Shown here: in pieces, positions 1 through 64,000 of the stretch
Position numbering within the stretch: position 1 is the first letter of the stretch
How the letters are laid out: the number at the start of each line of letters is the position of its first letter
Assembly: GCF_030866745.1 (NCBI RefSeq)
Contig: NZ_CP133016.1
Span: 1,846,001-1,910,000, forward strand
DNA length: 64,000 nucleotides
Direction: 5' to 3'
Source: Sphingomonas flavescens
Lineage (GTDB): Bacteria > Pseudomonadota > Alphaproteobacteria > Sphingomonadales > Sphingomonadaceae
Translations under genes and position numbers: made by a program
The notes under the pieces: generated by a model
The model's database searches: none
What the model saw: only the letters and a program-made list of their open reading frames with translations
Told to the model about the DNA's origin: nothing

Positions 1-2290
1 GGCGGTCGGCGAGGTCGATGCGCAGCCAGGTCTTGCCGAGGCGGCGGTAGGCTAGCGCCGCGCCGCGCGGGTCCGCGTCCGCCGTGAGCGTCGCTGCGCC
101 GGGGGCGGGTAGCGTCGGCATCGGCTGGCCCTGCTTCACGGCGAGAAGCGCGGCACGCCAATATTGCGCGGCGGGCTTCAGCAGCAGCGGCAGGAACACG
201 TCCAGAGGGCCGAGGCGGACCCTCAGACGGTGTACGGCTTGGCGATCGGCTTGTTCGAGATGGGCGATGGCACTGAGCGCAGTCTTTCGCGGAAGGTGAC
301 CGCCTGCGTCGGCCAGCATGGCGGCGAGCGCACGGACCGAGGACGGCGTCGCCGGATCGCCAGCGGCAGCGGCCAGCTGCTTTAGCGAGCCGAGGTGCCG
401 ACCAATCTGTGTTTCGAGCCACGCTTCAAGGCGTTGCCGAAGCGCTGCGCGTGCCGGAGCGGATAGGCGGTCGAGGGCGCGCGCGGTGCGGAGGGCGGGT
501 TCGAGGAGCGAGCGGCCGGGCGCCAGGCGGGCGAGGACATGACCTTCCCAGCAGACGGCCAGGCCGCCGGTATCCTCGATGATCAGCTGGAATGTTTCAT
601 CCTTCGCCTCGACCAGCGCCTTGGCGCGGCGGTCGAGCTCGTCGCCTAGGCGGCGCTCGGCGGCGGCGAGGAGCAGGCGCTTGTCGGCGAGCTTGGCGGA
701 GGGGTCGACGCGGAAGTCGAACCCGGTGAGATGGCCGATGGGCTCGGGGCCCACGCTGACCTCGCCATCGGCGGCGACGGTCACCGGCAGCGCGTCGGCG
801 CCGCGGGCGCCGATGTCGCGGACGAGGACGGAGGTGCGGCGATCGACGAAGCGCTGGGTGAGCCGCTCGTGCAGCGCGTCACTCAGCCGCGCCTCGACCT
901 CGCGGGTGCGGTCGGCCCATTTGACCGGCTCCTTCAGCCAGTCGGCGCGGTGCGCGATGTAGGCCCAGCTGCGGATGCCGGCGAGGCGGTCAGCGAGGGC
1001 CTCGATATCGCCGCTCATGTTATCGAGCCGGGCAACCTCCGCGGCGAACCATTCGTGAGGGACGTGGCCGCCTTCGCCAATGTAGCTGAACAGGCGGCGG
1101 ACCATGCGCGCGTGGTGCATCGGCCCGACCTTGCGGAAGTCGGGCAGGCCGCAGACGGCCCACAGGCGACGGGCGTGAATGCCGCGCCGGGCGGCGATGG
1201 CGGGGTCTTCGGCGACTAGTTTCAGCACCGAGAGGTCGATCGCTTCGGGCGCTGAGCGCAAAATCGGGTCGTCGCTCTTCTGTTCGAGACTTTTGATCAG
1301 CGCGCGGACGTCGGTGAAGTCGAGGTTTGCGTTGCGCCAGTAGAGGCTGTCGAGGGGCCGGAAGCGATGGTCTTCGATCGCGTTGACCTCTTCCTCGGAA
1401 AAGCCGCCGCTCTCTTCGGTCAGGCCAAGCGTGCCGAAGGTGCCGTCCTTCTGGTGGCGCCCGGCGCGACCGGCGATCTGCGCCATTTCGGGGATCGTCA
1501 GGCGGCGGTCGCGGCGCCCGTCAAACTTCTCCAGGCCGGCAAAGGCGACGTGCGTGACGTCCATGTTGAGGCCCATGCCGATGGCATCGGTAGCGACCAG
1601 ATAATCGACCTCGCCGCGCTGGAACATGGCAACCTGGGCGTTGCGCGTGGCGGGCGAAAGCGCGCCCATGACCACTGCGGCGCCGCCCTTGAAGCGGCGG
1701 AGCATCTCGGCAAGCGCGTACACCTGCTCGGCGGAGAAGGCGACGACGGCTGAGCGCGGCGGCAGGCGCGAGAGCTTGACGCTGCCGGCGTAACGGAGGG
1801 TGGAAAAGCGCGGGCGGCTGACGATCTCGGCCTCGGGCAGCAGCTCGCGGATGATCGGCCGCAGCGTGTCCGAGCCGAGGATGAGCGTCTCCTCGCGGCC
1901 GCGGGCGCGGAGCAGGCGGTCGGTGAAGACGTGCCCGCGTTCCGGGTCGATGCCGAGTTGCGCCTCATCGATCGCCGCGAAGGCGAAGTCGCGATTTTGC
2001 TCGCCCTCGTGATGGCTGGCGCCGCCGGGGACGGGCATGCTCTCGGCGGTGCACAGGAAATAGCGGGCCGTGGGCGGAACGATGCGTTCCTCGCCAGTCA
2101 GCAGTGCGACCTGCTTTTCGCCCTTTAGGGCGACGACGCGGTCGTAGACTTCACGCGCTAGGAGACGCAGCGGGAAGCCGATGACGCCCGAGGAGTGAGC
2201 GCACATGCGTTCGATCGCGAGGTACGTCTTCCCCGTGTTGGTCGGCCCGAGGATCGCCCGGACCGTAGCGTCTGAACGCGGCGCCATCAT
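1..2290 (-). CDS. SUV3-like DEAD/DEAH-type RNA helicase, 3' end outside window
   Basis: Open on the minus strand from ATG at 2290 to the window edge, about 763 codons without a stop. The N-terminus carries a Walker A motif GPTNTGKT (about residues 15-22), a DEAQ box in place of DEAD, and later a helicase C-terminal domain with DAIGMGLN and QIAGRAGR. This is the arrangement of SUV3-type helicases (mitochondrial degradosome family), which unwind RNA for turnover. Family members of about 800-900 residues occur as a core gene in alphaproteobacteria, so only the last part is missing. Two ATGs in tandem (2290, 2287) could start it. In related genomes I would expect an S4-domain RNA-binding protein and a ferredoxin next, outside this window (not visible here). 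Confidence 0.88.
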   Translation of the reverse strand, partial: MMAPRSDATVRAILGPTNTGKTYLAIERMCAHSSGVIGFPLRLLAREVYDRVVALKGEKQVALLTGEERIVPPTARYFLCTAESMPVPGGASHHEGEQNRDFAFAAIDEAQLGIDPERGHVFTDRLLRARGREETLILGSDTLRPIIRELLPEAEIVSRPRFSTLRYAGSVKLSRLPPRSAVVAFSAEQVYALAEMLRRFKGGAAVVMGALSPATRNAQVAMFQRGEVDYLVATDAIGMGLNMDVTHVAFAGLEKFDGRRDRRLTIPEMAQIAGRAGRHQKDGTFGTLGLTEESGGFSEEEVNAIEDHRFRPLDSLYWRNANLDFTDVRALIKSLEQKSDDPILRSAPEAIDLSVLKLVAEDPAIAARRGIHARRLWAVCGLPDFRKVGPMHHARMVRRLFSYIGEGGHVPHEWFAAEVARLDNMSGDIEALADRLAGIRSWAYIAHRADWLKEPVKWADRTREVEARLSDALHERLTQRFVDRRTSVLVRDIGARGADALPVTVAADGEVSVGPEPIGHLTGFDFRVDPSAKLADKRLLLAAAERRLGDELDRRAKALVEAKDETFQLIIEDTGGLAVCWEGHVLARLAPGRSLLEPALRTARALDRLSAPARAALRQRLEAWLETQIGRHLGSLKQLAAAAGDPATPSSVRALAAMLADAGGHLPRKTALSAIAHLEQADRQAVHRLRVRLGPLDVFLPLLLKPAAQYWRAALLAVKQGQPMPTLPAPGAATLTADADPRGAALAYRRLGKTWLRIDLADR

Positions 2291-2380
2291 GTTCGAATGT
2301 GGCAGCGCGGGAAGGAAGCGCAAGGTTCCTTCGACGAGTGGATTAGGTCCGTCTTAACCTCGATTTGGCATCAGAGAGGG

Positions 2381-3427
2381 GTGCTGACGTCACGCAACCT
2401 GTTCGGCTGGAAAAGCGCCGGCTTGGCCGCCCTGCTGTGCAGCGGCGTCGCTTGGGCCTCGCTTCCGCGCCCCGCGGTGGGGGCGGCGACCGACGATCAA
2501 CGGCAGTGGCATGCGCTTGGCGTCGCATCGATGTCCGGCGGCAGCGCGACAGGAATGCCGATGGCGCCGACGGCTGCGGTCGAAACGGTGGATTTCGTGC
2601 CCAAGCGGGCGGTGAAATTTGCCGAACCGGCGGTTGCGCCGAAGCGGGCGGTGATTGCCGCAAGCCCGCTGCGCATTCGCGGCCGGGCCGGCGACGGGCT
2701 CTATTGGGCATTGCGCGCGGCGGGCGCTTCACCGGAGGTGGCGGCGCAGTATCTGACGGCGCTCGCGACGCAGATCGACGTCGGTGAGATCGGGGCCGGT
2801 GATGGGTTCGACCTGGTGCTCAACGCGGACCGCCAGTTGCTTTATGCCGGACTGAACCGGCTCGGTGGGTCGTCGCTGCAACTGGTGCGGTGGACGGCCA
2901 ACGGCCGCAGCGAATGGATCGACGCGGCGAACGCGGAACGGCCCGCGCCGGTGCAGAGCGGCCTGGTGATGCCGGCGAACGGCCCGATCACGTCCTACTT
3001 CGGCTATCGCTATCACCCGATCCTGCATTTTACGCGATTCCACGCGGGCGTGGATATCGGTGCGAGTTGGGGCAGCCCGATTGTCGCCGCCGCAGATGGA
3101 CAAGTTGCCGCAGCCGGCTGGGCCGGCGGCTACGGTCGACAGGTCCAGATCGCGCACGGCGGCGGCATCGTCAGCACTTACAGCCACATGAGCGACATCG
3201 TCGCGCAGCCGGGCAGCTACGTTCGTCGCGGGCAGGTGATCGGCTATGTCGGATCGTCGGGGCTATCGACCGGGCCGCACCTCCATTTCGAAGTCAAGCA
3301 GAGCGGTCAGCCGGTCAATCCGCTCGGCGTCCGGCTGGTCAGCGCGCCGGTCGTCGACACGCGCCTTGCCGAAGCATTAAAGGCGCGGCTCAAGGCCTTA
3401 CTGACGGTCGGGATCAAACGGGCCTAG
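2381..3427 (+). CDS. M23 family metallopeptidase (LytM-type murein endopeptidase)
   Basis: Envelope peptidase of the LytM/M23 family, which cuts peptidoglycan cross-links. From GTG 2381 the protein has 348 residues: a hydrophobic signal segment (GLAALLCSGVAW), a linker rich in Ala/Pro, and a C-terminal M23 domain. Zinc ligands are visible as HxxxD (H221, D225) and HLH (H300, H302). An upstream in-frame ATG at 2297 would leave only 6 bp to the divergent helicase and put a polar 28-residue extension before the signal segment, so GTG 2381 is preferred; its ribosome site (AGAGAGGG) lies unusually close. The stop codon overlaps that of the convergent EI24 gene. Confidence 0.87.
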   Translation: MLTSRNLFGWKSAGLAALLCSGVAWASLPRPAVGAATDDQRQWHALGVASMSGGSATGMPMAPTAAVETVDFVPKRAVKFAEPAVAPKRAVIAASPLRIRGRAGDGLYWALRAAGASPEVAAQYLTALATQIDVGEIGAGDGFDLVLNADRQLLYAGLNRLGGSSLQLVRWTANGRSEWIDAANAERPAPVQSGLVMPANGPITSYFGYRYHPILHFTRFHAGVDIGASWGSPIVAAADGQVAAAGWAGGYGRQVQIAHGGGIVSTYSHMSDIVAQPGSYVRRGQVIGYVGSSGLSTGPHLHFEVKQSGQPVNPLGVRLVSAPVVDTRLAEALKARLKALLTVGIKRA

Positions 3428-4125
3428 ACGCGAGCCGGCCAGAACGACCGGTTGAACAGGTGAATGCCGGCGGCGACGCCGAGCACGGGCGCCACCAGGT
3501 TCACGAACGGGATCAGGAACAGCACGCTGACCAGCACGCCGAGCAGATGCTGCTCGCCGCGCTTTGCGCGCAGCCAGGTCCGGCGGGATACGCGGTCGCC
3601 GTGACGCGCCGCGGCCAGCTCGCCGATGTCGCGGCCGAACGCAAAGCCGTTGACGATCACAAACAGAATGAATGGCCCGACGCCGGTGATCAGCAGCAGG
3701 ATGTAAAAGGGTGCGGCAATCAGATTGAACAGGAACAGCCGGCCGGCGGAACGAAGACCCATCCCCAGTCCGGCCAAGATGCCGATTGGGTGGGCAGCCC
3801 GGGCCGCTTCCGGATAATGCAGTTCCTCAATGGTCCGGCCGATCTTGTCGGCGAAAGTCATGATTACTGCCAGCGCGACTGCGGGGAAGAGGAACCAGCC
3901 GGCTAAGAGGGTCAGGAGGAGCGCGCCGATGCCGCCGCTGCCGGCATCCAGCGGGCAGCTGTCGAGCCCGATTGCGGCGCAAGGGTCGGCTCCGTTCAAC
4001 AGCCAGACCAGCACCGCCGCGAGCAGCGCGAAGATCGCCAGCGTGATGAGAAGCGCCTGGAACATGATCGCCATGACGCGGCGATTGCCGAGGTCGGCTA
4101 AAGCGAGGCTTAGAGCGCGCAACAT
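3424..4125 (-). CDS. EI24 domain-containing membrane protein
   Basis: A 233-residue inner-membrane protein with about five to six hydrophobic segments (near residues 20-45, 68-92, 110-160 and 195-220). The pattern of a short N-terminal segment, AVxMTFADKI-type loop, and a later (R)SxxRxxxFN motif matches the EI24/CysZ-like superfamily. CysZ of E. coli supports sulfate uptake, but the alphaproteobacterial EI24 proteins have no settled role, so I do not assign a substrate. It faces the M23 peptidase; the two stop codons share the four bases CTAG at 3424-3427. Confidence 0.78.
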   Translation of the reverse strand: MLRALSLALADLGNRRVMAIMFQALLITLAIFALLAAVLVWLLNGADPCAAIGLDSCPLDAGSGGIGALLLTLLAGWFLFPAVALAVIMTFADKIGRTIEELHYPEAARAAHPIGILAGLGMGLRSAGRLFLFNLIAAPFYILLLITGVGPFILFVIVNGFAFGRDIGELAAARHGDRVSRRTWLRAKRGEQHLLGVLVSVLFLIPFVNLVAPVLGVAAGIHLFNRSFWPARV

Positions 4126-4270
4126 GGTTGGGGAGGTGCCAGAACTTCCACCGCAGTGCCAGCCACGGGCGGTGGGTAGAAAATGCCAATCGCGTTGCCG
4201 AGCCGAAAAAGCTTTGCCGCCAACTATTTGCTGATTATGGTTAACTTAAATTTACTCGGGGGCGAGTCTT

Positions 4271-5200
4271 ATGCGTAAATTTGCTTGGCGTGCGTTAGCG
4301 TGTGCAATCCTCACGGCGGGGATCTGGGCTCAGCCCGCAATTGCGGGTCGCACCGTGATCGATGGCGGCGCGAATTGGATGCTTTCCGGCTACTGCAGTC
4401 CCAAGACCGATGGGAGTTGCACGCCCTACACGTTCGCGACGCCGCTCAGCATCGGCGGGACATCGTACAGCCAATTCTATGTCAACAGTAACGGCACGGT
4501 CTCGCTAGGATCGATCCAGTCTTTCCTGACGCCGCAGGTGAATGGCGATACCTCGACGGTTCAGACGCAACTTTCCGCCTACGCGCCTACGCCGGTCTTC
4601 AGCGCGCGTTTCGTGGACGGGCCGGGCGTCGAAGATTTTTTTGGCGGCGGTGGATACGACGGGACCTACGTCGCCGATACGTCGATCAATTCGAACGGCT
4701 TCACGGTGTCTTTTTACGGATGCACCAACCCGCTGAATTGTGGACAGCGTAGCATCGATCTTGTCCAGAACGCCACGTTCAGTCAGCAGTCCTACGACAA
4801 TTTCGGTTTATCGAAGACGATCGTCGACGCCTCGACGTTGAGCGACCCCAACGCCACGCTTCAGCAGAGGTTCGACTCGGGCAAGGCCAACCTCCTGGCG
4901 GGTTATTCGACCTCGCTGCGCGTTTACACGATCACGCTGATCGAACTGCTTGACGGGTTCCAGGTCAACTATTCTTACAATGCCGCAGCTCAGCTGGTCT
5001 CGGGCACGTACGGATTCAACTTGCCGAATGCTCAGGTCCAGGAGACGGGGCCGCTGCAAAATCGATCGTACCTGTTCGACAGCCGCGGGTCGTTGATTGG
5101 CGCGGTTCCGGAGCCGGCGACGTGGTTGACGATGCTGCTCGGCTTCGCCGGAATTGGAATAGCGGTGCGCCGGCGACGCGCGAAGTCCGTTCCCGCCTGA
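4271..5200 (+). CDS. PEPxxWA-CTERM sorting-signal protein
   Basis: A secreted 309-residue protein. It has a cleavable signal peptide (AILTAGIWAQPAIAG, residues about 12-27), a Gly/Ser/Asn-rich body with predicted beta structure, and a C-terminal tripartite signal at about residues 283-308: VPEPATW, a hydrophobic helix, then RRRRAK. This is the PEP-CTERM class recognised by exosortase for sorting to the cell surface. Several Cys pairs (SPKTDGSC, CTNPLNC) could form disulfides. GGGGGCGAG precedes the ATG. No exosortase is in the window, so processing must depend on one elsewhere. Its stop is 21 bases from the start of the TIR gene, in the same frame, suggesting joint transcription. Confidence 0.82.
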   Translation: MRKFAWRALACAILTAGIWAQPAIAGRTVIDGGANWMLSGYCSPKTDGSCTPYTFATPLSIGGTSYSQFYVNSNGTVSLGSIQSFLTPQVNGDTSTVQTQLSAYAPTPVFSARFVDGPGVEDFFGGGGYDGTYVADTSINSNGFTVSFYGCTNPLNCGQRSIDLVQNATFSQQSYDNFGLSKTIVDASTLSDPNATLQQRFDSGKANLLAGYSTSLRVYTITLIELLDGFQVNYSYNAAAQLVSGTYGFNLPNAQVQETGPLQNRSYLFDSRGSLIGAVPEPATWLTMLLGFAGIGIAVRRRRAKSVPA

Positions 5201-5221
5201 TTGCCGACACGGCGAGAGCTG

Positions 5222-7192
5222 ATGCGGTACTCCGCGTTTATCAGCTACAATCACAAGGATCGCCGATGGGCTGCGTGGCTCCATCGCGAATTGGAGCGCT
5301 ACCGCCTACCGAAAGCGATGGTCGGCCGGCCGACGTCCTGGGGGACGCTCGAGCGCCGACTGCCGCCCGTCTTCCAGGATCGCGAAGAACTGGCGGCCTC
5401 GGCCAACCTAGCCGATTCGGTTCGACAGGCCTTGGAAGAGTCGGCCAGCCTGATCGTCATCTGCTCGCGCAATGGCGCAGCTTCGCGCTGGGTTAACGAA
5501 GAGGTTCGAACCTTTGCCGCGCTCGGGCGAGCGGGGAGCATCCAATGTTTGCTGGTGCCGGAGGCCGACGGCTCGGCCGTTCCCGGCGAAAGCTTTTTTC
5601 CGCCTGCGCTTTTGGAGCTCGGCGGGGAGCCACTTGCGGCGGACGCGCGCAAGTCCGGGGACGGCCGACGCAACGCATTTCTCAAGCTCGTCGCCGGGGT
5701 CGTCGGCGCGCGCTACGACGATCTACGGCAGCGAGAGCAGCACAGGCGCCAACGGCGGTTGCTTGCGCTGGCGGCCGCAGCCACCGTCGGGTTCGTCATC
5801 ATGACCGGCCTTGCCGGCTTCGCTCTCGTATCGCGCGCGCAAGCTGTCCGAGAGCGCGACATCGCTCGGCAGAAGACCATGACCGCCGAGCGCACGACGG
5901 ACTTCGTGAAGGGGCTCTTCGCGGTCGCGGATCCACAGGAGGCGCAGGGCGATAAGGTGACGGTGGTCGAAGCGCTGGACAAGGGCGCGCGGCAGCTGGA
6001 CGGCGCACTCTCCAATGAGCCTGACGTGAAGGCGGAACTCATCAGCACGCTTAGCGACGTCTACATGGGGCTCGGCTCATTCCGCCGAGCGGACGAACTG
6101 ATCAGGCGATCTTTTGCATTGCCGGTGGCCCGTGGCGAAACGCGCGTTCGCCAGTTGGCCACCTTTGCGACATCGCGATCGCAACAAGGTGAATATGAGC
6201 AGGCGCAGCAACTTTTCGGCAAAGCACTGGCCGGGATTGGCGACCCGGCCCAATTGGTCGACACCGGACTCTATTCGCGCATTCTCATCGGACGGGCCGA
6301 GGCCCTTTCGAAGCTAGACCGCTTCGATGATGCGCGACCGCTCATCAACAAAGCGTTGGCTTGGGATCGCTCGCACGACGGACCGAAGGCGCCGTCGGTC
6401 GCCCGCGACCTGGAAGCGAGCGCCTGGACCAATCAAATGGCTGGCGAACTGGCAACCTCGACGCGGGAGTATGAAGAAGCGCTGAGGATTCGGGCGGCGG
6501 TACAGGGCCAACTTCATCCCAAGGTCTCCGAAGACCTCAATCAACTCGGGGCCAACGCCTATCTGGACAACAAACCCGACGCCGCAGTGCGTTACTGGCG
6601 ACAGAATTTGGCGCTCGATGAAAGAGTGCTCGGACCCAACCATCCGGATCTGGCGTCGACGCTGAACAATCTTGCGCGGGTGATGATCGAGCAGCGCCGC
6701 TTAAGGGAAGCGATCCCCCTGCTGACCCGGAGCATGAATATTTATCTCGCGCAGCGCGAGGACACGCACGACGACCTCGCCTTTATTTTTGCGAATCTGG
6801 CGCTGGCGAAACGAGGCATCGGGCAAGACGTCGAAGCCGAGGCGCTGTTTCGCCGCGGGCTGACGGCAGCCGAAGTCCATCAGAACCGCCTGATGGCACC
6901 TATCCTCACGGACTTGGCGGATCTGCTGTGCACGCACCGACGGTTCGGCGAAGCCGAGCAGATGCTGGCACGCGCTGCGCCCATCATGGCAAAGACCTAT
7001 CCCGATGATGCCTGGCGCACCGCATGGGTCGATAATAGCCGCGGAGCCTGTCTTGTGGCGCAGGGCAAGCGATCCGGCATTCAACTGGTGCGTGCCAGTG
7101 CGCCCATTGTCCTCAAGCGCTGGCGTGCAGGCACCATGTACGGCGCGCAAGTCCAGCAGCGATTACGCACGGCTTCTATTCTTGGCGGCTGA
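5222..7192 (+). CDS. TIR domain - transmembrane helix - tetratricopeptide repeat protein
   Basis: A 656-residue protein in three parts. Residues about 1-130 are a TIR fold: the start YSAFISYNHKD is the betaA signature, and a WVNEEV motif follows SRNGAAS. In that motif E94 aligns with the catalytic glutamate of TIR NADases such as SARM1 (WVHKEI). Residues about 180-203 form one membrane helix. The remainder contains TPR-type repeats of the kind with (D)LA-xT-LNNLA and begins with an FVKGLFAVADP segment also known from the TPR tails of bacterial Ser/Thr kinases. ATG 5222 is chosen because GAGAG precedes it and the TIR fold starts there; a TTG at 5201 directly after the PEP-CTERM stop is the alternative. 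Role inferred: membrane-anchored signalling or NAD-cleaving effector sensed through the TPRs; unproven. Confidence 0.85.
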   Translation: MRYSAFISYNHKDRRWAAWLHRELERYRLPKAMVGRPTSWGTLERRLPPVFQDREELAASANLADSVRQALEESASLIVICSRNGAASRWVNEEVRTFAALGRAGSIQCLLVPEADGSAVPGESFFPPALLELGGEPLAADARKSGDGRRNAFLKLVAGVVGARYDDLRQREQHRRQRRLLALAAAATVGFVIMTGLAGFALVSRAQAVRERDIARQKTMTAERTTDFVKGLFAVADPQEAQGDKVTVVEALDKGARQLDGALSNEPDVKAELISTLSDVYMGLGSFRRADELIRRSFALPVARGETRVRQLATFATSRSQQGEYEQAQQLFGKALAGIGDPAQLVDTGLYSRILIGRAEALSKLDRFDDARPLINKALAWDRSHDGPKAPSVARDLEASAWTNQMAGELATSTREYEEALRIRAAVQGQLHPKVSEDLNQLGANAYLDNKPDAAVRYWRQNLALDERVLGPNHPDLASTLNNLARVMIEQRRLREAIPLLTRSMNIYLAQREDTHDDLAFIFANLALAKRGIGQDVEAEALFRRGLTAAEVHQNRLMAPILTDLADLLCTHRRFGEAEQMLARAAPIMAKTYPDDAWRTAWVDNSRGACLVAQGKRSGIQLVRASAPIVLKRWRAGTMYGAQVQQRLRTASILGG

Positions 7193-7201
7193 CTAAAACT
7201 C

Positions 7202-8893
7202 CTAGCGGCCGTGACCGCGCCACCGCTTGATGGTGCGGTTGATGATGCCTTCTTCGTCGCCGGTTTCGCGCCATAGGCGGGCGAAGCTGGGGTCGGATGA
7301 GGCGGGGCGCTTCTCGGGCTCGAGGTCGTCGAAGCGGACGCGGATCGGGATAGCCACGCCTTCGCCGCAGACGATGCATTCGCGATTGCGAAGCGCGGGA
7401 ATTGCGTCGAGGAAACCGCGCGCACCTTCCGGCATGGCGGCACGGACGCACGCCTGGTCGCGGTCGTTGTTTAACCGCATGGAGACGATCGTGCCGCACT
7501 GCGACAGCACGCCTTCGGCAAGGTCGGACGGACGCTGCGTAATCAGGCCGAGCGAGACGCCATACTTACGGCCTTCCTTGGCGATACGCTCGAGGATCTT
7601 GCGGACGGCCTGGGCGCCGCTGTTCTCGTCCTTGGGCACGTAGCGGTGGGCTTCTTCGCAGACGAGCAGCAGCGGACGCTGTGCCTCGGTGCGCGACCAG
7701 ATGGCGTAGTCGAACACCATGCGGGCGAGCACCGAGACGACTACGCTGGTGACTTCGGACGGGACGCCGGACACATCGACGATCGAGATCGGACGGCCGA
7801 GGCTCGGCAGGCGGAACAGCTTGGCGAGGAAGCTGCCCATCGAGTCCGAGACGAGCATGCCGGAGAACATGAAGGTGTAGCGCGGATCGGCGCGAAGCTC
7901 GTCGAGCTTGGTCTTGATGCGCTGGAACGGCAACGTGTCGCCGGCGCGGTCGAGCTTGCCCATTTCGTTGACGATGATCGCGTTGAGATCGGTCAGCAGG
8001 TACGGGATCGGGCTGTCGACGGTGACCTTGCCGTACTGGCTCATGTCCTTGCCCTTGGTACGGGCGGCGAGCAGGCACTTGCCGAGGATGTCGGCGTCGC
8101 GCTGACGCTCGGCACCGTCGGTGGTCAGGAACACTTCGCAATGTTCCTCGAAGTTCATCAGCCAATAGGGAAGCTGGAGGTTGTCGACGTTGAACAGCTC
8201 GCCGCAGCCCTTGAAGGCGGCAGAATATTCGCCGTGCGGGTCGATCATCACGATGTGACCTTCGGGGCTGAGCTGCGAGATGCGGTGCAGGATGAGCGCG
8301 ACCGAGGTCGACTTACCGGTGCCGGTCGAGCCGAGGACCGCAAAGTGCTTCGACAGCATCGGATCGACGTAAAGCGCGCCGCGGATGTCGTCGGTCGGAT
8401 AGACAGTACCGATCTCGATGTGCGGCTCATCCGTGGCAGCGAAGATCGAGCGCATGTCCTGGGTGCTGACGGGCATCACTTCGGCGCCCGGGATCGGGTA
8501 GCGCGTCACGCCACGACGGAAGTTGGACATGCCGCCATCCGAATCGCGCGAGCCTTCGCCGAGGAAGTCGATGTAGGCAATGAGCTCGCCGGGATTGCCG
8601 GCGCGAAGGGTACGAACGTTGGCGATCAGCCAGCTGTTGCCGACGACGGTTTTCACCTGGCTGCCGACCTGGCCGGACATCGCGACCGAAGGATCCTTGT
8701 GTGACTGAAGGGCCGCGACGGTCGCGGCATCGAGCACGATCTGCGAGCCCGAACCCGCGATCTCGACGACCTTGCCGATTGCCGTCAGGTTCTGCGCAGG
8801 CGCCTTGGGCTGCGCCGAGGGCGTTTCCTCCTGGAAACTACTTACCTCGTTCAGGAACTCCCGCAGGTTCGGCTGCTCGTTCATGTTTTCCAT
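7202..8893 (-). CDS. HerA-type (DUF87) ATP-binding protein
   Basis: A 563-residue FtsK/HerA-superfamily ATPase. An N-terminal HAS-barrel-like region (about residues 45-140) precedes the ATPase core with Walker A GSTGTGKST, IDPHGEY, and the Walker B segment LLVCEEAHRY; ITQRPSDL and RLNNDRDQ follow as sensor and arginine elements. HerA proteins are hexameric DNA translocases; in bacteria they act in DNA processing or, paired with a nuclease, in defence. No NurA, SIR2 or DUF4297 partner is adjacent on the same strand. The gene ends 9 bp from the TIR-TPR gene, facing it. Start: ATG 8893 (MENMNEQ) or 8884; an upstream AGGGAG supports this region rather than 8929. Confidence 0.85.
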   Translation of the reverse strand: MENMNEQPNLREFLNEVSSFQEETPSAQPKAPAQNLTAIGKVVEIAGSGSQIVLDAATVAALQSHKDPSVAMSGQVGSQVKTVVGNSWLIANVRTLRAGNPGELIAYIDFLGEGSRDSDGGMSNFRRGVTRYPIPGAEVMPVSTQDMRSIFAATDEPHIEIGTVYPTDDIRGALYVDPMLSKHFAVLGSTGTGKSTSVALILHRISQLSPEGHIVMIDPHGEYSAAFKGCGELFNVDNLQLPYWLMNFEEHCEVFLTTDGAERQRDADILGKCLLAARTKGKDMSQYGKVTVDSPIPYLLTDLNAIIVNEMGKLDRAGDTLPFQRIKTKLDELRADPRYTFMFSGMLVSDSMGSFLAKLFRLPSLGRPISIVDVSGVPSEVTSVVVSVLARMVFDYAIWSRTEAQRPLLLVCEEAHRYVPKDENSGAQAVRKILERIAKEGRKYGVSLGLITQRPSDLAEGVLSQCGTIVSMRLNNDRDQACVRAAMPEGARGFLDAIPALRNRECIVCGEGVAIPIRVRFDDLEPEKRPASSDPSFARLWRETGDEEGIINRTIKRWRGHGR

Positions 8894-8976
8894 TTTTCGC
8901 CCAAAAACTCCCTGTGCGGGCACGGGCATAACCGGGAGCGGTTAAGATTAACTTGAGGATATTGCCGGCGAGCGCG

Positions 8977-9741
8977 TCAAAAGCGGCGGCGGAACGCAGC
9001 TGCGGCAGCCCAGCCTAGTCCGAGCGACAAGGCGACGCAGGTCAGGCCGTAGGCGACGCGCTGACGGCGGGCGGCGACGGCAACGAAGCGCTCGAACCCC
9101 GACTTGTCGATCTGAATGTCCCGAGTTGCGGCCGCGATCACCTTGCCGCGATCGATGAGGAAGGTCTCCGCCGTGTAGGCGCCCACGGGCACCTGGCTGG
9201 GGATGGTGATGGTCGCGCGGTACAGGACGCCGCCGGTAATCTCCACGCCATGGTCGTTTTCCGCGTACAGTCCCTGCCGCCCACGGAGGTCAAGGAGGCC
9301 TGCCTCGAAGCGGCGCTCCTTTTCGGGGAGCGCGCCGCCACCGGGCGAGAGTTGGAGGTTCTGGACACCGAGCTCGTAGATCGCTGCGGTCCGGCTATCG
9401 AGCAGGTCATTGATGGGGCGCGTCGACGCGACGGCGTAGAATGACGGCGCCGAACGGAAGCGGTTGGAATCGGCGTTCATCCAGATCCCGGCGATCTTCT
9501 GCTTTTCGCGAACCAGGATGGGCTGGACGGGACCGCGCAGGACCACCGCGATGTCGAGTTGGCGGTCGGGCGGACGCCCGCCCGGGTAGACGACCGCGCC
9601 GAACAGCAGCAGCTGGGCGCCGTTGAAGCTGTAACGGATCTGCACCTGACGCGCGGAAATGTCAGGCACCAGGACGGGCTTGTCGGCGGCGATCAGCAGC
9701 GGCGCGAGCAGGGCCAGCAGAAGGGGCGCGCGGCGGATCAC
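8977..9741 (-). CDS. TIGR02186 family transmembrane protein
   Basis: A 254-residue protein with a signal peptide (PLLLALLAPLLIAAD) and a C-terminal membrane helix (about residues 228-250), so most of it lies in the periplasm. The segment beginning VPDISARQVQIRYSFNGAQLLLFGAV and the AETFLIDRGKV stretch fit TIGR02186, an alphaproteobacterial family almost always encoded beside a TauE/SafE exporter. That is the case here: GTG 9741 overlaps the exporter stop (GTGA, 9738-9741). Function unknown; the pairing suggests an accessory to anion (sulfite or organosulfonate) export. Confidence 0.83.
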   Translation of the reverse strand: MIRRAPLLLALLAPLLIAADKPVLVPDISARQVQIRYSFNGAQLLLFGAVVYPGGRPPDRQLDIAVVLRGPVQPILVREKQKIAGIWMNADSNRFRSAPSFYAVASTRPINDLLDSRTAAIYELGVQNLQLSPGGGALPEKERRFEAGLLDLRGRQGLYAENDHGVEITGGVLYRATITIPSQVPVGAYTAETFLIDRGKVIAAATRDIQIDKSGFERFVAVAARRQRVAYGLTCVALSLGLGWAAAAAFRRRF

Positions 9742-10649
9742 AAATACTCGATCGAGAAGATTTCCTCGGGCCGCCAGGCGAGGCCAAGCGCCATGCGCAG
9801 GGCGACGAGGAGGATGATCACGGCGAGCGCAAGCCTCAGGTAATCCGGTTTGATGCGAAGCGTCAGGAGTGCGCCATATTGTGCGCCGATGACGCCGCCG
9901 GCGAGGAGCAGGGCAGCAAGCACGACGTCCACGGCGCGCGTGGTGACGGCGTGGACCATTGTCGTCGCGGCGCTGACGGCAAGGATCATGACCAAGCTGG
10001 TGCCGATGACGACACGCGCCGGCATGCCGAGGATGTAGATCATCGCCGGGACCAGCACGAACCCGCCGCCGATGCCGAGGAAAACGGTCAGCACGCCGGC
10101 AAGCGCGCCGAGCGCAAAGGGGGCGACCGGCGAGATGTAGATACCCGAGCTGTTGAACCGCCAGCGATAGGGCAATGATGCCACCCAGCGGTTGTGACGC
10201 GGCCGCGGTGTGTCGGCGGCCTTGGCGGGAACGTAGCCGAGCGTCCGGAGGCTATCCAGCAGCATGACCGAGCCGATCCAGCCAAGGATCAGCACGTACA
10301 TGAAGCCGATCACCACATCGATCTGGCCGCTCGACTGCAGCAGTCGGAACAGCACGGCGCCGACAACCGAACCGAGCAGGCCGCCGGCGATCATGACGCC
10401 CGCCATCTTCAAATCGACACCGCCACGACGCATGTGGACCATCGCGCCGGATACGCTGGCGCCCGTGATCTGCGTTGTGGCGGACGCGACCGCGACCGTA
10501 GGCGGAATGCCGTAGAAGATGAGGATCGGCGTGGTGAGAAAGCCGCCGCCTACCCCGAACATGCCCGACAATAGGCCGACCCCGAAGCCGAGCACGACGA
10601 TCAGCAGTGCGTTGACGGACTGACCGGCGATCGGGAGGTAGATGTCCAT
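9738..10649 (-). CDS. Sulfite exporter TauE/SafE family protein
   Basis: A 303-residue polytopic inner-membrane protein with the duplicated TauE/SafE motif: GxGGGFLTTPILIFYGIPPTVAVAS near the N-terminus and GIGGGFVLVPAMIYILGMPARVVIGTS in the second half. About eight membrane segments. Family members export sulfite, sulfoacetate or similar anions; substrate here is not readable from sequence. It is the first gene of a two-gene operon with the TIGR02186 protein. It is clearly different from the second, shorter TauE/SafE protein at 15.1-15.9 kb. Confidence 0.88.
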   Translation of the reverse strand: MDIYLPIAGQSVNALLIVVLGFGVGLLSGMFGVGGGFLTTPILIFYGIPPTVAVASATTQITGASVSGAMVHMRRGGVDLKMAGVMIAGGLLGSVVGAVLFRLLQSSGQIDVVIGFMYVLILGWIGSVMLLDSLRTLGYVPAKAADTPRPRHNRWVASLPYRWRFNSSGIYISPVAPFALGALAGVLTVFLGIGGGFVLVPAMIYILGMPARVVIGTSLVMILAVSAATTMVHAVTTRAVDVVLAALLLAGGVIGAQYGALLTLRIKPDYLRLALAVIILLVALRMALGLAWRPEEIFSIEYL

Positions 10650-10699
10650 CGGCGCCGTTACCTAACCGGAAAGGCCGACGGCTTCCAACCCGCGAGCGC

Positions 10700-11842
10700 C
10701 TAGAAATCCCCTGCCAGCGTGAGCACGGGGCCCGACCCCGGCCGGGCATTGCCGGCCAGCTTTTGCCGCCAGTCGACGTGAACCTTGAGGTTGTTGCGTA
10801 CCCGCATGGTGATCCGGGGCCCGGCATCCACGCGGTAAAGACCGGGCTGAGCCCCACCCCACACCCCGAAGCCGGCGGAAAACTGGCGATAGACAGGCCG
10901 GCTGACCGTGACTGCGCCATCCACGAACAAGTCACGGGTCTTGAGGCCGACGACGCCGCCCTCGAGATAGCCGTCTAGCGCGAAGTCCCACGGCAGCGGC
11001 TGCTGATAAAAGCCGCCTTCCATGAACAAGGCAAAATCGCTGCGGCCCCCGCCATATTTGCCGACCGCCTGACGCCGCTCGGCGGTGATCCAGACGGGGA
11101 CGCTGACCAACGGTCTTACGCGGATGCCCAGTGCCGCCTCGCCACCGCGTCGGCCGACCTCGCTGCTGAAGCGCGCGGCGACGCCAATCCGGCGATCAAT
11201 GTTGTAGATTAGGCGAACGCCGCCTTGGCTGGCGCCGAGCTGTCCGCCGCTGGCGAGCGAACGCGATCCGGCGGTTCCTGTCTGCTGATTACGCAGCAGC
11301 GCCCAGGAGGAGAGTTGAAGACGGTCGAGTTTGTGCGGGTCGATGGGCGGGACTGGCGCGGCGGGCATGCTTTGCGGTGTGGACACGAAGGTGCTAGGCA
11401 ACGACATGGCTGCGAGGCGGGTAGCCGGCCAGCCGTCGACTTCCGGTAGTTGGGCATAGCCTTCGACGCCCGCGCTGCGCGCGTCATAGTAACGCGCCGG
11501 GCGCCCAGGCCGCGCCGGCATTGCGGCCGGCAATTGGTAGACTGGCACAACGCCGCGCGTCATTGCCACGGGCACACCGACCATTCCCTGTACGTATCGA
11601 ATTGCCGGCGCCGCTGCGGCCATTGCGGCTTCCACCGGCGCCGGTTGGGGTTCCACCGCGATCGGCCGGGCTGGAGCGATAGGCTCGATCTCAGCAAACT
11701 GGGTTGGTGTGATCTCGGCGGCCTTGGCCTCGGTCGGACGAAACTTGAAAAAGTCGGGATTCGGCAAATGGCCAACCGTGATCATCCGCACGCCGATCCA
11801 ACCAGCGGTCGCGAGCGCGAGAAAGCGTAGGGAACGGCTCAT
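10700..11842 (-). CDS. NfrA-like outer-membrane beta-barrel protein, short form
   Basis: A 380-residue protein coupled to the NfrB-like glycosyltransferase by an ATGA overlap (11839-11842). An N-terminal hydrophobic segment (LRFLALATAGWIGVRM) is followed by a Pro/Ala-rich linker, and the last 160 residues (from GGVRLIYNIDRR) match the C-terminal beta-barrel of NfrA, the phage N4 receptor of E. coli. E. coli NfrA has roughly 990 residues with a long TPR region before the barrel; here the TPR region is absent. Probable role: outer-membrane outlet for the glycan made by the NfrB-like enzyme. Start chosen by the overlap and the signal segment. Confidence 0.75.
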   Translation of the reverse strand: MSRSLRFLALATAGWIGVRMITVGHLPNPDFFKFRPTEAKAAEITPTQFAEIEPIAPARPIAVEPQPAPVEAAMAAAAPAIRYVQGMVGVPVAMTRGVVPVYQLPAAMPARPGRPARYYDARSAGVEGYAQLPEVDGWPATRLAAMSLPSTFVSTPQSMPAAPVPPIDPHKLDRLQLSSWALLRNQQTGTAGSRSLASGGQLGASQGGVRLIYNIDRRIGVAARFSSEVGRRGGEAALGIRVRPLVSVPVWITAERRQAVGKYGGGRSDFALFMEGGFYQQPLPWDFALDGYLEGGVVGLKTRDLFVDGAVTVSRPVYRQFSAGFGVWGGAQPGLYRVDAGPRITMRVRNNLKVHVDWRQKLAGNARPGSGPVLTLAGDF

Positions 11843-13209
11843 TGCGGAAGCTCGGCGGGGAAAATGTGCCGGGTTTTGTCCCACCGCTTCGCGCCGCCGC
11901 GCAGGTGGATCGAAAGCGCTCGCGCCGCGGCGAGCATCGCGATGACGTTGCCGACGAACAACCGGGGAATGGAGAAAAAGCCTTCGACCCAGCCGTAAGC
12001 GGATTTCGTAAACCAAAAGCGCATTAGCACCCGCCAGGCGAGCAACCATGCGTTGACGGTCAGCAGCAGGGTCAGCGTCGGGTTCATGCGGGCTTGGACC
12101 GGCGCGCCGAGCGCTTCAGCGAGCCAGAGTTGCGACCAAAGGAGCGCTGCGAGATAGGCGGCGAGCAGCAGCACTGCCGCTAGCGGACCGCGGCGATCAC
12201 GCATCCGCATCCATCGCTCGCCGAGGCCACCGCTCCAGCCAAGGCGATCCCAGCCGGTCAACGCAATGCCGCCTAGCCAGCGGGCCTTTTGGCGCACGGC
12301 TTCGCCAAGCGTGGCGGGGAAATGTCCGCGGCTGGAGACGACGCCGCGCTCGCCAGGCTCCGCCGGAATGCGCACGAACATGGTTTTTAGGCCGAGCGCG
12401 CCCAGCTTGAGGCCAAGTTCGTAATCCTCGGTCATGCTGCCTCGCGCGAACGGCTTGCCGTCTTGCAGTGCGGCCAAGCGGCACAAGGCGCGACGCTCGA
12501 TCGCGCAGCCGACGCCGGCCAAGGGGATAGCGGCACCGACCGCTTCGCGCACAACCAGTTCCTTGATGTGCGCCTCGGCGAATTCGTCACAATAGTGGCC
12601 CGAGATCCAGCGCGATTGCGGGTCGGGCAGGGGGAGCACGGGAAGCTGGACGACCGCAGCGCGGTCGATCAGCCCGTCGAAGATCCGCAGCTCGTAACGA
12701 TGAACGACGTCCTCGGCATCGTGAAGGACAACGGCTTTCGCTTCGCAGTCATGCGCAAGTTCGTAGGATTGCAGCGCATCGTAGAGATGATTGAGGCAAT
12801 CGGCCTTGGTCGTCGGGCCGTTCGCGGCAACTTCGACCGCCTCGACACGCTTGTCGACAACGCTCGCGATGGCGGCGGCGGTGGCGGGATCGTTGCGGTA
12901 ATAGCCGACGAAGATGCGGTAATTGTCATAGTCGATGCGCTTCAGCATCGCCTTCAGCATCGGCGCGATAACCGGCGCCTCGTCCCAGGCGGGAACGAAG
13001 ACCGCGAGCAAGCCCGGATCCTTGTTGAACACGAAATAGCTGGCGTAGGCCCGCTGGTGCCGGCTGTAGACGCCGATCGCCCGCCACAGCCGGCGAGCGA
13101 AGAAGATCAGGTCGACAGCAAGATCGTTGAGCGCGAAGACCAGGAAGCCGACGCCAGCGAACAGCGCCAGCTCCGCCGCGAGGCGGGGCAGAATATCAGC
13201 GATGGTCAC
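11839..13209 (-). CDS. NfrB-like membrane glycosyltransferase (GT2 family), short form
   Basis: A 456-residue processive-type GT2 glycosyltransferase. It has an N-terminal membrane helix, a cytoplasmic catalytic domain with VPAWDEA, a D-A-E-D metal/nucleotide motif (HDAEDVVH), TEDYELG and the QKARW (QxxRW) acceptor motif, then about four C-terminal membrane helices. The sequence resembles the N-terminal part of NfrB (phage N4 adsorption protein B). E. coli NfrB (about 745 residues) continues into an MshEN/T2SSE-N c-di-GMP-binding domain; this protein ends before it. GTG start at 13209. Together with the NfrA-like gene it probably makes and exports a surface polysaccharide. Confidence 0.83.
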   Translation of the reverse strand: MTIADILPRLAAELALFAGVGFLVFALNDLAVDLIFFARRLWRAIGVYSRHQRAYASYFVFNKDPGLLAVFVPAWDEAPVIAPMLKAMLKRIDYDNYRIFVGYYRNDPATAAAIASVVDKRVEAVEVAANGPTTKADCLNHLYDALQSYELAHDCEAKAVVLHDAEDVVHRYELRIFDGLIDRAAVVQLPVLPLPDPQSRWISGHYCDEFAEAHIKELVVREAVGAAIPLAGVGCAIERRALCRLAALQDGKPFARGSMTEDYELGLKLGALGLKTMFVRIPAEPGERGVVSSRGHFPATLGEAVRQKARWLGGIALTGWDRLGWSGGLGERWMRMRDRRGPLAAVLLLAAYLAALLWSQLWLAEALGAPVQARMNPTLTLLLTVNAWLLAWRVLMRFWFTKSAYGWVEGFFSIPRLFVGNVIAMLAAARALSIHLRGGAKRWDKTRHIFPAELPQ

Positions 13210-13367
13210 TGCTCAATCAGGCAGTAAACAATGCGCCGGGAACGACTGTTCTGGGATATACTCGGACCATGACGCCCCCTGTTGGCGAATCGTGATAACC
13301 GAGCGTCCAAGGGGATGGCATAATCGGATTTAAACGACAAGTTCGGTTGGTTAAGGCGTCGTTTTGG

Positions 13368-13901
13368 ATGATTACTGTTCAACGAAAGTGGCTAAGGCTG
13401 TTTTACTTGCTTCGACTTGCACCCTTCTTCTGCGCGCTGGTGCTTCCCAGTGCGGCTAGCGCGGGAATCCTGAGCGCTGGCGGTGCGTGGGTGGCGATCG
13501 ATCGGGGCGCGAGTTGTGAAGCGCTGACGCGGTCCCTGAGGGTGGCGACAAAGGACAAGATCCAGGCGCTGGCCGGACTAACATTTGCCGCGGACGGCCG
13601 CCGCTGGGCGGAATTCCATGCGCGGCTGAGCCGAATCCCACGCGGCGACGCAAGCGTGATGCTGAAGATTGGCGACCAGCCATTCCTGCTGGTGACACGG
13701 AACGGCTGGGCGTGGAGCCGCGGGCCGCAGCAGGCGCAGGCGATTGTGGAAGCCTTGCGCGTGGCGACCACGATGAGCGTGGAGAGCCGCGATCAGGGAG
13801 GAAGTCGTTTCAGCGATCCCTATCTGCTCGATGGGGCGCCCACGGCCATCGATTCGGCGGCGGCCCGGTGCGCGCTTCGCAGCGCTGGCAAAATCCGTTG
13901 A
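13368..13901 (+). CDS. Hypothetical exported protein
   Basis: I do not recognise the family. From ATG 13368 (a TTG at 13347 is in frame upstream) the protein has 177 residues. It has an N-terminal basic stretch and a signal peptide (LAPFFCALVLPSAASAG), then about 135 residues that look folded: a VAIDRGASCEAL segment, AADGRRWAEFHARLSRIPRGD, and a C-terminal Cys near residue 169 that could pair with the Cys near residue 50. It sits just upstream of rlmN (25 bp) on the same strand but no functional link is evident. Predicted periplasmic. Confidence 0.65.
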   Translation: MITVQRKWLRLFYLLRLAPFFCALVLPSAASAGILSAGGAWVAIDRGASCEALTRSLRVATKDKIQALAGLTFAADGRRWAEFHARLSRIPRGDASVMLKIGDQPFLLVTRNGWAWSRGPQQAQAIVEALRVATTMSVESRDQGGSRFSDPYLLDGAPTAIDSAAARCALRSAGKIR

Positions 13902-13926
13902 TCGTAACTAGATAGCGCGCCTCACC

Positions 13927-15099
13927 ATGAGTGCCGACACCAACCTGATGCCCATTCCGGGCGCCGTCGACCCTGTGCCCGTGCCGCGGGCCGTGAAGCC
14001 GCGCGCCGACGGCAAGGTCGACCTGGTTGGTCTGTCGAAGGACGAGATCCGCGCTGCGCTGGAAGTGGCGGGGCTAGAGCCGAAGCAGGCGAAGCTGCGC
14101 GGCAAGCAGATTTGGCACTGGACCTACAATCGCGGGGTCACCGACTTCGCGCTGATGAGCGACATCGCCAAAGCGCAGCGCGGCTGGTTCGAGGAGCGGT
14201 TCGTAGTGTCGCGGCCGGAAGTGGTCGAGGCGCAGGTGTCGTCCGACGGCACGCGCAAGTGGCTGCTGAAGACCCACGACGGCCACGATTTCGAGATGGT
14301 GTTCATCCCCGACGCGGATCGCGGGACGCTGTGCGTATCGAGCCAAGTCGGCTGCACGCTCAACTGCCGGTTCTGCCACACGGGAACGATGGCGCTGGTG
14401 CGCAACCTGGAACCGGCGGAGATCGTCGGGCAGGTGATGTTGGCGCGCGATGCGCTGGGCGAATGGCCGAGCCAGCCGGAAGGCCGCATGCTGACCAACA
14501 TCGTCATGATGGGCATGGGCGAGCCGCTTTACAATTTCGACAATGTCCGCGACGCGCTGAAGATCGTAATGGACGGCGATGGGCTGGGCCTGTCGCGTCG
14601 GCGGATCACGCTGTCGACCAGCGGGGTCGTGCCGATGATGGAGCGCGCGGGTGCGGAGATCGGCGTGAACCTTGCCGTATCGCTGCACGCAGTGACCAAG
14701 GAAATCCGCGACGAGATCGTGCCGCTCAACCGCAAGTACGGGATCGAGCAGTTGCTCGAGGCGTGCGCCGCTTATCCGGGCGCGAACAACGCACGGCGCA
14801 TCACGTTCGAATACGTGATGCTGAAGGACAAGAACGACAGCGACGAGCATGCGCGCGAGCTGGTGCGGCTGATCCGCCATTACCGGCTGCCCGCGAAGGT
14901 CAATCTGATCCCGTTCAACCCGTGGGGCGGCGCGCCTTACGAATGCTCGTCGGACGAGCGCATCCGCTCGTTCAGCAACATCATCTTCGAGGCGGGCATC
15001 TCGGCGCCGGTGCGGACTCCGCGCGGCCGCGACATCGACGCCGCCTGCGGCCAGCTGAAGACCGCGGCCGAACGGAAGCGCCGCAGCGCCGCTGCCTGA
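13927..15099 (+). CDS. rlmN: Dual-specificity 23S rRNA/tRNA adenine-C2 methyltransferase RlmN
   Basis: Radical-SAM enzyme that methylates C2 of A2503 in 23S rRNA and A37 in some tRNAs. The 390-residue protein has the radical-SAM cysteines C143, C147 and C150 ([12 protein letters not shown]), the GMGEPL motif, the SLHA stretch and a C-terminal DIDAACGQL segment holding the acceptor cysteine. Length is usual for the family; a Pro/Val-rich N-terminal extension of about 25 residues is typical of alphaproteobacteria. Its end overlaps or abuts the downstream TauE/SafE gene. Confidence 0.96.
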
Positions 15100-15115
15100 T
15101 CCAAGCGTCATCGCA

Positions 15116-15850
15116 TTGGCTGCTGGCGCAGGATTCGTCGGCGGTGCGATGAACGCGCTTGCCGGCGGCGGCACCTTCGCCACCTTGCCCGCGCTGATTG
15201 CGCTGGGCCTCCCCGCCAATGTTGCGAATGCGACCTCCAATGTCGCACTGCTGCCAGGCGCCGCAGCGAGCGCCGCCGAATATCGCGACGAACTCGAGCC
15301 GGTCGGCGGCATGTCGGTGCGAATGCTGGCGGCGATCACGTTTGTCGGCGGGCTGGTGGGCAGCGTGCTCCTGGTTCTGACCCCGAGCCGAGCATTCGAC
15401 TTCATCATTCCGTGGCTGCTGTTCGTCGGGCTGATCGCGATGCTGTTCGGACAGCGCGCGTCGGCCTGGCTCCATGAGCGGGTGATCATCGGCCGGCCAA
15501 CCCTCGTCACCGCGCAATCGCTGCTCGCGATCTACGGCGGCTATTTCGGCGGAGGCGTGGGCCTAATGATGACCGCGACCTACGGATTGCTGGCCGGCGC
15601 GCATCCGCGATCGCTGTTTGCTGCGCGGACCTTGATGCTCGCGATCGCCAATCTTGCTGCGGCGATGGTTTTCGCCAGCGTCGGCCTCGTGCGTTGGGCG
15701 GCGTGCGTGCCCATGCTGGTGGGGGCGATCCTCGGTGGCTGGCTCGGTGCCAAGCTGGGCAAGCGCCTACCCCTCGGACTGGTGCGGGCGTGGACATTGG
15801 CGGTCACTGCAGCGACGACGCTCGTTTTCTTCGTGCGAGCCTACGGTTGA
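15116..15850 (+). CDS. TauE/SafE family membrane protein (second copy)
   Basis: A polytopic membrane protein of about 244 residues starting from TTG 15116. It has the TauE/SafE repeats GGAMNALAGGGTFATLPALIALG and GGYFGGGVGLMMTATY. The N-terminus is doubtful: the same frame reads PDPSVIA directly before the TTG, which looks like the usual start of the first helix, so translation may begin at CTG 15092, inside the end of rlmN. Only about 17% smaller than the first TauE/SafE protein but much diverged. The stop overlaps the next ATG by one base (TGATG, 15848-15852). Substrate unknown. Confidence 0.82.
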   Translation: MAAGAGFVGGAMNALAGGGTFATLPALIALGLPANVANATSNVALLPGAAASAAEYRDELEPVGGMSVRMLAAITFVGGLVGSVLLVLTPSRAFDFIIPWLLFVGLIAMLFGQRASAWLHERVIIGRPTLVTAQSLLAIYGGYFGGGVGLMMTATYGLLAGAHPRSLFAARTLMLAIANLAAAMVFASVGLVRWAACVPMLVGAILGGWLGAKLGKRLPLGLVRAWTLAVTAATTLVFFVRAYG

Positions 15851-16692
15851 TGCTGACCCCGATCCGCCGCGCGTTGGTGAAGCAGGTTCGCAGCACCTTC
15901 AACGACCGCTCGAAAGGCGAGCGGCCCGTCGCGCGATCGGATCACGCGCTGTTCGCACCGGATTCGGTTGTGTGGCGCGTGCACGGCGACGTGACCTCCA
16001 TGATGGCCGGCGGGATCGCCGCGCTGCTGCTGCAGATGCTGCATCCGAAAGCGCTCGGCGGCGTGTGGGATCATAGCGACGTGCAATCCGACATGATCGG
16101 ACGCCTGCGTCGGACCGCGCGGTTCATTGCCGTCACGACGTATGGCGAGCGCGACGCCGCGCTAACGGCAATCGATCGCGTGCGACGCATCCACGATCAG
16201 GTCGGCGGGACGCTGGCCGATGGCACCCGGTACCAAGCGGGCGACCCGCGTCTGCTGGCTTGGGTGCATGTCGCCGGTGCGATCATGTTCTTGGACGGCT
16301 GGCGCCGCTACGGCGAGCCGCGGATGAGCGCGGGAGATCAGGACCGCTACTTTGAAGAAAGCGGCGAGGTGGCGCGGCTGCTTGGCGCCGATCCGGTGCC
16401 GCAAACGCGTAGGGCGGCTGAGCGCATGCTTACTGACTTTCGTGCGGAGCTGAGAACTGACGAGCGAACCCGCGCTTTCCGCGACTTCGTCCTGCGCGCG
16501 CCGGCACCAAGCCTGGGCGAAGTGGCCGCGCAGAAATTGCTCATGCAGGCGGCCGTCGACCTGCTCCCGCATTGGGCGCAGCGGATGCACGACGTCCGGC
16601 CGCTTCCCTTCTCCGCGCCGGCGATCCGCGCGGCGACATTCGGCCTGGCGGGTACCTTGCGTTGGGCCTTTGCGCACGAGGCCTATCGCTAG
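15850..16692 (+). CDS. Oxygenase MpaB family protein (DUF2236)
   Basis: A 280-residue protein of the MpaB/latex-clearing-protein-like superfamily. The segment VWRVHGDVTSMMAGGIAALLLQMLHP with LGGVWDHS and the later RFIAVTTYGER, LLAWVHVAGA and DGWRRYG are the usual landmarks; the His residues in VHVA and MLHP are candidates for haem contacts. The name-giving fungal MpaB and rubber-cleaving Lcp are haem-dependent oxygenases; the substrate of the bacterial members is mostly unknown. The start at 15850 is fixed by a one-base overlap with the TauE/SafE stop. The cfa gene follows after 48 bp. Confidence 0.83.
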   Translation: MLTPIRRALVKQVRSTFNDRSKGERPVARSDHALFAPDSVVWRVHGDVTSMMAGGIAALLLQMLHPKALGGVWDHSDVQSDMIGRLRRTARFIAVTTYGERDAALTAIDRVRRIHDQVGGTLADGTRYQAGDPRLLAWVHVAGAIMFLDGWRRYGEPRMSAGDQDRYFEESGEVARLLGADPVPQTRRAAERMLTDFRAELRTDERTRAFRDFVLRAPAPSLGEVAAQKLLMQAAVDLLPHWAQRMHDVRPLPFSAPAIRAATFGLAGTLRWAFAHEAYR

Positions 16693-16740
16693 CTGCAATG
16701 GCGTGGCAATCGGCGCCAGCGGAAATGGAGTTTATAGCGC

Positions 16741-18021
16741 ATGTCCCTGATTGGCCGGTTCATCGACCAGATCCTTCCCGTCGGTAGCATCACCCTGATC
16801 CAGGCGGATGGCAGCCGCGGGACCTACGGGCCAGGCGGGGGGAAGAGCATCACCGTCAAGCTCCACGATAGGCGCGCGACCTTCGAACTGTTTCGCAATC
16901 CGCGGCTCAAGCTCGGCGAGCTATACATGGACGGCCGGCTGACGATCGAGGACGGCACGATCCTCGACCTGCTTGAACTCATCGTCGGGGCGCAGCCGTG
17001 GGAACAGGGCGGCCGCAAGGCGCTCGGCAAGGGCAAGGCGGGTAAGCTCAAGTCACTGTTCCGTCGCAACCCGGTCGGCAAGGCCCGCAGCAACGTCGCG
17101 CATCACTATGACATTGGGAATGAGCTGTACGCGCTCTTCCTCGACGACGACCTGCAGTACAGCTGCGCCTACTTCACCAATCCGAAAAACAGCCTGGAGC
17201 AGGCGCAGGCCGACAAGAAAGCGCACATCGCCGCCAAGTTGAACCTGAAGCCGGGCCAGCGCGTGCTCGACATCGGCTGCGGCTGGGGCGGGATGGCGCT
17301 ATATCTGAACCGCGTTGCCGACGTCGACGTGCTCGGCGTGACGCTATCCGAAGAGCAACTGAAGATCGCGAAGAAGCGGGCGGCGGATGCGGGTGTTGCA
17401 GATCGCGTGAAGTTTCAGCTGATCGACTATCGCGAACTCGACGGCCGGTTCGACCGCATCGTTTCGGTCGGCATGTTCGAACATGTCGGCGCGGCGCATT
17501 ATGACGAATTCTACTCCAAGTGCCGCGAACTGCTGACGGACGACGGCGTGATGTTGCTTCACACGATCGGCAAGCTTGGCGGCGCCGGTACGCCCGATCC
17601 CTTCACCGATAAATGGATTTTTCCCGGCTATCATCTGCCGAGCCTGTCGCAGATGTGCTCGTCGAGCGAGAAGGTGCGGATGATCGTCGGCGACGTCGAG
17701 ACGCTACGCCTGCATTATGCCTACACACTGCGTCACTGGCTGGACCGCGCGACGAAGAAGCGTGCGGAGATCGAGCGGTTGTACGACGCGCGCTTCTTCC
17801 GGATGTGGGAATTCTACCTGGCCGGCGGTATTGTCATGTTTGAAAGTGGCGCCGCCTGCAATTTCCAGGTGCAATATGTGCGCGACCGGCACGCAACGCC
17901 GATCACCCGTGACTACATGTTCGAAGTCGAGAAAAAGTACCGCGAGGCCGAGGCGGGTGCAAAACCGGCGCCGGCGAAGAAGTCGCGCGGCGCCGGAAAG
18001 AAAGTGGCTGCGAAGACCTAG
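16741..18021 (+). CDS. cfa: Cyclopropane-fatty-acyl-phospholipid synthase
   Basis: SAM-dependent methylation of unsaturated acyl chains in membrane phospholipids. The 426-residue protein has an N-terminal lipid-binding region, the SAM-binding motif VLDIGCGWGG at residues 175-184, GVTLSEEQ, SVGMFEHVG and the C-terminal FYLAGG segment of the family. A Lys/Ala-rich tail (about the last 25 residues, KPAPAKKSRGAGKK) is an extra, probably disordered, basic extension. The TAG stop shares CTAG with the stop of the convergent EF-hand gene. Confidence 0.93.
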   Translation: MSLIGRFIDQILPVGSITLIQADGSRGTYGPGGGKSITVKLHDRRATFELFRNPRLKLGELYMDGRLTIEDGTILDLLELIVGAQPWEQGGRKALGKGKAGKLKSLFRRNPVGKARSNVAHHYDIGNELYALFLDDDLQYSCAYFTNPKNSLEQAQADKKAHIAAKLNLKPGQRVLDIGCGWGGMALYLNRVADVDVLGVTLSEEQLKIAKKRAADAGVADRVKFQLIDYRELDGRFDRIVSVGMFEHVGAAHYDEFYSKCRELLTDDGVMLLHTIGKLGGAGTPDPFTDKWIFPGYHLPSLSQMCSSSEKVRMIVGDVETLRLHYAYTLRHWLDRATKKRAEIERLYDARFFRMWEFYLAGGIVMFESGAACNFQVQYVRDRHATPITRDYMFEVEKKYREAEAGAKPAPAKKSRGAGKKVAAKT

Positions 18022-18761
18022 CTATGGCGTTCCATGCGCATGATGCGGACGTTCTTTCGTTCGTCCGGGGTGATCTTACCGTCGTGATTGGCGTCGGCGC
18101 GATCGAAATGCGCGAAGGCCGCCGCCTGCGCTTCGGCAAGCGAGACCCGGCCGTCATGGTTGGTGTCGGCCATGTCGAACATCTTCCCGCCGAAGCCCAT
18201 GCCGCCCATGTGCATCATGCGCATCTTCATGCCGCCGTGGCCCGGCATTTCAGGCATCGCGCCAGGCGCCATGGGACCCTTGCCGTCGCGCATGACGATC
18301 ACGCGCTGCTCGCGGATTTCGGGACGGCCGGCCATGAATTCCTGACGGCTGATGCTGCCGTCGCGGTTGGTGTCGAGCCGGTCGAAGGCGGCGCCGCGAT
18401 CGCCCCGGCCCATGCCCCGCTGGGCCATGCGCTTTTTCATCTCCGGGCCCATGGCCATCATCTTCTGATGCGTGGCCTGAATTTCCTCTCGCGTTAGATA
18501 GCCGTCATGGTTCGCGTCGAGATGCGCGAACATCCGCGCGACATGCTCGCTAACCTCCGCGCGGGTCATCGGCTTGTTCATCATGATCATGACGTTCGGC
18601 TGTCCCCGCCGCACCATCGGCGCCTGGGGTGCGCGCGGAGCCATCGGCGGCGCGACGGTCGTGCCCTGCGCGACCCCTGGCGGCGGAGCGACCTGAGCGA
18701 CAGCCGGTGCGACTGCGACGACCATGACGGCGACTGCGCTGCCCATCAAAAGCTTGTTCAT
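18018..18761 (-). CDS. Exported EF-hand protein with Met/His-rich linker
   Basis: A 247-residue protein from ATG 18761 with a signal peptide (MNKLLMGSAVAVMVVAVAPAVAQ less its tail). Four canonical DxNxDG EF-hand loops are visible: DANHDGYLTREE, DTNRDGSISRQE, DTNHDGRVSLAE and DANHDGKITPDE, so calcium binding in the periplasm is likely. Between loops two and three lies a segment very rich in Met, His and Gly (about residues 158-190, including GHGGMKMRMMHMGGMGFGG), a composition seen in copper/silver-handling proteins. No kinase or efflux gene is adjacent. The start is placed at the signal peptide, not at an upstream in-frame ATG (18803). Confidence 0.84.
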   Translation of the reverse strand: MNKLLMGSAVAVMVVAVAPAVAQVAPPPGVAQGTTVAPPMAPRAPQAPMVRRGQPNVMIMMNKPMTRAEVSEHVARMFAHLDANHDGYLTREEIQATHQKMMAMGPEMKKRMAQRGMGRGDRGAAFDRLDTNRDGSISRQEFMAGRPEIREQRVIVMRDGKGPMAPGAMPEMPGHGGMKMRMMHMGGMGFGGKMFDMADTNHDGRVSLAEAQAAAFAHFDRADANHDGKITPDERKNVRIMRMERHS

Positions 18762-18838
18762 GGATGCCTCCTCCACTGATCTTGAGGAATGGCTAACCCT
18801 CACAAGCTTTCTGCAATTTGAACGAGGGCGAAACGACT

Positions 18839-20395
18839 TCAGCGCTTGCCGTAGGGGCGCACCGAGATGTCATTCCACTTCTGCTCGATACCCGGTCTGC
18901 GCACCGCCGCCAGAGCGTGCGGCAGATCGCTCGACGGATCGAAGACGCCGCTTTGCCGCGAGACGAGCCAGATCGTCGCAATTTTTTGCACCGCAGGATC
19001 ATGGACAACGGCGTTGGCCTGTTTGGCGGTCAGTGAGACGACCGCCGGCGAACCCGCCCGGATCGGGCCCCTGAACCCGTTGGCGGGATAGTCGCCGGGC
19101 AGGCCGCGTATCGGCAGCCGGCTTCCTGCTTCGAGCAAGGGCAGCGCGCTGTCATTGGGGTATACCCACACCTGGTCACCTGGGCGGACATGAGTTCGAA
19201 GATAGGCGCTCACCTCATCCCATGGCTCGGTTGACGGCCGAAGCGCGACTTGGACTGCGGCCGGCATGATCGTGATAACCAATGCCGCGCCGAGCACTAA
19301 CCGCTCGCGCGATGAAGGGACGCGCGCGAGTGCGCCCGCAATCGCCAGGTAGGCGGGGATCAGCGTGGGCGTCAGCGTGCGTGGCAAAAACACCGGCATC
19401 GCCAGCATCGATATGGCGATGGCCAGCAGTGGCGGCCCCCACCACAGCAATAGGATTGCGCGGTCCGCAGTCCAGCCGGTTTGCTCGACCGCCCGCTGAA
19501 ACGCGCGCTTGGCAAGCAGGACGATGGTCAGCGCGGTGACCGCGGAACTGATTGTCAGAACCTCGACTGGGATTGTGTACAGGCCCAGCAATTGCAGCAT
19601 CATGCTTGGTTGCCAGCTGAGCCAGCCGCTGCCCCAGTCGCCGGCGCGCTGCGCCATCATCAAAAGGCAAGGAACGTACAGCGCGACGATTAACGCAGCC
19701 GCACCGGCGCCGAGCAAAAAACGTCGGCGGTCGAGACCGTTTACTAACGCCGGCGCCAACGCGACCGCGAGGCATGCGGCGTACAGGAGACCGAGACCGT
19801 GCGCCCATAGTCCCAGTTCGGCGCCGACAATCAGTGCGAGCCAGGACGTCGCCGTGCCGGGGCCTTCGCAAAATTCCCGAGTCAGGCGAAGGACGCCGAG
19901 GGTGGCAGTCGCATAGGCCAGGATGAGGAGTGGATAGGGACGAGCCTCTGCGCCCATCAGCACCAGCATTGGCGATGCCGCTGTCAGGCACATGGCGATG
20001 CCCGAGCGCAGCAATGGCCGGCCCGATGGGTTCTGCCGCTCGAGTTCGTTGCTTGCAGCAGCAACGATCGGGATCGTCACCAGCGTGAACAGCATCGACA
20101 ACGAACGCAGGGCCATGCCGCCATCGCCGGCCAAGGCGCGCCACAGTTTTAGGATCGAATAATAAAATGGCGGGTGTGGTTCGTACTTGGGAACTTCCGA
20201 CCAGAGGACAGTCCAGCTGCGTGATGAGAACCAGGCACTGTAGGCTTCGTCCAGCCAAAGCGGGCGGCCGATGGCGCCCAACATCCGCAAGCCAAGCGCC
20301 AGCAACGTGAGGGCAGCAGCGACCTGCCATGTTGAAAAGCGCACACCGTCGGATTTCGTCGGGGCAGTCAGGGTAATTGATGACACGGCGTCCAT
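18839..20395 (-). CDS. GT39/PMT-like membrane glycosyltransferase
   Basis: A 518-residue GT-C-fold protein with about ten to twelve membrane helices. The first periplasmic loop has LWLDEAYSAW and EPHPPFYYSILK, the D-E and HPP landmarks of the ArnT/PMT superfamily that transfers sugars from polyprenyl-phosphate donors. The C-terminal part (after about residue 400) is a soluble periplasmic domain with YLRTHVRPGDQVWVYP. It faces away from the GT2/GT-C genes next to it but belongs to the same cell-envelope glycosylation cluster. Acceptor unknown. Confidence 0.82.
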   Translation of the reverse strand: MDAVSSITLTAPTKSDGVRFSTWQVAAALTLLALGLRMLGAIGRPLWLDEAYSAWFSSRSWTVLWSEVPKYEPHPPFYYSILKLWRALAGDGGMALRSLSMLFTLVTIPIVAAASNELERQNPSGRPLLRSGIAMCLTAASPMLVLMGAEARPYPLLILAYATATLGVLRLTREFCEGPGTATSWLALIVGAELGLWAHGLGLLYAACLAVALAPALVNGLDRRRFLLGAGAAALIVALYVPCLLMMAQRAGDWGSGWLSWQPSMMLQLLGLYTIPVEVLTISSAVTALTIVLLAKRAFQRAVEQTGWTADRAILLLWWGPPLLAIAISMLAMPVFLPRTLTPTLIPAYLAIAGALARVPSSRERLVLGAALVITIMPAAVQVALRPSTEPWDEVSAYLRTHVRPGDQVWVYPNDSALPLLEAGSRLPIRGLPGDYPANGFRGPIRAGSPAVVSLTAKQANAVVHDPAVQKIATIWLVSRQSGVFDPSSDLPHALAAVRRPGIEQKWNDISVRPYGKR

Positions 20396-20511
20396 GTTGT
20401 GCCGGTCGTAGGGCGAAGATGGTTAATAGCTTGTAATTCGACGCGCCCCAGATGGACAATTGAGCAAGCCCCGCTAGGACGCCGCGAGCGTTTCATGGCG
20501 GGCATGTGAAC

Positions 20512-22065
20512 ATGGGGGCTTCGGCCGCTCAGGAAATCGAAACGGCCGAGACGGCGCGCCCGTGGTGGGAGCGCCGCTGGTTCCTCGCGCTTGTCGTCCT
20601 GTCGACCGCGATCCCGCTGCTCTATCCGCCGATACCGCCCCTGGTCGATCTGTTCGGCCACATGGGCCGCTATCGGGTCGAACTCGACCTCGCCACCTCG
20701 CCATATCTGCAGCGCTATTACGACTACCATTGGGCTGCGATCGGCAATCTTGGCGTCGATCTGCTTATCATCCCGCTCGGCAAGCTGATCGGCCTGGAAC
20801 CGGCCATCAAGCTGATCGTGCTGGCGATCCCTCCGATGACCGCTGCAGGATTCCTGTGGTGCGCGCGTGAGGTGCACGGCCGCGAGCCGCCGACCGCCTT
20901 CTTCGCGCTACCCTTTATCTACGGTTACCCGTTCTTATTCGGCTTCGTGAATTTCACCTTGTCGGTGGCGCTGGCCTTTCTCGCGTTCGGTCTCTGGTTG
21001 CGGCTGGGACGGCTGGACAAGACGGTGCTGCGTGGCTGGCTGTTCGCGCCAATCTCGCTGATCATTTTCTTCTGCCACACCTATGGTTGGGGCCTCCTCG
21101 GGCTCATGTGCTTTTCGGCCGACGCGGTACGCATCCATGACCGAGGACGGACGTGGTGGCGCGCCGGGATCGAAGCCGCGCTGCACTGCTCGGTGATGGC
21201 CCTGCCGCTCGCAGTGATGCTGCTGTGGCGCAGCGAAGCGCACGGCGGGCAAACCATCGACTGGTTCAATTGGAAGATCAAATGGCGATGGATCTATGCC
21301 GCGCTGCGAGATCGCTGGAAATGGTTCGATATCGGCTCGCTGGTCGTGCCGCTGCTGGTGTTTCTGTACGCGATCTTCAGCCGCAAGCTGACGCTGTCGC
21401 GCAACCTGGCCTTCTCCGCCATCGTGCTGGCGATCGCGTTTGCCGCAGTGCCGCGCATCGTTTTCGGTTCGGCCTACGCCGACATGCGGCTTGTTCCGTA
21501 CCTGATGGCGGTGATGATCCTCGCCATTCGTTTTCCCGGCGCCCCCGACCGGACGACGGCCCAGGTGCTGGCCGTGCTAGGACTGTTGTTCTTCGCCACG
21601 CGGACGGTGGCAAATACGGTAAGCCTCGCCTGGGCGGCTAACGATCAAACAGCGAAATTGCGCGCGATCGACCTGATGCCGCGGGGCGCGCGCGTCATCA
21701 GCCTGGTCGGGATGACCTGCGCCGAATATTGGCCTCCACTGCGTAATGGTCACCTTGGGGCGATGGTCATCGTCCGGAAGGACGGTTTCTCGAACGACCA
21801 GTGGCTGCTCGAGGGCGTCAACCTGCTCGACCTCAAGTATCGACGCGCCGGCTACTTCGCCGCCGATCCGTCGCAGCTGGTGCGGCCCAACAATTGCCGC
21901 GACAATCTTCATCGGCAGGTGAATGAGTCTCTGCGCAACCTGCCGCGCGACGATTTCGACTATGTCTGGCTGATCGATGCGCCGGCGTACGACCCGGCGA
22001 CAGTGTCCGATATGCGGTTGGTCTGGCGCGGGCCGGGGACTGTGCTCTACAAAACGCACCAATGA
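20512..22065 (+). CDS. Polytopic membrane protein, probable GT-C-type
   Basis: A 517-residue inner-membrane protein with about eleven helices and a C-terminal periplasmic domain from about residue 375. It has no named motif that I recognise; the first loop contains YPPIPPLVDLFGHMGRY and FYDYHW-like sequence, and the arrangement (helical body, then soluble tail) is that of GT-C glycosyltransferases acting with polyprenyl-phosphate sugars. ATG 20512 has GGCGGG nine bases upstream; GTG 20506 is in frame. The stop overlaps the ATG of the GT2 gene (ATGA, 22062-22065), so the GT2 product may supply its lipid-linked sugar. Confidence 0.78.
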   Translation: MGASAAQEIETAETARPWWERRWFLALVVLSTAIPLLYPPIPPLVDLFGHMGRYRVELDLATSPYLQRYYDYHWAAIGNLGVDLLIIPLGKLIGLEPAIKLIVLAIPPMTAAGFLWCAREVHGREPPTAFFALPFIYGYPFLFGFVNFTLSVALAFLAFGLWLRLGRLDKTVLRGWLFAPISLIIFFCHTYGWGLLGLMCFSADAVRIHDRGRTWWRAGIEAALHCSVMALPLAVMLLWRSEAHGGQTIDWFNWKIKWRWIYAALRDRWKWFDIGSLVVPLLVFLYAIFSRKLTLSRNLAFSAIVLAIAFAAVPRIVFGSAYADMRLVPYLMAVMILAIRFPGAPDRTTAQVLAVLGLLFFATRTVANTVSLAWAANDQTAKLRAIDLMPRGARVISLVGMTCAEYWPPLRNGHLGAMVIVRKDGFSNDQWLLEGVNLLDLKYRRAGYFAADPSQLVRPNNCRDNLHRQVNESLRNLPRDDFDYVWLIDAPAYDPATVSDMRLVWRGPGTVLYKTHQ

Positions 22066-23087
22066 CCGCGCTGTCGATCGTCGTTCCCTGCTTCAATGAG
22101 GAAGCATGCCTGCCCGAGCTGCATCAGCGGCTAAGCGCGGCGGCGCGGATCGCGGTTGGCGATGATCACGAGATCGTTCTCATCAATGACGGTTCGCGCG
22201 ATGGCAGCTGGGCAGCGATGGAACAGCTTGCGGCGAGCGACCCGCACGTCGTGGCGATCAACCTTTCACGGAACCATGGGCACCAGCTGGCACTGACAGC
22301 TGGGCTCGACCTGTGCTGTGGCGATGCAATCCTCATCATCGACGCCGACCTTCAGGATCCACCGGAACTGCTGTCGCCGATGCTGAAAACCATGCGCGAG
22401 CAGGATGCCGACGTCGTCTATGGCGTGCGCAAGAGCCGCGCCGGCGAGACCGCGTTCAAGCGCGCGACGGCGCACGGCTTCTATCGCCTGCTGTCGCGCG
22501 CCACCGAGGTCGATATCCCGCTCGACGCGGGCGACTTCCGGCTGATGAGCCGCCGTGCGCTCGATGCCTTGCTAGCGATGCCGGAACAGGCGCGATTCAT
22601 CCGCGGGATGGTCGCGTGGATCGGTTTCCGGCAGGTCCCATTCGCTTACGACCGGCAGGAACGCTTTGCGGGCGAGACCAAATATCCGCTGAGCAAAATG
22701 GTGCGTTTCGCGCTCGACGCACTGACAGGATTTTCGTCCGCGCCGCTGAAGCTGGCCAGCCATGCCGGTCTTGTGCTGTCCTTCGGGTCGGTGCTTCTGG
22801 TCCTGTATATCGCGTACGCGTGGATGTCCGGGCAGAGCATCCAGGGTTGGACCTCGCTGATGCTCATCGTCGTCGTGCTCGGCGCGATTCAGATGTTCGT
22901 TCTGGCGCTGATGGGCGAATATATCGGCCGCCTCTACAATGAGGCGAAGCAGCGGCCGCTGTACATCGTGCAGGAGATCGCCGGCGGCGACCGGATCGCG
23001 CGCAGCGATGCCCGGCTCGGCTACCTCGCCGAAGCGACGGCGAACAGCGACAGGCCGGGCGGCAAGGGCAGGCGCCCGACCGCGTAG
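22062..23087 (+). CDS. GtrB/DPM1-like GT2 glycosyltransferase
   Basis: A 341-residue enzyme that should load a sugar onto undecaprenyl phosphate at the cytoplasmic face. It has VPCFNEE at the N-terminus, the metal/nucleotide motif DADLQDPPE, GVRKSRxGE, and two C-terminal membrane helices (about residues 240-260 and 270-300) ending with GEYIGRLYNE, the layout of GtrB, ArnC and DPM1 relatives. Translationally coupled to the upstream membrane protein. Its last 67 bases overlap the end of the convergent methyltransferase gene. Confidence 0.92.
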   Translation: MTALSIVVPCFNEEACLPELHQRLSAAARIAVGDDHEIVLINDGSRDGSWAAMEQLAASDPHVVAINLSRNHGHQLALTAGLDLCCGDAILIIDADLQDPPELLSPMLKTMREQDADVVYGVRKSRAGETAFKRATAHGFYRLLSRATEVDIPLDAGDFRLMSRRALDALLAMPEQARFIRGMVAWIGFRQVPFAYDRQERFAGETKYPLSKMVRFALDALTGFSSAPLKLASHAGLVLSFGSVLLVLYIAYAWMSGQSIQGWTSLMLIVVVLGAIQMFVLALMGEYIGRLYNEAKQRPLYIVQEIAGGDRIARSDARLGYLAEATANSDRPGGKGRRPTA

Positions 23088-23749
23088 CGCTCGGCTTCGA
23101 ATACCTTCTCCAGGACGGCGTTGAGCGGCTTGGGCGGCAAAGTGACGTCACCGCTGTCTTTGCGCCGCAACTTCGACGCGGTCCGCTCGGCGACGGCCAG
23201 CGGGAACAGCAGGCTGTTGAAATAACCGAGGCGGTCGATCTGAAGCGGTGAACCGTCAAACAATTGGCGCAGCGAGCGCTTGGAGTAGCGGCGCTTGTGA
23301 TGATTGACGACATCGTGCGCCGTCCACATCCACTGGTGCGCGGGCACAGTCATGATGAATTTGCCGCCGGGCTTCAGCTTGGTCGCGATCGAGGCCAGCG
23401 CCGCGACATCGTCCTCGATGTGCTCGATCACATCGAACGCCCCGACCAGATCGTAATGACGATCTGCGACGCCGTTTAGCTCCGGCAACGGCGAACTCAT
23501 GATTTCACGGCCGAGCCGCTGCGCAGACATTTCGCGCGCTTCGTCGTCGAGCTCCAGACCGTCGACATGGCCAAAGCCAGCTAGCATCGAAAGATTATGG
23601 CCAGTGCCGCAGCCGAGTTCCAAGATGCGCGCATCGGGACCGGGGCGGACCTCGCGGCGGATCAGGTCGGCGATGATCCGGCGGCGCGCGCGGTACCACC
23701 AGTGCCGCTCGTCGAGCTCGGCCATTTGCTGATAGACGACGCGTTCCAT
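23021..23749 (-). CDS. Class I SAM-dependent methyltransferase
   Basis: A 242-residue methyltransferase with motif I ILELGCGTGHNL, DGLELDDEA, AFDVIEHIEDD and a YFNSLLFP segment. This subtype (N-terminal HWWYRARR) is common in sugar-polymer and lipid-linked glycan loci. It lies directly downstream of gtrA with no bases between the two genes, so the pair is co-transcribed. The convergent overlap with the GT2 gene covers its last 67 bases. Substrate unknown. Confidence 0.88.
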   Translation of the reverse strand: MERVVYQQMAELDERHWWYRARRRIIADLIRREVRPGPDARILELGCGTGHNLSMLAGFGHVDGLELDDEAREMSAQRLGREIMSSPLPELNGVADRHYDLVGAFDVIEHIEDDVAALASIATKLKPGGKFIMTVPAHQWMWTAHDVVNHHKRRYSKRSLRQLFDGSPLQIDRLGYFNSLLFPLAVAERTASKLRRKDSGDVTLPPKPLNAVLEKVFEAERYAVGRLPLPPGLSLFAVASAR

Positions 23750-24151
23750 TTAGCGGAACACCAGCTGGCGGTTCAGCGCAAAGGTCGCGAGCGGCGTGAC
23801 GAAGATCGCGGGGACGAGCGGCCACCAGGTCGGCCCGTGCATCGGACCGGTCAGGACCCAGGTGAAAATCTCGTTCAGGACGAAACCCGAGCTCTGCACC
23901 AGCAGGAACTTGATCTTCAGCCGGTGGTCTTCCTGCGCGCCGTGGCCGCGGAAACTCCACCGGCTATGCGCGACGAAGCCAAGGCTGACCGAAACGAGGA
24001 AGGCGATGACCACCGCCACGACGGGCGGCATCACGTAGGTCGCCAGCACCCAGTAGATGACCGAATAGACACCCGCGAGTGAGAAGCCGACCACGGCAAA
24101 CCGCATAAGCTGACCGACGGTTTCATGTTGAAGGTTTAATCTGGAAGCCAT
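23750..24151 (-). CDS. GtrA family membrane protein
   Basis: A 133-residue protein with four membrane helices: QLMRFAVVGFSLAGVYSVIYW, VAVVIAFLVSVSLGF, the third around LLVQSSGFVLNEIF, and the last before FALNRQLVFR. The closing N-R-xx-VF is a family hallmark. GtrA proteins are thought to flip or scaffold undecaprenyl-phosphate-linked sugars for glycosylation of O antigen or teichoic acids. Here it sits beside a GtrB-like enzyme and two GT-C proteins, which fits a three-component Gtr-like system. Confidence 0.9.
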   Translation of the reverse strand: MASRLNLQHETVGQLMRFAVVGFSLAGVYSVIYWVLATYVMPPVVAVVIAFLVSVSLGFVAHSRWSFRGHGAQEDHRLKIKFLLVQSSGFVLNEIFTWVLTGPMHGPTWWPLVPAIFVTPLATFALNRQLVFR

Positions 24152-24164
24152 GCCCCGGCTGCTT

Positions 24165-24184
24165 GCCGTTTAGAATCAGACGGC
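24165..24184. promoter_or_regulatory. Inverted repeat between gtrA and the STT3-like gene
   Basis: GCCGT-10 bases-ACGGC lies in the 46-bp divergent gap. Half-sites of five bases one helical turn plus apart could bind a dimer. Weak evidence. Confidence 0.2.
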
Positions 24185-24197
24185 TAGAGCGCGAAAC

Positions 24198-25997
24198 ATG
24201 GAGCAAAGCAAGGCGGGGGATTGGGAGGCGCGCGCCCTCGATTGGCTGGGTCGCAACTGGAAGCTCGTTACCTTCCTGGTCTGGCTGGGCTTTTCCATTT
24301 GGTTCATCGCCGACAAGTGGCAGCAGATCCGCTGGTTCGGGCTTGGCGACACCGACGATAACATGCGGATCATGCAGGTCCGGGCCTGGATGCATGGGCA
24401 GGGCTGGTATGACCTTCGTAACTACCGGCTGAACCCGCCGTTCGGCGCGAACATCCACTGGTCGCGACTGGTCGATCTGCCCATTGCCGGACTTATTTTT
24501 GGCCTGAGGCCGTTCCTTGGCGGCGCCGGCGCGGAGCGCTGGGCGGTCGCGATCGCCCCGCTGCTACCCTATCTGGTCCTGTTGTTTGCGCTGGCGCTGA
24601 CCGCGCGGCGATTGCTCGGCCACACCGCCTATCTCATCGCTTTCCTGGCCCTGTTTTTCGCCGGGTCGACCAACGGCATGTTCATGCCCGAGCGGATCGA
24701 TCACCATGGCTGGCAGCTTGCGCTGCTCGCGATCAGTATCGCCGGGATTGCCGATCCGAAGAAGGTCCGAGGGGGTTTCACGCTTGGGCTCTCCAGCGCG
24801 CTTTCATTGGCGATCGGGCTTGAGATGATCATCTATCTTGCGCTCGCTGGCGTGGCGATGGTGCTGTTCTGGGTCGACGACCGCGAGGAGCGCGCTCGGC
24901 TACTCGCTTATGCGGTATCGCTGAGCGGCGCGACGGCCCTCGGCTTCCTGGTGTTCGCGTCCAACGACAATTGGGGCGCCGTCTGCGACGCCTTGTCGCC
25001 GGTTTGGCTGTCCGATGCGCTAGTCGGCGGTGCACTGATGTTCGGACTGGCTTGGCTGTCCCCGCTCGATTGGAAGCGTCGATTGCTGCTCGCGATCGGT
25101 GCCGGTGCCGCTATCGCCGGCTGGCACGCCTTGATGTTCCCGCACTGCCTCCAGCGGCTTGAGGGCGTGTCACCCGAGGTCGAGCAGCTTTGGCTTAGTC
25201 ACGTGAAGGAGGCGAGACCGATCTACCGTCACGGCTGGCGCATCGCGACGTTGATTCTCGCCTTGCCCATCACTGGACTGATCGGCTGGGGTTTGACCAT
25301 TTGGATGCGGCGCTCTGACCGAGAGCTTTTGCGGCGCGTGATCGGCGCCGCAGTTCCCGGTCTCGCCGCCACCGCGCTGCTGCTTTGGCAGACGCGCACA
25401 GGCCCCGCCTCGCAAATGATGGCCGTCGTCGGCGCCGCGGCCTTCGCCTGGTTCCTGCTGCCTCGTGCGTGGCACAGCAGTAGCCCGATTACCCGAGTCT
25501 TGGGCGGCGCGCTGGTCGTGATCTGCGCCGCCGGTGCCATCGTCCCGATGGTCGTCGGTTATATACCGGAGGCCAAGGCGAGTGCGCGAGACAAGGCCAT
25601 TGGCAAGGCCAACCGTCTGTGCGGATCGATGTGGGGCCTGCGCCCGATCGCGCTGCAGCCAAAAGGCCGCGTGTTCACCTTCATCGACCTCAGTCCCCGG
25701 CTCATCACGGTCACGCATCACGATGCCGTGGCTGGTCCCTACCACCGCAACGGCCAGCAGATCGCGGACGTGATGAACTTCTGGCGCGGGCCTGAGGCCC
25801 AGGCCCACCGCATCGTCCAGAAGTACAGGTCGGACTATGTGCTAAGCTGCCCGAACAGCTCGACGACGACGATCTTCGCGGCAGAAGCGCCAAAGGGATT
25901 TTACGTCCAGCTTCAGCAGGGCAAGCTCCCGGCGTGGCTGAAGCCCGTCCCGCTGCCAAAGGATTCGCCGTTCCGGATGTGGCGCGTGGTCGGCTGA
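24198..25997 (+). CDS. STT3/GT-C-like membrane protein
   Basis: A 599-residue protein with about twelve helices. The first periplasmic loop holds DTDDNMR (D51, D53, D54) followed by WMHGQGWYDLRNYRLNPPFG and HWSRLVDLP, closely resembling the first loop of STT3/PglB-type oligosaccharyltransferases and their bacterial relatives. A second landmark is ERIDHHGWQ (E165-Q173). The C-terminal soluble domain is short (about the last 130 residues) and I find no WWDYG motif, so peptide N-glycosylation is not supported. More likely a GT-C transferase of unknown acceptor. The stop abuts the convergent MarC stop (TGATCA at 25995-26000). Confidence 0.75.
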   Translation: MEQSKAGDWEARALDWLGRNWKLVTFLVWLGFSIWFIADKWQQIRWFGLGDTDDNMRIMQVRAWMHGQGWYDLRNYRLNPPFGANIHWSRLVDLPIAGLIFGLRPFLGGAGAERWAVAIAPLLPYLVLLFALALTARRLLGHTAYLIAFLALFFAGSTNGMFMPERIDHHGWQLALLAISIAGIADPKKVRGGFTLGLSSALSLAIGLEMIIYLALAGVAMVLFWVDDREERARLLAYAVSLSGATALGFLVFASNDNWGAVCDALSPVWLSDALVGGALMFGLAWLSPLDWKRRLLLAIGAGAAIAGWHALMFPHCLQRLEGVSPEVEQLWLSHVKEARPIYRHGWRIATLILALPITGLIGWGLTIWMRRSDRELLRRVIGAAVPGLAATALLLWQTRTGPASQMMAVVGAAAFAWFLLPRAWHSSSPITRVLGGALVVICAAGAIVPMVVGYIPEAKASARDKAIGKANRLCGSMWGLRPIALQPKGRVFTFIDLSPRLITVTHHDAVAGPYHRNGQQIADVMNFWRGPEAQAHRIVQKYRSDYVLSCPNSSTTTIFAAEAPKGFYVQLQQGKLPAWLKPVPLPKDSPFRMWRVVG

Positions 25998-26630
25998 TCA
26001 GCCGAGCACGTTCGGAAAGCTTTGCTTCAACCCATCGACGATGAACTGCGCTGCCAAGGCAGCCAGGATGACGCCGAGGATGCGCGTGATCATCGCCTCC
26101 AGCTTCTCGCCGATCAGTCGCATCAGCGGTCCCGCGGCGAGCAGAGTAAGCATCGTCATCAGCATCACGACGGTGATCGCGGCGAGGACAACGATGACGT
26201 GGGTCGGGGTTTCGGCCCGTGACACCCAAAGCATGGCGCTGGCGATCGAACCGGGCCCGGTGATCATCGGAATCGCCATCGGGAAGACACTGATGTCCTC
26301 CGCCTCGGGCGTGCCCTCGATTTCCTCGGCACGCTTTTCGCGCCGTTCGGTCCGCCGTTCGAACACCATGTCGAGCGCGATCATGAACAGCATGATGCCG
26401 CCGGCAATGCGAAAGCTGGCGAGGCTGATGCCGAGCGCATGGAGCATCGGCCGGCCGAGCAGCGCGAAGAACATCAGGATCGCCCAGGCGATCAGCACCG
26501 ACCGGACCGCCATCGCGCGGCGATGCGCCGGGGGCGTGCCACGCGTGAGGCTGGCGAAGATCGGCGCGCAACCCGGCGGGTCGATGATGACCAGAAAGGT
26601 CACCAGGGCCGATCCGAACAGTTCGATCAT
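25998..26630 (-). CDS. MarC family membrane protein
   Basis: A 210-residue protein with six helices in two similar halves: FLVIIDPPGCAPIFASLT in the first and PMAIPMITGPGSIASAM in the second are the family signatures. Between them is a charged loop (RRTERREKRAEEIEGTPEAED). MarC was once linked to multiple-antibiotic resistance in E. coli, later disproved; the true function is open. It starts a minus-strand operon end: its ATG lies 4 bases inside the preceding hypothetical gene. Confidence 0.9.
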   Translation of the reverse strand: MIELFGSALVTFLVIIDPPGCAPIFASLTRGTPPAHRRAMAVRSVLIAWAILMFFALLGRPMLHALGISLASFRIAGGIMLFMIALDMVFERRTERREKRAEEIEGTPEAEDISVFPMAIPMITGPGSIASAMLWVSRAETPTHVIVVLAAITVVMLMTMLTLLAAGPLMRLIGEKLEAMITRILGVILAALAAQFIVDGLKQSFPNVLG

Positions 26631-27292
26631 TTGGTGCGTGGGGCCGGAATCTCATCGGACAGCACTTGGGCATAGGAACGGCCGTTCCACTGGAAGACCC
26701 GGAGCTTGCGCGAGCCGTCCTTCTCGACCTTCCAATCCCAACCCACGCTTCGGTCCGCCGACTGGCCACGACCGCTGTCTTCAGGCGTCTGCCGCGCTTC
26801 GCGGTTCGTCAGTGGGGGCGGGGCAGAGATTGGCGCGCCGGGGGCCTTACGTGCGCAGTTCGCACGTTTAACCTCGACCTTCATGCCCGGTGTGCTGGTG
26901 CCCTCCGGATATTCGCCGCCACCGTCGTAGACCCAGCGCCATCCGCGGGGTGTCCGCTGCCAAACAGTGGTGAAGAAGCCGCCCAGCTTGTCGTCCTGCT
27001 TAAACCAGGGGCCGGTGTTCACGGCGGTGCGCCCATCGCAGGAAACGAAGCTGCGCGCTGGGCGCCAGGTGATGGCGTTGGGCGGGTCTTTCAGAGTCTT
27101 GAGGAAGGTGCTCGCCCAAACTGCCTGCGGCGTGAACATGACCGCATCCCGGTCCGCCCATTTGCGGAAGGCGCTCCACTGGCCGATCCGCTTCGCGTCG
27201 CGGGCGAAGGCATGTTCAGCGTCAACGGCGGTGACCACGCGAGCGGGCGCCGCCGGCGCCGTTGCGGTGGCAAGGAGGAACGCGATCATCAT
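26627..27292 (-). CDS. Exported hypothetical protein, NTF2/SnoaL-like
   Basis: A 221-residue protein with a short signal peptide (residues 1-18). Residues about 22-140 read like an NTF2/SnoaL-like (DUF4440) fold: [31 protein letters not shown], and later VNTGPW and [19 protein letters not shown]. The last 60 residues include a Pro-rich linker and a hydrophilic end. No catalytic residues can be named. Coupled to folD by an ATGA overlap (27289-27292) and to marC by another (26627-26630). Confidence 0.7.
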
Positions 27293-28161
27293 AAGCTTTT
27301 CTCATAAGAATAGCCTTCGCGCCGCGCAGCGGAGACGAAGGTGTTGCGGATCAGCATGGCGATGGTCATCGGACCGACCCCGCCAGGGACAGGCGTAATC
27401 GCACCTGCGATTTCCGATGCAGATGTGAAGTCGACGTCGCCGACCAGGCCGGCCTCGGTGCGATTGATGCCGACATCGATTACGGTCGCCCCCGGTTTCA
27501 GCCAATCGCCGGTGATCATGTTCGGACGACCGACGGCGGCCACGACGATATCCGCGCGGCGGACCACTTCGGGCAGGTTCCGCGTCCGGCTATGCGCGAT
27601 GGTCACGGTGCAACTCTCGCGCAGCAGCAGCAGCGCCATCGGCTTGCCCACGATATTGGACCGGCCAACCACGACCGCATCCTTGCCAGACAGCTCCCCG
27701 AGCTCGGCCTGAAGCAATCGCAGGCAGCCAAGCGGCGTGCAGGGCACGAAGCCGTGCAGCCCGATCGCAAGGCGGCCGGCATTGACCGGGTGGAAGCCGT
27801 CGACGTCCTTGTCAGGCGAGATGCGGGTGATGATCACTTGCTCGTCGATCTGCGGAGGAAGCGGTAGTTGAACGAGGATGCCATCGACCGCAGGATCGGC
27901 ATTCAGCCGGTCGACCAGCGCCACCAGTTCGTCCTGGCTTGTCGTCGCTGACAGACGGTGTTCAAACCCCTGCATACCCGCCTGCTCCGTCGCGCGGGCT
28001 TTAGAGCGCACGTAGACGGCGGACGCGGAATCGTCGCCAACTAGAACGACCGCCAAACCGGGAACCCGCCCGACCTGCTGGCGGAAGGCATCGACTTCGG
28101 TGGCGATGCGATCGCGGATGCCCTGCGCTGCGGCTTTCCCGTCGATCCGCTTCGCGGTCAT
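27289..28161 (-). CDS. folD: Bifunctional methylenetetrahydrofolate dehydrogenase/cyclohydrolase
   Basis: Interconverts 5,10-methylene-, methenyl- and 10-formyl-tetrahydrofolate using NADP. The 290-residue protein has YVRSKxKA-like YVRSKAR with the catalytic Lys, [10 protein letters not shown], the NADP motif [10 protein letters not shown], and [10 protein letters not shown] near the end; length is normal. It is part of a packed minus-strand run: yggT upstream overlaps by four bases and the hypothetical NTF2-like gene downstream overlaps likewise. Confidence 0.97.
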
Positions 28162-28463
28162 GTGAGGGTGTTGCCGGCTTCCATCAGAATGCCCGGAAGA
28201 ACCTTCGACCGGAGAACGCCGATGATCAGCAGGATGACGAGCGGCGAGAAATCGATGCCGCCGAAATCGGGCAACAAGCGCCGGATCGGCCGGTACAGCG
28301 GCTCGGTCATCCGCTCCATGGCGCCAATGATCGTGCGCACACCGTTCGAGTGCACGTTGATCACGTTAAACGCGATGAGCCAGCTGACGATCACCTGCGC
28401 TATGATGACGTACATCGCCACGGCGAGGATGAGGTCGATGATTCCAATGACGGCGTAAATCAT
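28158..28463 (-). CDS. YggT family membrane protein
   Basis: A 101-residue protein with two hydrophobic blocks (residues 3-30 and 68-90) separated by [30 protein letters not shown]. The TEPLxxPIRR stretch and the FDxSPLV-like DFSPLV segment identify YggT, a small inner-membrane family linked in some bacteria to cell shape, division-site factors or osmotic shock. Its stop overlaps the ATG of folD, so the two are translated together. A GC-rich hairpin lies just upstream, between the egtD stop and this start. Confidence 0.88.
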
Positions 28464-28473
28464 GCCCTGCGCT

Positions 28474-28498
28474 TAGCCGCGCCGCCCCGCGGCGGCTA
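28474..28498 (-). other. Strong hairpin at the egtD stop
   Basis: TAGCCGC-11 bases-GCGGCTA spans the egtD stop codon (minus) and ends 11 bases before yggT. A very GC-rich stem without T tract downstream. It could end part of the ergothioneine transcript or hold the ribosome-binding region of yggT in a stem. Structure is seen; role is inferred. Confidence 0.4.
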
Positions 28499-29455
28499 GG
28501 GGGCGAAGCGGTTCGGTTCGGCCACCGCCAGGATCTCGGCAAAGTCTCCTGCCGGGTCGGTCCACTCGGCGATCGGTGTCCAGCCGCCAGCGAGCATCAG
28601 CACTCGGCCGCCACGCTGGCCGTATTTGTGGCTGTTCTCGACATGGATCGATGAGCCTTCTGCGAAGGTGAAGGTGCGCCCGTCGATGATAAACCCCACG
28701 TCGCGCAGCGCGACGAGGTGAATCTCGATCCGCGACAGGATGTCGTTCCAGCGCGCTTCGTGGCGGAAGGCATCCTCAGGGATGTCGGCGTCCAGCTCGC
28801 GATTGATGCGCGTCAGTAGGTTCAATGAGAATTTCGCAGTTACACCCTCGGGATCGTCATAGGCGGCGATTAGGCGATCAACCGGCTTTACCCGATCCAT
28901 CCCGATCAGCAGCTGTGACCCAGGTCCAAGCAGGTCGCGGAACTGCCGCAGCAGGTCGGTCGCGCTGCGGGGCACGAAGTTTCCGATGGTGGAGCCGGGG
29001 AAGAAGCCGAGCTTCGGGCGATCGTCGAGGCCGCCGGGCAGGGCGAAGGGCCGGGCGAAATCGGCGGTGACCGGGATGACCTCAACTTGAGGGAAGCTGG
29101 CCTGAAGATCGGCAGCGCTCTGCTCGAGATAGTCGCCGGAGATGTCGACGGGCACGTAGGCCGAGGGTTTAATCGCGTCGAGCAGGATTGGCGTCTTGGT
29201 CTGTGACCCGGCGCCGAATTCGACGACCACGGCGCCCTTGGGAACGCGTGAGGCGATGTCATCCATGATGGTGTGGAAAATCGCGGTTTCGGTTCGTGTC
29301 GGATAGTAGGACGGGAGGCGCGTGATCTCGTCGAACAGTTCCGACCCGCGACGGTCGTAGAGCCAACGGGCCGGGATCGAGGGAATAGGCGCGGCGAGCC
29401 CCGCCAGCACATCATCGTGAAACTGCTGTGCCTGTTGATCAACTGTCGCGAGCAA
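28496..29455 (-). CDS. egtD: L-histidine N-alpha-methyltransferase EgtD
   Basis: Converts histidine to hercynine with three SAM, the first step to ergothioneine. The 319-residue protein shows YDRRGSELFDEIT, YYPTRTE, VEFGAGSQTKT, FFPGSTIGNF and the C-terminal IHVENSHKY characteristic of the family. The start is TTG 29455, inside the end of egtB (17-base overlap), with AGGGG six bases upstream; there is no ATG nearby. A pathway of only egtB and egtD is common in proteobacteria and uses a separate C-S lyase. Confidence 0.94.
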   Translation of the reverse strand: MLATVDQQAQQFHDDVLAGLAAPIPSIPARWLYDRRGSELFDEITRLPSYYPTRTETAIFHTIMDDIASRVPKGAVVVEFGAGSQTKTPILLDAIKPSAYVPVDISGDYLEQSAADLQASFPQVEVIPVTADFARPFALPGGLDDRPKLGFFPGSTIGNFVPRSATDLLRQFRDLLGPGSQLLIGMDRVKPVDRLIAAYDDPEGVTAKFSLNLLTRINRELDADIPEDAFRHEARWNDILSRIEIHLVALRDVGFIIDGRTFTFAEGSSIHVENSHKYGQRGGRVLMLAGGWTPIAEWTDPAGDFAEILAVAEPNRFAP

Positions 29456-30680
29456 GGCGGACCCCTGTGAATTGCCAGCGCGCGGCGGGCGGGAAGAAAT
29501 TGCGGTAGGAAGCGCGGCTGTGCCCGCGCGGGGTGGCGCAACTGGCGCCCTTCAGCACGAACTGCCCACACATGAATTTGCCATTATATTCGCCGACCGC
29601 GCCTTCGGCGGTGGTGAACCCGGGGTAGGAAGCGAATGCGCTTTGGGTCCATTCCCAGACATCGCCGAACACGCCGCCGCCGGGACGCGGCATCACCGCG
29701 GCTTCCGCGTCGAGCTGGTTGCCAATGGCCGGATCGGCACCGCTGGCGAAATCCTCCCATTCGGCTTCCGTCGGGAGTCGGGCGTTGGACCAGCGGGCGA
29801 AGGCGTCGGCCTCGAAATAGCTCACGTGCGCAATTGGAGCCGCGCGGTCGATCTCGCGTCGTCCGGCGAGCGTGAACTCGGTGCCGTCGTCATTCCAGTA
29901 GAGAGGCGCGTTAACGGCGTCGCGCTGCACCCAGTCCCAGCCTTCGGACAGCCACAAGGTCGGAATGCGGTAACCGCCGTCGGCGATGAAGTCCTGCCAT
30001 TCGCCATTGGTCACGCGCCGCGTGGCCATCTCATGCGGGTGGAGCAGGATGCGGTGGCGCGGCCGCTCCGAGTCGAAGGCGAACCCGGTGTCGGACGCGC
30101 CAATTTCCACAACGCCGTCGCGCCCGCGGTGCCAGGCCAGAGGCTCGACACCGAAGCAGGCCGCCGGTGGGGCTTCCGCGTAGGCGGGCTCCGTCGGATT
30201 GGCGGCGAAGGTTGCGAGGATGTCCGTTAGGAACAGTTCCTGATGCTGCTGCTCATGGTTGATGCCGAGCTCGATCAGGTCGAGGGCTGCGGCGGGCAGA
30301 TTGGGAAGCGCCTGGACCAGCGCCTCGTCGACGTGCGCCCGATAGGCGCGAACCTCGTCGAGCGACGGGCGCGAGAGCATGCCGCGGCGTGGGCGTTCGT
30401 GGCGGGGTCCTTCGGCTTCATAATAGCTGTTGAACAGGAACGCGAAGCGATCGTCGAAGGCGCGGTAGCTGGGCACGTGATCGCGCAGCACGAAGGTCTC
30501 AAAGAACCAGGTCGTGTGGGCCAGATGCCATTTTGCCGGCGAAGCGTCCGGAAAGGGCTGGATCGTCGCATCGGCGTCCGACAGCGGCGCAGCGAGATCG
30601 AGCGTCAGCTTGCGCGTCGCGAACAGCCGGTCGCTGAGCGCGCCGGCCGCGAACGTCGATCGGGCTTCGGGCCGGTTCAT
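29439..30680 (-). CDS. egtB: Ergothioneine biosynthesis sulfoxide synthase EgtB
   Basis: Iron-dependent oxidative C-S bond formation between hercynine and a thiol donor. The 413-residue protein has an N-terminal DinB-like domain with WHLAHTTWFFETF and the metal-binding HEQQHQELF (HxxxHxE) segment, then a C-terminal FGE-sulfatase-like domain with RLPTEAEWE, GDVWEWTQS and RASYRNFFPPAARW. The ATG overlaps the stop of the flavodoxin-like gene upstream (30677-30680). No egtA or egtC gene is adjacent, so the thiol donor may be glutathione-pathway gamma-glutamylcysteine or cysteine; not decidable here. Confidence 0.94.
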   Translation of the reverse strand: MNRPEARSTFAAGALSDRLFATRKLTLDLAAPLSDADATIQPFPDASPAKWHLAHTTWFFETFVLRDHVPSYRAFDDRFAFLFNSYYEAEGPRHERPRRGMLSRPSLDEVRAYRAHVDEALVQALPNLPAAALDLIELGINHEQQHQELFLTDILATFAANPTEPAYAEAPPAACFGVEPLAWHRGRDGVVEIGASDTGFAFDSERPRHRILLHPHEMATRRVTNGEWQDFIADGGYRIPTLWLSEGWDWVQRDAVNAPLYWNDDGTEFTLAGRREIDRAAPIAHVSYFEADAFARWSNARLPTEAEWEDFASGADPAIGNQLDAEAAVMPRPGGGVFGDVWEWTQSAFASYPGFTTAEGAVGEYNGKFMCGQFVLKGASCATPRGHSRASYRNFFPPAARWQFTGVRLARDS

Positions 30681-31303
30681 TTGCTGGGCTTCATCCCCGG
30701 ATAGTTTCCGCCCTGTAACATAGTGGCGAGATGCGCGGCATTCGAGGCCAGCATTTTGGCGGTCTCCTCGACCTGTTTTGGCGTCTTCTTGAGATCCTTG
30801 AAGTCGACCTTCCCCATCGCTTCGCCGACCCAGTAGCAGGCGGCTGCGGCCGGGATGGTCCAGCCAACGTCATTCAGCGCCTGAAACAAGGTGGCGCTGA
30901 TATGGTGCGCGCCATCCTCGTTGCCGACGATCGCGCAGACCGCGACCTTGCCGTAGGCGGGCGTCCGCGACGCATCGTCGGTCTCGCTGAGGAAAGCGTC
31001 CATGCGTTCGGTCACGCGCTTGGCGATGCTCGACATCTGGCCCATCCACACGGGCGTGCCGAGGATAAGGATGTCGGCGTCGAGCACCTTCTTGCGGATT
31101 TCGGGCCAGTCATCCCCGTCGCCTTCGTCCGAGCTGACGCCCGGCAGGACATTGAAGTCGGCGACGCGGATCGTCTCGGTCAGCTCGACATCATGATCGA
31201 CAAAATGCTTCGCGAGCAGGTCGATCATTGCGTCGGTCGAGGATTTCTCGCCACTGCTGCGCTTGAGCGTGCAGTTGAGCGCAATTGCTTTCAATTTTGC
31301 CAT
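30677..31303 (-). CDS. Flavodoxin/NAD(P)H-dependent FMN reductase family protein
   Basis: A 208-residue flavoprotein: after LKAIALNCTLKRSSGEKSST (FMN phosphate loop) come ADILILGTPVWMGQMSSI and AVCAIVGNEDGAHH, the usual landmarks of the NADPH-dependent FMN reductase superfamily. It probably reduces quinones, iron complexes or flavin. First gene of the ergothioneine operon (overlaps egtB by four bases), so it may serve the redox side of that pathway, an inference from position only. Start at ATG 31303, not at an upstream frame extension to 31420. Confidence 0.83.
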   Translation of the reverse strand: MAKLKAIALNCTLKRSSGEKSSTDAMIDLLAKHFVDHDVELTETIRVADFNVLPGVSSDEGDGDDWPEIRKKVLDADILILGTPVWMGQMSSIAKRVTERMDAFLSETDDASRTPAYGKVAVCAIVGNEDGAHHISATLFQALNDVGWTIPAAAACYWVGEAMGKVDFKDLKKTPKQVEETAKMLASNAAHLATMLQGGNYPGMKPSK

Positions 31304-31346
31304 GCGGCCCGAACGTGCCGGGGCGCGGAAGGTGCCGAACTGGGGC

Positions 31347-31907
31347 TTAGTCCCGTGTCGCGCCCGGCTTCCACAACACTTCGCCGCCCTCTCGTCCGGC
31401 GACAAAGCGCGCCGTGACAAAGAGATGGTCGGACAAGCGGTTCAGGTAGGCGAGGACCTGCGGGTTGAGGGGCTCGGCCTCGTTGAGCGCGACCGCTGAG
31501 CGCTCCGCCCGCCGAACGATCGCGCGGGCGAGGTGGAGGGCGGCTACGGTTGCCGATCCGCCTGGCAGAATGAAGCTTTCCAGCGGCGCCAGGCCCGCGT
31601 TCATGACGTCGATGTCGCGCTCCAGACGCTCGACCTGCGAGCCGACGATGCGGAGCGCGCCCTCGATCTTGCCAGGCGTTGCGACGTCCGCGCCGAGATC
31701 GAACAGGTCGTTCTGAATCTCTGTATACTGGTCGGCGATCGCGTCCTTCTCGAGCACGGCGATGGCCATGCCGATCGCGGCATTGGCCTCGTCGACGTCG
31801 CCGATGGCGGCCATGCGCAGGCTCGACTTGCTGACGCGGCTGCCGTCGACCAGTCCCGCCGTGCCCTTGTCGCCCGTGCGGGTGTAGATCTTGTTGAGCT
31901 TGACCAT
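31347..31907 (-). CDS. Cob(I)yrinic acid a,c-diamide adenosyltransferase, PduO type
   Basis: Adenosylates corrinoids using ATP to make adenosylcobalamin. The 186-residue protein has the N-terminal ATP signature KIYTRTGDKGTAGL, GDVDEANAAIG and the C-terminal RAxVRRAERxxVAL and LNRLSDHLFV segments of PduO/MMAB-type enzymes. Full length. The ATG overlaps the stop of the small membrane protein upstream by one base. No B12 riboswitch or other cobalamin gene is seen in the window. Confidence 0.93.
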   Translation of the reverse strand: MVKLNKIYTRTGDKGTAGLVDGSRVSKSSLRMAAIGDVDEANAAIGMAIAVLEKDAIADQYTEIQNDLFDLGADVATPGKIEGALRIVGSQVERLERDIDVMNAGLAPLESFILPGGSATVAALHLARAIVRRAERSAVALNEAEPLNPQVLAYLNRLSDHLFVTARFVAGREGGEVLWKPGATRD

Positions 31908-32113
31908 CAGTGACCGGCTTGGCCGGCCACGACCAGGATCAGGACGATGATGACGATCGCCACGCCCTGGAACAGCACGCGCTTGCGCATGTAATTCTGC
32001 TGCTGCTCGCCGGTGAGGTCTTTGCCGGACGCCATGGCGATGACGCCGCGGACGAGGACGTAGGCCGTGGCGGCCATGGCCAGCACGAGCAGGATGATGA
32101 GGATGGGGGTCAT
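31907..32113 (-). CDS. Twin-transmembrane small protein (HIG1-like)
   Basis: A 68-residue protein with two membrane helices (about residues 3-27 and 48-65) and a basic loop GEQQQNYMRKRVLFQG between them. The loop resembles the HIG1 domain of mitochondrial respiratory supercomplex factors and the small twin-TM proteins found next to corrinoid adenosyltransferase in alphaproteobacteria. A role in oxidase assembly is possible but only by analogy. It lies 9 bases from gluQRS and overlaps the adenosyltransferase start. Confidence 0.82.
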   Translation of the reverse strand: MTPILIILLVLAMAATAYVLVRGVIAMASGKDLTGEQQQNYMRKRVLFQGVAIVIIVLILVVAGQAGH

Positions 32114-32122
32114 GGGCGCTAT

Positions 32123-32959
32123 TTAGGCGTCCTGAAGGCGAAAGCCAGACGGCACTTCGCCCGCGAGAAGCTGGCGGACAAGCGTTGGCCCATCGACGCC
32201 GGCGTCCCGCATTGCCGCGAGTGTCGGCGCGAGGTCGCGCTTGGCAAGGCGGCGGCCGTCGAGGTGGGTGATCAGCGGGTGATGGAGGTAGGCCGGCTCG
32301 GGCAGGCCTAGCAGTTGCTGGAGCAAGCGCTGGATCGGTGTCGATGGGCGCAAGTCCGCGCCGCGCACGACCATTGTCACGCCGCTCTCCGCGTCATCCA
32401 CGACGCAAGAAAGGTGGTATGAGGCGGGCGCATCCTTGCGGGCGAGGATCGCGTCGCCGATGTCCTCGGCTTTGGCGCTGAAGGTGCGGCCGTCATGCTC
32501 GGTCCATGTTGGCAGCCCGGTCAGCTCAAGCGCCGCCGCCGAATTTAATCGCCAGCTATGCGGCGTCGACGCGCGCCGTTCCGGATCGTCGGGCAGATGG
32601 CGACAAGTGCCGGGGTAAGACGTGGCAGCATCGCCGTGGGGCGCGGTCAGCGACTGGGCGATGTCGGCGCGGGTGCAGAAGCAGGCGTAGGCCAGGCCTC
32701 GGGCACGCAGATCGTCGCGCGCGGCCTGATAATGCGCGGTACGCTGCGATTGCACCAGCACCGGTTCGTCCCAATCGATGCCGAGCCAGCGCAAATCCTC
32801 GAAGATGCCATCGACGAATTCCGGCTTGCAGCGAGTCTGATCCAAATCTTCGATCCGCAGCCGAAAGCTGTCCCCCGCCGCTCGGCCGATGGCCGCGCTG
32901 TAAGCATGGCCTAGATGCAGCCGCCCCGACGGCGACGGCGCGAAACGCGTAACAATCAT
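32123..32959 (-). CDS. gluQ: Glutamyl-Q tRNA(Asp) synthetase
   Basis: Attaches glutamate to queuosine at position 34 of tRNA-Asp. The 278-residue protein is a GluRS catalytic core without an anticodon domain: FAPSPSGRLHLGHA (HIGH-type), RIEDLDQTR, a zinc-binding Cys set around YACFCT and YPGTC, and a KMSKS-like RRLAKRD. Length fits GluQRS. It is divergent from the HNH gene with 187 bp between them, the longest intergenic space but one in the window. Confidence 0.93.
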   Translation of the reverse strand: MIVTRFAPSPSGRLHLGHAYSAAIGRAAGDSFRLRIEDLDQTRCKPEFVDGIFEDLRWLGIDWDEPVLVQSQRTAHYQAARDDLRARGLAYACFCTRADIAQSLTAPHGDAATSYPGTCRHLPDDPERRASTPHSWRLNSAAALELTGLPTWTEHDGRTFSAKAEDIGDAILARKDAPASYHLSCVVDDAESGVTMVVRGADLRPSTPIQRLLQQLLGLPEPAYLHHPLITHLDGRRLAKRDLAPTLAAMRDAGVDGPTLVRQLLAGEVPSGFRLQDA

Positions 32960-33108
32960 GTGAATTGTGCCGCAAAGGACTCTTGACGGTGAGTCATGGA
33001 AAGTGGTGTCATGCGCATGTCACGCCGGGTTGGCATCCGGAGGGCAACAAGGGAAGATGGGCCGCACCGCCCTCTCCACCTTGAGTGCGACGGGGCCGGA
33101 GAGCAGCA

Positions 33109-33126
33109 GTTCGGTTCGAACCGAAC
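33109..33126. promoter_or_regulatory. 18-bp perfect palindrome upstream of the HNH endonuclease gene
   Basis: GTTCGGTTCGAACCGAAC is its own reverse complement over all 18 bases, 20 bases before the ATG of the HNH gene and in the only long divergent gap of the neighbourhood (gluQ to HNH). It has GTTC and GAAC tetramers twice but not at the 7-base spacing of the alphaproteobacterial LexA box. Likely operator; binder unknown. Confidence 0.55.
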
Positions 33127-33146
33127 GAAAGGCTGTTCGCGCGTCC

Positions 33147-33713
33147 ATGTATCACCCCGAACTCATCCGCCATCCCGAAAGCTGCCCGGCGCTGGTGCTC
33201 AACGCCGACTACACGCCGCTGTCCTATTACCCATTGTCGCTGTGGCCCTGGCAAACGGCGGTCAAGGCCATGTTTCTCGAACGCGTTGACGTCGTCGCGC
33301 ATTACGAGCGGGAGGTGCACAGCCCGAGCACGGCGCTGAAGCTGCCGAGCGTCATCGCTCTGCGGCAGTTCGTGCGGCCGAACGAGTATCCAGCGTTCAC
33401 CCGCTTCAACCTGTTCCTGCGCGACAAATTCCAGTGCGTGTACTGTGGGACACGGAAGGAGCTGACCTTCGATCACGTCATCCCGCGCGCTTATGGCGGG
33501 CGCACGACGTGGGAGAATGTCGCGACCGCCTGCGCCCCGTGCAACCTGCGGAAGGGCGGCCGCACTCCGGTGGAAGCGCATATGCACATCATGCGCGAAC
33601 CGATCCGCCCGACCAGCTGGCAGCTGCAGGAACATGGCCGCGCCTTCCCGCCCAATTACCTGCACCAGAGTTGGCGGGATTATCTCTATTGGGACGTCGA
33701 GCTCGAGGCATAG
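33147..33713 (+). CDS. HNH endonuclease family protein
   Basis: A 188-residue protein. After an N-terminal segment (LVLNADYTPLSYYPLSLWPW) comes a zinc-bearing HNH domain at about residues 90-145: CVYCGTR, FDHVIPRAYGG, TTWENVATACAPCNLRKGGRTP. The first Cys pair (CxxC) and CAPC bind structural zinc; DH and N are the HNH metal site. This form is widely conserved in alphaproteobacteria and is not obviously part of a restriction system; its role is unknown. The start ATG 33147 is preceded, 20 bases upstream, by an 18-bp perfect palindrome that may regulate it. Confidence 0.86.
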   Translation: MYHPELIRHPESCPALVLNADYTPLSYYPLSLWPWQTAVKAMFLERVDVVAHYEREVHSPSTALKLPSVIALRQFVRPNEYPAFTRFNLFLRDKFQCVYCGTRKELTFDHVIPRAYGGRTTWENVATACAPCNLRKGGRTPVEAHMHIMREPIRPTSWQLQEHGRAFPPNYLHQSWRDYLYWDVELEA

Positions 33714-33727
33714 GCGCTTGCGCGGGA

Positions 33728-33934
33728 ATGACCGGAACTGACTTGTTCTTTGGAGCCGTGGCACTGTTTGCTGCGCTAAAGCTCGTGTTCGGGCTCCGGA
33801 GTGGAGTCACGTGGTACTCGACCGGGTGGGTATTCCGCGAAAAAGAACCGTCAAAATTTTGGACGAGCACCACGGGTGCGGCCGCGGCGTTGCTCGCATC
33901 GTTGACAGCACTATACTTCTTAGCGCGCCGTTAA
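33728..33934 (+). CDS. Small two-helix membrane protein, hypothetical
   Basis: A 68-residue reading frame with ATG 33728, 14 bases after the HNH stop. It encodes two hydrophobic helices (about residues 5-22 and 48-66) separated by a polar stretch WYSTGWVFREKEPSKFWTSTTG. No family recognised. Evidence that it is a gene: it fills the gap between two same-strand genes, and the hydrophobic pattern is consistent with a real membrane protein. Codon use is less GC-rich than its neighbours. Confidence 0.5.
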   Translation: MTGTDLFFGAVALFAALKLVFGLRSGVTWYSTGWVFREKEPSKFWTSTTGAAAALLASLTALYFLARR

Positions 33935-33959
33935 CCATCTTTGCGTAGCGCTATTCCCG

Positions 33960-34466
33960 ATGGACATTCGTTATCCTGAGCCTGACGAGCGACGGCGCAT
34001 TCTGGTGGTGGAACCCAATCGGACCAACCTCGGCGTGATCGCCCGCCGGCTGGCTGAGGCCGGCTATCGGGTGACGACTGCCGACAGCGGCGCGACAGCC
34101 ATTGCGGAGCTGTACCGCCTGCCGATCGATCTGGTCCTTGCCGAGTTGAACATGCCGCGGATGAGCGGAGCGGAATTAGCTCGCGCGATCCGCGGCGAGG
34201 TTCAATGGAACGAGCTGCCGATCATGCTGATCACCGGCAAATCGGATCCCAAGGGCGCCGTTAACGCCTATGAGAGCGGCGCGGACGATGTGATCCTGAA
34301 GCCCTTCCACTTCGAAGTGCTGCTTGCGCGGATCGAGCGGCGCATCCAGCGCGCGCGGGCGGTCAGACGACTGCAGGAAGACAATGCGGCGCTGGATGCG
34401 CGCGTGGTCGAACGCGCGATCCAGATCGGCGAGCTGAAGGACGCGCTGGCTAACGCCCGGCGATGA
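33960..34466 (+). CDS. Degenerate response-regulator receiver protein
   Basis: A 168-residue protein with a CheY-like receiver (residues about 13-130) and a C-terminal helix. The receiver keeps T92 and K114 (LKPF) but the phospho-acceptor position reads VLAELNMP: E62 replaces Asp, and the acidic pair at the N-terminus is reduced to E18. Glu at this position often mimics the phosphorylated state. The tail QRARAVRRLQEDNAALDARVVERAIQIGEL resembles the linker helix that in RpfG-type proteins precedes an HD-GYP domain, absent here. The end overlaps the convergent galU by 17 bases. Confidence 0.83.
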   Translation: MDIRYPEPDERRRILVVEPNRTNLGVIARRLAEAGYRVTTADSGATAIAELYRLPIDLVLAELNMPRMSGAELARAIRGEVQWNELPIMLITGKSDPKGAVNAYESGADDVILKPFHFEVLLARIERRIQRARAVRRLQEDNAALDARVVERAIQIGELKDALANARR

Positions 34467-35307
34467 ACTCGCGCACGGCCGGCGCCACATCGCCGCGCTC
34501 CAGCGCCATGGCCAGATTGGCAATCACAAACCCCGCCGCGCTGCCGCAATCGTAACGCTGGCCTTCGAAACGGAAGGCATGGAACGGCTGCTGGCCGATC
34601 AGCTTGGCCATGGCGTCGGTCAGCTGGATCTCGCCGCCCGCGCCGCGCTCCTGCGCGTCCAGCGCGCGCATGACTTCGGGCTGCAAGATGTAGCGTCCGG
34701 GGAGCATCAGTCTCGACGGCGCCGTGCCGGGCGCGGGCTTTTCGACGAGTCCACGGATTTCGGTCAGCGGTCCATCGGTCGCGCCCGGATTGACGACGCC
34801 ATATTGGTGGGTCTGATCCTCGGGCACTTCGAGCGCGGCAACAAGATTGCCGCCGACGCGATCATACGCCTCGACCATCTGCGCGAGGCAATTGGGCGTG
34901 CCGTACATCAGCTCGTCGGGCAGCAGCACCGCGAACGGCTCGTCGCCGATAATGTGCCGCGCGCACCACACCGCGTGGCCAAGGCCGAGCGGCTGCTGCT
35001 GGCGGACCGTCACCACCTCGCCGAAGCTGGCGTTGCTGGGCTCCAAAATGTCGAGGCTCTTGTTCTTGCCCTTGAGCGTCGCCTCCAGCTCGAAGGCCTG
35101 GTCGAAATAGTCGACTAGCGAGGACTTGCCGCGGCCGGTGACGAAGATCAGCTGCTCGATCCCCGCCTCGCGCGCTTCGTCGACCGCATATTGAATGAGC
35201 GGACGGTCGACGACCGTGATCATTTCCTTGGGAATGCTCTTGGTGGCGGGCAGGAGACGCGTGCCGAGGCCAGCGACCGGGAAGACGGCCTTGCGAACTT
35301 TGGTCAT
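34450..35307 (-). CDS. galU: UTP-glucose-1-phosphate uridylyltransferase
   Basis: Makes UDP-glucose for exopolysaccharide, LPS and osmolyte synthesis. The 285-residue protein has FPVAGLGTRLLPATKSIPKEM with the nucleotide-binding pyrophosphorylase motif, the active-site EKPAPG, and length and sequence of bacterial GalU. Next gene upstream of it (35304-35621) is a lipoprotein that overlaps it by four bases. Product fits with the many polysaccharide enzymes in the window. Confidence 0.95.
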   Translation of the reverse strand: MTKVRKAVFPVAGLGTRLLPATKSIPKEMITVVDRPLIQYAVDEAREAGIEQLIFVTGRGKSSLVDYFDQAFELEATLKGKNKSLDILEPSNASFGEVVTVRQQQPLGLGHAVWCARHIIGDEPFAVLLPDELMYGTPNCLAQMVEAYDRVGGNLVAALEVPEDQTHQYGVVNPGATDGPLTEIRGLVEKPAPGTAPSRLMLPGRYILQPEVMRALDAQERGAGGEIQLTDAMAKLIGQQPFHAFRFEGQRYDCGSAAGFVIANLAMALERGDVAPAVREFIAGR

Positions 35308-35621
35308 TTCGGTGTGCTTTGTCCCATCTGATTGGACGTCGGGTCGGCACCGGCGGGAAGCGAGGGCGCCATCCCGCCGGCGGGTGGCGGCAGGTCGAAC
35401 GGGTCGGATTGGCGTGGCTGCGAACGCTTGACCAGCTCATCGACGCGCTCGGGCCGGGCATAGGCCGGTGCGGTCAGGAGCTGTTCGGGTGTCGGCGTCG
35501 TGCGGGCCATCAATGGCTTGACCGGAAGCGCATGGCCAGGCGCCGGCTTCAGGCTGGCTTCGCGACCGCATCCGGCCATTGCCAGCAGGCTCCCGATCAC
35601 CACAATCCGCTTCGCCGTCAT
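35304..35621 (-). CDS. Small Pro-rich lipoprotein, hypothetical
   Basis: A 105-residue protein starting at ATG 35621 with a type II signal: hydrophobic stretch then LAMAGC, giving a lipidated Cys at about residue 18. The mature part is Pro/Ala/Gln-rich (e.g. KPAPGHALPVKPL, PPPAGGMAPSLPAGADP) and looks disordered. No conserved domain recognised. It is coupled to galU by an overlap of four bases (35304-35307), so it may belong with cell-envelope polysaccharide production. Confidence 0.7.
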   Translation of the reverse strand: MTAKRIVVIGSLLAMAGCGREASLKPAPGHALPVKPLMARTTPTPEQLLTAPAYARPERVDELVKRSQPRQSDPFDLPPPAGGMAPSLPAGADPTSNQMGQSTPK

Positions 35622-35660
35622 GGGGTCCGAGTAGCCGCTCGCCGCTCGATGCGCTAGCGC

Positions 35661-36239
35661 ATGCAGATGCGCATACTTCCAATCGCCGCCGCTGCCCTCC
35701 TGATCACCGCATGCCAGCAAAAAGCGGAAGCGCCGACTGCCGCGAACGAAACTGCCAATGCCGCCGACGACACGGGCGGGGTCAAAGGCGTCCACCGCGA
35801 CAATGCCGGAAAGCTGCCGCCCGACGCGCCGTTCACGGATGGCGCGGGGAAGACGGTGCGGATTGCCGACTTCAAGGGCAAGCCCGTGCTGGTGAACCTA
35901 TGGGCCAGCTGGTGCGCGCCGTGCGTCAAGGAACTGCCGACGCTCGACAAGCTGGCGTCCAGCGGGAAGATCGAGGTGCTCGCAGTCAGCCAGGACACGG
36001 GTCCGCAGGCGTCGGTCGTGGCGTTCCTCAAGGAGCACAAGATCGCGACGCTCAAGCCCTATCATGATGAGAAAATGGGGCTGTCGGGCGCGCTCGGGCC
36101 GGATGTCGTTCTGCCGACGTCGATCCTGTTCGATGGCAACGGAAAGGAAGTCTGGCGCTACGTCGGCGACCTCGACTGGACGAGCGCCGAGGCCGCTAAG
36201 CTTCTCGCGGAAGCGGGCGCGGCGCCGTCAGCCGGCTAA
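35661..36239 (+). CDS. TlpA/ResA-like thioredoxin-family lipoprotein
   Basis: A 192-residue periplasmic thiol-disulfide protein. A lipobox LLITAC (Cys about residue 18) anchors it; then a Ala/Thr-rich linker and a thioredoxin fold with [20 protein letters not shown] (WCAPC redox motif) and [15 protein letters not shown] with the cis-Pro. Such proteins reduce apo-cytochrome c or other envelope disulfides. The first codon may be ATG 35661 or 35667. The end overlaps 44 bases with the convergent EamA transporter gene. Confidence 0.88.
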
Positions 36240-37206
36240 TTAGTCGTCCGTCGATCGCGGCGAGGCCTAGCGCAATCAGGCCGAGGCCGAGGAAGTCCTG
36301 CGGCGCCAGCGTTTCGCCGAGGAACAGGGCTCCGAGCAGGATCGCGACCGGCGGCACGAGCAGGGTGACCAGCAGCGCATTGGTCGCGCCCGAGGTTTCG
36401 ATAAGCCGGAAATAGAGCACGTAGCCGAAGGCCGTGCACAACAAAGCGAGCGCGGTAATCGCGGCCCAGGCGCTGAGCGGCGGTAACGGCTGCGTCCAAG
36501 GCTGATCGAAGAACATCGATATCGGCAGCATGATGACCGCCGCGGCAGTCATCTGACCGGTCGTCACGCTGAGGGGCGAGATGCCCTGACGGCGGAAGCG
36601 GCGTGCCCAGACTGCGGCTAGCGCATAGCTCAGCGAGGCGGCGACGCAGGCGACCTGTGCAAGGCCGCTGGTGCCGAGGTTGGACAGCAGGGCCGGCCCG
36701 ATCATCGTCGCAACGCCACCGAAGCCGAGCAGGACACCCGCGATCTTGCGCGGCGTCATGCGCTCGTCGCTGGTCAGGAAATGGGCCACGACGACACCCC
36801 AGATCGGCGTCGTTGCGTTGAGGATCGACGCCAAACCGCTGGCGATATGCGTCTGGCCCCAGCCGAACAGGGTGAAGGGCAGCGCATTGTTGAGCAGCGC
36901 GAGAAGGAAAATCGAGCCCCAGGCGCTTGCCGGCAGGCCGAGGCGCTGGCCCTTGAAGCGCAGGAACAGCCACATCGCCGCGGCCGCGATCGTCACGCGG
37001 AGCCAGACATAGGTCAGCGGATGCACGTGCTTCACGGCGACGCCGATGAAGAAGAAGGCGCCGCCCCAGATCACTGCCAGCACGGCGAGAATCAGCCAGT
37101 CGGTGCGATTCATCTGCGTGCGGATCATGTGCCGGTCTTGCGGCACGATGGGCGCGGTGGCTTCCGCCTGCTTGCGGTCAAACGCGTGAGGATCGATGGG
37201 CTTCAT
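36196..37206 (-). CDS. EamA/DMT-family transporter
   Basis: A 10-helix drug/metabolite-type transporter of up to 336 residues, made of two EamA repeats (first from about residue 35, second from about 190). The start is uncertain: ATG 37206 adds a polar 31-residue extension, while ATG 37113 (MNRTDWLIL) begins exactly before the first helix, the usual layout; neither has a clear ribosome-binding site. Substrate unknown. Lies downstream of dapD in the same direction. Confidence 0.82.
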
Positions 37207-37281
37207 GGCCCGTCCAAACTACGGTGCGTAGCCATAAGGCCGCCAACAAATGCGCGGCGGCGGGCAATAAGCTGAGCTTAT

Positions 37282-38103
37282 CTAGTCGCGGAGCAGTTCG
37301 TTGATGCTGGTCTTGGATCGCGTCCGCTCGTCCACGCGCTTGACGATGACCGCGCAGGCGAGGCTCGGTCCGCCGTCCTTGCCCGGCAGTGACCCCGGGA
37401 CGACCACCGAATATTCGGGCACGCGGCCGTAATGGACCTCGCCCGAAGCGCGGTCGACGATCTTGGTCGAGGCGCCGAGGAACACGCCCATCGAAAGTAC
37501 TGCGCCGCGCTCGACGATCACGCCTTCGGCGACCTCCGAGCGTGCACCGATGAAGCAATCGTCCTCGATGATCACCGGCCCGGCCTGCAGCGGCTCGAGC
37601 ACGCCGCCGATCCCGGCGCCGCCGGAGATGTGGACGTTGCGGCCGATCTGGGCGCAGCTGCCCACCGTCGCCCAGGTGTCGACCATCGTCCCCTCGCCGA
37701 CGCGGGCGCCGATGTTGACGAAGCTCGGCATCAGTACTGCACCCGGCGCGATGAAGGCGCCGCGGCGGACTATCGCACCGGGCACGGCGCGGAAAGCGGC
37801 CGTCTGAAAATCGCTTTCACCCCATCCCGCGAACTTCGAGGGCACTTTGTCCCACCAGTTTGCGCCGCCGGGCCCGCCGGAAATTGCTTCCATCGGGTTA
37901 AGCCGGAATGAGAGCAGCACGGCCTTCTTCAGCCATTGCTGGACGACCCACTGACCGCCACTCTTCTCCGCAATCCGCGCGTCGCCGCTGTCAAGCGCGG
38001 CAATAGCGGCATCGACGGCCGTACGAACGGTACCCTTGGTATCGCTACCTAGTGATTCGCGATCTTCCCAAGCTTGATCGATGACTGCCTGCAGATCGCT
38101 CAT
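37282..38103 (-). CDS. dapD: Tetrahydrodipicolinate N-succinyltransferase
   Basis: Succinylates tetrahydrodipicolinate in lysine/diaminopimelate synthesis. The 273-residue protein has an N-terminal helical domain and a left-handed beta-helix with hexapeptide repeats (e.g. [34 protein letters not shown]), plus the conserved [15 protein letters not shown]. The ATG overlaps the stop of the upstream nucleotidase gene by four bases (38100-38103). Confidence 0.95.
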
Positions 38104-38771
38104 TCGCTCGTCTCCAAAATGCTGTGCAGCCATTCGCCCACATCGGTCACCCGAACGTCGACGATGGCATCTTCGTAGCCGTGGCTACCGCGCTCCGACC
38201 CATTGTCCACCCAAACGGTGGTCATGCCGAGCTGCTTCGCGGGCGCGAGGTTGCGCACCATGTCTTCCGCCATCAGCGCCCTAGTCGGCTCGATCCCGAA
38301 TTGCTCAAGGAGCTTGCGATAGCCGTGGAGCTCCGGCTTGGGCGCCAGATCGGCGGCGAAGATGTCGTGCAGATGGTCGACCTCCGCCGCCACGCCCAGC
38401 CGGTCCAGCACCTTCCACGCGTAGTCGGCGCTGCCGTTGGTGTGGATGAACTTCCGTCCCGGCAAGCGCGCCATGGCGGCGATCAGGCGGTCGTCGCGAG
38501 CGACGCGGTCTAGCGGGATGTCATGAACATCGACCATGAAGTGGTGCGGGTCGACGTCGTGATGTTTCATGAGCCCCGCGAGCGTGGTGCCCGATCCGTG
38601 GAAGTGCATCTTCTGGACCCGGCGCGCCTCGACCGGATCGACGCCTAGCAGCCGCTCGATGTAGGCCGTCATTCGCTGATCGATCAGCTCGAACAGCCGG
38701 CAGTCGTGCGGGTACAGGCAGTTATCGAGATCGAAGATCCAGTCGCGGATGTGGGCGAAACGCGGGTCCAT
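38100..38771 (-). CDS. Pyrimidine 5'-nucleotidase (HAD superfamily)
   Basis: A 223-residue HAD hydrolase with the catalytic DLDNCLYP at about residues 14-21, cap region with [18 protein letters not shown] (motif II) and [11 protein letters not shown] (motif IV). This matches the yeast Sdt1/plant-type pyrimidine 5'-nucleotidase family, which dephosphorylates UMP/CMP. Sits between a short hypothetical gene and dapD, overlapping the latter. Confidence 0.85.
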
Positions 38772-38803
38772 CGCGGCGCCCTAGCGGCGCACGAGGCGGA
38801 GGC

Positions 38804-39067
38804 CTAGCGCCCGCGCGAATTCCGATAGTCGGTCATGGTCAGCGGGGCGGGGCAGCCCGAGATCCGGCGATCGACGGCCATGAAGATCTGGCCCGGCGGT
38901 AGCTTGTTCAGCGGCACCGCGTGCGGCGTCGAGCCCATCTTGCGAGCGAGCGACATCGGCGTTTCGGGGCAATTCTTCGCTTCAGGCGACGGGTTGATAA
39001 CGGGCGTGTCCCGCACTGGTTGGGCAGCGCCGGACGCGGCGAACAGGGCGGTTACCAGCAGGAGCAT
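38804..39067 (-). CDS. Small exported hypothetical protein
   Basis: An 87-residue protein with a signal peptide (LLLVTALFAASGAAQ) and a short mature part holding two Cys (PEAKNCPETP and ISGCPAP) that could form a disulfide. GGAG stands eight bases upstream of ATG 39067. No family recognised. It lies downstream of sufA and upstream of the nucleotidase on the same strand, so it is probably carried on the SUF transcript but exported, with no evident Fe-S role. Confidence 0.6.
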   Translation of the reverse strand: MLLLVTALFAASGAAQPVRDTPVINPSPEAKNCPETPMSLARKMGSTPHAVPLNKLPPGQIFMAVDRRISGCPAPLTMTDYRNSRGR

Positions 39068-39106
39068 GATGTTTCTCCTCGTCCATGCCGCCTTACCAAT
39101 TTTTGC

Positions 39107-39466
39107 CTAGACGGTGAAGCTCTCGCCGCAGCCGCAGGCGCCCTTCGCGTTCGGGTTTTCGAACACGAAGCCCGCAGCGAAATCGTCCTCGCGCCAGTCC
39201 ATGGTCGAACCGATCAGGTAGAGGACGCTAGCGCCGTCGACGTAGAAAGTGCCGCCAGGCGTTTCGATCTTCTCATCAAACTTCTGCTCCTCGGTCACAT
39301 AATCGACCGAGTAAGCGAGGCCCGAGCAGCCGCGGCGGGGCGTCGACAGCTTGACGCCGATCGCGCCGTCGGGTGCGCGGCTCATCAGTTCGGCGATCCG
39401 TGCTTCCGCCGACGGCGTCAGCGTGATCGCGGCCGGGCGCGCGCGGACTTTGGTTTCCTGGTTCAT
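39107..39466 (-). CDS. sufA: A-type Fe-S carrier protein SufA/IscA-like
   Basis: A 119-residue A-type carrier that accepts and passes on Fe-S clusters. The three ligand cysteines are visible: RRGCSGLAY and the C-terminal GACGCGESF (C-x-C). ATG 39466 overlaps the sufT stop by four bases; an in-frame extension upstream was rejected because it lacks conserved sequence. Last Fe-S gene of the SUF operon. Confidence 0.92.
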   Translation of the reverse strand: MNQETKVRARPAAITLTPSAEARIAELMSRAPDGAIGVKLSTPRRGCSGLAYSVDYVTEEQKFDEKIETPGGTFYVDGASVLYLIGSTMDWREDDFAAGFVFENPNAKGACGCGESFTV

Positions 39467-39927
39467 AGCATTCCCAATTCGAGCCGCGCCTCGTCGCTCA
39501 TCTTCGACGGGTCCCACGGCGGATCCCAGACGAGATTGACCACCGCATCGCGGATGCCGGGTACCGCCATGGCGCGCAGCTCCACTTCCTGCGGCAGCGA
39601 TTCGGCCACCGGGCAGTGCGGCGTGGTCAGCGTCATGGTAATGGTCGCGTCGCCGTCCTCGCTGACCTCCACATTGTAGATGAGGCCGAGCTCGTAGATG
39701 TCGACCGGGATTTCCGGGTCATAGATCGACTTCAGCACCTCGACGACCGCAGCCTGCAGGTCGCCGCCAGGCCCTCCAGCAGTCTCGTCCTTCTCGCCCG
39801 AAAGGAACCCGGCGAGATAGTCGCGCTTGCGCTCGAAGGTCTCGGTGACCGTCTCGGGCACGCGGCCGCGCGGCGGCGGGGTCACCGCGTCGACTTGCTC
39901 GGTCTCAATCTTGCGTTCTTCGTTCAC
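39463..39927 (-). CDS. sufT: SUF system assembly protein SufT (DUF59/MIP18)
   Basis: A 154-residue protein with a disordered, charged N-terminus (about 50 residues) and a C-terminal MIP18/DUF59 domain: IYDPEIPVDIYELGLIY and TLTTPHCPVAESLP with the conserved Cys. Such proteins help maturation of Fe-S proteins, downstream of the scaffold. It overlaps sufS upstream (39924-39927) and sufA downstream (39463-39466), both by four bases. Confidence 0.92.
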   Translation of the reverse strand: MNEERKIETEQVDAVTPPPRGRVPETVTETFERKRDYLAGFLSGEKDETAGGPGGDLQAAVVEVLKSIYDPEIPVDIYELGLIYNVEVSEDGDATITMTLTTPHCPVAESLPQEVELRAMAVPGIRDAVVNLVWDPPWDPSKMSDEARLELGML

Positions 39928-41117
39928 CGCGAAAAAATCCGTTTCACCTGTTCGATCCCGCGCACCAGCGCCGCGACGTCGCTGCTGTCGCTATGCGCCG
40001 CGAAGCTTGCCCGCGCGGTCGCCTCGACGCCCAGCCAGCGCATCAGCGGCTGCGCGCAGTGGTGGCCGGCGCGAACCGCGACGCCCGCATCATCCAATAT
40101 GGTGGCGGTGTCGTGCGGATGCACCCCGTCCACGTTGAAGCTGACAATGCCGGCGCTGTCCTCCGGCCCGTAGACGGTGACGCCGCCGATCTTCGCCAGC
40201 GCAGCGCGCGTCTCCGCGACCAGCGCGGCTTCGTGCGCGTGGATTGCGTCGAGCGACAGGTGCGACACCCAATCGATCGCCGCGTGCAGCCCGACTGCGC
40301 CAACGATGTGTGGCGTGCCCGCTTCGAATCGCGCCGGCGCGTCAAGAAAGGTCGTTTCCTCGAAAGTCACGCGGTCGACCATAGCGCCGCCGCCCTGCCA
40401 GGGCGGAAGGACGTCGAGCAGCTCGGCGCGCCCCCACAGGCAACCGATGCCGGTCGGCCCGTAAAGTTTATGTCCGGAGAAGGCGTAGAAATTGGCATCG
40501 ATCGCCGCGACGTCGATCCCGATGCGCGGCGCAGCCTGGCAGCCGTCAAGCAGCAGCAACGCGCCCTTGGCATGCGCGATCTCCGCCGCGCGCCCCGCGT
40601 CGAGGATAGACCCCAGCACATTCGACACGTGCGCGAAGGCGACGACGCGATGGCGCTCAGTCAGCATCGCCTCGGCAGCGTCCAGATCGATGCGGCCGTC
40701 GGCGGTCAGCGGAACGGCATCGACCTGGTAACCGGCCAGCTGCCACGGGACGATGTTGCTGTGATGCTCCAGCTGCGAGACGAGCACGCGGTTGCGACCG
40801 TCCTTGGGCAAGGTGCGCGCCACGAAGTTGATCGCTTCGGTCGCTCCCCGCATGAAGGTGATCTCGTTCGGCTGCCCGCCGATTAGCGCGGCGGCGGCAG
40901 CGCGCGCCGCCTCATAACGGCCGGTCATTTCCGACGAGCGCTGATACACGCCGCGGTGCACCGTCGCGTAATCGCGCGCATAGGCTTCGGTGATCGCGTC
41001 GATCACCGCTTGCGGCTTCTGCGCGGTCGCCGCGCTGTCGAGATAATGCCAGTTCTCGATCGCCGGGAACTGGTCGCGCACGTTGAGCGCGCTGTTGATG
41101 CGGCTGGGCGCGTTCAC
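39924..41117 (-). CDS. sufS: Cysteine desulfurase SufS
   Basis: Type II cysteine desulfurase, PLP enzyme that provides persulfide sulfur. The 397-residue protein shows YLDSAATAQKP, the PLP lysine in FSGHKLYGPTG, and the catalytic Cys in RAGHHCAQPL near the end. The start is GTG 41117, in a GTGA overlap with sufD (41114-41117); the longer upstream frame is out of character (very Arg-rich) and is rejected. A SufE or SufU partner is not in the window. Confidence 0.94.
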   Translation of the reverse strand: MNAPSRINSALNVRDQFPAIENWHYLDSAATAQKPQAVIDAITEAYARDYATVHRGVYQRSSEMTGRYEAARAAAAALIGGQPNEITFMRGATEAINFVARTLPKDGRNRVLVSQLEHHSNIVPWQLAGYQVDAVPLTADGRIDLDAAEAMLTERHRVVAFAHVSNVLGSILDAGRAAEIAHAKGALLLLDGCQAAPRIGIDVAAIDANFYAFSGHKLYGPTGIGCLWGRAELLDVLPPWQGGGAMVDRVTFEETTFLDAPARFEAGTPHIVGAVGLHAAIDWVSHLSLDAIHAHEAALVAETRAALAKIGGVTVYGPEDSAGIVSFNVDGVHPHDTATILDDAGVAVRAGHHCAQPLMRWLGVEATARASFAAHSDSSDVAALVRGIEQVKRIFSR

Positions 41118-41848
41118 ACGACTCTCCGCAATGCCGCGCGCGCAGCCTCGCAGATTGCGTCGCTGTCGTCGGCGCTGTCCCACAAGCCCATGACGAAACC
41201 TTCGAGCAGCAAGGCGCGCGCGCTCGCCGGGTCCATCCCGCGGCTTTCGGCGTAGAACAATTGCATCGGGTCGAGCTCGCCGACGGTCGCGCCGTGCGCG
41301 CACTTCACGTCGTCGGCGTAAATCTCCAGCTCGGGCTTGCAATTGGCCGTCGCGCCGCGGTCGAGCAGCATGGCTTTGACCGACTGCTCACCGTCGGTCT
41401 GTTGCGCGTTGCGCGCGACTGCGACCTTGCCAAGATACGAGCCGACCGCGTTCCCATTGAGCACGCTGCGGATGACCTGGCGCGACGTCGCCGCCGGTTC
41501 CTGGTGGCGAACGGTGGTGACGATTTCCAGCGTCGCCGTGCCGGTGCCAATGTTCGCCGCGTTGAGGTTGAACGCCGCGCCTTCGTGCAACGTCACATCC
41601 AGTTCGACGCGTCCATATTCCTGCGCGGTGTTGAGCGCGAACAGCGAATATTCCGCGCCAGCCCTAATCGTAATTTGCGCGCGCCGGACCTCGATGTTTT
41701 CGCCATTTGGAAGCCAGATTTGCTGCAGCTTTTGCTGCGCAGCAATTTGCAGCGTTTCTGGCGGCGAAAGATCGCGCCAGACGGACGCGAGCGCGTCGAT
41801 ATCGGCGTAGCGAAATGCTTCGTCGCGGCGGGTTGGCAGCGCAGTCAT
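41114..41848 (-). CDS. sufD: SufD, short form
   Basis: Component of the SufBCD scaffold. At 244 residues it is much shorter than E. coli SufD (about 423) but keeps the parallel beta-helix part and the C-terminal ADDVKCAHGATVGELDPMQLFYAESRGM signature, where Cys/His could take part in cluster assembly. Short SufD proteins are usual in sphingomonads. It overlaps the upstream unknown gene (41845-41848) and sufS (41114-41117). Confidence 0.9.
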   Translation of the reverse strand: MTALPTRRDEAFRYADIDALASVWRDLSPPETLQIAAQQKLQQIWLPNGENIEVRRAQITIRAGAEYSLFALNTAQEYGRVELDVTLHEGAAFNLNAANIGTGTATLEIVTTVRHQEPAATSRQVIRSVLNGNAVGSYLGKVAVARNAQQTDGEQSVKAMLLDRGATANCKPELEIYADDVKCAHGATVGELDPMQLFYAESRGMDPASARALLLEGFVMGLWDSADDSDAICEAARAALRRVV

Positions 41849-42141
41849 GCGCGCCTCTTCATCAGCCGGCGCAGCTTCTTGTCGCGCTGCTTTTGGCGAT
41901 CTGGCGCCATCAATCCGTACAGCGCATCGAGCGCCAAACCGGCGGCGATGGCGACCGCCACGATGCTCGCAATTTTACCGGTGTCGGTGAATTGCTCGAA
42001 CACGAAATCCACAAGCGCGATCGCGCCGACCATCATCACCAGCAGCGCCGTGTCCGCGACCGCGCGACCGGGATTCCCGCGCACGGCATAGATCGCGAAC
42101 ATGAAAGCAATGCAGCCGAGGATGATGACGAACGTCGTCAC
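41845..42141 (-). CDS. Unknown membrane protein within the SUF operon
   Basis: A 98-residue protein with three predicted hydrophobic segments (residues about 3-20, 32-52, 58-80) and a very basic C-terminus (PDRQKQRDKKLRRLMKRRA). I do not recognise the family. Its start overlaps the sufC stop and its stop overlaps the sufD start, each by four bases, so it is translated in register with the scaffold genes. A part in locating the SufBCD complex at the membrane would be speculation. Confidence 0.75.
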   Translation of the reverse strand: MTTFVIILGCIAFMFAIYAVRGNPGRAVADTALLVMMVGAIALVDFVFEQFTDTGKIASIVAVAIAAGLALDALYGLMAPDRQKQRDKKLRRLMKRRA

Positions 42142-42881
42142 GCCGCAGCCTCCGCATAGCCTTCGCGCTCGAGCTCAAGCGCCAGCTCGGGGCCACCGCT
42201 GCGCTCGATGCGACCGGCGCGCAGCACGTGCACGCGGTCGGGCCGGACGTAGTCGAGCAGCCGCTGATAGTGTGTGATCAGCAGCACGCCCTTGTCGGGC
42301 GCGCGCATGATCTGGTTGATGCCCGCGCCGACCGCCTTCAGCGCGTCGATATCGAGGCCGCTGTCGGTCTCGTCGAGCAGCGCGAACCTGGGCTGCATGA
42401 TGCCCATCTGCACCATCTCGGCACGCTTCTTCTCGCCGCCCGAAAAGCCGACATTGACCGGCCGCTTGAGCATCTCCGTGTCCATGCCCAGCAGCGCCGC
42501 CTGTGCGCGCGCAAGCTTGATGAACTCGCCGCCCGAAAGCTCCGGCTCACCGCGCGAACGGCGCTGCGAATTGAGGCTCTCGCGCAGGAACTGAAGATAG
42601 CTGACGCCCGGGATTTCGACCGGATATTGGAAGCCGAGAAAGAGCCCCGCCGCCGCGCGCTCATAGGGTTCGAGAGCAAGCAAGTCCTGTCCGTCGAACG
42701 TCGCGGTGCCGCCGGTCACCTCGTAGCCGGGACGTCCGGACAGCACGTAGGCAAGCGTCGACTTGCCGGAGCCGTTCGGCCCCATGATCGCGTGCACTTC
42801 GCCCGCGGGCACTTCGAGCGATACGCCTTTGAGGATCGGCTTGTCGGCGACGCTCGCCTGAAGATTGGAAATGTTCAGCAC
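42138..42881 (-). CDS. sufC: SufC ATPase
   Basis: ABC-type ATPase of the SufBCD scaffold. The 247-residue protein has Walker A GPNGSGKST, the ABC signature LSGGEF/FSGGEKKR, Walker B RFALLDETDSGLDID and the H-loop LITHYQRL. GTG 42881 is used as start, overlapping the stop of the upstream coiled-coil gene by one base (TAGTG); a longer N-terminal extension does not fit the family. Overlaps the unknown membrane gene downstream (42138-42141). Confidence 0.95.
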   Translation of the reverse strand: MLNISNLQASVADKPILKGVSLEVPAGEVHAIMGPNGSGKSTLAYVLSGRPGYEVTGGTATFDGQDLLALEPYERAAAGLFLGFQYPVEIPGVSYLQFLRESLNSQRRSRGEPELSGGEFIKLARAQAALLGMDTEMLKRPVNVGFSGGEKKRAEMVQMGIMQPRFALLDETDSGLDIDALKAVGAGINQIMRAPDKGVLLITHYQRLLDYVRPDRVHVLRAGRIERSGGPELALELEREGYAEAAA

Positions 42882-43279
42882 TATTTGTCGGACCTTCCGG
42901 CCGGGCAATTGGAAAGGAAATAGCGGCGCATCGTGTCGGTCGCGTCCTGCCGGATCGCCTCCAGCATGCGCTGATCGTTGAGCGCCTTCTGGCGGTCATC
43001 GAGCGCGGCCTGTTGCAGATCGAGCTGGCGTTCGGCCTGCTTCTGCTCCGCGGTTTTGGCGGACGCTGATTCGCGCAGTGCGCGGCGTTGATCGTTAAGC
43101 GCCAACCGCGCATTCACGATGGCCTCCTGCTCCTTGTAGGTCGCAAGCAAAGCCGAACTGCGCCGCGCGGCTTCGGACGCAAACGCCGGATTGGCGGTGA
43201 CGCGGTCGCAGCGGGTGACCGCCTGATCGAGCGCATCCAGGTCGGCCGAAACTGCAGCGAGGACAAGGAGGGGCATCAT
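42881..43279 (-). CDS. Unknown exported coiled-coil protein within the SUF operon
   Basis: A 132-residue protein. Residues 1-12 are hydrophobic and can be a short signal or anchor; the rest is helical with heptad-like Gln/Glu/Arg/Lys/Ala runs ([25 protein letters not shown]) and holds two Cys (about residue 24 and near the end, SNCPAG). No family recognised. Its ATG overlaps the sufB stop by four bases and its stop touches the sufC start. If exported, it cannot share the cytosolic scaffold, so its place in the operon is unexplained. Confidence 0.72.
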
Positions 43280-44745
43280 CCCACGCTCCCTTCGAGACTG
43301 ATGCCGAGCAGCTTCTGCGCCTCCACCGCGAATTCCATCGGCAGCTGCTTCAGCACCTCGCGGGCGAAGCCATTGACGATCAGCGCCACCGCCGCTTCCT
43401 GGTCGAGACCGCGGCTCATCGCGTAGAAGAGTTGGTCCTCGCTGATCTTCGACGTCGTCGCTTCATGCTCGATCGTCGCGGTCGGGTTCTTGACCTCGAT
43501 ATAGGGCACGGTGTGTGCGCCGCAGTCGCTGCCGAGCAGCAAGGAATCGCACTGGGTGAAGTTGCGCACGTTTTCGGCGCGCGGGAGCACGCGGACGAGG
43601 CCGCGATAGGTGTTGTTCGAACGGCCCGCGCTGATGCCCTTCGAGACAATCGTCGACCGCGTGTCGGCGCCGATGTGGATCATCTTGGTGCCGGTGTCCG
43701 CCTGCTGACGGTTGTTGGTCAGCGCCACCGAATAGAATTCGCCGACGCTGCCATCGCCCTTCAGGATGCAGCTCGGATATTTCCAGGTGATCGCGCTGCC
43801 GGTTTCGACCTGCGTCCAGGACACTTTCGAGCGGTCGCCGCTGCAAAGCGCGCGCTTGGTGACGAAATTGAAGATGCCGCCCTTGCCCTCGGCGTCACCG
43901 GGATACCAGTTCTGGACCGTGGAGTATTTCACCTCCGCGTCCTCATGCGCAAAAATTTCGACCACCGCGGCGTGAAGCTGGTTCTCGTCGCGCATCGGCG
44001 CGGTGCAGCCTTCGAGATAGCTGACGTAGCTGCCCTTGTCGGCGACGATCAGGGTGCGCTCGAACTGGCCCGTATTCTCGGCATTGATGCGGAAATAGGT
44101 CGACAGCTCCATCGGGCAGCGGACGCCCTCGGGAATGTAGACGAAGGTTCCGTCGGAAAAGACCGCGCTGTTGAGGCAGGCGAAGTAATTGTCGCGCTGC
44201 GGAACGACGCTGCCGAGGTATTTGCGGATCAGTTCGGGATGCTCGCGGATCGCCTCGGAAATCGAGAGGAAGATGACGCCCGCCTTGAACAATTCCTCGC
44301 GGAAGGTGGTGGCAACGCTGACGCTATCGAACACCGCGTCGACCGCGACCTTGCGCGCGCCTTCGACGCCGGCGAGCACCTTCTGCTCCTCGATCGGAAT
44401 ACCGAGCTTCTCGTAAGTCCGGCGGATCTCCGGATCGAGCTCGTCGAGCGAGGCGAGCTTCGGCTTTGCCTTGGGCGCCGCGTAATAATAAGCGTCCTGA
44501 TAATCGATCGCCGGGATGTCGAGCTTGGCCCAGTCGACCTCCTCCATCTCCAGCCACGCGCGGTAGGCCTTGAGCCGCCAGTCGAGCATCCATTCGGGCT
44601 CGTTCTTCTTGGCGGAAATGAAGCGGACGGTATCTTCGTTCAGGCCCTTGGGCGCGAATTCCTGCTCGAGGTCGGACGCGAAGCCCCACTCATAATCCTG
44701 AGCGATCTTTTCCTTGAGCTCGCGGTTCTTCACGGCCTCGTTCAT
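43276..44745 (-). CDS. sufB: SufB scaffold protein
   Basis: Core scaffold subunit of the SUF Fe-S system. The 489-residue protein has [22 protein letters not shown] start, [21 protein letters not shown] and the C-terminal [20 protein letters not shown] segment with the essential Cys. ATG 44745 overlaps the stop of the Rrf2 regulator by four bases. An apparent upstream frame extension to 44874 lies inside the regulator and is rejected. Confidence 0.96.
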
Positions 44746-45146
44746 CGCGCGAGCTCCGTAAGAGACACCGCATCGAGGGCGCCGCGGACGGCGTTCGAAA
44801 CCACGCCCATGTGCGGCTTGACCCTGCACTGCGCGTCGAGCGCACAGCCGGACACGTCCTCGTGGCCACTGCACTGGGTCATCGCGATCGGACCTTCGAC
44901 CGCTTCGACGATATCGGCGAGGCTGATCTCCGTAGCGGGACGTGCGAGCGTGAAGCCACCACCGGCGCCGCGGACGCTGCTCAGCAGGCCGTGGCCTCCA
45001 AGCTGCCCCATCAGCTTTTGCGCGGTCGGCAAGGGCACGCCGGTCTCGCCAGACAGCTCGGTCGCGCTGAGGCGCGCGCCCACGGGACGGCGGGCGGCGG
45101 CGGTCATCAGCACGACCGCGTAATCGGCGAGGTGGGAGAGTCGCAT
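44742..45146 (-). CDS. SUF system Rrf2-family transcriptional regulator
   Basis: A 134-residue Rrf2/IscR-type regulator, first gene of the SUF operon. N-terminal winged helix ([16 protein letters not shown], then [13 protein letters not shown] and [13 protein letters not shown]) and the Fe-S cluster-binding Cys set QCSGHED...SGCALDAQC near residues 91-107. Such regulators bind [2Fe-2S] and repress the operon when cluster supply is enough. It sits about 25 bp from a minus-strand promoter-like element and divergent from pyrD. Confidence 0.92.
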
Positions 45147-45170
45147 GGTGAATTCGGAGCTTTCCAGTCC

Positions 45171-45199
45171 GATTTAGTGGGTTGCGCCGTGAAACTCAA
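45171..45199 (-). promoter_or_regulatory. Candidate promoter of the SUF operon
   Basis: On the minus strand the 45171-45199 interval reads TTGAGT (-35 like), a 17-base spacer and TAAATC (-10 like), placed about 25-50 bases before the Rrf2 start. The bases after the -10 (CGGACTGGAAAG) could hold an IscR/Rrf2-type operator, but I cannot score that by eye. Inference only. Confidence 0.35.
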
Positions 45200-45216
45200 C
45201 CGCGCAGACGAGCGGC

Positions 45217-46254
45217 GTGGCTCTTTATCCGCTCCTCAGCCCGCTGATCTTCCGCCTCGATGCGGAGCGGGCGCATCGTGCGACGATCTCGCTGCTCAAG
45301 CGGCGCGGCGGCAAGGGCGAGCCGCCAGCCACGCCGGAGCTGGAAACGAGCGTGTCTGGCCTCACCTTTTCCAATCCGGTCGGACTGGCGGCGGGATTCG
45401 ACAAGGACGCCGAGGTCTTCGGCCCGATGCTCGGACTCGGCTTCGGATCGGTCGAGGTCGGCACGCTAACGCCGCGGCCGCAGCCGGGAAACCCGAAGCC
45501 GCGGCTGTTTCGGCTGGTCGAGGACCAAGCGGTGATCAATCGAATGGGCTTCAACAGCGGCGGGCAGGACGCGGCACTTGCGCTGCTCCGCAAGCGATAT
45601 CGGACTCGCGGCATCGTCGGCGTGAATGTCGGCGCCAACAAGGATAGCGCGGATCGCATTGCCGACTACGCTCAGGGCGTCCGCGCAATGTCTCCCGTCG
45701 CGGACTATCTGACGGTGAACATCAGCTCGCCGAACACGCCGGGGTTGCGGCAGCTGCAGGACGAGGGTGCGCTGCGCGAGTTGCTGGCGGCAGTCCGCGA
45801 AGGCCGCCAACCGGGCGGCCCGCCGCTGTTTCTGAAAGTTGCGCCGGACCTTGAGGAAGGCGACCCGATCCGCATTGTTCGCGCGGCGCTCGATCACGGC
45901 GTCGATGCGCTGATCGTCGCCAATACTACGGTGTCGCGTCCGAAGAGTTTGCGCTCGCGTTTTGCGGCCGAAAGCGGGGGGCTGTCCGGGGCGCCGCTGG
46001 CGGCGCTCGCGCACCGACAGTTGGAGGCTTTCTACAGCGTGGCGGGCAAGGAACTGCCGCTGATTTCGGCGGGCGGGATCAGCGATGCCAACGATGTCTG
46101 GTGGCGTATCCGCTCGGGCGCGAGTCTGGTGCAGCTCTACAGCGCGATGGTTTATCGCGGGCCGGGAATTGCGCGCCGCATCACGAAAGACTTGCAGCGC
46201 ATCCTCGCGAGCAGCCCGTTTGCCAACATTGCCGAGGCGGTCGGGACAGGGTAG
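45217..46254 (+). CDS. pyrD: Quinone-dependent dihydroorotate dehydrogenase
   Basis: Class 2 PyrD, membrane-associated, oxidises dihydroorotate with a quinone in pyrimidine synthesis. The 345-residue protein begins with GTG 45217 (MALYPLLSPLIFRLDAERAH, the class 2 membrane helix) and contains NPVGLAAGFDKDAE, VNISSPNTPGL with the catalytic Ser of this class, NTTVSRP and ISAGGISDANDV for FMN. ggt follows after 11 bases. Confidence 0.95.
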   Translation: MALYPLLSPLIFRLDAERAHRATISLLKRRGGKGEPPATPELETSVSGLTFSNPVGLAAGFDKDAEVFGPMLGLGFGSVEVGTLTPRPQPGNPKPRLFRLVEDQAVINRMGFNSGGQDAALALLRKRYRTRGIVGVNVGANKDSADRIADYAQGVRAMSPVADYLTVNISSPNTPGLRQLQDEGALRELLAAVREGRQPGGPPLFLKVAPDLEEGDPIRIVRAALDHGVDALIVANTTVSRPKSLRSRFAAESGGLSGAPLAALAHRQLEAFYSVAGKELPLISAGGISDANDVWWRIRSGASLVQLYSAMVYRGPGIARRITKDLQRILASSPFANIAEAVGTG

Positions 46255-46265
46255 CGCTCCTGCCC

Positions 46266-47984
46266 ATGCGTACACTGCCGATTGCCGCCGGACTGCTCGC
46301 CCTCACCATCGCCAACGTTCTTCCGGCCCAGCCGGCGGTAATTACTCCCGGGCCGGTGACGGCGCCGAAGGGCATGGTCAGCGCTGCCGACCCGCGCGCG
46401 GCATGGGCTGGTGCGCAGATCTTGCAGCAGGGCGGCTCGGCACTGGATGCTGCATTCGCGACGTTGATCGCGCTGACCGTCGTCGAGCCGCAGAGCTCGG
46501 GCATCGGCGGCGGCGGCTACATGGTCTATTCGCCACGCGGCGGACCGGCAGTGACATTCGACGGCCGCGAGACAGCGCCGCACGCGGCGACCAACACCTG
46601 GTTCTTCAAGAATGGGCAGCCGATGCCGACGCGGGAAGCGATTCCGGGCGGCAAGAGCGTCGGCGTGCCTGGCAATCTGCGCATGATGGCGCTGGCGCAC
46701 AGCCGCTTCGGCAAGCTGCCGTGGGCCGCATTGTTCCAGCCGGCAATCAAGCTTGCCCGCGACGGCTTCGTCATGACGCCGCGCATGAATCGCGCGCTCG
46801 CCTCCTCCATCGAAACCGGTGCGATGTCGGCCGAAGCGCGTGCGCTTTACTACGCCGCTGACGGGACGCCGAAACCTGCGGGAACACTCATCCAGAACCC
46901 CGCACTTGCGAAGTTTCTGGGCGAGGTTGCGGCACGCGGCGCTGACAGCTTCTACGTCGGCCCCAACGCGCAAGCCATTGTCGCCACGGTCAACGGCTCG
47001 CCGCGCAATCCTTCGCAAATGACGACGGGTGATATCGCCACCTACGATGCGAAAACCCGTGCTCCAGTCTGCGGCATGTACAGGGGCTATAAGATCTGCG
47101 GGATGGGCCCGTCGTCGTCCGGCGGCACGACCGTTTTCACCATCCTCAAGCAGCTCGAGCGCTTCGATATGACCGCGCTCGGTCCCAACTCTCCGACCGC
47201 ATGGCACCTCATCGCGGAGTCGATGCGCCTCGCTTACGCCGACCGCGATCAGTTCATCGGTGACCCCGGCTTCGTGTCCGTGCCGGTCGCGGGGTTGATC
47301 GAAGCCAAATACCTCGCTCGCCGATCTGCGCTGATTTCACCGGATCGCACGATGACGAGCGTCACCGCAGGCTCGCCGCTGGGCGCGCCGAAGTTCGTCT
47401 GCAAAGCGGTGCAGCCCGTTGAGCGCGGCACGTCGCACTTCGTTGCCGTCGACAGTCAGGGCAACGTCGCATCGGATACTTCGACCATCGAAAGTCCGTT
47501 CGGGTCGGGGCTCATGGTCAACGGCTACTACCTCAACAACGAACTGACCGACTTCAATATCGAGCCGATGAAGGACGGCTGCCTCACCGCCAACCGTGTC
47601 GAAGGCGGCAAGCGCCCCCGCAGCTCGATGAGCCCGACAATCGTTTGGGGGCCGGATGGCAAAATCCGGCTCGCTGTGGGCGCAGCCGGCGGCGCGACGA
47701 TCCCGGCGCAGGTCGCGAAAGCGATCATCGGCGTGCTCGACTGGCACCTGACCGCGCAGCAGGCGATTGCGCTGCCGACCATTTTCGCGCCTGGTGGCGA
47801 CACCGTGTACGTCGAAAAGGGCACGTTCCTCGAAACGATGGTGCCGCAGCTGCAGGCGCTGGGTCACACGAAGATCGATTACCGCCAGCCGATTTCCTTC
47901 AAGGCGAACGCGATCGAATGGGCTAACGGCCGCTGGGCCGGCGCGGCCGATCCGCGCAGCGAGGGTGTCGCGGTTTCGCAATAA
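46266..47984 (+). CDS. ggt: Gamma-glutamyltransferase
   Basis: Periplasmic enzyme that cleaves glutathione and other gamma-glutamyl compounds. The 572-residue precursor has a signal peptide (LPIAAGLLALTIANVLPAQ), the large-subunit start GSALDAAFATLIALTVVEPQSSGIGGGG, and autocleavage at the nucleophile T389 (ERGTSHFVAVDSQGN). Length is normal. It follows pyrD directly (start ATG 46266) and precedes the acyl-CoA ligase by 8 bases. Confidence 0.93.
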   Translation: MRTLPIAAGLLALTIANVLPAQPAVITPGPVTAPKGMVSAADPRAAWAGAQILQQGGSALDAAFATLIALTVVEPQSSGIGGGGYMVYSPRGGPAVTFDGRETAPHAATNTWFFKNGQPMPTREAIPGGKSVGVPGNLRMMALAHSRFGKLPWAALFQPAIKLARDGFVMTPRMNRALASSIETGAMSAEARALYYAADGTPKPAGTLIQNPALAKFLGEVAARGADSFYVGPNAQAIVATVNGSPRNPSQMTTGDIATYDAKTRAPVCGMYRGYKICGMGPSSSGGTTVFTILKQLERFDMTALGPNSPTAWHLIAESMRLAYADRDQFIGDPGFVSVPVAGLIEAKYLARRSALISPDRTMTSVTAGSPLGAPKFVCKAVQPVERGTSHFVAVDSQGNVASDTSTIESPFGSGLMVNGYYLNNELTDFNIEPMKDGCLTANRVEGGKRPRSSMSPTIVWGPDGKIRLAVGAAGGATIPAQVAKAIIGVLDWHLTAQQAIALPTIFAPGGDTVYVEKGTFLETMVPQLQALGHTKIDYRQPISFKANAIEWANGRWAGAADPRSEGVAVSQ

Positions 47985-47992
47985 GGGGGCGC

Positions 47993-49738
47993 ATGGCTCG
48001 ACAACTCGAACGGTTCGACAATCTTGTCTCGCTCTTTCTGACGCGGGCGGCTGAGAAAGGCGATGCGCCTTTTCTGTGGGCGAAGCGCGACAAGATCTGG
48101 TCGTCGACCAGCTGGGGCGAGGCCGCGCGGCAAGTCGCGGCGCTGGCCGAACATCTGAAGAGCATCGGTTTGCAGCCGGGCGACCGCGTGGCCCTCGTAA
48201 GCGAAAACCGGCCCGAATGGCTGATCGCCGACCTCGGCATCATGGCCGCCAGTTGCGTGACGGTGCCGACCTACACCACCAACACCACGCGCGACCATGC
48301 GCATATCCTGGGAAACAGCGGCGCGCGCGCGGTTATCGTTTCGAATCAGAAGCTTGCCAAGAACCTGATCCCCGCGGTGCTGACGTCGAGCGAATGCCAC
48401 CACGTGATCGGCATCGAGGACATCCGATCAGGCCAGGTGCCCGACTGGGTGAACATCCACCAGTGGAGCGAGCTGACCGCCGGCAGCGCCGACGTGGAAG
48501 GACTGCGCGAGCGGGAGAAAGCGGTCGGGCGCGATGACCTCGCGTGTATCATCTACACCAGCGGCACCGGCGGCGCGCCGCGCGGCGTGCGCATCCATCA
48601 CGGCTCGATCCTGCACAATCTGGAGGGATGCACCGACATCATCTCCACAGACTTCGGCTGGGATGATGAGGTGTTCCTGTCCTTCCTGCCGGCTAGCCAC
48701 GCTTACGAGCACACCGGCGGGCAGATGTTCCCGATCGCGCTGGGTGCGCAGATCTATTACGCCGAGAGCCTCGAAAAGCTCGCTGCCAATATCGAGGAAG
48801 TGCAGCCGACGATCATGGTCGTGGTTCCGCGGCTGTTCGAGATGCTACGCGCGCGCATCCTGAAGTCGATCCAGTCGCAGGGCGGACTGTCCAACTATCT
48901 GCTTCATCGCGCGCTAAAGATCGGCGCGGACAAGGCGAATGGCGGGTTGAAACCATGGGACTGGCCGATGGACGGCATCCTGTCGCTCACCCTCCGCCGC
49001 AAGATTCGCGAGCGCATGGGTAAGCGCACCAAGGCCTGGGTGTCGGGCGGCGCGCCGCTCAATCCCGAGGTTGGAATCTTCTTTCAGTCGCTCGGGATCA
49101 CGTTTCTGCAGGGCTATGGGCAGACGGAAGCAGGGCCGCTGATCAGCTGCAACCGGCCCAGAGCCGGCATCAAGCTCGATACGGTCGGCCCGCCCGCAAT
49201 GAACACTGAAGTGCGCATTGCCGAGGACGGCGAGATCATGGTGCGCGGCGAGAACGTCATGCACGGTTACTGGCGCAACGAGGAAGAGACCGCGCGCGTC
49301 CTGAAGGACGGGTGGCTCGCGACCGGGGACGTCGGCCACCTAGACGCCAAGGGCCGCATCGTCATCACCGACCGCAAGAAGGACCTGATCGTCAACGACA
49401 AGGGCGACAACGTTTCGCCGCAGCGGATCGAAGGGATGCTGACGCTACAGCCCGAAATCGCGCAGGCGATGGTCTACGGCGACCGCCGTCCCCATTTGGT
49501 CGCTTTGCTCGTTCCGGAGCCGGACTTCGCCGGCAAGCCCGATCTCCAGGCGCGGCTGCAGAAAGCGGTCGACCGCGTCAACGCCGATCTGTCGGTGATT
49601 GAGCGCATCCGCCGCTTCATCATCGCCGACGAAGGCTTCACGATCGAGAACGAACAATTGACGCCGTCGCTGAAGATCCGGCGCCATATCATCGGCAATG
49701 TGTACGGCGAGCGGCTGGACGCGCTCTACAAGCGTTAG
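47993..49738 (+). CDS. Long-chain fatty-acid-CoA ligase (AMP-forming)
   Basis: Adenylates a carboxylic acid and joins it to CoA. The 581-residue protein has the AMP motif IIYTSGTGGAPRGV, LPASHAYEH, YGQTEAGPL and the C-terminal hinge with TGDVGHLD, ITDRKKDLIVNDKGDNVSPQRIEG. Length and the N-terminal NLVSLFLTRA fit the long-chain ACSL/FACL group (FAA1-like). The C-terminal stop overlaps the convergent lipoprotein stop by four bases (TTAG). Chain-length preference cannot be read off. Confidence 0.9.
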   Translation: MARQLERFDNLVSLFLTRAAEKGDAPFLWAKRDKIWSSTSWGEAARQVAALAEHLKSIGLQPGDRVALVSENRPEWLIADLGIMAASCVTVPTYTTNTTRDHAHILGNSGARAVIVSNQKLAKNLIPAVLTSSECHHVIGIEDIRSGQVPDWVNIHQWSELTAGSADVEGLREREKAVGRDDLACIIYTSGTGGAPRGVRIHHGSILHNLEGCTDIISTDFGWDDEVFLSFLPASHAYEHTGGQMFPIALGAQIYYAESLEKLAANIEEVQPTIMVVVPRLFEMLRARILKSIQSQGGLSNYLLHRALKIGADKANGGLKPWDWPMDGILSLTLRRKIRERMGKRTKAWVSGGAPLNPEVGIFFQSLGITFLQGYGQTEAGPLISCNRPRAGIKLDTVGPPAMNTEVRIAEDGEIMVRGENVMHGYWRNEEETARVLKDGWLATGDVGHLDAKGRIVITDRKKDLIVNDKGDNVSPQRIEGMLTLQPEIAQAMVYGDRRPHLVALLVPEPDFAGKPDLQARLQKAVDRVNADLSVIERIRRFIIADEGFTIENEQLTPSLKIRRHIIGNVYGERLDALYKR

Positions 49739-50148
49739 CTGCCCGGCCGGGTGTAGGGGATGAAGTCGCCCCACACGCAGCTGCCGACCATCATTCCGCT
49801 AGTAAGATCGACGACCTGCGCGATGTCTCCGCGGCACGGATCGGAACTGCCGACCTGGCGAGTCACCAGTGTATAGTGCCCGCTCGCCAGTCCGTTGCAT
49901 GACCCCTGCGGGTGATTGACGTACGTCCGGCTCGCGCCGTCACGGAACAGGATCGTATTGTCGTCGATCGGCCGCATGTCCGTCGCGCGATAGCGCGGCA
50001 GGCACGACATCGGCTTGCCGGGAACCTTGCCGAGCAGAAGTTGCTCGTATTCATGCTGTTTGGCTGCCGTACGCGTCGGGCCTGGGCCGAACCCCGCGGA
50101 GCAGGACGCCAACAGGCTGCTGGCGACAAGAGCAGAGATCACACGCAT
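49735..50148 (-). CDS. Lipoprotein, hypothetical
   Basis: A 137-residue protein starting at ATG 50148 with a lipobox LLASC (Cys about residue 16). The mature part contains KQHEYEQLLLGKVPGKPMSCLPRYRATDMRPIDDNTILFRDG, recognisable as a recurrent sphingomonad unknown, and paired Cys residues (SCNGLA, PCRGDI, SCVWGD). No function known. It is the last gene of the gloA/gloB operon region but 57 bp separate it from gloB. Confidence 0.78.
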   Translation of the reverse strand: MRVISALVASSLLASCSAGFGPGPTRTAAKQHEYEQLLLGKVPGKPMSCLPRYRATDMRPIDDNTILFRDGASRTYVNHPQGSCNGLASGHYTLVTRQVGSSDPCRGDIAQVVDLTSGMMVGSCVWGDFIPYTRPGS

Positions 50149-50205
50149 TCTCGACCTCCTCTGAACCGCCCTCATGCGGTTCGACATCCGTTACAGCGCC
50201 GGCCC

Positions 50206-50928
50206 CTATGAACGGAAGCTGTCTTTGTCCTTCCGCAACGCAGCGAACGCTTGCACGTCCTTGGCCCGAACGAAGGGATTGGTTGCACGTTCCTGTGCAA
50301 CCGTCGTCGGGACCGTCATTTCCGCATTTGCGCGCAGGGCCTGGACCTCGGCGAGGCGAGCCGCAATCTTGGCGTTTCCGGGTTCCGCATAAGCCGCGAA
50401 GAGTGCGTTCGACAACGTATATTCATGCGCGCAATATAGCCTCGTCCCGTCGGGTAATGCGGAAAGCCGCCGCAGCGATTCGAACATCTGCGCCGGCGTT
50501 CCCTCGAACAACCGACCGCAACCCATCGCGAACAATGTGTCACCTACGAAGGCGATGCCGTCGGCATCGAAAATGATCGCTATGTGACCGAGCGTGTGGC
50601 CTGGAACGGCGACCACGCGGCCGACGTGGCCTCCGAGACGGACCTCGTCACCCTCCGACAGTTCGATATCTCGACCCGGGATATTTTCCGTCGCGGGCCC
50701 GGCGATGCGGGCATCCGTCGCTTCTTTAACAGCCAGGTTGCCGCCCGTGTGATCGGGGTGCCAGTGTGTGTTCCACACCTGGCCGATCGACCATCCGCGG
50801 CGATCCGCTTCGGCCAGAACCGGGGTCGCGTCGCCAGGATCGACGACTGCGGTCTCGCCGCTTTCATCGTCGTGGACGAGCCAGAGATAGTTGTCGCTAA
50901 AGGCCGGGACGGGGACGACCTTTAGCAT
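50206..50928 (-). CDS. gloB: Hydroxyacylglutathione hydrolase (glyoxalase II)
   Basis: Hydrolyses S-lactoylglutathione, second step of methylglyoxal detoxification. The 240-residue metallo-beta-lactamase-fold protein has THWHPDHTGGN, VPGHTLGHIA, GDTLFAMGCGRLFEG and YCAHEYT. Start ATG 50928 overlaps the gloA stop by one base. An Arg-rich upstream frame to 51171 is rejected. With gloA it forms a complete glyoxalase unit. Confidence 0.95.
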   Translation of the reverse strand: MLKVVPVPAFSDNYLWLVHDDESGETAVVDPGDATPVLAEADRRGWSIGQVWNTHWHPDHTGGNLAVKEATDARIAGPATENIPGRDIELSEGDEVRLGGHVGRVVAVPGHTLGHIAIIFDADGIAFVGDTLFAMGCGRLFEGTPAQMFESLRRLSALPDGTRLYCAHEYTLSNALFAAYAEPGNAKIAARLAEVQALRANAEMTVPTTVAQERATNPFVRAKDVQAFAALRKDKDSFRS

Positions 50929-51344
50929 CACCAGCTGCCGGTGTTCGGCATCGAAGCCCACGGCTCCGCTGCGGGCAGCGCGCCGCCCTTCTGAAGCAGT
51001 TCGATCGAGATGTTGTCCGGCGTGCGAACAAAGGCCATGTGACCATCGCGCGGCGGCCGGTTGATCGTCACCCCGGCGTCGGCGAGTCGCTGGCAAGTGT
51101 CGTAAATGTCGTCGACCTGGTAGGCGAGATGGCCGAAGTTGCGGCCGCCGCCATAGTCTTCGCGGTCCCAATTGTGGGTCAACTCGACTTCACCGCCATC
51201 GTCCCCCGGGGCGCCCAGGAAAATCAAGGTGAAACGACCACCCTCATTGTCCATTCGCCGGCGCTCTTCGAGGCCAAGCAAGTTGAAAAAACGGATGGTG
51301 GCTTCGGGGTCGGTGACCCGCAACATAGTATGGAGAAAGCGCAT
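50928..51344 (-). CDS. gloA: Lactoylglutathione lyase (glyoxalase I)
   Basis: Converts the methylglyoxal-glutathione hemithioacetal to S-lactoylglutathione. The 138-residue VOC-fold protein has LHTMLRVTDPEATIRFF, ELTHNWDRE, FGHLAYQVDDI and ISIELLQ, with the metal residues His, Glu, His and Glu in the usual places. It is overlapped by gloB downstream and separated from the TPR gene upstream by five bases. Confidence 0.95.
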   Translation of the reverse strand: MRFLHTMLRVTDPEATIRFFNLLGLEERRRMDNEGGRFTLIFLGAPGDDGGEVELTHNWDREDYGGGRNFGHLAYQVDDIYDTCQRLADAGVTINRPPRDGHMAFVRTPDNISIELLQKGGALPAAEPWASMPNTGSW

Positions 51345-51349
51345 GCATC

Positions 51350-52030
51350 CTATTTAGGCGAAGGCGACTCGATTTTCACCGTCGGAGTCACACCCAGCAT
51401 TTCGATCGCCTTCGCCGCAGCTTTGCCCGCCGGGCCATTGGGATCCCCGGCCGCGGCCTGCGCCCAATAGCGGCGCGCACCTTCGTCGTCGCCGGTGAAG
51501 TCGGCGACATGCCCCGCTTCGAACAGGATTGTCGGATCGGAGGGAGCCAGCGCAAGCGCGCGGCCAACGGCCAGTTTCGCGGTCGTGGCATCGCCTTCGC
51601 GGATCGCGAGGCCCGCTGAAAAATACCACAAGAACGGGTCGCCTGAGATGGTTGCCGCTGCCTCGCTAGTCCGGGCGCGCGCAGTCTTTAGATCGTTTTG
51701 CGCTTCGGCCGCGCGGGCGCGGTCGAGCAGCGCTTCCCCACGCTGTTCGGCTTCTAGGCCCGGAAGCGCCAGCGCCTTGTCGAGATCGAAGGCCGCCTTC
51801 CCCGGCTGGCCGGCGGCGATCCAGAGGTTGCCTGCCGCAGCGTACAAACGCGCAGTCTTCGGATCCTTGTCGATGGACGCCTTCGCCGCTTCTTCAAACC
51901 CTTGGGCGGCCCCCGCATCGTCGCCCGCCTTTTGCGCGGCGAGCGCCCGGCAAACGAGCGCTTCGGGCGTCACGACGTCGGGACAGGGCGTGGCCGCGGC
52001 AGCGGCAACAGCGGCGAGGAAGAGGATCAA
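51350..52030 (-). CDS. Exported TPR-like protein
   Basis: A 226-residue protein with a signal peptide (residues 1-15) and about four tetratricopeptide-like helix pairs (e.g. RALAAQKAGDDAGAAQGFEEAAKAS, AAAGNLWIAAGQPGKAAFDLDKAL, PTILFEAGHVADFTGDDEGARRYWAQA). A single Cys pair follows the signal (PCPDVVTPEALVC). TPR scaffolds bind proteins; partner unknown. It overlaps the alpha/beta hydrolase gene upstream by four bases and leads into gloA. Confidence 0.78.
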   Translation of the reverse strand: MILFLAAVAAAAATPCPDVVTPEALVCRALAAQKAGDDAGAAQGFEEAAKASIDKDPKTARLYAAAGNLWIAAGQPGKAAFDLDKALALPGLEAEQRGEALLDRARAAEAQNDLKTARARTSEAAATISGDPFLWYFSAGLAIREGDATTAKLAVGRALALAPSDPTILFEAGHVADFTGDDEGARRYWAQAAAGDPNGPAGKAAAKAIEMLGVTPTVKIESPSPK

Positions 52031-52725
52031 GAATTGGACTCCAGCAGTTCGGCCACGGTACGCAGGATCGCGTCGATCTCGTGCGGTTCCGACAGGCGGT
52101 GACCGCCGCCTTTGATGATCGTCAACTGGACGTCTGCTGAACGAAGGGCGGCAAGCGTTCGCATGGCAATCTCGACCGGGACATCCCGGTCATGCTCGCC
52201 GTGGATCAGCCGCACCGGGCATTCAACGTTGATAGCATCCTTAAGCAGGCGCAACCGCTGGCCGGATTCCCAGAATCCCGGCGCGATACCGGCCGCCTCT
52301 GCGGCAACAGCGTCGGTGAAACCCCAATCTGTGAAGTCGGGCGCCGCGGCAATGCCGACCAGCGCCTTGATTCGGTTGGGCCGGTCAAGCGTCGCATGTA
52401 ACGCCAGCCACCCGCCCATGGACGAGCCGATAATTATGAGCGGACCGCTGGTTAGCGCGTCGATAGCGGCCAACACCTCCGCCAGCCATCGGTCGAGCGT
52501 GCCGTCCTCGAACCGTCCGGCGCTTGAGCCGGTCCCCGAATAGTCCAGACGCAGCATGGCCAGACCGCGTCGGTCGGCGAAAGCGTCCAAGGCCAGCGCC
52601 TTGGCCCCCTCCATGTCGGACGCATAGCCGGGAAGAAACAGAAGCGTTGGCGACGCGCCCTTGCGCAACCGATAAGCGATCGATCGGTTGGCGACTTGGA
52701 TATAGGCAGGCTCGTCAGCGTCCAT
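52027..52725 (-). CDS. Alpha/beta hydrolase
   Basis: A 232-residue hydrolase of the carboxylesterase type (BioH/YqiA-like group): PTLLFLPGYASDMEGAKA (oxyanion), the nucleophile elbow IIGSSMGGW with Ser, RLIHGEHDRDVP with the acidic residue and KGGGHRLS with the catalytic His. Substrate unknown. First gene of the operon with the TPR protein, gloA and gloB; the divergent aldo/keto reductase starts 32 bases away. Confidence 0.88.
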   Translation of the reverse strand: MDADEPAYIQVANRSIAYRLRKGASPTLLFLPGYASDMEGAKALALDAFADRRGLAMLRLDYSGTGSSAGRFEDGTLDRWLAEVLAAIDALTSGPLIIIGSSMGGWLALHATLDRPNRIKALVGIAAAPDFTDWGFTDAVAAEAAGIAPGFWESGQRLRLLKDAINVECPVRLIHGEHDRDVPVEIAMRTLAALRSADVQLTIIKGGGHRLSEPHEIDAILRTVAELLESNS

Positions 52726-52756
52726 GAGTCGGCTCGTAGCGGAGGTGCAAGTCTCG

Positions 52757-53713
52757 ATGAAATACCGGAAACTCGGCAGCAGCGATCTCGAAGTCTCGGA
52801 AATTTCGCTGGGGTCGTGGCTGACCTACGGCGTCGGGGTCGAAGCCGACAAGGCGCGGGCATGCCTGGAAGAGGCGTTCGAGCAGGGCATCAACTTCATC
52901 GACACGGCTAATGTCTACGGCCGCGGCGCTGCGGAGACCTTTCTCGGCAACGCGCTGCAGGGTCGGGCGCGCGACAGCTATGTGCTTGCGACCAAGGTCT
53001 ATTTTCCGATGAGCGACACGGATCGCGGCCTGTCTCGCGCGCAGATCGAAAAGCAGCTGGACGCGTCACTGCAGCGACTGCGGACTGACTATGTCGATCT
53101 CTATCAATGTCATCGGTACGACAGCGAGACGCCGCTTGAGGAGACGATGGAAGCGCTCACCCGCGCGGTGGACAGCGGCAAGGTGCGGTACATCGGCTTT
53201 TCAGAATGGCCCGCTGACAGGATCCAGGCCTCGCTCGAGATGGCGGGCGTCGCCAAGTTCGTCTCCTCACAGCCGCAATATTCGCTTCTCTGGCGTGACC
53301 CTGAGGATGAGGTAATTCCCGTCTGCGCGGCAAACGGCATTTCGCAGATCGTCTGGTCCCCCCTCGCGCAGGGCGTCCTCAGCGGAAAATATGACCCTGA
53401 CCAGCCGCCACCCGAAGGAAGCCGCGCGACTAGCGATGAAATGGGCGGCTTCATCAGCTGGTTGATGAAGCCGGAAATCCTCCGCGCCGTGCAGCGGCTA
53501 AAGCCGATCGCCGAGGAAGCGGGATTAAGCCTACCGCAGTTCGCGCTGGCCTGGATCCTTCGTGAGCCCAACGTGGCCTCGGCGATCATCGGCGCCTCTC
53601 GCCCCAGTCAAGTGCGAGAAAACGCAGGGGCGTCGGGCGTGGTCATCGACACGCAATTATTCATGCGCGCCGAGCAGATTGTCGAAGAAGCACGGGCCGG
53701 TGCCGGCGTCTAA
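52757..53713 (+). CDS. Aldo/keto reductase
   Basis: NADPH-dependent carbonyl reductase, 318 residues from ATG 52757 (GGAGG lies about 11 bases upstream; an in-frame ATG at 52724 is less likely). The catalytic tetrad is visible: Asp/Tyr in IDTANVYGRG, Lys in VLATKVYF and His in YQCHRYD. The sequence is of the Kv-beta/YghZ-like group, as shown by YRKLGSSDLEVSEISLGSW and IVWSPLAQGVLSGKY. It is divergent from the glyoxalase operon and could deal with reactive carbonyls, an inference. Confidence 0.9.
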   Translation: MKYRKLGSSDLEVSEISLGSWLTYGVGVEADKARACLEEAFEQGINFIDTANVYGRGAAETFLGNALQGRARDSYVLATKVYFPMSDTDRGLSRAQIEKQLDASLQRLRTDYVDLYQCHRYDSETPLEETMEALTRAVDSGKVRYIGFSEWPADRIQASLEMAGVAKFVSSQPQYSLLWRDPEDEVIPVCAANGISQIVWSPLAQGVLSGKYDPDQPPPEGSRATSDEMGGFISWLMKPEILRAVQRLKPIAEEAGLSLPQFALAWILREPNVASAIIGASRPSQVRENAGASGVVIDTQLFMRAEQIVEEARAGAGV

Positions 53714-53846
53714 AGCAGCAGTCGTGGGCGAACCGCCGAAGCTCGCCGAGCCCCCGTCGCAGCGCTCGCCCTACCGGCTCCCGGCGCAACGGGCGTTTCC
53801 TCGGTGGTGACGGCGTGAGGTCGACGCCACGGTCGACTACGTCGCG

Positions 53847-55220
53847 GTGGTAGAAACGGTCCGGGCGGATGCCGGATGGTCGGCGCACGTCGCCGTCATG
53901 ACCCTGCTGTCTGCCGGCATCGCCGTTCTCGGCTTGCTTCTGTCCTCCCCGGCGGTGGTGATCGGCGCTATGCTTATTTCCCCGCTCATGGGGCCAATCA
54001 TCGGGGTCGGCTTCGCCCTGGCGACGTTCGATACGGACGAGATCCGGCGCGCCCTGTGGGCGATCTTCCTTGGCTCGCTGCTGGCGGTTGCCATCTCCGC
54101 GGCCATCGTGCTGCTCTCCCCAATCCAAAGCGTAACGGCGGAAATTGCCGCCCGGACGCGGCCTAATCTGTTCGACCTGATGATCGCCTTGCTGTCCGGA
54201 CTCGCGGGCACCTATGCCGTCATTCGCGGCCGTCACGGTGCGATTGTCGGCGTCGCGATCGCCACCGCGTTGATGCCGCCGCTGGCGGTGATGGGCTTTG
54301 GGCTCGCGACCGGCAATTGGCGGGTGCTGAGCGGTTCATCACTGCTATTCTTCACCAACTTGATGACCATCGCAGCCGCCGCAGCGGCGCTGGCGCGCCT
54401 TTATGGGTTCGCCACGAATCTTTCGCCGAGTCAGACGCGGCTGCAAGCAGTGATGCTCGTTGGAAGCCTGGTCCTGCTCTCTATCCCTCTCGGATTGTCT
54501 CTCCAGCGTATCGCTTGGGAAGCGCTTGCCACTCGCGAGGCGCGCGAAGCGGTGGCTAAGCCCTTCGGCGGTTCGGCGCGCGTCAGCGATCTTCAGGTCA
54601 AATTCGGCACAGCGCCCCTTAAGATCGAAGCCACTGTCCTCACGCCAACCTACATCCATGCCGCCGAACAGACGGTAAGTGCGGAGCTTCAACGCACATT
54701 GGGCGAGCGGGTGGATCTCATCATCGACCAGGTGCGCACATCTGACGGAGACGCTTCATCGGTGGAAATTGCGCAGGCGAACCATGCCGCGGAACAACGC
54801 GAAGCCAGCCGGCTGATGCGGGAAATGGCAATGCTCGCGGGCGTGGAGCCGGATCGGGTGCTGATCGACCAGACCCACAAGATGGTCGAAGTGCGTGCCG
54901 CGCCGCTGCCGGGGGCGAACCTTGAAACTTATCGAGAACTGGAACGGCGAATGGCTGCCGCGGAATCGGGCTGGCAGGTGCATCTCGTTCCCCCGTTCGC
55001 GTCTCTTCCAAACATCAACGATGGCCCCGATCGGGAGCAAAATGTCCAGACTGCCGCCTGGGCAGCATCGCGGCTGGGCTTGCCCGTGAGGCTGGGAGGA
55101 TCAGGCGAAGACATCGACAAGATCGAGAAGCAGCTTCGCGACGCCAAGGTTGCTGTAGTTCGGGCAAGCGGGCGGAGCCCGGAACTCGCCTGGGCCGGGG
55201 AGACGATCGGCAGGCCTTAG
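53847..55220 (+). CDS. DUF389/TIGR00341 family membrane protein, N-terminus interrupted by TGA
   Basis: From GTG 53847 the frame encodes 457 residues with six helices in the first half (LLSAGIAVLGLLLSSPAVVIGAMLISPLMGPIIGVG is the DUF389 core), then a soluble region with LRTLGE-like and periplasmic or cytosolic parts. The same frame upstream reads RREVDATVDYVAVV to a TGA at 53808, and before it ...AFPRW back to GTG 53724. Family members begin with RWWRREV-like sequence, so the TGA probably replaces a Trp codon and the real start is GTG 53724. There is no ribosome site before GTG 53847. The gene may be broken, re-initiated, or a sequence error may be present. Confidence 0.75.
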   Translation: MVETVRADAGWSAHVAVMTLLSAGIAVLGLLLSSPAVVIGAMLISPLMGPIIGVGFALATFDTDEIRRALWAIFLGSLLAVAISAAIVLLSPIQSVTAEIAARTRPNLFDLMIALLSGLAGTYAVIRGRHGAIVGVAIATALMPPLAVMGFGLATGNWRVLSGSSLLFFTNLMTIAAAAAALARLYGFATNLSPSQTRLQAVMLVGSLVLLSIPLGLSLQRIAWEALATREAREAVAKPFGGSARVSDLQVKFGTAPLKIEATVLTPTYIHAAEQTVSAELQRTLGERVDLIIDQVRTSDGDASSVEIAQANHAAEQREASRLMREMAMLAGVEPDRVLIDQTHKMVEVRAAPLPGANLETYRELERRMAAAESGWQVHLVPPFASLPNINDGPDREQNVQTAAWAASRLGLPVRLGGSGEDIDKIEKQLRDAKVAVVRASGRSPELAWAGETIGRP

Positions 55221-56065
55221 TCCGCGCTTCCGAAGTCCCTTCGCTGCAGGCGCAACACCCAGCGCGCAACTTCTTGATCGAATTTGGCCAAGTCGAAATG
55301 CTGCGGATCGTCGTGGGCCAGCGGGATGCCGCGGTCGATGTTGGCGTGGAAGCCAGGCACCATCCATTGGCCTAATCGGGCGCTCGCCAGAACGTATAGC
55401 AGGCCGAGCGTGCGGTATTGCCGGTCGGTGAAACCGGGGTGGGGCCCGATTCGATCGTTCTTAGGCGGGCCGTCGGGGTCGGCGCGGCGCGGCTGCAGGT
55501 TTTCGATGTGCAGGAACCGCCCGCGCGCGGCCTCGCCGACCGCGCGTTCCAATTTGGTCGCCCGCCAGCCTACCTCGAAGTCATGGCCGACGGACACCCG
55601 TCCAAGGCGGTCGTTGAAGATGTGCGCAACGGCGTCCTTGCCGAGGAACTGATTGATGTCGTTGTACTTCACCGAACGGTCGAAGTTAGGCGCGAACGGC
55701 TCCGTGCCGATATACGGCGAGCTGGTGTCGTGAATGACGAAATAGGCGGCGCGGCGATGATCGGAGGTTTCCGACACCGGGCTCGCGGCGGGGAGCGGGA
55801 TGCGTGCCGCTCGGAGCGCTGCGGCGAGTCTCACGAAATCGATCTGCGGCCGTTCACCGACAAGCCGCTCGAGAGTCGGTGGCAGCGCAGCTTCCGGCAG
55901 CGCTGCGCCGCCGGGTTCAACGTGGCGCAGCAGGCAGCGGGCCTGCTCCTTCGGCGTGCCCGCGAAGGTCAGAGTCACATGGTCGAAGCGGCAGTCGACC
56001 GGCGGTGCCGGTTTGGCGGGCGGTGCGAACAGCTGGGCGGCTGCAAGGAGGAGCGGGGCGAGCAT
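55217..56065 (-). CDS. Amidase-like (PGRP/Amidase_2 fold) exported protein
   Basis: A 282-residue protein with a signal segment (LAPLLLAAAQLFAPP) and a C-terminal domain that fits, at a distance, the N-acetylmuramoyl-L-alanine amidase fold: YFVIHDTSSPY (first His), HIFNDRLGRV, and FHANIDRGIPLAHDDPQHFDLAKF, where His/Asp sit like the H..D..DPG zinc site. Family inference only; substrate could be peptidoglycan or another amide. The stop overlaps the DUF389 stop (TTAG), and the start overlaps the HTH regulator by one base, so the two are co-transcribed. Confidence 0.6.
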   Translation of the reverse strand: MLAPLLLAAAQLFAPPAKPAPPVDCRFDHVTLTFAGTPKEQARCLLRHVEPGGAALPEAALPPTLERLVGERPQIDFVRLAAALRAARIPLPAASPVSETSDHRRAAYFVIHDTSSPYIGTEPFAPNFDRSVKYNDINQFLGKDAVAHIFNDRLGRVSVGHDFEVGWRATKLERAVGEAARGRFLHIENLQPRRADPDGPPKNDRIGPHPGFTDRQYRTLGLLYVLASARLGQWMVPGFHANIDRGIPLAHDDPQHFDLAKFDQEVARWVLRLQRRDFGSAD

Positions 56066-56280
56066 CAGATGGCCTTCGAGCTGCGGCGGGACGGGGACAC
56101 GAAAATCTCCTCGATGGGCAGGGAAAAGAGTTCGGAAATGCGGAAGGCGAGCGGCAGGGAGGGGTCGTACTTGCCGGTCTCGATCGAATTGATGCTCTGG
56201 CGCGAGACCTCGAGCCGGTCGGCCAGCTTCTGCTGACTCCAACCGCGTTCGGCGCGCAGCGGGCGGAGGCGATTTTCCAT
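56065..56280 (-). CDS. Small Cro/CI-type HTH regulator
   Basis: A 71-residue DNA-binding protein, entirely an XRE-type HTH domain ([53 protein letters not shown]) with a short basic tail. Such stand-alone domains act as dimeric repressors. First gene of a two-gene unit with the amidase-like protein. A 16-bp inverted repeat (GTAAAG-CTTA-CTTTAC, 56283-56298) ends three bases before its ATG, so autorepression is likely. Confidence 0.88.
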
Positions 56281-56282
56281 CT

Positions 56283-56298
56283 GTAAAGCTTACTTTAC
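56283..56298. promoter_or_regulatory. Inverted-repeat operator before the HTH gene
   Basis: GTAAAG CTTA CTTTAC is a perfect 6-base inverted repeat with a 4-base spacer, in the gap between the HTH gene (start 56280, minus) and thrS (plus). Its size and position at the start codon fit a dimeric XRE-type repressor site, probably for autoregulation. It may also touch thrS expression, whose start is 80 bases away. Confidence 0.6.
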
Positions 56299-56377
56299 GT
56301 CTGCGTCGCGCTTGTCAAATGGCGCCGCTCTCACCGCGGTTGAGACAGGCCAGCCGCCTCGCTACATGGCCTGCACC

Positions 56378-58387
56378 ATGACCAAGATGTTCAAGATCGC
56401 CCTTCCCGATGGCTCCGTCAGGGAAATGCCTGAAGGGTCGACGCCGGCGGACGTCGCGGCGGCGATCGGGCCGGGGCTCGCCAAGGCGGCGCTGGCGGCC
56501 AAGATCGACGGCGAGGTGCGCGACATCATGCGACCGTTCGAGGGCGACGCGAACCTCGCGCTGATCACTTCGCGCGACGAGAAAGACGCGCTGGAGCTGG
56601 TTCGGCACGACTTCGCACACGTGCTGGCCGAAGCGGTGCAGAACATCTTCCCGGGAACGCAGATCACCTTCGGTCCCGCGACTGACGACGGCTTCTACTA
56701 CGACTTCGCGCCCGCTCCCGGCCGTGGCCCTTTCACCGAGGAAGATCTGCCGGTGATCGAAGAAGAGATGCGGCGCGTCATTGCGGCCGACAAGCCGCTG
56801 GTCCGCGAAGTGTGGGACCGCGAGCGAGTGCGGCAGTTCTTCATTGAGCACGGCGAGGCATTTAAGGCCGAGTGGGTGATGGAGCTACCCGAGGGCGAGC
56901 CGATCACGATGTATAAAACGGGTCATGGTCCGGCCGACTGGATCGACCTGTGCCGCGGCCCGCATTTGGCCTCGACCGGCAAGCTCGATCCGAACGCCTT
57001 CAAGCTGACCCGCGTGTCGGGCGCCTACTGGCGCGGCGATCCCAAGAACCCGATGCTGAGCCGGATCTACGGGACGGCCTGGCTGAACAAGAAACAGCTC
57101 GACGCCTATCTCGTCCGACTGGAGGAAGCGGCCAAGCGCGACCACCGCAAGATCGGGCAGGAGATGGACCTGTTCCACCTCCAGGCCGAAGCGCACGGCA
57201 GCGTGTTCTGGCACCCGCACGGGTTCACCATTTACCGAGCGCTGGAAGCGTACATGCGCCGCCGCATCGACGAGGCGGGCTATCGCGAGATCAAGACCCC
57301 GCAGCTGATGGACGCGCGGCAGTGGGAGAAGAGCGGCCACTGGGGCAAGTATCGCGAGAACATGTTCGTCGTGCCGGACGAGATTCCGAGCACCGACGAA
57401 GATGCGCCGATCCTGTCCGGCGATGCGGACCTGATGGCGCTGAAGCCGATGAACTGCCCGGGGCACATCCTCGTCTTCAAGCAGGGTATCACGAGCTACA
57501 AGGAACTGCCGATCCGCTTCTACGAGAACGGCAGCTGCCACCGGAACGAGCCGCACGGCGCGCTCCACGGGCTGATGCGCGTCCGCCAGTTCACGCAGGA
57601 CGACGCCCACATCTTCTGCCGGGAGGATCAGGTCGTCAGCGAGGCGCAGGCGTTCTGCGAGCTCGCCGCGCGCGTCTACAAGGACTTCGACTTCACCTAT
57701 GAAATCAAGCTCGCGCTGCGCCCGGACAACCGGTTCGGCAGCGACGAGGATTGGGACAAGGCCGAAGAGGAGCTGCGCCAGGCCGTGAAGGCTGCCGGCA
57801 TGGCGACCGAGGAATTTGGCTGGGAAGAACTGCCCGGCGAGGGGGCCTTCTACGCGCCCAAGCTCGAATGGCACCTTAAGGACGCGATCGGCCGGACCTG
57901 GCAGGTCGGCACGCTGCAGTCGGACCGGGTGCTGCCCGAGCGGCTCGACGCGACCTACGTCGGTGAGGATGGCCAGAAGCATCGCCCGATGATGTTCCAC
58001 CGCGCGATCTTTGGGTCCTACGAGCGGTTCATCGGCATCCTGATCGAACATTATGCGGGTAAGTTCCCGCTTTGGCTGGCGCCGGTGCAGGCGGTGGTCG
58101 CGACGATTGTCTCGGATGCCGACGGCTACGCGGAACAGGTCGCTTCGAAGTTGCGGGGGGCAGGGATTCGCGTCGAGACCGACCTCCGCAACGAGAAGAT
58201 CAACTACAAGGTGCGCGAGCACAGCCTGGCCAAGGTCCCGCTCCTCCTGGTCGTCGGCAAGCGCGAGGCCGAGGAAGGCACGGTCGCGCTCCGGCGGCTG
58301 GGCAGCGACGAGCATCAGAAGATCATGAGCCTCGATGACGCGGTTGCGATGATGCGCGCCGAGGCCGTTCCGCCCGACTTGGCCTGA
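56378..58387 (+). CDS. thrS: Threonyl-tRNA synthetase
   Basis: Class II synthetase, 669 residues from ATG 56378 ([17 protein letters not shown], the TGS domain start; ATG 56387 is close by). The order is TGS domain, the editing domain with [11 protein letters not shown] and DLCRGPHL, the catalytic core with LKPMNCPGH (zinc Cys/His), [26 protein letters not shown] (motif 2) and the C-terminal anticodon-binding domain. Normal length. An in-frame ATG at 56312 adds a non-conserved 22 residues. infC follows. Confidence 0.97.
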
Positions 58388-58396
58388 CGCGCCTTC

Positions 58397-58411
58397 GCCA
58401 CACATCGTGGC
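58397..58411 (+). other. Stem-loop in the thrS-infC spacer
   Basis: GCCAC-ACATC-GTGGC, a 5-bp stem with 5-base loop just after the thrS stop. It is followed by AAAATCG, not a T-run, so a terminator is not supported. It could affect processing or translation of the downstream infC leader. The spacer (58388-58501) holds no other feature that I can support. Confidence 0.3.
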
Positions 58412-58489
58412 AAAATCGACTCGCTTTTGCGCGCCTGCACTTTTCATTGTGCGGCCGAGTGCATAAGTCGACAGTTCCACAAGCAGAAC

Positions 58490-58504
58490 GGAGACTCGAC
58501 TATA
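58490..58504 (+). promoter_or_regulatory. Ribosome-binding site and AUA start of infC
   Basis: GGAG at 58490-58493 stands 8 bases before ATA at 58502-58504, which is in frame with infC. ATG, GTG and TTG in this frame occur only far upstream (TTG 58427, no conserved sequence) or well inside the protein. A rare start codon is the known basis of IF3 autoregulation (AUU in E. coli). Confidence 0.7.
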
Positions 58505-59047
58505 CCACCGCCCTATCCGCGCCGAGGACCGGCGCCGCCGCAATTTACCGGCCCCCGCTACAATGAGTTCATCCAGTCCCAGAAGGTCCGGGTGATCGAC
58601 GAAAACGGGGAAAACCTGGGCGTGATGTATACGCGCGAGGCATTTGAGCAGGCGCAGGGCGTCGGGCTCGACCTCGTCGAGATTTCTCCCAATTCCGACC
58701 CGCCGGTCGCCAAGTTCCTCGATATCGGCCGCTTCAAGTACGAAGCCCAGAAGAAGGCGAACGAGCAGCGCAAGAAGCAGAAGACGCAGGAGATCAAGGA
58801 GATCAAGATGCGTCCGAACATCGACGACCACGACTACGACACCAAAATGAAGAAGGTGTTCGAGTTCCTGGAGGATGGCGACAAGGTGAAGGTCACCATG
58901 CGCTTCCGCGGTCGCGAGATGGCGCATGGCGAGCTCGGCATGGCAGTTTTGCGCCGCGTGCAGGAGCAGACGGCTGAGACCGCCAAGGTTGAGGCCCACC
59001 CGCGCATGGAAGGCCGCCAGATGCTGATGGTGCTGGCACCGAAGTAA
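58502..59047 (+). CDS. infC: Translation initiation factor IF-3, AUA start
   Basis: Binds the 30S subunit and discriminates start codons. From ATA 58502 the protein has 181 residues, the usual size, and reads (M)[23 protein letters not shown], then [39 protein letters not shown] in the N-domain and [26 protein letters not shown] with MLMVLAPK in the C-domain. A Lys/Gln/Glu linker lies between. IF3 starts on rare codons in many bacteria so that IF3 itself represses it. In E. coli infC is followed by rpmI-rplT; here a TonB receptor follows instead, so the operon is split. Confidence 0.93.
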
Positions 59048-59051
59048 CAGC

Positions 59052-59068
59052 GGGCGGCACGTCCGCCC
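59052..59068 (+). terminator. Probable stem-loop terminator after infC
   Basis: GGGCGG-CACGT-CCGCCC just after the infC stop, followed by CCTTACTTA, a weak T tract. Stem is very stable but the T-run is poor, so termination is only likely. Confidence 0.4.
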
Positions 59069-59211
59069 CCTTACTTACACGGCTGTTGCTAAATTGCTTC
59101 ACCGCTGCGGATTGTTGATTTCTCGCACGGCCCATCTTCCCTTGAAGCCGCGTTCAGGTTTAGCCTCATTCCACGACCGGGCGGCCCCGCCCGATTGGGG
59201 GAGAGAGATTG

Positions 59212-62200
59212 ATGATCCGCAAGTCCGCCTTGCTGATGACGACCGCCATGGTCGCCGTCGCGACTCCGGCTTTTGCCCAGAATAACGATACCCGCGTTCA
59301 GCCGACGCAGGCTTCGCCGACCGAACAGGCGGCTGTGACACCGCAGGCGCAGGCTGCCGCCGACGCGCCGCAGGACGTCATCGTTATCACCGCCCAGGGC
59401 CGTAAGCAGGTTCTGCAGGACGTGCCGATCGCGGTCACGGCGGTCGGCGCGCAGGAAATGCGCAACTCTGGCGCAACCGATATCCGTCAACTCAACCAGC
59501 TCGCGCCATCGCTGCTCGTGTCATCGACCGGCAGTGAGGCGAACGGCTCGGCTCGTATCCGCGGTATCGGCACGGTCGGCGACAACCCGGGTCTCGAAAG
59601 CTCGGTCGCGGTATTCGTCGATGGCGTCTACCGCTCGCGTTCGGGCATCGGCCTCACCGAACTTGGCGAAATCGATCACGTCGAGGTTCTGCGCGGCCCA
59701 CAGGGCACTTTGTTCGGCCGCAACGCTTCGGCCGGCCTCATCAACATCTTCAGCAAGCCGCCCTCGTTCACGTTCGGCGGCTACGGCGAAGTCACTGTCG
59801 GCAATTACAACCTTCGCCGCCTTGCCGGCGGCGTGACGGGGCCGCTGTCGAGCACGGTCGCGGCCCGTCTCGACGCCGTGTACGTGAAGCGCGACGGTTT
59901 CTACCGCGACCCGGCTAACGACACGCGCGTTAACGACCGCAATCGCTGGTTCACGCGCGGTCAGATCCTGTGGAATCCGACCGAAAACATGTCGATCAAG
60001 CTGATCGGCGACTACACGCATCGCGACGAAAAATGCTGCGGCGCGGTCTACGTCGACAACAGCGTTAATCCGAACATCGGCAACCTCAACGAGATTGCCA
60101 ACCCGCTGATCCAGCCAGGGTCGAACCCGGCCAGAACCAACGACAGCGGCAACAATATCGTCAACGTCCTTCGCGACCTCGGGCAGAACCTCAATGCACT
60201 GCATTCGGGCTATGACCGCACTCTCTCCGTCACGCCGGGCCGCAGCTACGGCGGCAAAACCAAGGACTGGGGTCTGTCTGGCCAGATCGACTACGACATG
60301 GGCGGCGCCAAGCTGACCTCGATTACCGCTTATCGCGACTATGATGCATCGCAGGGCGGCGATCTCGACTACAGCACGGTGGACATCCTGTACCGCCCCG
60401 CCGACGGCAATGCCGCACGGCGCTTCAAGACCTTCAGCCAGGAACTCCGGCTGCAGGGCAAGACGTTGGGCGAAAAGCTCGACTGGCTCGTCGGCGGTTA
60501 TTTCGCGGATGAGCGCCTGACCCTGACGGACAATTTGCGTTTCGGCAGCCAGTATGGCCGTTTCGCGACCTGCCGGATCGTGTCGCCCGGCGGTCTCGCC
60601 GCGCTCTATTCGCCGACATCGCCCGCCTGTCTCGCCGCGCGTCCGGCAGTCTTCGGTGCGGCGTCGCCGCTGATCTACGCGGCGTTCGACAATCTCGACC
60701 GCATGAACAATGTCGGCTCGACGCTTGACGTGTACAATCAGAAAAGCCGCAATTTCGCGCTCTTCACGCACAACATCTTCCACGTGACGCCGAAGCTCGA
60801 TCTGACCGTCGGCCTGCGGTACACCACCGAGCGCAAGAAGCTGGACGCACTGTTCGGCAACAACAACACGGCTTGCCCGGCCAACCAGGCCCTGCTCGGC
60901 AACTTCATCAATCCGAACAGCCCGGGCTTCAGTGCAGCGCTGTTCTCCGTGTCGAACGCGCTGCTGTCGCTGTCTTGCCAAGGTAATGCGACGTCCGAAC
61001 TGAACGGCGTGCGGATCTTTGACACGCGCAAGGAGCACAAGCTCACCGGGACCGGCGTCATTTCATACAAGCCGACCGAGGACAGCCTGATCTACGGCAG
61101 CTTCTCGCGCGGCTACAAGGCGGGTGGCTTCAACCTCGACCGTTCGGCGCTCAAGTTGCCCACCGTCTCGTTTGCGAGCGTCGGCGGTGCGCAGGCGCTA
61201 GTCGGCAACCTGCAGTTCGATCCGGAAATTGTCGATGCTTGGGAAATCGGCGGCAAGTTCTCCGCCCGTGGAATTCTCTTCAACGTCGCCGCCTTCCGGC
61301 AGCAGTTCAAGAACTTCCAGCTGAACACGTTCGACGGATCGGTCTTCATCGTTCAGAACGTCAACGGTTGCGGGACCAGCCTGAATGGCCTCGACCGCGA
61401 CAACAGCACGGCGCCGGGTTCGGCCAATTTTGTCGCACCCGTGATTGCGCCGGGTTCGGCTTACAGCCTGAACCCTGCCGCACTGACCGGCACCTGTCCG
61501 TCTGGCGACGTCGGCTACGGCGTTCGCTCGCAAGGCGTCGAGCTGGAAGCAAGTTTCAGCCCGATGCGCGACCTGCGCGTCAACCTCGGCTTCACCTACG
61601 CCAATACCAAGTACCGCAATAATCTGGTCGGTACCGATAATGGCGCGCCGCTCAATCCGGCGCTTCGTGTCCTGCCGGGCAACAACATCTCGAACGCGCC
61701 CAAGAGCGTCGGAACGGGGGCGATCTCGTACACGCCGCGCATCGGCGGAAGCGGGCTGACCGGTCTGTTCTATGTCGATGCGCGCGTGACCAGCAGGTAC
61801 AACACCGGCTCCGACTTGTTCCCGCAAAAGGGTCAGAAGGGCTATTCGCTGGTGAACGGACGCGTGGGTATCCGTGGCCCGAACGAGTCCTGGGCGATCG
61901 AGCTGTGGGCGCAGAACCTGTTCAACAAGGATTATGCGCAGGTCGCGTTCAACTCGCCGTTCCAGCAGGGTGGTTCGACTCAGCCACCGTACGCGGCCGG
62001 CTTCACGCACGCACCGTTCATCGATCCGCAATTCCCGGGCGGACGCCAGCTGTTTTCGATGTTCCTGTCGGAGCCGCGGACCTTCGGAATGACGCTGCGC
62101 GCCAAGTTCGGTGGCCGGAAGGTGGAGCCGTATGTTGCGCCTCCTCCACCTCCACCTCCGCCTCCGGCCCCCGCGACTCAGACGTGCCCTGACGGCTCGG

Positions 62201-62280
62201 TGATCGAGGCGACCGCGGCCTGCCCGGTTCCGCCACCCCCACCGCCCCCGCCGCCACCGGCGCCGGAGCGTGGCAACTAG
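59212..62280 (+). CDS. TonB-dependent receptor with proline-rich C-terminal tail
   Basis: A 1022-residue outer-membrane receptor. Signal peptide (ALLMTTAMVAVATPAFAQ), a linker, a TonB-box-like DVIVITAQGR, the plug with VLQDVPIAVTAVG, IRGIGTVGDNPG and VEVLRGPQGTLFGRNASAGLINI, and a 22-strand barrel that should end near ...TFGMTLRAKF. After it come about 55 extra residues with two Pro runs around TQTCPDGSVIEATAACPVP, a tail known from several sphingomonad receptors and OmpA-type proteins; it must hang in the periplasm. The plug resembles receptors for complex organic ligands or siderophores; substrate not assignable. SD GGGGGAGAGAG precedes ATG 59212. Confidence 0.92.
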   Translation: MIRKSALLMTTAMVAVATPAFAQNNDTRVQPTQASPTEQAAVTPQAQAAADAPQDVIVITAQGRKQVLQDVPIAVTAVGAQEMRNSGATDIRQLNQLAPSLLVSSTGSEANGSARIRGIGTVGDNPGLESSVAVFVDGVYRSRSGIGLTELGEIDHVEVLRGPQGTLFGRNASAGLINIFSKPPSFTFGGYGEVTVGNYNLRRLAGGVTGPLSSTVAARLDAVYVKRDGFYRDPANDTRVNDRNRWFTRGQILWNPTENMSIKLIGDYTHRDEKCCGAVYVDNSVNPNIGNLNEIANPLIQPGSNPARTNDSGNNIVNVLRDLGQNLNALHSGYDRTLSVTPGRSYGGKTKDWGLSGQIDYDMGGAKLTSITAYRDYDASQGGDLDYSTVDILYRPADGNAARRFKTFSQELRLQGKTLGEKLDWLVGGYFADERLTLTDNLRFGSQYGRFATCRIVSPGGLAALYSPTSPACLAARPAVFGAASPLIYAAFDNLDRMNNVGSTLDVYNQKSRNFALFTHNIFHVTPKLDLTVGLRYTTERKKLDALFGNNNTACPANQALLGNFINPNSPGFSAALFSVSNALLSLSCQGNATSELNGVRIFDTRKEHKLTGTGVISYKPTEDSLIYGSFSRGYKAGGFNLDRSALKLPTVSFASVGGAQALVGNLQFDPEIVDAWEIGGKFSARGILFNVAAFRQQFKNFQLNTFDGSVFIVQNVNGCGTSLNGLDRDNSTAPGSANFVAPVIAPGSAYSLNPAALTGTCPSGDVGYGVRSQGVELEASFSPMRDLRVNLGFTYANTKYRNNLVGTDNGAPLNPALRVLPGNNISNAPKSVGTGAISYTPRIGGSGLTGLFYVDARVTSRYNTGSDLFPQKGQKGYSLVNGRVGIRGPNESWAIELWAQNLFNKDYAQVAFNSPFQQGGSTQPPYAAGFTHAPFIDPQFPGGRQLFSMFLSEPRTFGMTLRAKFGGRKVEPYVAPPPPPPPPPAPATQTCPDGSVIEATAACPVPPPPPPPPPPAPERGN

Positions 62281-62301
62281 GCTTCGTAAGTAAGCAGGAA
62301 G

Positions 62302-62332
62302 AAGGCCCCGTCTCGCGATGGGGCCTTTTTTT
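62302..62332 (+). terminator. Rho-independent terminator of the TonB receptor gene
   Basis: AAGGCCCC-10 bases-GGGGCCTT followed by a run of T on the plus strand: stem of 8 pairs and T7. It ends exactly at the stop of the convergent glnD gene (62331), so it also lies at the tail of that gene. Confidence 0.9.
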
Positions 62333-64000
62333 ATGCGGCCTTGGCGCGCCCGGGCTGTGCAGCGGCTTCAATCAGGGCGTCGCGCAACCGCTCGCCTTGC
62401 GCCGCCGTCAGCTTCTTGCCCCCTGCCGTTAGATAGAACACGTCGACCGCGCGCTCCCCATAGGTCGCGATATGTGCCGAATGGATATCAAGTCTCTGCG
62501 CGTGAATGGCGGCGGCCAATCCGGCGAGAAGGGCGGGCCGGTCGCGCGCATGCACTTCGACGACCGTCGTCCGCGTCGATGCGCGGTCGGCAATCGTGAC
62601 CGAGGGCGCGACATCAAACGTCACAGCGCCCCGGCGATGTCCGCCCGGCAACGGCGGTGGCGCTTCCTCGTCCAGCGCCGCCACGACCGACTTGACCAGC
62701 CGTGCCCTCAACCGCCCATCGGCATAGGGTTTTCCCCGGCCATCGAGCACGAGCAGATTGTCGAGCGCCATGCCGTCGCGCGTCGTGTGAATGCGCGCGT
62801 CGATAATGTCGGCGCCGGCCGCCGCCAGACCCGCGCAGATGCGATAGAAGAGTGCCTCGCGGTCCGGCGTGAAGATGCTGACCCGGGTCGCGCCCGTGCC
62901 TGGATCGTCCTCGACGACGACGTCAGGGCGCGTCGTGCCGATGTGAGCGGCGGCGGCCGCGATCTGGAGCGCATTGGCTACCTGCCAAGCCGCGGGTTCG
63001 GCCAGCCAGTAGCTGTCGGGCAGGCGCCGGGCATGCGCTCGCGCGGCGCCTGCGGTCCACCCTAGCTCGGCGGCGAGCTCCCGCTGACGCTGTTGGACCA
63101 GCTCCGACCGGCCATGCTGCTTGTGGCCAAGTCGCAAGCGCTCCTCGGCGGCCTCGAACAAGGTGCGCAGCAGTGTTCGCTTCCATTCGTTCCACACCCC
63201 CGGTCCCACGGCCCTGATATCAACGACCGTCAGGATCAGCAGCAGCCGCAGGCGTTCCGGACTTTGCACCTGATGGACGAAGTCCTCGATGGTCTGGGGG
63301 TCGGTCAAGTCGCGCTTGAACGCGGTCGAGGAGAGAAGCAGGTGATGCCTGACTAGCCAGGCGACGGTTTCCGTCTCGGCGCTGTCCAGGCCAAATCGCG
63401 GACATAGCTTTCGGGCAACCTCGGCGCCGATCACGCTGTGGTCGCCGCCACGGCCCTTCGCGATATCGTGCAGCAGGACGGCGACGTACAGGACGCGGCG
63501 CGAAGCGATCTGCTTGATGATCGCGGTAGATAGCGGATGATCGTGTTTCAGCTCACCCCGTTCGATCGCCGCGAGCAGGCCAAGCGCGCGGATGGAATGC
63601 TCGTCGACCGTATAATGGTGGTACATGTCGAACTGCATCTGCGCGACGACACGGCCGAAGTCGGGCACGAATTGGCCGAAGACCCCCGCCTCGTTCATCC
63701 AGCGAAGCACCAGTTCAGGCTGCACCCTGGACGTCAGCACCTCGAGGAATAGCTGGTTGGCGCGTGGGTCGTTGCGGACCTCCCGCTTGATCAGCTTTGC
63801 GTCACGGCTGGCGGCCCGCATCGCTGCCGGATGGATTTCTAGCTGCTCGCGCGACGCCAGTGCGAACAGTTCGAGCAACCGGATCGGATCATCTCGGAAG
63901 TATGAATCGCTCGGGATGCTGATCCTGCCTCGGTCGAGCACGAAGCCGCCAAGCCGCTTGGGCCGCCGGCGGATGGTGGGAAGGGCGAAGCGCAGCCCCT
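62331..64000 (-). CDS. glnD: [Protein-PII] uridylyltransferase GlnD, N-terminus outside window
   Basis: Nitrogen sensor that uridylylates and deuridylylates PII. The window holds the last 556 codons or so: the end of the nucleotidyltransferase-linked region (RRPKRLGGFVLDRGRISIPSDSYFRDDPIRLLELF), the HD domain with MYHHYTVDEHSIRAL and VLLHDIAKGRGGDHS, and two ACT domains (around FTPDREALFYRICAGLAAAG and EVHARDRPALLAGLAAAIHA) that bind glutamine. The N-terminal catalytic GS-DhD part lies beyond base 64000. Confidence 0.95.
   Translation of the reverse strand, partial: GLRFALPTIRRRPKRLGGFVLDRGRISIPSDSYFRDDPIRLLELFALASREQLEIHPAAMRAASRDAKLIKREVRNDPRANQLFLEVLTSRVQPELVLRWMNEAGVFGQFVPDFGRVVAQMQFDMYHHYTVDEHSIRALGLLAAIERGELKHDHPLSTAIIKQIASRRVLYVAVLLHDIAKGRGGDHSVIGAEVARKLCPRFGLDSAETETVAWLVRHHLLLSSTAFKRDLTDPQTIEDFVHQVQSPERLRLLLILTVVDIRAVGPGVWNEWKRTLLRTLFEAAEERLRLGHKQHGRSELVQQRQRELAAELGWTAGAARAHARRLPDSYWLAEPAAWQVANALQIAAAAAHIGTTRPDVVVEDDPGTGATRVSIFTPDREALFYRICAGLAAAGADIIDARIHTTRDGMALDNLLVLDGRGKPYADGRLRARLVKSVVAALDEEAPPPLPGGHRRGAVTFDVAPSVTIADRASTRTTVVEVHARDRPALLAGLAAAIHAQRLDIHSAHIATYGERAVDVFYLTAGGKKLTAAQGERLRDALIEAAAQPGRAKAA

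Follow-up and report, generated by a model that had tools for sequence, protein, structure and literature searches.

Which codon starts infC in Sphingomonas flavescens is a question that the gene itself raises: from an ATA at position 58502 to the conserved core of translation initiation factor IF-3 (IF3), the reading frame holds no ATG, GTG or TTG, and the nearest downstream in-frame GTG and ATG correspond to residues 31 and 42, both within the IF3_N domain. We studied the gene in a window of 64,000 nucleotides, by which we mean the whole stretch of DNA analysed, taken from a genome that consists of a single contig of 2.66 Mb. Read from the ATA, infC occupies 58502..59047 of the forward strand and encodes 181 residues, with a TAA stop at 59045-59047. 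Its product reached 230.9 bits against TIGR00168 (cut-off 60), both the N- and C-terminal IF3 domains scored above the curated cut-off (Pfam PF05198, IF3_N, residues 21-89; PF00707, IF3_C, residues 97-181), and 88 of the 163 residues aligned with PDB chain 8jsg_A were identical. The AUA (58502..58504, forward strand) stands 8 bases after a Shine-Dalgarno core, GGAG, at 58490..58493 of the same strand; an AUH start (AUA, AUC or AUU) at the normal distance from a Shine-Dalgarno sequence, and the retention of AUH across species, were thus both found. Judged from the sequence and from the same site in relatives, translation of this infC very probably begins at the AUA.

Directly upstream, with its stop separated from the ATA by 114 bases, is thrS, encoding threonyl-tRNA synthetase (56378..58387, forward strand; TIGR00418, 631 bits, cut-off 384). 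The listed thrS reading frame, 56312-58387, opens with a TTG at 56312, and the start of thrS is uncertain. On the 3′ side of infC lies a TonB-dependent receptor-like gene whose best match falls under the cut-off of its family. No Rfam model matched at gathering score in the whole window, the leader gave no evident sign of a structure that would hide the infC start (fold z-score -0.75), and a consensus scan of 58300-59230 yielded no sigma-70-like promoter. Across the family, a TATAT-like box occurs between -80 and -15 at 63 of 160 infC loci, compared with a mean of 3.3 in 200 shuffles, and 45 of the 63 boxes begin at -40 to -36 before the infC start (L006 and L064 are examples); this box, about 40 bases upstream of the start, is perhaps the -10 element of an infC promoter.

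To place the AUA in context, we compared infC starts throughout the Alphaproteobacteria. Genomes with an infC match numbered 388 of 397 in the family of the window genome, 145 of 147 in the order and 286 of 289 in the class; together with 80 named loci from the genome collection, these provided a set of 302 loci (L001-L302), of which 15 identical around the start were removed, leaving 287 distinct loci that represent 62 family codes. The loci were selected manually to cover a range of genera and families, from the better-scoring family and class matches listed with coordinates, and the sample is therefore tilted toward genomes with good IF3 scores. Starts were called as the in-frame ATG, GTG, TTG, CTG, ATA, ATC or ATT with the best AAGGAGGT match at a usable distance, among codons within 34 codons of the IF3 core. 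By this rule, 283 of the 287 loci start with an AUH codon (ATA 222, ATC 59, ATT 2), three start with ATG and one received no call; infC of this alphaproteobacterial sample starts with AUA more often than with any other codon. ATA was called in all 11 genomes of the window's genus; the rest of the family (n=150) gave ATA 115, ATC 33 and ATT 2, the rest of the order (n=31) ATA 27, ATC 3 and one without a call, and the rest of the class (n=95) ATA 69, ATC 23 and ATG 3. AUH was found at every locus examined in 59 of the 62 family codes, the exceptions being f119 and f134, which have ATG, and f4, in which one of two loci lacks a call. A looser first version of the Shine-Dalgarno rule (n=287) had returned ATG at five loci, TTG at one and no call at one; at L107, L178 and L258 its calls used bases outside the AAGGAGGT core, and the stricter rule gave ATA or ATC there.

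The rule is not decisive for a single gene. When it was applied to 54 roughly chosen genes of the window, within a search range that stopped short of the infC ATA, it called ATG 9 times, ATC 4, CTG 3, and ATT, GTG and TTG once each, with no match in 35; ATH was thus picked in five of the 54 genes, ATA in none. It is conservation that carries the argument for the AUA start. Effective Shine-Dalgarno spacing was 6 at 187 of the 283 AUH loci, and 15 of the 283 additionally offer a canonical codon whose match spans at least four bases. Nor is the ATA retained for the isoleucine that it would encode: it is scarce as a codon in the genes of the window (19 of 18,021 codons, about 1 per 1000, compared with 743 ATC and 156 ATT) and dominates at the infC start site of the family (ATA 126, ATC 33, ATT 2). 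GGAG-N8-ATA recurs in the same place in relatives and, given the rarity of ATA, is not a chance arrangement. An earlier note, made from the letters of this DNA, had read the gene in the same way: the ATA start at 58502 that it proposed is borne out by AUH at 283 of 287 class loci and ATA in 11 of 11 genus genomes, its GGAG 8 bases before the ATA and its 181-residue protein agree with the sequence and the TIGR00168 match, and the comparison of sphingomonad 5′ regions that it suggested found ATA, ATC or ATT at all 161 distinct loci of the family, the genus included.

Two other positions for the start have to be weighed, one upstream and one downstream. A TTG at 58427..58429 (forward strand), 25 codons before the ATA, is the sole canonical start codon upstream in the infC frame, and initiation there would give an IF-3 of 206 residues with a 25-residue extension. 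Upstream calls do exist in databases: two metagenome proteins of 231 and 210 residues (P0002 and P0003) were called from codons 50 and 29 residues, respectively, before the AUA site. The 20 bases that precede the TTG, however, contain no Shine-Dalgarno-like sequence, as read directly from the sequence at a position beyond the scored range of the rule; the earlier note's observation of no ATG, GTG or TTG at a sensible place holds. More broadly, at 187 of the 283 AUH loci an upstream stop closes the frame with no canonical codon between it and the AUH, in 16 loci the stop immediately precedes the AUH codon, and at 75 no canonical start lies anywhere between the upstream stop and the IF3 core. 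We consider translation from the TTG very improbable. An in-frame ATA at 58463, likewise read from the sequence, has no Shine-Dalgarno-like sequence before it.

The downstream alternative holds that in relatives the real start is an ATG at codon 4-6 and that the AUH codon is untranslated. Such an ATG is present at 106 of the 161 family loci, and eight of 15 database proteins (P0029, P0045, P0046, P0068, P0078, P0090, P0112 and P0119) begin at or after it. Yet it is absent from the window infC and from 55 of the 161 family loci, a Shine-Dalgarno-like match precedes it at a usable distance in only one of the 106, and outside the family an ATG falls within codons 2-6 at just 22 of 122 loci; the AUH codon, by comparison, stays fixed together with its Shine-Dalgarno sequence, with or without the downstream ATG. 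This reading is accordingly given little credence, if slightly more than the upstream one, and initiation at the AUA remains our preferred interpretation. The database proteins themselves (15 read of 120 listed) are divided: in five the first M coincides with the AUA position (P0014, P0019, P0025, P0028 and P0062), as judged from the protein and not from the codon, and the other 10 begin elsewhere. One further metagenome protein, P0023, has 280 residues and carries an anticodon-binding domain (PF03129) together with both IF3 domains; it is possibly a thrS-infC fusion or an error.

The choice among AUH codons is itself variable. We built a FastTree tree from 150 loci (L001-L162 with 12 duplicates removed), and on it the infC start codon switched between ATA and ATC at least 27 times; one reconstruction has 21 switches in one direction and six in the other. 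No locus of this tree starts with ATG, even though one transition would turn ATA into ATG; the survey's ATG and ATT loci lie outside the set. ATG starts were found at L279, L302 and L404 (all f119) and at L297 (f134), one of the four having been read by eye outside the 287; with three ATG loci among the 287 and this further one, AUH is not indispensable for infC. In f119 the ATG is preceded by a purine-rich match at 12-13 bases, an unusually long gap. Position -1 of the infC start is U at 58-79% of family loci versus 8-12% outside the family, where C is commonest, and the preference is therefore not a general one.

A conserved rare start in this particular gene fits the self-repression by IF3 that is known for AUU in E. 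coli, and the AUA start of sphingomonad infC probably lets IF3 limit its own production. Under this model, GGAG would place the ribosome at AUA 58502, where the formyl-methionyl initiator tRNA, with anticodon CAU, would read AUA as fMet despite a mismatch at the third position. Because IF3 would eject the initiator tRNA more readily from AUH codons than from AUG, infC mRNA would be initiated poorly when free IF3 is plentiful and better when it is scarce, a self-limiting loop of the kind described for E. coli AUU. IF3 reportedly discriminates against such start codons, a result attributed to La Teana et al. in 1993. At 11 positions of E. coli IF3 that we take to be residues of start-codon discrimination, nine are identical in the IF3 of the window (Y75, R99, Y107, K110, R129, R131, R133, R147 and R168, E. 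coli numbering), and R112 and R116 are replaced by K and E. According to a review, AUU, AUC and AUA are all used as starts, and codons with a final G count as canonical in the sense that they escape discrimination (PMC4611024). We regard the joint claim, that infC starts at AUA and that feedback by IF3 acts through this codon, as likely, and hold it less firmly than the start call alone.

One may postulate instead that the AUA is the start and merely keeps IF3 synthesis low, without feedback. Reporters of other S. aureus genes with AUA or AUU starts gave about 10% of AUG in RPMI, a poor medium, according to the available text of PMC13009471, and such output would suit a purely weak start; one AUA/AUU reporter reached up to 30% of AUG in rich medium (same source). 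Against this, infC with this type of start is the classic case of autocontrol, and it is IF3 itself that selects against start codons of this kind, as stated in PMC6199135. Low synthesis without feedback is thus an unlikely account, and self-limitation through the AUA is favoured. A different possibility, that the AUA is decoded by an initiator tRNA of its own, with anticodon UAU, is barely credible: none of the 44 tRNA genes found in the genome has this anticodon, in a set that is incomplete (tRNA-Ile(GAU), tRNA-Ala(UGC) and 16S rRNA were absent from what was found), and the genome has one initiator-type tRNA-Met(CAU) with C1xA72.

This initiator tRNA (L326; C1:1654009-1654082, reverse strand) has the anticodon stem TCAGG/CCTGA, with A29-U41 in the position where G29-C41 is usual. 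Departures from three G-C pairs are known in Rhizobium and mycoplasmas. The 15-base A-U arm was present in 193 of 289 alphaproteobacterial genomes. The three-G-C arm was matched in three of the 289 by one pattern (G653, G506 and G579) and in two by another (G653 and G522); ARAGORN did not recognize the G506 match as a tRNA, and G579 and G522 carry the A-U arm too. In 95 of the 289 neither arm was seen in a tRNA. As a control, the second three-G-C pattern matched 58 of 71 other Pseudomonadota and none of 24 alphaproteobacterial genomes. In f119, infC starts with AUG in all three genomes looked at, and since G653 has the three-G-C initiator and G570 the A-U one, there is no simple link between an AUG start of infC and a standard initiator tRNA. 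Three G-C pairs are said to occur in all initiator tRNAs in the review cited above, as far as its available text goes (PMC4611024). In E. coli, the 29-41 pair is contacted by 16S G1338, and a flipped G30-C40 pair, its neighbour, lessens discrimination against CUG, as reported in the accessible part of PMC11497404. One could imagine that the set-point of initiation fidelity has shifted as a whole in Alphaproteobacteria: A29-U41 in place of the G1338-contacted G-C pair should loosen start-codon discrimination, infC would be held at AUA (or AUC) and would almost never drift to AUG, and the AUA/AUC start would let IF3 balance the A29-U41 initiator, AUA thereby serving as the calibrated sensor codon of a class-wide loop unlike the AUU loop of E. 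coli. We consider this scenario doubtful, and the self-limiting loop remains the preferred reading.

These results bear on annotation and on the mechanism of initiation. They settle where an essential gene starts, a point on which databases disagree (10 of the 15 entries begin elsewhere), and they indicate that AUA is a standard infC start and no oddity. The 27 or more natural AUA/AUC switches on one tree offer material on how discrimination by IF3 treats different AUH codons, and the bacteria concerned have an initiator tRNA that differs from the textbook one. What makes the analysis valuable is how widely the pattern extends, together with the disagreement among database starts and the initiator tRNA.

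infC has reportedly been listed among genes with non-AUG starts across phyla; our literature search, which covered few subscription papers, did not turn up any mention of AUA as the start of infC in Alphaproteobacteria. We applied the same rule to 56 infC loci of other Pseudomonadota (the top 30 by score, plus 26 selected to cover other family codes), and obtained ATT at 29, ATC at 15, ATA at 11 and GTG at one, where the match is 13 bases away; with AUH at 55 of 56, such a start is the rule for infC in this sample of the phylum. The commonest codon is AUU in these loci and AUA in the alphaproteobacterial ones. The earlier note had called AUA an unusual member of the rare-start set, and this part of it found no support, as AUA was found at 222 of the 287 class loci and at 11 of the 56 others, and was mapped in Staphylococcus aureus.

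Among known systems, E. coli infC likewise starts with an AUH codon that follows a short Shine-Dalgarno sequence, the codon being AUU where the window infC has AUA. thrS presumably lies directly upstream of infC there, as in the window, and we take rpmI-rplT to follow infC in E. coli, where the window has the TonB-dependent receptor-like gene. Changing the AUU of E. coli infC to AUG is said to abolish autocontrol, as Butler et al. described in 1987. Closer in lineage is infC (pifC) of Rhodobacter sphaeroides, also an alphaproteobacterial IF3 gene, for which Babic et al. in 1997 is reportedly the original paper; its product is reported to act like IF3 (PMC6199135, in the part available). S. aureus infC is the same gene with the same AUA codon in a distant phylum, its start mapped by retapamulin ribosome profiling; the subject of that study, so far as its available text shows, is extended Shine-Dalgarno pairing, whereas the core match of the window infC is four bases (PMC13009471). 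Set beside these systems, the gene in the window is an ordinary infC, and its AUA start is a good example of a device already known rather than of a novel one.
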